Part shown: positions 1-27,485 of the stretch, in pieces
How positions within the stretch are numbered: the first letter of the stretch is position 1
Layout of the letters: every line of letters begins with the position of its first letter
Source of the DNA: Monosiga brevicollis MX1
Taxonomy: Eukaryota; Opisthokonta; Choanoflagellata; Craspedida; Salpingoecidae
Direction: 5' to 3'
Length of the DNA stretch: 27,485 nt
Assembly: GCF_000002865.3 (NCBI RefSeq)
Contig: NW_001865042.1
Coordinates: forward strand, 312,536 to 340,020
The notes under the pieces: model-generated
Seen by the model: the letters and a program-made list of their open reading frames with translations, nothing else
Database searches by the model: none
Told to the model about the DNA's origin: nothing
Position numbers and translations under genes: made by a program

Positions 1-13
1 GGGGGGGGGGGGG
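1..13. other. Run of 13 G at the window edge
   Basis: The window opens with an uninterrupted G homopolymer. It lies inside the intron or 3' part of the leftmost gene, just below its last visible exon. It could be a real tract or an assembly edge artefact; the sequence alone cannot tell. Confidence 0.5.
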
Positions 14-107
14 ATGATGTAAGGCAATCCACGTGGCAAAAACAGACGGCAAGCGACATTGCTCTCAAGCGCAGGTAGCGGTCAGCGAGATGGTTACTGG
101 CACTTAC

Positions 108-1362
108 GTCGACTGCGCCAATGCACACTTTGACATTGAGGTCGGCCGTGAGGTCCACCAAGAAGCTCAGTAGCTGCTCCAGAGAGCCAACAAGGGAGGA
201 GCCATCCTTGAGACCGTAAATGGCTGCGCGCAGGCTAGTCATGGCGCGCACGCGGTCCTCGGGGAGAGCGGTCGCGCTTTCAAGTACATCAACTACCGAG
301 GCCGCCAGAAAGCCAAAAGTGGGGCCTGATACTTGCTCTGCGCTGGCTGCTTTCAGACTGCGAGACATGATCTACATCCAGACATGGTCAAATTCCAGCC
401 CAAGTCATTTATGCCAAGTTAGTGCGGTGATGCTACAGGACTAGCGTCGTGACCTCGGGGTCTCGTGACCCCTGCCAGGAAAACAAAACTGGGGCGAGTT
501 CGTACATGGGCCGAAGAGATGCGCGTGCCGCTGGGAGCGGCGGCAAGCAGGGCTGTGTAGAATTCTGAACCGAGCAGAGTTGGCAGCTGCTTGACACACT
601 AGAAAGGAGTCAAAGGAGTAAATGAGCATCGTATGAACGAGCGCCAAATCACAAGACGCAACGAGCGCGGGGGCAAAGGATGCCCTGGGAGCAGCGTACC
701 GCGTTGGCTGCAGCGGCCACGTTCGCGTTTTCGTGGGTGGTGTTTCCCTCGAGAGCTGCAAGGATTTGGTAGGCACTTTGACGATCAAATCCGTGCCAAA
801 CCTATCGACGCGTGCAGAGAGAAGGGGCGCAGGGCAGGGCACGGGCTCGTTGAGGCACGTTTTTTGAGGAGGAAGTTCGAGTTCCGACAGCAAGAGGGGT
901 GTGCAGACAACAGGGACGAAGGGCTTCACTTACGGAGGAGCGGGTAAAAAGCTGAATGGCGGCGGCACGAACGGTATCATCTCCAGCATTGATACCGTGC
1001 TCGAGGCAGGACATGAGCACATGGGTATCATCTCGAGCCGCGGTCAGCCAGGCAGAAAGAGCGGCCTGGGCAGCTTTGCGAATGGTAATTTTCTCATCGG
1101 TCAGATTGGCAAAGAGGCGTTCAGCCAGGGCGCAGCCTTCAACGGGCATCTTCACTATGAGCTCATTGGCCAGGCCGATGGCTTCACGCCGCACGTTCCA
1201 ATTGGGATTGGCAATGGCTTGGCGCAGGCCGACAAGGAGTTTGTTGGATAAGGCCTGATCCTGGAGAGGCAACTGTGATTTCAGCTTTTTCTTGAGGTGT
1301 TCAATGGCCTCGAGGCTTTGCTGGCGCTGGCCAGCGCTCATGGCCTGAATGTCTTCCTCCAT
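108..1362 (-). CDS. TOGARAM1: TOG/HEAT-array protein, TOGARAM1/crescerin-like, 5' part
   Basis: Four exons on the minus strand, read from high to low: 1362-934, 801-700, 598-506 and 371-108. Each starts after an AG and ends at a GT donor (GTAAGT, GTACGC, GTACGA, GTAAGT). All are phase 0, giving 296 residues, and the gene continues off the left edge. The protein is made of paired amphipathic helices with HEAT/TOG-type loops such as NPNWNVRREA and DEKITIRKAA. Residues in the last exon (FGFL, then SSLVG, then DLNVKV) follow the order recalled for the first TOG domains of animal TOGARAM1. Crescerins bind tubulin and set the length of axonemal microtubules in cilia, which suits a flagellated cell. 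The ATG at 1362 is the first in-frame start after a region without coding signal. Another HEAT/TOG protein is possible; exon structure is more certain than the name. Confidence 0.72.
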
Positions 1363-1904
1363 GCCGGCGGAAGATAATAATTGGCACGCCCAGGCGCAGC
1401 AGACCCCTCAGAACGATTGCAAGGCTAGAACGACGGAGAGCAGCAGGGTTGCACCATCGAGCAAAAGGGCTGCTCTTGCGTAAGCTTAAAGATGGAACAG
1501 CAACGTCCACTCAGCGCTGGGCAAGGCAGCGCGGTAAAGGCAGCAAGGCCGCCATCGCCAACAATCCGGGTAGGACTTCCACGCGTTTGGCCCACGGTGC
1601 TTCCTGTTTCGCGAGCAAGGGGAACCTGTGCGCGTGCTGAACTTGCGTTCTTCTCCGAATCTCGGCCCGAGGTGGGGGCGCTTCAACCTCGCGCCAATGG
1701 GAGCTGCGTGCGCAGCGTTGTCGTATCAGATGGTGTTTGGGCGTTTGAGCCAACGTCCTCTAGCCTTCCAGGAAGGTTGACTGCGATGCTTGTTGGTCTA
1801 GCGTGCACAGCAAGTCGAGCGAGGCATCGAGACATGAGCGATAGGTACGGAACCCAAGAGCCAGCCATTTAGCAACCCATGCCACCCCTATCCCAGGATC
1901 CTGG

Positions 1905-1946
1905 ATGAGCCAGCCAGGGCCAGCCAGCCAGCCAGAGCCAGCCAGT
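1905..1946. repeat. Short GCCA tandem repeat
   Basis: Imperfect tandem copies of GCCA, with CCAGCCAG visible several times. Simple sequence in the divergent promoter region. Confidence 0.7.
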
Positions 1947-2028
1947 CCCGCATCTCCAAAACAACCCATGTATCACGCCCCCATCGCACAGACATTGGCC
2001 CTCACCCGCTGCCATTCGCACACAGAGA

Positions 2029-2072
2029 GATTCAGAGAGAGTTTGAGAGAGAGTTTGAGAGTTTGAGAGAGA

Positions 2073-2103
<31 letters not shown>

Positions 2104-2278
2104 TTTGAGAGAGAGAGAGTGTGAGAGAGTGAGAGAGAGAGTTTGAGAGAGAGAGAGAGAGAGAGTTTGAGAGAGAGAGAGTTTGAGAGAGAGTTTGAGA
2201 GAGTGAGAGAGAGAGTTTGAGAGAGAGAGAGAGAGAGTTGAGAGAGGAGTTTGAGAGAGAGAGAGTTTGAGAGAGAGT
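2029..2278. repeat. GA-rich purine microsatellite with GAGAGTTTGA units
   Basis: About 250 bp of nearly pure purine on the plus strand: GAGA runs interrupted at intervals by TTTGA, giving repeated GAGAGTTTGA blocks. Open frames across it encode only Leu-Ser repeats and are not genes. GA tracts can lie in promoters and may adopt non-B DNA, but no function is shown here. Confidence 0.95.
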
Positions 2279-2586
2279 CACACACATCCACGCACAGGGC
2301 GTTGGTCCTTACCAACAGCTCGAAATGACCAAAATACAAGAAAAAACCAAATTGCTGACGTTTTTTTCAATCAATCTTGCTCTCAATGGCGGCGAAAAGT
2401 ATTATGGATGCTACATGAACTTGGTCGCGGGAGGTATTGGGCGATGCATTAACTTAAACATCAGCCGTCGTTAAGATGCGATTCACACACTGACTGAAAC
2501 TTTCTTAGTGCGTTATAAATTACACTATCGGAATTTCATAGCGTTATAAGCTACACACTAACTAAAGTCAGACAAACATATTGAAA

Positions 2587-2657
2587 GTGTGACAGTTCGT
2601 CACACCTCAACGTTGAATCAGCGTTAGAATTGTCAGATAAAAGAAAGAATCTGACAA
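2587..2657. repeat. Two small perfect inverted repeats
   Basis: GTGTGAC at 2587-2593 pairs with GTCACAC at 2599-2605 across a 5-base loop. TTGTCAGAT at 2630-2638 pairs with ATCTGACAA at 2649-2657 across a 10-base loop. They sit in an AT-richer stretch where TCTGACA and TCACAC motifs recur, perhaps the remains of a small non-autonomous element or clustered binding sites. Confidence 0.6.
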
Positions 2658-3056
2658 ATGGACGCTTTGTCACACTTTGAGCATGACAACACAAACTATG
2701 AATCATTCAAGGGGTTAGTCCAAGGGCCTGACTGATACAGAAATTCTCGTCTGACAAAGTGTACTTTTGATCACAGTGCGCTATGGACGTCTCGGCGGAT
2801 CACCACACACAGGTACGGCGAGACCCTGCGCTCGCTCGCTCGCGCGCTCTCCGCTCTCCCCGTTGCTCCCTCTTGTGTCTGAATGGTGGCCCGATCTGGT
2901 GGGCGGTTTGAATGCAATGCCACGAGGGACACGGGTCGTAAAGGCTCGGCTTTTTGGGCCGATTCAGCGTTTTGTGCATCTTTGATCGCTTTTGCTTGGT
3001 CCCTGTGGTGTCAACTCTCTTCGCTTGCTCGTCGTTGCTCTCATGCACAAAGTGGG

Positions 3057-5406
3057 ATGCTGCAGGCCGGAGGCGAGGAGGAGCACAAGGCCTCCCGCAA
3101 TGGGACCGTCCGCCCTGCCAGTGCTACGGATAAAAATACCGGGGAGAGGGCCAAAGAATCGGCCCCCACATCTCCGCGGTCCTCGGTATCACCCACCCCG
3201 GCCCCAGTTGCATCAGCAAATGAGGACAGCGACCCCGCAGTGCGTGCCACTTCCACCCTTTACACCTCCCAGCTCAGTGAAAAAGTCGAATCACCAGCTG
3301 GTTGAATGACATCTCGAGTCAGCCAGAGGCTCTCCAAACGCATTGAAACCATACCAGGAGCTCATCGCTGATATGTTGTCACACTGTTGGCGTAGGTGAA
3401 GAAGCCTGCTCCCAGTGGCGGCGCCAATAAGGCTAAATCCACGCACGTTGCCGGCAACAGTGCAGCTGCGGCAGCGGCTGCCACCAAGGCCAGCAGTTCA
3501 GCTCCAAAGCTCAAAATGAAAACCTCTGGTATGCTTGGATCACCTCGGCGCCCCTTGGGTTTGCTGGCTGCAGCCCCTTCAAACTTCCTGCCCCACTGAT
3601 CCATCCTTGCCCGCTCCTGGCGCGCGACCGTCAACGCAGAGAAACCAGATGCGTCTCTCCAGCAAAAGTACAAAAACCTCAAGCACAAAATGAAATGTCT
3701 CGTCTATGTACGTCTTTCCACCTGCACTGAGCAATGGTGCACCGCAGTCCCATGCCAAATGCGCAGCGAGTTGTCGGCCAATTTGTTTTTGAGCCAGTTA
3801 CCACTGTGCAAGCTCACTGTGAACACTTTGTTCATTCTCCTTGCATACTTTGCATCCCCGCCCACCTCCCTACTTTTTCCTCAATTCTCAGGCGCAGGAG
3901 GGCCTGCTTCGCGACCTACAGGTTGCTCGCATGCAGCTTTCGCGCGTGATGAAGGAAAAGAGGTCAGCACGACTTGCCAACAGGCATTGCCACGGGCGCA
4001 GCGTAGCCCATATTCCTTGCGTTGTGTTATTGGCCTTCAAAACCAGCCATTGGGCCAAATCTTCTCACCCAGCATACTTTTTGTGACCCAGCTTTCTCTT
4101 GGACCGGCTTCTCGAATATGAGAACATCTCAAGCTCAGACGGTGCGTAGCACCCACTTTTCTGTTCTTCTTTTCTGGTTGCTTTGTGCCTTTTCTGGTTC
4201 GTTCGTGCTGAACCAAACAAATGTGCACAACGGGCAACCTAAATAGGCGATACCTCCGATTCAGACGGACCCTTCAGTGGACCTTCGGCAGTACGTTGCA
4301 ACCGCACGCCGCCCCAGATAGCCCGCATTGCAGGAGTGTCATTGCCTATTCAACTTTCTGACACTCGAGAGCCGTTTTCATGCTCACTGTCATTCTTCCT
4401 TTTGATGGCTGCTGCCGTGACAGAGCGGGCCACCAGCCAAGCGGAAGAAAACAGTGCCTGGCGAGGCCAAGCCAGCACCCAAGGTCAAGGCAGAGTTACC
4501 CAAGCGCAAGGAAAGCGTCAGCAGTGCCAAGCCCGCGCCCAAACCTGCCAAGAGCAAGGCTGACAGGGATACTTCCGCTGGTGGACGTACCATCTCTGCG
4601 GTCAGCGACCTTTCTGCTCCCAACAAGTCAAAGGAAAGCAGTAAAACTTCCGACGCCACAAAGACAAAAAAAAGTTTTGTCAACAAAGTACAAGGTCAGT
4701 CCGCTCAGGCACCAGTCACGCCAGCAGTTTCAGCCACCCCTACCGAGCGTGTTGCCAAAGAGGACCAACCACCTGTTTCCGCCGTATCCACCCATTCGTC
4801 AGACCAAAGTGATCCCATGGACATTCATGGTGACAATGAACCGGCGTCCAAATCCTCTGATGAACCTGCCACGCACGGGTAAGCAAGCCCGCTATTTCTT
4901 TCCCACAGCGCTCCTTCGTCACATCCTCTGTCATGGTCACCTCATCTCTCCGCCCCCTCGGGCGCTCATGCGTGCACATTAGCAGCAAGAGCAACACCAA
5001 GTCGCGGAAAGCCTATGATTCAGACTCTGATTCGGATGACGAGGACACGCAGGCCGTGCTAGCTAGCCGCAAGCGCCTTCATGACTCTACCCAAGATGAT
5101 GACGATGAAGAGGACCCAGACGAAAACGAGGACGATCATGGCAACGCCGACGATGACGACGACGACGATGAAAACGGCGATGATGATGAGGAGGACGACG
5201 ACGATGATGGTGATGATGATGAGGACGATGATGACGATGATGGGGACGAAGGTGACGACAATGGGGGCGAAGACGATAACTCTGGGTCTGAGTCAGACGA
5301 AGATGAAGAGGGGGATGATGCGTCAGAATCAGGCAAGCCCAAGCAGAACGACGCCGAGACCAGTCCAGCCAGCAGCCAACCCACCTCTCCCGCCGCTCGG
5401 GCATAA
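3057..5406 (+). CDS. INO80E: INO80 complex subunit E, acidic-tailed
   Basis: Eight exons give a 475-residue protein: 3057-3239, 3396-3528, 3640-3707, 3892-3962, 4092-4141, 4247-4290, 4424-4878 and 4983-5406 (TAA); all phases agree. The family core is split over exons 3-6 (about residues 112-180): KYKNLKHKMK, then a Leu/Arg coiled coil, then KSFLLDRLLEYEN and a DTSDSDG acidic patch, in the order known for animal INO80E. It is followed by a basic Lys/Pro stretch (about 184-270) and a Ser/Thr linker. From about residue 345 to 445 the tail is nearly all Asp/Glu. INO80E is an accessory subunit of the INO80 nucleosome remodeller in the nucleus. The first exon (Ser/Pro-rich) and its start are the least certain part: the donor at 3240 was chosen because it alone keeps phase. 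Acceptor 4986 instead of 4983 is equally possible. Confidence 0.85.
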
Positions 5407-6218
5407 AGTTTTGCAGGTGTATGGCAGAAACGCTTGGCTTGACCGATGCCAGTATGGCAACGGGTCCTTTTTCCAGGTCTCAATCTCCTCTATATCAGCC
5501 GCGCCAAACACAAGGCCAGCTCTGCGGCAATGGTCAATCAGTTGGCAAGGACCCTTGACGCAGTCTGCGCTTGGTAAAGACACCGAGCCTTCCCTGTTTT
5601 GATGTGCCTTCAACGAAACAGAGCGTTGCTCACTCGATGCACCGAGCCTTCTTGTATCGTCTCTGTTTGTTCGGAATCTCCCTGCTCTAATCTGTGTCCA
5701 CTTTGTACGCATGTCAGCCCAGCATTCCCCTCTTAAAAGATCTCAAACCTTAATCGAACAGTTTCCCAGTTTGCGCCTTCGTTTCAATGCTCGGTGGCTC
5801 GAGAAAAACACGTCACTTCTCTGACACACAACGGGACGCGCTGGCGTGCAAGGCCATCGCTTCATCTCTGATGGATGCGAAGCTATGAGAGAGCACATCG
5901 CTCTGTGTTTGTGAAACACAAAACCAAGGGAAATGCTCGTGGACGTGCGAAGAAGCGATTCGGACAGGCGTAAAATTGTTACTTTGACAACATATCCCTA
6001 AACGTTAATCAACACACCTGGGGGGGGGGCGGAAACATGCATCTATCACAAGCCCCAACACACTCAGGATTGCTTCACACGTGAAAGTATTCAGCATTCG
6101 GAAGCGACATCGCCACCTCCCAAACTGGACTTGCTTCCTAGTTGCAGAAGCTGCTTTGGCTTGGCATCCACCCTGCGCCTGCACAGATGTGGTTCATGGG
6201 GCTCAAGCCCATCGGGCG
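5407..6218. other. Convergent 3' intergenic region
   Basis: Lies between the INO80E stop codon and the stop codon of the minus-strand membrane protein gene. It should hold both 3' untranslated regions. A 12-bp direct repeat (CACCGAGCCTTC) occurs at 5581 and 5640, and a run of nine or more G at about 6020. No coding exon or RNA gene was recognised. Confidence 0.55.
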
Positions 6219-9141
6219 TCACGGCGAGCCCATCGTGGCAATCGATCCCGCACCCATGACGCCGGGCTCATCCGGGCAGGAAGATTTGAGGGTGTGGGGC
6301 GCGCAGGGGTATGGCCACATGAAGCTCTGATCGATCAGCTGCAGCCAAGTGCCCGAAGCTGGATCAAACACCAGGGTACCGTAGGGACTCATTGGCATGT
6401 TCACGACGAATTGATTCGCAGGCTCCACGTGAAGATAGGTCGAATTGTGAGGAACAAACTCAGGTGCGGACAGTGCTGCCTCCAGCTGGGCCAGTACTTT
6501 AGTGGTGGCCACGGGTGAAGCGTCTGTCTCGTCAGAGGAGCCAGCTCCCGAGTCTTGGCGACTAGTCAAGGTGTGAGAGGGGGCGGGTGCCTTTCTCGAT
6601 GGCCGAGCACGCTGGGTGGGAGGGGATGCTGATCGCGCCGAATGCATTCGGGTACTCTGGCCTGCGTGGGTGCGCTGCCGCACCCGGGCTCGGCGCCGGT
6701 TTGCGTGGGATAAAGTGTTTGCCGACGAGGATGCTGACTCAAACGACATGTGCGACATGGAATCCATGTCATTGGCCTGTGCATGGCTGGGCAGTATTGC
6801 TTCTCGGGTCGAAACAGAGACAGGACAGCGGTGTTGGACGGCGATGGACAAGGGAAGGGTGGCCCGCCCACGGCGTGGTGCCATCCAGTCGCCCTCACTT
6901 GCGTCGGCAGGCGAATTTGGGCGGGGTGAAGCGTTGCACTTGTTGGTGGACACGCACGCGACCTGGGCTGGCGCCGAGCTTCTGCTGCACTCTTGCGCTG
7001 TGGATTCATCTGTAGCTTCGATACCAGAGTCTAAGCGACTGCGGCGTCTTTGCTTCGTTGGACGCTTGGATTGTTGCACAACTTGAGCTTTTGATGTGAG
7101 TGCTGCAGCGTCTGCCTCAGTGAATGAAACAGTGGCCATCGATGGGCTGGGCATCGAAGGGGACGCGGTCTCCAACGGTACTTCTTCGGACTCAGGCAAT
7201 CTGATAACAGCAGGCGTGAGTGCAGCAGGGGGCTTTGGCTTGGTGTGGTCAAGCTTGGTGGTGTTGTTCGTGATGGGCGCTGCTGGTGACACCAGCCGTC
7301 TTGGAAAGACGCGGACAATGGCTTTGGCAGTCTGATCCCGTGTCTTCTGCACAAGAGTGTGCAGCTTGACAATGGTGGACCAGGAGACGATCAAGGGCAG
7401 GAGCGACATTGCTGCAACCACTGCCACTAGGCATGCAATGCTATTTCCAATCAAGAAGAAGCAAAAAGGAACCCCCCCGGCCGCCACATCACAGTGCCAA
7501 TGCAAACACGAATGCTTGTGAGTGGCACAGCAAAACAGGGCTAGATTATGGTGTCTGCGGTGCCATAAATACGGCGCGACATACATTGGCCAGCGGTCGA
7601 GGAGAACCGCCTGTCCCCGCAAAAGCAGTTGAGCTCGGGTGGCCGTTGCTTGGGGCAGGACGTGGGTTAGCGCTTGTTGATGCAACGCAAACGCAAGTCT
7701 AGCAAGGGGTTTTGAAAAGTTTGATGCGGTGGCGAAGGAGGATCGTGATTGTGTAAGGTCGTGAGACGTAAAATAGTGGGCAGATCACAAAAGCATCAAA
7801 GGCAGCAAACGGCCAAGAGAGGCTAACCGGCCCATCAAATCGGGACCAAGCTGGACAGCGAGGGACCTGGGCGGACCCCACGCCTGAATGAATATGAAAG
7901 CACGGTCGTGCCTAAGTTGCACAAGCAGATTATCAAGGGAAGGTGGAAAGGGGTGAGCTGACAGCATACTCATGCAGCGAGTTGGTTTGTAGATTTGCAG
8001 GAAAGCATTGCATACACGAGAGCGGTGGTGAAGGTTTTGTGAGTACTGTAGTTTGCGTGCATAGTTTGAGGCAGATCGGCACGGATCATATGAGGATCCC
8101 AATACATGAGACTAGCCCTTGGATCGACAGCTGCGTGCAGGAAAGCAGCAAGTAAAAGGTGGGGTGAGTCAAGAGATTCTGCGTCGGGACGAACGGCTGG
8201 GCGACAAGAAGACACCTGCAGGGAGGGCGCTGGCAACGCTCAGGTTGGCCATCAGAGCCAGTGCAATGTCTCGGGTGACATGTGTACCCCAGAAAAAGCG
8301 CTTGTAGCTCTCTGCGTCTCGTGATGTTGGAAACGTTTTGACAACCACATGCGCCTAGAAGCCAGGTGTGTGGCGACAGCAGCGGCAGTAAGGTAAACGC
8401 GCGAGACCTTGTTTCTGTTTCAGGTGTGGTCAGACCACCTACTCGGGCAATGGTGCGGGGAGAAGCAGTTTCGGTCGCGTGCAGAGATGGGATTTTAGGA
8501 TCATGCAAGGTCCAAAAGGCGCAGTCTTGGCCATGCCAACTAGTGAGCGGTTCGAGCAAAGTGCAGCGTTAGGGTCGACGCCAACGTCGGCCAACACTCG
8601 GCCACATCTGGATACAAGAGGCGTATACCGTCGAAAATATGAGGTTGGATCTAGCTCCCAGGCCGAGGGCGCATCACAAGTGATGGTCTAAAGCAAGTGC
8701 CAGGGCCACGGTGAGCCTGAGAAATTGCTTGCAGCCCAGCATGGCGTGAAAATGGGCCAATCAAGCATTTGGTGTACACCTCCGAGTCTCTCCGTGGGTG
8801 TTGCTGAATGTGCAGAGCTTCAAGGTTCTCTTGGGCCAGGATGGGGGCGAGATCGATGGCATCGAGGTTGTCTCGTTGCGGATCCAAGCTCAGGATCAAG
8901 ACCATGATTGTGGTGACAGTGGCAGCAGAGCCTCCTAGCCAGAAGGCGCGCTTGTCCAGCGAGGTTGGTTGTCTAATGGAAAGGAGGTAATCAAGACGAG
9001 CACGCAGTCAGAGAGCGGAGACGACGTGGAGACGATGCGTGAGATACGCGTGCACGTATGGCTTGGCGGCAGGGACCGAACTCCGATTGCTGACCGAGAG
9101 CGATGAGTGCGGGTTCGGTGGCCATTTTTGGTGGCCGCCAT
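6219..9141 (-). CDS. Unrecognised two-membrane-span protein with long cytoplasmic tail
   Basis: Minus-strand exons with agreeing phases: 9141-9056, 8972-8780, one exon in about 8690-8585 whose end is unclear, 8354-8216, 8130-8018, 7883-7789 and 7440-6219 (TGA). A basic N-terminus (RTRTHRSRS) precedes membrane segment 1 (AFWLGGSAATVTTIMVLILS). An extracellular or lumenal part of about 200 residues follows (for example WDPHMIRADLPQ). Membrane segment 2 opens the last exon (IACLVAVVAAMSLLPLIVSW), then a tail of about 380 residues that is Ser/Pro/Arg-rich with a more ordered, hydrophobic C-terminal 65 residues (QFVVNMPMSPYG, TWLQLIDQSF). Both ends are predicted cytoplasmic by the positive-inside rule. 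For the third exon two frames are open: starting at 8687 (TITCDAPSAW) or at about 8655 (IQPHIFDGIRLLYP), both phase 0. I do not recognise the family; function unknown. The tail contains DSGAGS, which fits a phosphodegron pattern. Confidence 0.6.
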
Positions 9142-10012
9142 GACGGCGTGGTTATTGGCGACTGACGCTACGCCAGAGGTTACAAGGAAGGCGCTTTTAT
9201 CTCGGCAGTGAAGATGCCAAAAGGTTTAGGTGATTGCGCTTAAGGCCGCGTCGGGAGTTGCTGGACGACACAGGCCAAAGGGCCCCAAAGAGCGGGTTTG
9301 GCGACTGATGTGGCTGTAGGCAGCTCAGATCAAGAGCCAGTAAGCTGCTTTGCAATGTGGTAGCTTTGAGTGTAGCGTCAAGCAGTGGGTCGGCAAAAAA
9401 AAAGAAAAAAAATGGAGGGCGCGTGCAGAGCAGAGCGTCATTAGCGGCACTTTGGCGCAGTGGTGTCGAAAGCGCAGGGTGTTCAACCACCAAACGGGTG
9501 GTCCGTCGTCAAAGGTGTCACAAGGGGGACTTGAATAACACGATCCGTTCTCAGCAGGATCAGAAGAGGCCTGGAGGAACGCCAGCGTAAAAGAGGACGG
9601 GCGCTCGGCAGTCTGGCGAGATCGCACCTGCACGTGAGCGTGTGCGATACCGAACAGAAAGCTGAAGACCAGAAGCTGGCAGACGTGGGCTTGTCGTGCT
9701 TGCAGGCCAGCGTGCGTTTGCGCGTGTATGTGTGTGTATGTGTACAAGCAAGACCAAGCGGGACTCAGGGGAGGGGGGCTCCTCAGGGGGGGGGAAGTGA
9801 TCTGGTCACGAGATCGATCGCATCTCAACTGAGAGTTGTTAGTGAGTGTGACGAACAAGGTATAGGTGTGGTACTTTTTACACACATGTGTGGTATTTCC
9901 AAGCTCGAGCATACAATAAAGTGTATCACATGTATAGTCGAACCCGTGTGTCCGTATAACCGTTTCGTTTGATGCCTGTTTTTTTGTTGATGTTTCGTGT
10001 TTTCTTTTTTCT

Positions 10013-10014
<2 letters not shown>

Positions 10015-10066
<52 letters not shown>
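10015..10066. repeat. (GT)n microsatellite
   Basis: About 26 uninterrupted GT dinucleotides. Antisense frames read His-Thr repeats and are not genes. Confidence 0.97.
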
Positions 10067-10068
<2 letters not shown>

Positions 10069-10200
10069 TCAAGAGAGAGAGTGTGTGTGAGTGTGTGAGT
10101 GTGTGTATTGAGAGAGAGTGAGAGAGCGAGAGCGAGAGAGCGAGAGCGAGACCGACATAGAGAATGAAAGGAGACCGAGGAAGAGAGAGCGAGAGAGAGG
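10067..10200. repeat. GA / GCGA purine-rich repeat
   Basis: Imperfect mixture of GAGA, GTGTGA and GCGAGA units directly after the GT tract, forming one compound microsatellite. Confidence 0.9.
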
Positions 10201-10460
10201 TTGTGTCTGATTTCTCTGGCAAGACACTGTCGATAGGCGGAAGTTTCGAGGGGAGGAGAGCAGATTCTGGACAAAACAAAGCCCATTGTAACTTGCACAA
10301 TCCATCATGAACGCCCTCCGTGCCCCCACGCGCCCATGGCCTTGTTGATCTCAAATCGGGGAGGGACGCCGCCCCAACCCCTCCAAAGCCCAGCAAACAA
10401 CCCGTAGGAAGGCTGTCTCAGCCTGATCAGACGATGTACGTTTGATCAGAATTCTCGATC

Positions 10461-10538
10461 GATGGCTTCAATGGCTTCGATGGCTTCGATGGCTTCGATG
10501 GCTTCGATGGCTTCGATGGCTTAGATGGCTTCGATGCC
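10461..10538. repeat. 9-bp minisatellite GATGGCTTC
   Basis: About eight tandem copies of GATGGCTTC with single-base variants (one copy with TTCAAT, one with TTAGAT). Because the period is a multiple of 3 it stays open and reads Trp-Leu-Arg repeats, but there is no gene context, so it is treated as non-coding. Confidence 0.93.
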
Positions 10539-10547
10539 CACAAGCAC

Positions 10548-10570
10548 GCCGAGCCGAGCCGAGCCGAGTT
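10548..10570. repeat. Short (GCCGA)n repeat
   Basis: About four copies of GCCGA, just downstream of the 9-bp minisatellite. Confidence 0.85.
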
Positions 10571-10803
10571 GAGGGATCTTACACTCTCCTCCAGATCACA
10601 CACCCGAATGTTGTCCGCAGTTGTTGATTATCTCATCTTACCCCTCCAATATGATTGCGGAATGTCAGATCGTATTCGTGTACAAATAAGAGAGGTTATT
10701 AAATTTAGACTGGCACTTGTGTAGAACAAAGTCAAGATTTTTTTTTTGTATAGTTACGAGAGGAAAAACGGCCATTTACGTGATTCAAAGACACCGGCAC
10801 AAG

Positions 10804-11251
10804 ATGGCCTCGTTTCAATCGCTGATCGAGTCGCTGGCAGCGACCAAGGTCAAGGACGTGCCCCAGTGGGCGCTCAAGAACGTCTCCTCCAAGAACGTGA
10901 ACAGCGCCACTGGCAACTGGCTGGAAAACTACGGCAAGAAGTACTTCAAGAAGGGCTCGGCCCGTCCCATTGTTCACACCATGCTGGCCCTCGGCCTCCT
11001 CGGCTACGTGATGGAGTACTCGCACTTGGCCGGTATGTCAATGCTCGATGCGCGTGTCGAGCGCGCGCTTTCTTTGGGCAGCTCAGTCACTGTCGGTGGG
11101 CTTCCAAACACGTCCTCGATGCGGGATCTGCTGAGAGGTCACGTGCGGGCCACTTGCCTTGGTTTCCATATTCACGTCGCTTTCAACTCACCGATCCCTC
11201 ACGTTTGCTCCCCTCCGCACAGCACACGAGCGTCAAAAGAAGTACCACTGA
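10804..11251 (+). CDS. ATP5MF: Mitochondrial ATP synthase subunit f
   Basis: Two exons, 10804-11032 and 11223-11251, joined in phase 1 across a 190-bp intron (donor GTATGT, acceptor CACAG), give 85 residues; animal subunit f is about 90. An N-terminal matrix part contains VPQWAL and a Gly/Lys/Tyr-rich stretch (NYGKKYFKKGS). Then comes one membrane helix (about residues 58-75, HTMLALGLLGYVMEY) and the C-terminal hallmark HERQKKYH, which sits alone in the tiny second exon and matches the HERxRKYH end of animal subunit f. The protein belongs to the membrane Fo sector in the inner mitochondrial membrane and supports dimer formation of the ATP synthase. The start is the first ATG of the frame (AAGATGGCC context). 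No separate presequence is evident, as in other subunit f proteins. Confidence 0.92.
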
Positions 11252-12119
11252 GCCCGAGGCTCGGCCTCCGTCTCGACTCTTGTACTCCGTTTCTTCAGCC
11301 CTCTCCTTCTTTCAACCGTGCTCTCGCGCCCTAGGCCTTGGTTCAGGGATTGAGCATGGTCCATCGACTGATGCTGAAGCCAACTTTCCCTTCGTCTCGT
11401 GAAGATGTGGTCTTGCAGTCTACCTTCCTCCTGGGGCAACAAACTGATTTCGTAGTCCTGGCTCGTCATTCTGCATGAACTGGCCGGCCTAGCTCCTGTC
11501 TTCCTTCTAGCGTGAAACTTTTTCTTTTTCCCCCACGAGAGGCCTTTCTTCGTTCTCACTGTTGTGTCAGGCGGTGTGCTCCAGGCCTGAGGCTTGGACT
11601 TGCCTTTTGTCGTCTTTCACTTGTACGCCTCAGCTTTTAGCTTTGCGACTGTTGTCCGCGAGTGTATAGCCTCCCGGACCTCCAGTACAACAAGTGCCAA
11701 AATGAAAAATTTACTCTTACCCTCACATTCGTTTGGATTTGGATGTTTTTTTTTTCTCAAACCCTCCCCACAACATGGGGATCGTCAATGTTTTACGAGT
11801 CCGCTCAGGGGGGCGTCGATTGACGCGCTGAGTCGTCGTCTTCCAACTGCATCTCGCGAGTGAGCCGTCAGACAAGGATCATGCTCGCACCGCCTTGCAG
11901 TTCAGTACACACACATGCACACATACACACATAACAAGAGACACCAGAAAGCGCGCAGCGCGCCTCACACCCAAGGCTAAGCGAGGCAGGCATCAAAAGG
12001 ATGACACGGCAGAACAGCGACACGGGGTTCAAGCCAAGGGTCGGACAATTGACGCCTCAGAAGAACAAGCAAATGTCTTGTGCTGACTGACGGGTCAATG
12101 CCACAGACCGCACCAAAAG
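11252..12119. other. Convergent 3' intergenic region, ATP5MF / RIN-like
   Basis: About 870 bp between two stop codons facing each other. It must include both 3' untranslated regions. A short CA-rich stretch lies at about 11908-11935. No coding exon was recognised on either strand. Confidence 0.55.
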
Positions 12120-15100
12120 CTAGGCTAGCCCGGACTCGCTGGTACTCTGAGCACTCGTCTTCACCGTGCTACCCTGACTAGTCGGGGCACGTCGAAAAAC
12201 AAATCGACAACGGCCTTGCGCGTGCAGGCGGTGATTCCAGGCGCCCTTGAGCGCTTGAGGTTGTTCGTCTGGTGCCAGTGCTCGATACTCATCATTAATC
12301 ACCTCGAATAAGCCATCCCGTGGGTCGGGAGCTAGTCGCAGTTTTCGTCTAATCATCTCAATCGCCTCCTGGGCTGTCATGGTGCGGGTGATGGGAAAGG
12401 TCTTGTAGACCATCTGCGCCTGCGACGGCGAGAGTAAGATCAGGCAGATATTCGAGTGCTCTGACAGCACGGAGCAAGGGCAATACAAGCAGCTTTTAGT
12501 GATAAGGAGCACACCTTGATGTCGGGGTGTTCAAAATAAATGTACAAAAAGCCCTGGACATCATCAAAGCAGGCCGTGCGCAGGCGCGGGCTAGCCTGTA
12601 GATCAAAGTTCTTCAGCACCTGCACCGCACTTGACAAGGTCACCAAATAATACCCCCCCTGCGCCATCCCGCCAAAGCGTTTGGTGAGGCACGATGATAC
12701 GTGTCCAGCCTTTGCCTTTGATGAGCATGCCTCACTGCGACACATAGCGTACCTCGCCCGCCATGATATCAGGATCCAACAGTCCCGACATGTACTCCAC
12801 CTCAGCTTCAGGAAAACGAATGTCCTAAGATGCGGTTCACCCGACATTTAAACGACCCTTCATCTCGAACGACAACGAGATTAGCCACGCAGGAGCCAGG
12901 AATGAGCACAACACACCGCTTTGTGTAGCACCCAGATGAAGAGGGGCAGAAATTCATCGGCGCCAATGAGGGCGGCGCGATCTCCCAATGACTCGTGAAT
13001 GGCAGAAGTGATGGCCTTGACGCCAGACAACAGGTGCTATGTTTGAAAGGCACGGTCGATCAAGTGCGCCGGTCATCAACCAGATGAAATACCAACAGCC
13101 ACAGACCAATGCACGCCCTCCTGCCTGCCCGCGCCAACAAAGCAGACCTGAAGCTTGCGGATGGGTGACTTAGCCTTTTCCATGAGCTGTAAAAAGGCAA
13201 TGCTGGTCTCATAATTGACCTGCGTAGCAAGCTACCAGAAAAGCAAGCCGACACCAACACCAATGAGAAAAGCCAAGAAGGAAGCCCATCCAGCACACTA
13301 GACCATGTCGTGGCGTGATGATGTCATGGCTTGAGTACGAATTAGAAAAAGGATGTCCAGTAGCTTTGCATGCTCCACACAACACAAGCCCCACCTCCTC
13401 CTCAACTCCAATGTCTTCAGGTTGACTCTCTTTCAAAATCGTGAGCTTGTCCGCGAGACGATTCACGTTGTGGCCCCTTGAACGAAGAACAACCCCAAAA
13501 AGCGATCGTCAATGGGTGAGCTTATCCAAAAAACGGTCTTTCCCATAGTCCACGCCTCTGATAGCATCCCAGCCAGTGCACAAATACATACAGGTCACGA
13601 AGAATCAGCTTAAACGTCACGTCGTACATGTGCTCGGTGACGTGCGATTGTAGAGCAATTTCAATCAAACCCAAAAGATCGACTTCGTACATCAGGTCTA
13701 AGGCAGGGTCGGGACAGTGTGTGCATCAGCTTGAGTTTTGTAGCGCGACCAGGTATAGCTGTGTACAATCCTACCTGTCACATCCTCCACGCGAAAAATG
13801 CGTCGCAAGAGTCGTGAAAAATGGCCGCCTATGGCACGGGGTGATGGGGTAATGGAAGCATCGTTTGATGAGCTACTATATCGGGCTTGTTGGGGCAGAC
13901 TCGCCCAGTTGTGAAGATGCACCAACCATGCTGCGTTAGAATCAGTCTCCGCATGCCGTTCAAGAATTGTCGAATGGACCCCATGAGAGCCGTGCTTGAA
14001 CTGGGAGCCGACAAGAGAACACAGTCTTGGAATGTCTCGATGCTGCGCGCCTCCGTCTGTCGCTGTCGAGTCAGAAGCGTTTCCAAATAGTGCCGCACCT
14101 TGCGACGCGCGCTTCTAAGCAAAGGGAGAGTTGACCGATGGGAGCAACACGTCATCAGTGTGTTCGGTCGAGCTAGCAACGAGCGCGTCGCCTCCTTGGC
14201 TTGCCTTGTGGAATGACTTACGCTATTGCTTTACCATGCCGGATGCTACGGCGCTTGCGACGGTGAGGCTTTGGCGAGGATGTGGGGGATTGGGAATCTG
14301 CGCACAACCCAGCATGGCACACAAAGACAAACGCGCGGGCAAGCATCAGCACCGACCTGCCCCCGCATGCGAAGACTGCCGCAAAGCGACTCTTGGAAAC
14401 AAGTGTCTCTTTCTCGTACCGGTCGGGCCAGACTCTTGAACGGCCGTGCTGTTCGCGGTGTTGCCTTGTGATGAATGCACGGCCGCCTCAGCGTTCTCAG
14501 CGTTTTGAGAGGCGTCGGGAACAACAAGTGAAGCCCCCAAGGACGTCGGCAGGGAGTGTGATACCGCTATTCCAATCAAACAAGACAGGTTAGGCAGCGT
14601 GTCAATGTTGGTGTGTTGATGTCCGAGGCAGCAAGCCGAACATGGCAAAAGCACCACAAGTGTGTGGCTAGGCCCACCTTGTGATGATGAGATGGCTGTG
14701 CGCTGGGGTAGCAACAAACAACAAGGCAGCTTTCCCCTGCGCGACCGTGCACACAGACCCCAGGTGAGAGGGTGCAAGGGCAGCGAGGGGCCAAGGTGAC
14801 TGCAACATACGAATTATAAACGTGATAGGCCAAGAGGTGGGGCATGGTACTAAAAACCAGGGTATCGCCGGCGATGCGCACGCCATCCACAACTTCTTCT
14901 CTCTGAATGTAGCCCGAGAACCTGCCGACATGACACGACCAGGATCCCGCATCATTCAAAACGACAGTATATCACACCACCCTTGCTGCGGGCGTGACCG
15001 GGCAGTCTTGGGCAGGTCGGCCTACCGCTCAACAAGAAAATGGACAACAATGCCGTGGATGCTCAGGCAAAGAACCTGTTGCCCTTTATATTGGGAGCTG

Positions 15101-15690
15101 GGTCGGACGAGGAAGGTGCCTTGAGGTTGATCCTCGAGCACCTTGGTGGCGGCAATGCGATCCAGGTCGGGCCGGTACACGTGCTGATACACGAGCAAAA
15201 CCTCGTTGATGGCCTCTTGCGGGACATTGCTGCAAAGTTTGTAATTGCTCGGTAGCGTTGTGGTCTCGCTGCGCCGACGCAATTCCTCGACGTCTGTCCA
15301 AGGATCCGACTGCTGCGACGGGTCGAACATGAGGTAGGTCTCTGGCGGGCCTCCAATCTGATCATCCGAGTCAGAGTCTGAATCAGAGTCGGTGCCATTG
15401 CGGTCGAGGGCTTCTCCGTAGTCGTAGGAAGGCAGGGCCTGGCTGGCATCTTGTTCCAAAGCTACCCCTCCGCTTCCGGCTGTGGCTATGTCAGGCTCAA
15501 TGTCCAAATAAGCATCAGTCTCTGCTTCGCCCAGCGAGTCGGACAGGACGCTGTCGGCACCAGCCAAGTACAAGGAAAGGGCCTGATCCTCTCGCTGTTG
15601 CTGCGAGTAGCGCTCGTGGTACTCGGCCAAGACAGCGCTGACGTCAGACCCGGCCGGCGCCTGCGCCTCGGCCTCGCGCAGGAGACTCAT
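12120..15690 (-). CDS. RIN: RIN-like Rab5 exchange factor (SH2-VPS9-RA)
   Basis: Fourteen exons, all phases matching, give 752 residues: 15690-15026, 14921-14811, 14736-14678, 14566-14357, 14297-14222, 14114-13927, 13828-13775, 13697-13592, 13476-13395, 13219-13148, 13036-12917, 12824-12753, 12658-12515 and 12419-12120. Order: acidic N-terminus with a (DS)n run; SH2 domain (about 155-275) with GTFLVR, Arg196 being the phosphotyrosine-binding arginine, ending in LPCCLLLP as in RIN proteins; Ser-rich then basic linker (PHRRKRRS); helical bundle and VPS9 domain (about 375-650) with SIRQFLNGMRR, GADEFLP (Asp568) and GEGGYYLVTLSS (Tyr609, Thr612); Ras-association domain (about 655-735, ending RFVFRR). 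RIN proteins couple active Ras and phosphotyrosine to GDP release from Rab5 on endosomes. All residues normally needed by VPS9 domains seem present. Exons 3 and 7 are short and were placed partly by phase. Confidence 0.9.
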
Positions 15691-15899
15691 TGCAGGCGTT
15701 TGGTGTCGTGCAACCCGCGTGTTCAGGCCTCGGGCGCTGTGCAGCTTCAGATTCCTCCCCGCTTTTCAACCGACCCCACACATATCAACAAAAGGTCCAG
15801 CACGGTCCAGACAAAATCAAAAAAAAAGTCTCCTGTGATCAAAAGCGGTCACCAACCGCCCCTCTCCTCCCGCCCCCAGGACCAAACTCAATCCTGACG

Positions 15900-15972
15900 A
15901 CAACGACGGCGACGGTGACGGTGACGGTGACGGTGACGGTGACGGTGACGGTGACGGTGACGGCGACGGCGG
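15900..15972. repeat. (GACGGT)n hexamer repeat
   Basis: About nine near-perfect copies of GACGGT flanked by GACGGC variants, roughly 210 bp upstream of the RIN-like start codon. It stays open in several frames (Thr-Val or Pro-Ser) but has no coding context. Confidence 0.93.
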
Positions 15973-16757
15973 CAACGCCCTCTCTCTCAAATTTTTCTCT
16001 CTCAAACGAGAGCAGAAAAGTATAATACTTCTTGCTCAAGTTGAAGAATACAGAAATAGTAGAAGAATGTAAAGTTATTGCAGTTATATATGCACTCGTA
16101 GTATATTTTATTGCAGAGAGAAACGTGGTTAACGTCGCCATATCTGCTCAAGCTTATCAGCGCTTTCAGAAGAAATAATCTGACAACCTCTCGCACAACG
16201 GTCACACCTTTGTGGTAGTGTGTACTGGACAAGACACTTTCAAGATTCGATGCCGGGTCGGGTTGATCTCTGGATGAGCGCTTGTACGTGTCCATAGCTC
16301 TATCTTCGGAACACTATCACGATTTTCTCTGCTTTGATGTAGGACTTTGGCTTGCTAATTTGATCGAATTGGTTCACATCTTTGAAGTTTGTGAACCATC
16401 AACCTGCATCTCTCGTTTCCGCTCTTCCTCACTGCCACCTCTCTTTCTTTTGTCAGCTCTGTTCTTTTTGTTGATGTTGTTAAAGCAGAGACTGCTGCGG
16501 TTTCTGTAGTTGGTATTCACGTTTATAAACATTAAAACCAGACTTTGTGCAGATAATATTCATTTCAACACGTAATCATTAACTAATAATACTGGAGTTT
16601 GTGCATATAAAACAAAGGTTAACGACAAACCTGAATGAGTTCAAGTCGAAAAGTTATCAGTTTGAGTGCCGGAGCAGAATTGCTCGTCTGCTGCTGCTGT
16701 TCCCCGGGCAGCTTCTGGGAGATCGGCAAGAAGGGGGTCCTTGAACGCACACCGTGC

Positions 16758-16830
16758 TGTACCCCCCACCCCTCCCCGCCTCCACCCCCCGCCTCCACCT
16801 CCTCTTTGCCCCTCCCGCCCGCACCTCCAA
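16758..16830. repeat. C-rich polypyrimidine tract
   Basis: About 70 bp of C/T with few purines on the plus strand, including several CCCC runs; the complement is G-rich. It lies in the promoter side of the two-pore channel gene. Confidence 0.75.
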
Positions 16831-17223
16831 GTATGCTCGCGCGCGTGCCCTCGTGTTTCTCGCGGCTCCTGCTACTCTGGCCTGGCGTTTGTCTCATCTG
16901 CTTCCTGCCACTTTGAACTGACGGCTGGTCGGTCGTTCCAGGTGTCGCACTTGCGGTTATCTTGATTCGGATCTCAGCAGAGCTGGCTGACTCGTGCATC
17001 GGCCATCCAACAACGGCGTGCCTGCCCTGGTGCTGGGCTTCTCTTGCACGGAATGGATGCGTGACTCATTGGCAAGAGGGCTTTGGATGTGCGTCCCCTT
17101 GCAGCATCGGCAGCGAAAAAAATTGCAGCTGCAACAGCTCCTCATCGGACGCCCAGGGCAGCCAGCGGACGGTTGATTGAAAGTCGGGCTGTGCGCGCCC
17201 AAGCTCCAATCATCTTTGTCGCG

Positions 17224-20200
17224 ATGGCACCGCCTCCGAATGCCCCGCCTCATTTGGAGCTGGAACCGGAAGAAGATCTCTTTGCTGACCCCATATTCGC
17301 CAAGGCCAGCCCCCCAGCCTCCAGCTTGCACACGGCTACGGCCAATGGCAAAGATCCTGGCCCTCAGGTCGCCCCCAGTGCGACCACTGACAATGCATCC
17401 AATTCTGCCGCGGATGACGGCGAAGACGTCACTGCCACGCCCTCCTTTGCAATGTCGGAGCGTGAACACCTGTTGGCCATGTCCCTTCTGGAGGATGCGC
17501 TCTTGGGTCGTGTCAGTGTACAAGCAGATGATTTGCAAACCATTCAAAGCTATCGGGACTATCATCGCTGGGAGTATCGACTTTTGGTTGCTTTTCTTGT
17601 TGTGGCTCTGTTGGCTCTGGCCCTTCTTGAGGCTCCCAACGGGAGCCTTCAGCTCCTCCTTCCTTGGCAAGCCACCATGAGCATCGAGGCTCTCATCTTG
17701 CTCGTCTTTGCGATCCGCTTGAGGCATTTGTCGCGCTTCCAAACCTACCGCCAGTTTTGGTTTGACCGGAAAAACATTGGGCTGATCGCCATCATTGCGG
17801 TAAGCCTGATTTGTCCCGTTGTTCTGAGAGCTGACAGAGTTTCTCAAAAAGTCTGCCTACCGTGCTCTTCTCTTCCACCCCTTGAATTCCTCAATTGCTT
17901 TGTCCGATTCTTCCCACAGCTAACCTACATTGACATGGTCGTCTACATTGCCACATCTTCCACCGACTCGTTCACCCTCCGCTACACGCGCGTCCTTCGT
18001 CCCATCCTCGCCGTATGCTTTAGCGAATTTCGACAGGTCAGTCCTATTCTGCCTCAACTGCTTTTTTTTTTATCTCTCACAGCCGTGGATTCTCAACTCA
18101 CCCTGGATCTCACTTCATGCTTTGAACTTGAACTTTCTTCTCCTGACCCTCGCTTTCTCTCGTGGGGTCGCAGATTCGCCGCGTCTTTCGAAGCGTTCGC
18201 CGTACCATCCCAGGCGTCGCCAATGTCTTGGTCCTGCTGTTGTCTACCATTGCTCTTTTCTCTCTGTTGGCCCTGTCCTTATTTCGAAAGCACCGCTATG
18301 TGGCACCAAGTGGCGATCGTTACATGGACTCATATTTTGACATTTACTGGGAGTTTTACGTCCTCATGACCTCCGCCAACTTCCCGGATATCATGTTCGT
18401 CTCTCTTAACGCAAAAGTCCCTGCGCCGTCTCTGCCCTCACACTCACTCATCAAACATCAATCACGGTCGCCCGCACAGGATGCCGGCCTACTCTCAAAA
18501 CGAGTGGTATTCCATGCTCTTTGTCTCGTTCATCGTGATTACCATGTACATTTTCCTGAGCATTGTGCTAGCCGTGACCTATGACAACTATCGGACCCAT
18601 CTCAAGGTACGCACGGCATGCACATTGCGCGTTGCTCTGAGCGCCGGGCGCTGCCATCCCTTTCTTGATACCTGCACCTCCAAAGTCTGTGAACCTTACC
18701 GACCTTTTTCCTTTCTTGGCGCCTCCATTTAGAACGAGATTAAGATCCAAATGATTAATACTCGCATCAATCTGCGCCGGCTCTTTGAGATTCTGCGCGA
18801 GCCAGGCCGTGGTGTCCCCTTTGATCGTGTACGACCCTGCCTGTTCGGGCCAAATCCATGTGCAGCGACCTGCAACTTTGTTCACGTCTCGCCCATTGCA
18901 GTGGCTCCGAGTTGTTGTAGACGCGACCAAGACTGACCCTGAAAAGGCGCAGCTCTTGTGGAAACTGCTTGATACTCGCAACGTCGGCCAGCTCTGTCAG
19001 TACTCATTCACGCGTGGTGGCGCAGTTTGCTAAAGTTGCATGCCTCAAGTCACTGATACCTGCTTCCTTACAACGCCTCCGCGTGTGCAGCTCTGAATCA
19101 GCTGCTGCAAACGGCAGATGTTCTCAACATCATTGTCAGCCCGGTTCGTGCCACCATGGGCTCGCCAATCGGACCTGATGCGTTTTGCCTATATCTTTTA
19201 AGAGGGCTTCTCCGTGAGTCCTTGCTTGCATCTCACTCCATCGTGTCGGTGCTCTCTTTAAACAGGTCAGCAGTCGGAACAATATCTTGGATCGGCGTTT
19301 CCCAAGTTGCTACAGTTCGGATATCAGCAATTTCATCAAGGCAGTCGTTCGTTCCAAGTACGCGTTGAGGCCCGTAGCCAACCAAGCGTGCAGGCAACAG
19401 GCTCTTCGAAACAAGCTGCGTGACTTCTCACCATCGCATCTAAATTGGGCGTTGTATCCTCAGATACTTTACCTGGTTTTTCGACGTTGTCATTTTTGCC
19501 AACGCCATTCTTATTGGCGTGAGCGACGACGATGCGGAGGTGGTCCTTCTGCCCCTCTACAACGTTGAGATGCTGCTCAAGCTTTACACTTTTGGGACAG
19601 TCAACTTTTTCCGAAAGTCCTGGAATGTGTTCGATTTTGTCGTCATCTTCATCGGTACACTTCTGGCCATCTTGGAGGCAGCGGGTATGTGTGCGCGATA
19701 CAGAGGTAACGGCACTTTTGTGCGTCGCCGTCGGTCCTCATGCTAGATGCGCCCTCCCCGCCCCCTCTGCAGATGTCAATGACATTAGCTTTTTAGATTT
19801 TGTTTTGGTGCTTCGTGTCCTGCGTCTCGTTCGTATCTTGAACCACTATGAACAGTACGTCTGCAGGCGCCGCTTCAAAATTGCCTATGATACATCAATT
19901 TGAGCGCTTGAGCGGCCAATCAGGGCTCTGTAGCTGAAGCAGTCTGATCCAAGCCATGCGCCATGGTGCAAAGTGCTGATAACTTGCCCTACTCTGTGTG
20001 GCTCTAGATTTGCTGTGATCATTAGTACCCTTTCGCAGCTCGGCCCGGCTCTTTGGACCTATGCGTGCGCGCTCTTCTTGGTGTTTTACGTGTTTGCGGT
20101 CGTTGGGATGGAGTGCTTTGGCGGGCGCATTTACGAGGTCAGTGCTGTCTTGATGTACGCGACATAATAAGAGCATCTTTGATAACGCTGCCTGACCTCA

Positions 20201-21219
20201 CTGCGCTTTCACACTTCAACCAGGGCAACGCCAAGCTGGAGGGTCATGTTTTCGACCCAAACTCCACATACTACCAGGATTTGATGTCGCAAAATCCGCA
20301 GCTGATCGGTAGTGATTTTGCCAAGGACGGCTACTTTACCAACAACTTCAACGACGTGGTAGCTGCCTACGTGACCTTGTTCGAGTTGATGGTTGTCAAT
20401 CAGGTTTGCCCGTTTCGTCTTCGTTGCTTGCACCTGACCGGCTTCTGCGTCTGCTGCACCAGTCTCAATTTCCCCTGTCGCTGGCTGCTGCTCGTACTAT
20501 AGTGGCATATTCTGACAAGTGGCTTCGTCATTCTTACTAACGAGTCGGCCCGCCTCTTCTTTCTTGCATTTCATCTGACCGCCGTCGTTCTGATGCTCAA
20601 GTAAGTATGCTTGATCTTTTTTTTTTTTTTTCTGGCGTCGTTGTCAGCTTTGATCCTCAAGCTCACATCAACACACCTTCTTGAATCCGGTGTTGCCTAG
20701 CATTTTTGTCGCTTTTATTCTTGAAGCCTTTTTGATGCAGCTACAGTTGTTTCATGGTGTCGCCACTGACGATCTCTACACCAAAGTCCAAGCTTTTCTT
20801 GAAGCCCAGTAGGTCGCCACCGCCGTTTTCCATACACACGTGCTTTTTTTTGCGCATGCCCCTTGCATTGAACGTGATGGCAACAAAATCTTTCTGCCAA
20901 GGCCGCGTCTCATGTTACCACCTCTGGTATAGAGCCGGCTCATCCACTGGCAGAGCATACGTGGTTGAACCGCGCATGAAGGTCCGTTCAACTAGAAATT
21001 GGTTTTACGGCCACATGCACCCATCTCTTGACCCGTCTGCTATTCCATGCCAAGTGTTTTGCCCTCACATCATGCGTGGTTCAGTCCGCAGATACCATCT
21101 ATCAACGGCTCTTTGAGGAAGAGGTGATGCAACAAGTTCTAGAGTACGAGGAAGAGCTGGAGCGCGATGGAGGCCCCTCCTACGCCGTTTGGTATGAGAA
21201 TGCGGACATGGATGTTTAG
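17224..21219 (+). CDS. TPCN1: Two-pore cation channel
   Basis: Sixteen exons give about 784 residues: 17224-17799, 17920-18036, 18174-18394, 18480-18606, 18733-18828, 18902-18995, 19091-19143, 19266-19357, 19464-19684, 19773-19854, 20008-20137, 20224-20403, 20503-20600, 20701-20808, 20902-20926 and 21085-21219. The architecture is two six-helix repeats. Repeat I: S1 near residue 120, pore with MTSANFPDIM (297-305), then S6. A linker carries a degenerate EF-hand-like segment (DTRNVGQLS). Repeat II: S1 YFTWFFDVVIFAN, S3 NVFDFVVIF, S4 LRVLRLVRIL with three arginines spaced by three, pore LFELMVVNQWH, S6 NIFVAFILEAF, and a charged C-terminal helix. Two-pore channels release Na+ or Ca2+ from endolysosomes in response to PI(3,5)P2 or NAADP. 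The ends of exons 7 and 15 are uncertain. TPCN1 or TPCN2 type cannot be decided. Confidence 0.9.
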
Positions 21220-21484
21220 GTTTGTTCAATGCAGCGTTGAAGTATTGCATAATAGGAAAGCCAGATTTTTTTTTGTCGTTTGGGTATGAGTTCAAGCCAA
21301 AAAAGGATGCTGTCAAACTCAACAGCTGATGACGCTTTGGATCCCGCTTTCATCGTGAGCATTGCATTGCACTGGATTGGTCAAGGAAGAAACCCCAAAA
21401 CAACCTAATGATTCAAAAAAATGACACACAGTGTCCAAACCCCTGCTTCCGAGGTTTCCTAGAACAAAGGGTGCTCGCCTTCTA

Positions 21485-23503
21485 CTAAACGACACGGCCT
21501 GGTGTCTGTGGGGGTAGCAAATGCGTCCATCTAATGCCGTCCCCAATAGGCGGGTGTGTGCTGGGAAAGAGCACGCTCAATAGCGTGCGGCGTCCAGAGA
21601 GGCCAAGAAAATTCTTCCAATTGGTCCAGATGCCCTTGGAATATGGATGGCGGAAGGACTATGGGCGGGGTAGCAAAACATCATGCGGCACAAGTACATA
21701 CAGTGAAATAGCAACGAGAGAGCCTCAAAGATATGCCTTGGGCAAGATTATCCAAAGCAAGCCAGGCACTGAGCTCGCATCGTACCCGATCGCGCCAACA
21801 CTGGCGGAAATTCTGTTGAAACTCGATCGTGGTTTCCGCACGCGACACAAATAACACGTGACTAAAGCAAGTAAGCCAAACGGATCGTGTCAAAAATAGA
21901 AAGTAGACTACCGTCGCATCATTGCGCTCTTCCCCGCCCCCCTCCCAGGAAAAAAAAGGAACAGGTCAGAAAGGGTTACCCAACCTGAAAAGCAAGATGC
22001 CCAAAGCAAAGGCAACGGCAAAGGTCAAGATGGTAGCAAAAGTGACGCCCTTGCCCAAGTACTGGGAGCATCGCGACAATTACAATGCAAGGGCACTCGG
22101 GTAGACGTGAGCACCTCAAAACTCAATCGAGGATAGAAAGCAAATGGTTTGCCATGCGAGTGGTGCTTCTGCTTCTTCTTCCTTGGCCCGGAGGAAAAAT
22201 GACCACACAATCGCAGACATCAAGAGATAGTACGTACGCCAAGGTGATGAAGTTCTCGGACCTCGTTCACCAACGGGTGGCTAGGATCACTCACGAGTAA
22301 AACTCGTGCACGAGCTCTCTAAACGTTCCAGTAGGTCACGGCAAGTAAGCATGTGTGAACGAGCCAAGGCAAACACATCATTGCGTTTGCTGCCTGACCT
22401 TGAGATAGAGGTTCCCAGCCACACACATGATGTAGATGCAGCCCACCCATAAAAAGGCCATGAAAAGAAAAAAGTACCGATGGTTAAAATGCCCGACACA
22501 GTTGTTGATCCACTGCACAAAGCGTGTCGAGGTCTAAAATGAGGGACAGGCAGCAGGCAAAGAACGATGGATCACCCAACAAAGGGCGATGAGGACATAC
22601 TGGGCAGTGATGATCCATGTTCAAGACACAACGCTTGCAAATGCTGCAGTGATGTGCCCGAGCAGGGCGCAAGCTACGGCACTTGAAGCAGTAGTCGGGT
22701 CGGTATATGCGGGTGTATGCCTCGTGCTCGGCATCGCTGACCTAGAACACAGCCAGTTCGTCAACAATGCTTTTTTTTTTTTTTTTCTGATAGCAGATGA
22801 GGCTGCCGAAAGGCATTCGAGTAACCCTAGAGGTGGACTTGACGTTTTCGTGGTCTGAAATGAGGGCTTACCCGGGTTGGTTTGAATTTGCCGGGGTCTG
22901 TCATTACCACCATGCCATAGTTGAACGCAATGTTGATCAAGAGCCAATGGGCAAAGAGGAAGTGGCAAACAAAGGCCTCGTTCGAAGAGGTGGCGTACAA
23001 ATAGGGCATCAAAATCTATGTCGTACACACGTTCAGACGTGAGGTGGCGGGCGAAGAAGATGGATGACCGAAGCCAAAGCCACTCGACGCGTGGACAAAG
23101 GCTCACCTTGTAGTAACAGTAGACAATGGCGCCAATTAACGTAATGGCTAGAAAGACGAGGATCTTGTTGGAACCAAGCATCATCACATGCAGCAGTGAA
23201 CACGATGAGTCTTGATCAACTCGTCAAACGTGCACCGCCCTCTGCACTTTCTTGGCCGTGAGAACGTACCAGACCAAAGAGGTACATGAGATTATCCAGG
23301 ACCGCCACCCCTGCCCGTGCAAGGCGCGCCACACTCCGCCCAATTGGTGTTGTCACATGCGGAGGCAAGCAGGGCAACACTGCACCCGTCCCATCCAAGA
23401 TAAAAGTCTCCAAACTTGCAGCCTCCTCTGCCGTCAACTCCTCCCCGTCCATCATTGCCGCCGGCGCCATAGCCGCTGCCGTCGCCGATGATCTCGACGA
23501 CAT
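21485..23503 (-). CDS. ZDHHC16: DHHC palmitoyltransferase, ZDHHC16-like
   Basis: Ten exons in agreeing phases give 366 residues (human ZDHHC16 has about 377): 23503-23270, 23163-23107, 23015-22872, 22741-22601, 22512-22399, 22254-22238, 22181-22115, 22061-21985, 21861-21786 and 21658-21485. Order: cytoplasmic N-terminus, DNLMYLFGL leading into membrane helix 1, helix 2 ([17 protein letters not shown]), Cys-rich DHHC domain ([33 protein letters not shown]; Cys191 is the acyl-carrying cysteine), helices 3 and 4, and a C-terminal [18 protein letters not shown] motif specific to the ZDHHC16 branch. It should transfer palmitate from acyl-CoA to cysteines of client proteins at ER/Golgi membranes. 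The active-site Pro/Trp junction is split by an intron exactly after DHHCP. The 17-base exon 22254-22238 was placed by phase alone and is the weakest part. The start is the ATG giving MSSRSS; an upstream in-frame ATG exists. Confidence 0.88.
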
Positions 23504-23774
23504 TCCTGTCAAGCAAGCAAAAAAAAAAAAAAACACTTAAAATCCACAACTGTTGTTCTCAACTACTTGGCGAATGTCATCTTTTTTGAACGAACAGTTT
23601 GGAGGACGTGTGCGACGACCACAACGACGACGGTGGCGACGGCGGCGGCGGCGACGACGACGACAACGGGGGTGTTGTTCGCTGTGGTCGACGTATTATT
23701 GCGATATTAGCAGCGGTGTTTAGTGGTGGCGAAAACGTTTTGGGTTTATTTTTGTTGCTCCTTTATTACTTTGG
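23504..23774. promoter_or_regulatory. Short shared divergent promoter region
   Basis: Only 271 bp separate the start codons of the minus-strand ZDHHC16-like gene and the plus-strand CCDC115-like gene, so both promoters and leaders must lie here. It holds a run of about 15 A next to the ZDHHC16 start and a GACGGCGG-type GC repeat. No TATA-like element is assigned with confidence. Confidence 0.5.
23612..23672. repeat. GACGACGGCGG trinucleotide-like repeat
   Basis: Imperfect CGA/CGG triplet repeat in the divergent promoter between the ZDHHC16-like and CCDC115-like genes. Confidence 0.85.
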
Positions 23775-24642
23775 ATGATGAGCGACATGGCGACCGTCGT
23801 GGGCCGTGAAGCGGATGAGGAACGCGATGAGGTGTTATCCAGATTCATGTCCGACTATGTCGAGTACAGAGCCCTCATGGCTCGGGTGCAAAGCTCCATG
23901 TCCGAGGCAAGCTTGACCTGAGCGTCCGATAAACGTGGAGGTTAACGTATTATCTTGCAAGAGGACTCGGAAACTGACTCTCATTCCTTCTGACGCTACC
24001 TCGTTGGCAGGGCTTCCTGAGTATGGCACAAGCACGGAAAACGTTGGGGATGTACGGATTGGGAGCCGCTCGCTTCCCCTCGCAAATGACTGCTTCGAAG
24101 CGTGTCACAACAGACACAAGGTTGATTGGATATGTCCGTCGTGTATCATCTTCTTGTTAGGTGCTTGTATTCACCTTTGCCTGTCATCTGGTGTTTTTTA
24201 TTTTTTTTTGCAGCAACGCATCGAGCGAGAGCGACACAACCACAGCAACAAGCAGTCACAGGCTTCGGAAACGAGTACGCATGTTGAGACTGCCCATGCA
24301 TTCATTCTCTCTATGCCAAATCCTGAGGGACCAGCTGTGGGTTTATTAGGAAGGCAAAACGTTGCAAGCCAGCTCTGTGCCAGCACAAGATGAAGCTCAA
24401 GCATCCAAAAAAGGCATTTCTCAAGCTGATCCAATCCGGTCAGAGTATTTTATTTTCCGATTGACCTCTTTCTTTTCGATGACTCACTCCTTTTTTTTTG
24501 TCGTAGATGGTTCTCGCCGCTCCCACCCCCAGCTCTTCGCCACAGCCAAAATCAATTCCAGCTCGCCCTCGATGACCTGCTGCAACTGGCGCTAGTGCAA
24601 GCGAGACTGCTGGCTTGTGACCGTGAATACCAGACACATTGA
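23775..24642 (+). CDS. CCDC115: V-ATPase assembly factor, CCDC115/Vma22-like
   Basis: Five exons give 175 residues (human CCDC115 has 180): 23775-23906, 24011-24120, 24214-24274, 24350-24438 and 24507-24642 (TGA). The N-terminal coiled coil (EERDEVLSRFMSDYVEY) leads into ARVQSSMSEGFLSMAQARKTLG, which parallels ARVEEGWLSLAKARYAMG of the animal protein. A Ser/Thr linker with HRLRKR follows, then DPIRWFSPLPPPALRHSQ and a final Leu-rich helix (LDDLLQLALVQARLL), matching the DPLNWFGILVPHSLR region. The family acts in the ER and early secretory pathway in assembly of the Vo sector of the vacuolar ATPase. The first intron starts with GC rather than GT (GAG then GCAAGC); no GT donor is available in frame before the stop. 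Any of three nearby ATGs (23775, 23778, 23787) could start translation. Confidence 0.88.
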
Positions 24643-24873
24643 GAGGATTGATAAGGCCATGCGCTTTGATTGTTGACATAATAATAGACGATAAGCTGAT
24701 TGATTAAAACTCATCAAAGAAAGGCAAATTACAACTTTTGCATGCAGAAAACACTCAAGTACACGGGTCACGCGCAAGGTTTGCGTCTGGCATGCTGGTT
24801 CAACAAAATCTAACACTGCTAACATAAAACGTAAACCAAAAGTTGCGTAGCATTGAGTTGAATGGATGTAAAA

Positions 24874-27485
24874 TCATAGGTCGTGCTCCGTGAGATGAGG
24901 CGCAGGCGCAGCCCGTGCTGCCCCCCACGCAGACGCACGACGAGAATTTACTGATAGTAGATCCCAAGGATCTGATTCCAGGATATCAAATCCTTCATCC
25001 TCATAAAGACTTGGTCGTCGCCGACGCCAAACCGCTAAGACAATGAAAAAACAACAAGATAAAACTCCCAACGCCACCAGGACAGGCCAAATGACATCGA
25101 GGGAGTTGTTATCCTCACCGCCACTAGCTGGGGACAGGGTGGTCTGTGGGCGAGTGTCATTGACATATTGAAGATCGCCTTGATCGATCGAGGGATCATT
25201 GGTGGTAGAGAAGAAGTTACCAAGAACAAAGTCAAACACTGTCGTTACGGAAGGTTGTGAAGATGATGGAAGCAGAGAGCTCGACGTCGACGAACTAGTT
25301 GAGCTAGTGCTTGAGGTACTCGAGGTCGATGATGTGCTCGAGGTAGAGCTCGTAGAGGTCGTCGAGCTTGTCGAGGTTGTGCTCGACGTCGAGCTAGTGC
25401 TCGATGTGCTTGATGTACTGGTGCTCGAGGAGGTCGATGATGTGCTCGAGGTACTCGACGTAGATGTCGTACTGGACGTCGAGCTCGTGGAGCTGGTGCT
25501 CGAAGTCGATGATGTGCTCGACGTCGAGCTAGTGCTCGATGTGCTTGATGTACTGGTGATCGAGGAGGTCGATGATGTGCTCGAGGTACTCGACGTAGAT
25601 GTCGTACTGGACGTCGAGCTCGTGGAGCTGGTGCTCGAAGTCGATGATGTGCTCGAGGTAGAGCTGGTGCTCGATGTGCTCGAGGTACTGGTGGTCGAGC
25701 TGGTGCTCGATGTGCTCGAGGTACTAGTGGTCGAGCTGGTGCTCGATGTGCTCGAGGTACTCGACGTAGATGTCGTACTGGACGTCGAGCTCGTGGAGCT
25801 GGTGCTCGAAGTCGATGATGTGCTCGAGGTAGAGCTAGTGCTCGATGTGCTCGTGGTGCTCGATGTGCTCGAGGTACTAGTGGTCGAGCTGGTGCTCGAT
25901 GTGCTCGAAGTACTAGTGGTCGAGCTGGTGCTCGATGTGCTTGAGGTAGAGCTAGTGCTCGATGTGCTCGAGGTACTGGTGGTCGAGCTGGTGCTCGATG
26001 TGCTCGAGGTACTAGTGGTCGAGCTGGTGCTCGATGTGCTTGAGGTAGAGCTAGTGCTCGATGTGCTCGAGGTACTGGTGGTCGAGCTGGTGCTCGATGT
26101 GCTCGAGGTACTGGTGGTCGAGCTGGTGCTCGATGTGCTCGAGGTACTCGACGTAGATGTAGTACTGGACGTCGAGCTTGTGGAGCTGGTGCTCGAAGTC
26201 GATGATGTGCTCGAGGTAGAGCTGGTGCTCGATGTGCTCGAGGTACTGGTGGTCGAGCTGGTGCTCGATGTGCTCGAGGTACTAGTGGTCGAGCTGGTGC
26301 TCGATGTGCTCGAGGTACTCGACGTAGATGTCGTACTGGACGTCGAGCTCGTGGAGCTGGTGCTCGAAGTCGATGATGTGCTCGAGGTAGAGCTAGTGCT
26401 CGATGTGCTCGAGGTGCTGGTGGTCGAGCTGGTGCTCGATGTGCTCGAGGTACTGGTGGTCGAGCTGGTGCTCGATGTGCTCGAGGTACTAGTGGTCGAG
26501 CTGGTGCTCGATGTGCTCGAGGTACTCGACGTAGATGTCGTACTGGACGTCGAGCTCGTGGAGCTGGTGCTCGAAGTCGATGATGTGCTCGAGGTAGAGC
26601 TAGTGCTCGATGTGCTCGAGGTGCTAGTGGTCGAGCTGGTGCTCGATGTGCTCGAGGTACTCGACGTAGATGTAGTACTGGACGTCAAGCTTGTGGAGCT
26701 GGTGCTCGAAGTCGATGATGTGCTCGAGGTCGAGCTAGTGCTCGATGTGCTCGAGGTACTAGTGGTCGAGCTGGTGCTCGATGTGCTCGAAGTACTAGTG
26801 GTCGAGCTGGTGCTCGATGTGCTTGAGGTAGAGCTAGTGCTCGATGTGCTCGAGGTACTGGTGGTCGAGCTGGTGCTCGATGTGCTCGAGGTACTCGACG
26901 TAGATGTCGTACTGGACGTCGAGCTCGTGGAGCTGGTGCTCGAAGTCGATGATGTGCTCGAGGTCGAGCTAGTGCTCGATGTGCTCGAAGTACTAGTGGT
27001 CGAGCTGGTGCTCGATGTGCTCGAGGTACTAGTGGTCGAGCTGGTGCTCGATGTGCTCGAGGTACTCGACGTAGATGTAGTACTGGACGTCGAGCTTGTG
27101 GAGCTGGTGCTCGAAGTCGATGATGTGCTCGAGGTCGAGCTAGTGCTCGATGTGCTCGAAGAACTAGTGGTCGAGCTGGTGCTCGATGTGCTCGAAGTAC
27201 TAGTGGTCGAGCTGGTGCTCGATGTGCTTGAGGTAGAGCTAGTGCTCGATGTGCTCGAGGTACTAGTGGTCGAGCTGGTGCTCGATGTGCTCGAGGTACT
27301 CGACGTAGATGTAGTACTGGACGTCGAGCTTGTGGAGCTGGTGCTCGAAGTCGATGATGTGCTCGAGGTCGAGCTAGTGCTCGATGTGCTCGAAGAACTA
27401 GTGGTCGAGCTGGTGCTCGATGTGCTCGAAGTACTAGTGGTCGAGCTGGTGCTCGATGTGCTTGAGGTAGAGCTAGTGCTCGATG
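24874..27485 (-). CDS. Mucin-like type I membrane protein, 3' part
   Basis: An open frame enters from the right edge and ends at TGA 24876-24874. From the edge to about 25277 it encodes more than 730 residues that are almost only Ser and Thr (SST and TTS triplets), with no Pro, Gly or Cys, so a heavily O-glycosylated extended stalk is likely. Then come about 60 unique extracellular residues (FDFVLGNFFSTTND, one NDT N-glycosylation site), one membrane helix (VIWPVLVALGVLSCCFFIVLAVW), a stop-transfer RRRR and a 45-residue cytoplasmic tail (YEDEGFDILESDPWDLL) with one tyrosine and acidic residues. Signal peptide and any N-terminal adhesion domain lie outside the window. The family is not recognised; a cell-surface or extracellular-matrix role is inference. 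No intron is visible in the part seen. Confidence 0.78.
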   Translation of the reverse strand, partial: SSTSSTSSTSSTSSTTSTSSTSSTSSTTSSSSTSSTSSTSSTSSTSSTSSTSSTSSTTSTSSTSSTSSTSSTTSTSSTSSTSSTSSTSSTSSTTSTSSTSSTSSTTSSSSTSSTSSTSSTSSTSSTSSTSSTSSTTSTSSTSSTSSTSSTTSTSSTSSTSSTTSTSSTSSTSSTSSTSSTSSTSSTSSTSSTTSTSSTSSTSSTSSTTSTSSTSSTSSTSSTSSTSSTTSTSSTSSTSSTTSTSSTSSTSSTSSTSSTSSTSSTSLTSSTTSTSSTSSTSSTSSTTSTSSTSSTSSTSSTSSTSSTSSTSSTSSTTSTSSTSSTSSTSSTTSTSSTSSTSSTTSTSSTSSTSSTTSTSSTSSTSSTSSTSSTSSTSSTSSTSSTTSTSSTSSTSSTSSTTSTSSTSSTSSTTSTSSTSSTSSTSSTSSTSSTSSTSSTSSTTSTSSTSSTSSTSSTTSTSSTSSTSSTTSTSSTSSTSSTSSTSSTSSTTSTSSTSSTSSTTSTSSTSSTSSTSSTSSTSSTTSTSSTSSTSSTTSTSSTSSTTSTSSTSSTSSTSSTSSTSSTSSTSSTTSTSSTSSTSSTSSTTSTSSTSSTSSTTSTSSTSSTSSTSSTSSTSSTSSTSSTSSTTSTSSTSSTSSTSSITSTSSTSSTSSTSSTSSTSSTSSTSSTSSTTSTSSTSSTSSTSSSTSTSSTSSTSSTSSTTSTSSTTSTSSTSSTSSTSSTSSTSSTSSSTSSSLLPSSSQPSVTTVFDFVLGNFFSTTNDPSIDQGDLQYVNDTRPQTTLSPASGGEDNNSLDVIWPVLVALGVLSCCFFIVLAVWRRRRPSLYEDEGFDILESDPWDLLSVNSRRASAWGAARAAPAPHLTEHDL
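25277..27485. repeat. Layered 9-bp tandem repeat coding for Ser/Thr
   Basis: The base unit is 9 bp, on the plus strand variants of GTGCTCGAG / GTGCTCGAT / GTACTGGTG, each encoding a Ser/Ser/Thr-type triplet on the minus strand. The marker GACGTAGATG recurs at 25457, 25592, 25763, 26150, 26321, 26528, 26663, 26897, 27068 and 27302. The spacings (135, 171, 387, 171, 207, 135, 234, 171, 234) are all multiples of 9, showing longer duplicated blocks on top of the basic unit. The array continues past the right edge. Confidence 0.95.

What the first reader, a model, noticed from the sequence alone, without database searches (positions are those of the whole stretch)
12120..15690. Complete SH2-VPS9-RA (RIN architecture) protein in a probable choanoflagellate
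Fourteen exons join in phase into one protein with an SH2 domain carrying an intact FLVR arginine, a VPS9 domain with GADEFLP and GEGGYYL motifs, and a C-terminal RA domain. In animals this set defines RIN1-3, which link Ras and tyrosine kinase signals to Rab5 endocytosis. If the source is unicellular, the link arose before animals. The domain order is seen; the evolutionary reading is inference.
Basis: partly seen in the sequence, partly recalled or inferred. Interest (0 to 1): 0.75.

Follow-up and report, generated by a model that had tools for sequence, protein, structure and literature searches.

The report
RIN-type Rab5 activator in a choanoflagellate
A single-celled relative of animals, Monosiga brevicollis, carries a gene that looks like a complete animal RIN protein, which in animals connects Ras and tyrosine-phosphate signals to the uptake of material into the cell; the family was already reported to be older than animals, so this is a fuller early example rather than a surprise.

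Summary
On the minus strand at 15690-12120, 14 exons with GT-AG introns of 56-163 nt join into 741 residues (reader: 752; linker splice sites are uncertain). Pfam finds, in order, SH2 (5.7e-7), RIN1-like (0.0012, below cut-off), VPS9 (1.3e-22) and RA (1e-4). In a six-frame search of the genome the RIN1-like family matches once, inside this gene. The gene is single copy. The genome is Monosiga brevicollis: four Munc18 exon pieces hold identical runs of 47-56 residues with PDB 2XHE. Best reading: a RIN-family Rab5 exchange factor with a phosphotyrosine input (SH2) and a Ras input (RA); activity is inferred. RIN was already described as a holozoan innovation, with a VPS9-RA homologue in Capsaspora (PMC6032885). 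What this adds is an SH2-bearing RIN outside animals, not seen in my paper searches, though the main SH2 surveys were not held. Not settled: whether SH2 and RH-VPS9-RA exons share one transcript (a two-gene reading is possible), and a VPS9 tree, for lack of animal RIN sequences. An ordinary member of a known family; interest modest.

The parts
15026..15690 (-). exon 1: start codon, acidic N-terminal region (residues 1-160), most of the SH2 domain with R178, R196 of FLVR and H217
14759..14921 (-). exon 2: end of SH2 domain and start of linker
14678..14702 (-). exon 3: linker, 25 nt, limits uncertain
14420..14566 (-). exon 4: Ser/Thr-rich linker, limits uncertain
14222..14297 (-). exon 5: basic linker, poor coding score, limits uncertain
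13927..14114 (-). exon 6: most of the RIN1-like (RH) domain; limits set by hand
   Evidence: 1.9e-4 on exons 6-7; only match in the genome search, window 13934-14098
13775..13828 (-). exon 7: RIN1-like domain, continued
13592..13697 (-). exon 8: end of RIN1-like match, helical region by eye
13395..13476 (-). exon 9: region before VPS9, start of the match to AtVPS9a
13148..13231 (-). exon 10: start of VPS9 domain
12917..13036 (-). exon 11: VPS9 domain with GADEFLP (D557)
12753..12824 (-). exon 12: VPS9 domain, ends in ..AGE
12515..12658 (-). exon 13: VPS9 domain, GGYYLVTL and end; acceptor chosen by hand to restore the motif
12120..12419 (-). exon 14: C-terminal RA domain and stop codon; end set by hand at the first stop of the frame
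   Evidence: (RA 4.2e-5 on this exon alone)

Best explanation
A single-copy RIN-family gene of the choanoflagellate Monosiga brevicollis, encoding SH2 - linker - RIN1-like (RH) - VPS9 - RA. Shown: the domains, their order and their key residues. Inferred: the RH-VPS9 tandem opens Rab5-type GTPases with the acidic D557, as Rabex-5 does with D313; the SH2 domain ties the protein to phosphotyrosine on active receptor tyrosine kinases or their partners; the RA domain binds GTP-loaded Ras-type GTPases at the membrane. Together they would make endocytosis of activated receptors depend on two signals.
For: Pfam SH2, VPS9 and RA over cut-off, in RIN order, with RIN1-like between SH2 and VPS9; SH2, VPS9 and RA also over cut-off in an unedited script model. 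RIN1-like is the only family matched on its region and has one match in the genome search. The RA exon is one of 6 RA matches over cut-off in the genome. VPS9 aligns to Rabex-5 4n3z (30 of 98 residue pairs identical in the first printed block) and to AtVPS9a 2efc, with the Asp of A-D-[DE]-F-L-P kept in the blocks printed. Rabex D313A abolishes exchange (PMC3919270, passages); that D313 is the first Asp of that motif is recalled. SH2 matches CHK, and M. brevicollis crka1, across FLVR and the later His in the printed alignments. RIN domain set SH2-PRD-RH-VPS9-RA, with RH and VPS9 both needed for Rab5 interaction in RIN2 (PMC8963869, passages). Single copy. Species: four pieces of a Munc18 gene on contig C47 hold identical runs of 55, 56, 47 and 51 residues with 2XHE, which is the M. 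brevicollis protein (PMC3693963, passages).
Against: RIN1-like scores below its Pfam cut-off each time (19.6, 21.7 and 22.1 bits, 19.9, against 27), and with a limit of E 1 the same search also rang in one of 14 control genomes, E. coli, below cut-off. The genome search with the VPS9 family did not list this gene (its VPS9 domain is split over four exons, and exon 11 alone scores 22.2 bits). Linker exons 3-5 have poor coding scores and 99 in-frame paths exist, so the SH2 to RH join rests on splice signals and order, not on homology. The four script models shown ran past the stop at 12120 by splicing to 12057, and two of the four lost part of the RA domain. One PxxP in the whole protein, so no proline-rich region. 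Rabex-5's YYFT reads YYLV here. The RA exon folded alone gave pLDDT 50, no use. The species marker crka1 SH2 (2RVF) found only relatives up to 59% in the held assembly. No VPS9 tree with animal RINs.
Confidence: 0.85

Rival explanations
1. Two adjacent genes on the same strand: an SH2-only protein ending by read-through of exon 2, and a RIN-like RH-VPS9-RA protein starting at an ATG before exon 6.
For: Exon 2 read through gives a 336-residue protein with a stop ending at 14576; the frame of exon 6 is open upstream with one ATG, at 14155, no splice needed. Linker exons 3-5 score poorly as coding. The Capsaspora homologue is described with VPS9 and RA only (PMC6032885, passages).
Against: SH2 lies immediately upstream on the same strand, in the order that defines animal RIN. 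The four script models shown run through from exon 1 to the 3' end, but I had filtered for models reaching that end, so this is weak. Only 420 bases would remain between stop and ATG for a terminator and a promoter (from the coordinates).
Confidence: 0.1
2. A convergent fusion: a VPS9 protein of another subfamily (for instance Rabex-5-like) that gained SH2 and RA domains on its own in choanoflagellates.
For: VPS9 proteins have gained ankyrin repeats independently at least three times (PMC6032885, part 2 of the text); M. brevicollis has domain mixes such as PDZ with SH2 not known from animals (PMC8512817, passages); six of ten solved-structure matches are Rabex-5 or AtVPS9a, none is a RIN.
Against: The RIN1-like domain sits at the right place and was matched nowhere else in the genome; pieces of two other VPS9 genes of this genome gave no RIN1-like match (partial pieces, a weak control); independent gain of both partners in the same order is unlikely.
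Confidence: 0.05

Closest known systems
Animal RIN1, RIN2, RIN3
   Same: SH2, RIN1-like/RH, VPS9, RA in the same order; VPS9 acidic residue kept
   Different: no proline-rich region (one PxxP); acidic N-terminal region of about 160 residues before SH2; RIN1-like score below cut-off; Rab5 and Ras activity untested
RINL
   Same: like it, without a proline-rich region (PMC8963869, passages)
   Different: not compared further; no RINL sequence was at hand
Capsaspora owczarzaki RIN homologue (Herman et al. 2018, PMC6032885)
   Same: VPS9 and RA domains in a unicellular holozoan
   Different: an SH2 domain is present here; none is mentioned for Capsaspora in the passages read
Rabex-5 / AtVPS9a
   Same: VPS9 exchange module; 30 of 98 residue pairs identical to Rabex-5 in the first printed block
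   Different: no zinc finger matched by Pfam (coiled coil not tested); SH2 and RA domains instead

Membership tests
RIN (Ras and Rab interactor) | N-terminal SH2 domain with FLVR arginine | tested here: met
   PF00017 5.7e-7, over cut-off; R196
RIN (Ras and Rab interactor) | RIN-homology (RH) / RIN1-like domain before VPS9 | tested here: inconclusive
   PF23268 0.0012 on the whole protein, 1.9e-4 on exons 6-7, below cut-off; one match in the genome search. That PF23268 is the RH domain is my inference from position
RIN (Ras and Rab interactor) | VPS9 domain with acidic catalytic residue | tested here: met
   PF02204 1.3e-22 (1.7e-14 in an unedited model); D557 aligned
RIN (Ras and Rab interactor) | C-terminal RA domain | tested here: met
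   PF00788 1e-4 on the whole protein, 4.2e-5 on exon 14, over cut-off
RIN (Ras and Rab interactor) | proline-rich region between SH2 and RH (RIN1-3; absent from RINL) | tested here: not met
   one PxxP in 741 residues; RINL, a RIN member, has none either, so not disqualifying
RIN (Ras and Rab interactor) | all domains in one transcript | not testable with these tools
   no RNA data; an in-frame splice path exists, and so does a two-gene reading
RIN (Ras and Rab interactor) | VPS9 domain in the RIN clade of a tree | not testable with these tools
   no animal RIN sequence among the solved-structure rows shown (one search showed 60 of 122)
RIN (Ras and Rab interactor) | Rab5 exchange activity and Ras-GTP binding | not testable with these tools
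   bench assay needed

The most novel reading that the evidence does not exclude
The phosphotyrosine arm of RIN was added between the split of Filasteria and the split of choanoflagellates from animals: Capsaspora is described with VPS9-RA, Monosiga already has SH2-RH-VPS9-RA. RIN would then be a ready-made pre-animal switch that joins receptor tyrosine kinase and Ras signals to Rab5 endocytosis, with animals adding the proline-rich region and paralogues.
Probability: 0.4. Interest if true: 0.5.

Novelty: new member of a known kind. Interest (0 to 1): 0.3.

Why it matters
It gives a concrete unicellular protein in which the link between tyrosine kinases, Ras and endocytosis can be tested outside animals, and it bears on when the SH2 domain joined the RIN exchange factor. 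The wider point, that RIN is older than animals, is already published (PMC6032885, passages).

Tried and rejected
A gene-model script with a crude codon model skipped most of exon 6, started exon 13 at 12595 and so missed GGYYL, and ran past the stop at 12120. I corrected exons 6, 13 and 14 by hand using open frames, splice signals and the VPS9 motif. One search shows only models that reach the 3' end; others were filtered out. The third of its four models was later scanned as it stood.

Folding the RA exon alone gave mean pLDDT 50; I did not search with that model.

A second species check, with the M. brevicollis crka1 SH2 sequence printed, found no identical copy, only 17 matches of at most 59% identity. 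The best, L024, reads as an SH2-SH3 protein by eye, perhaps a crk paralogue. This does not fit the Munc18 result unless crka1 is missing from the held assembly, which I assume; 209 identical residues in four Munc18 runs speak for the species.

Of the 62 open frames of at least 110 codons in the window I scanned 10 outside this gene: 8 of 10 gave nothing at E 0.01. No paper describing a choanoflagellate RIN protein with SH2 was seen in six searches; two searches listed only 20 of 76 and 20 of 28 papers. Of the four papers all were looked into for the word RIN. Six look-ups were not held, among them reviews and surveys that I recall as treating SH2 proteins of Monosiga, so they may well list this protein.

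Full report
What is there. The minus strand of 15690-12120 holds a gene whose 14 exons join in phase into 741 residues, 13 of 13 introns GT-AG and 56-163 nt long. Exons 1 and 6-14 read as coding in their true frame (they trained the codon model), exon 2 weakly so; linker exons 3, 4 and 5 do not.

Domains. On the joined protein Pfam reports six families at E 0.1 or better: VPS9 1.3e-22, SH2 5.7e-7, RA 1e-4, RIN1-like 0.0012, and two overlapping weaker ones, RA_2 and SH2_2. SH2, VPS9 and RA pass their cut-offs; RIN1-like does not (19.6 against 27). Because I edited three exons by hand, I also scanned a script model as it stood: SH2, VPS9 (1.7e-14) and RA remain over cut-off, and RIN1-like is not seen because that model lacks most of exon 6. 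On exons 6-7 alone RIN1-like is the only family and reaches 1.9e-4. Searched in six frames across the whole genome at E up to 1, RIN1-like has one match, E 0.027, at C53:326469-326633, which is window 13934-14098, in exon 6 (1 of 14 control genomes, E. coli, also gave a match below the cut-off). The same kind of search with VPS9 did not list this gene, whose VPS9 domain is split over four exons.

Key residues. The FLVR arginine is R196. H217 aligns with a His in the three printed SH2 alignments, and R178 with an Arg in the one that reaches it, M. brevicollis crka1 (the names alphaA2 and betaD4 for these positions are recalled). In VPS9, D557 aligns with the first Asp of ADDFLP of Rabex-5 and the Asp of GADEFLP of AtVPS9a. 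Mutation of Rabex D313 abolishes exchange (PMC3919270, passages); that it is this Asp is recalled. One stretch differs from both relatives: YYFT of Rabex-5 and YFFT of AtVPS9a read YYLV here.

Organism. The window lies in a genome of 39.5 Mb in 57 contigs. Four exon pieces of its Munc18 gene hold identical runs of 55, 56, 47 and 51 residues with PDB 2XHE, differing only at the ends of the pieces, where my query runs into joins or introns; 2XHE is the M. brevicollis Munc18-syntaxin complex (PMC3693963, passages). Against this, crka1 of M. brevicollis (PDB 2RVF, PMC5043372, passages) has no identical copy among the 17 matches in the held assembly; I take it to be missing from the assembly. Monosiga brevicollis is a choanoflagellate.

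Copy number. The protein finds 13 matches in its own locus and two weak matches elsewhere, both to the SH2 part (E 0.012 and 0.065). VPS9 matches lie on five other contigs (6 matches, two of them close together on one contig), so this is one of several VPS9 proteins.

How it most likely works. RH and VPS9 form the exchange module for Rab5-type GTPases; in RIN2 both are needed for Rab5 interaction (PMC8963869, passages). SH2 and RA are two inputs, phosphotyrosine and Ras. All of this is inference from homology. The acidic N-terminal region (34 Asp/Glu and 8 Lys/Arg in 160 residues) has several tyrosines in acidic context that could themselves be phosphorylated; this is a guess.

What is known. 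Herman et al. 2018 (PMC6032885; passages, and part 2 of the text) call RIN a holozoan innovation, with a VPS9 and RA protein in Capsaspora and a poorly supported candidate in Dictyostelium, and included M. brevicollis among the genomes searched. The passages do not say what was found in M. brevicollis; the supplement could not be read. SH2 domains of Acanthamoeba have been said to resemble those of RIN among others (PMC4053784, passage). So the pre-animal origin of RIN is known. An SH2-bearing RIN in a choanoflagellate was not seen in six searches (the lists of 16 and 54 were cut at 20), but papers I recall as the chief SH2 surveys are not held.

Verdict. A real, probably complete RIN family member, single copy, in Monosiga brevicollis. 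The single-transcript claim and the tree placement remain untested. Interest modest. The mends made on checking did not change any odds.

Noticed in passing
window 15905-15969: Array of 10.8 copies of the hexamer GACGGT about 215 bases upstream of the RIN start codon.
   Followed up: no
window 25370-27485: Large nested tandem repeat array (units of 36, 135, 171 and 234 bases among others) running to the window end, with a 479-residue Arg/Pro/Ala/His-rich open frame on the minus strand at 25245-26684.
   Followed up: no
window 10690-11334 +: Open frame matching mitochondrial ATP synthase subunit F (PF10791, 5.4e-7), on the 3' side of the RIN gene.
   Followed up: partly
window 802-1407 -: Open frame with HEAT repeats (PF02985, 6.6e-6).
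   Followed up: no
window 17065-20502 +: Membrane-protein-like open frames upstream of RIN, by eye like a two-pore cation channel; Pfam gave no match at E 0.01 on the three pieces scanned.
   Followed up: partly
genome G000: The published M. brevicollis crka1 SH2 sequence has no identical copy in the held assembly; best relative 59% at C48:404935-405081, so the assembly looks incomplete.
   Followed up: partly
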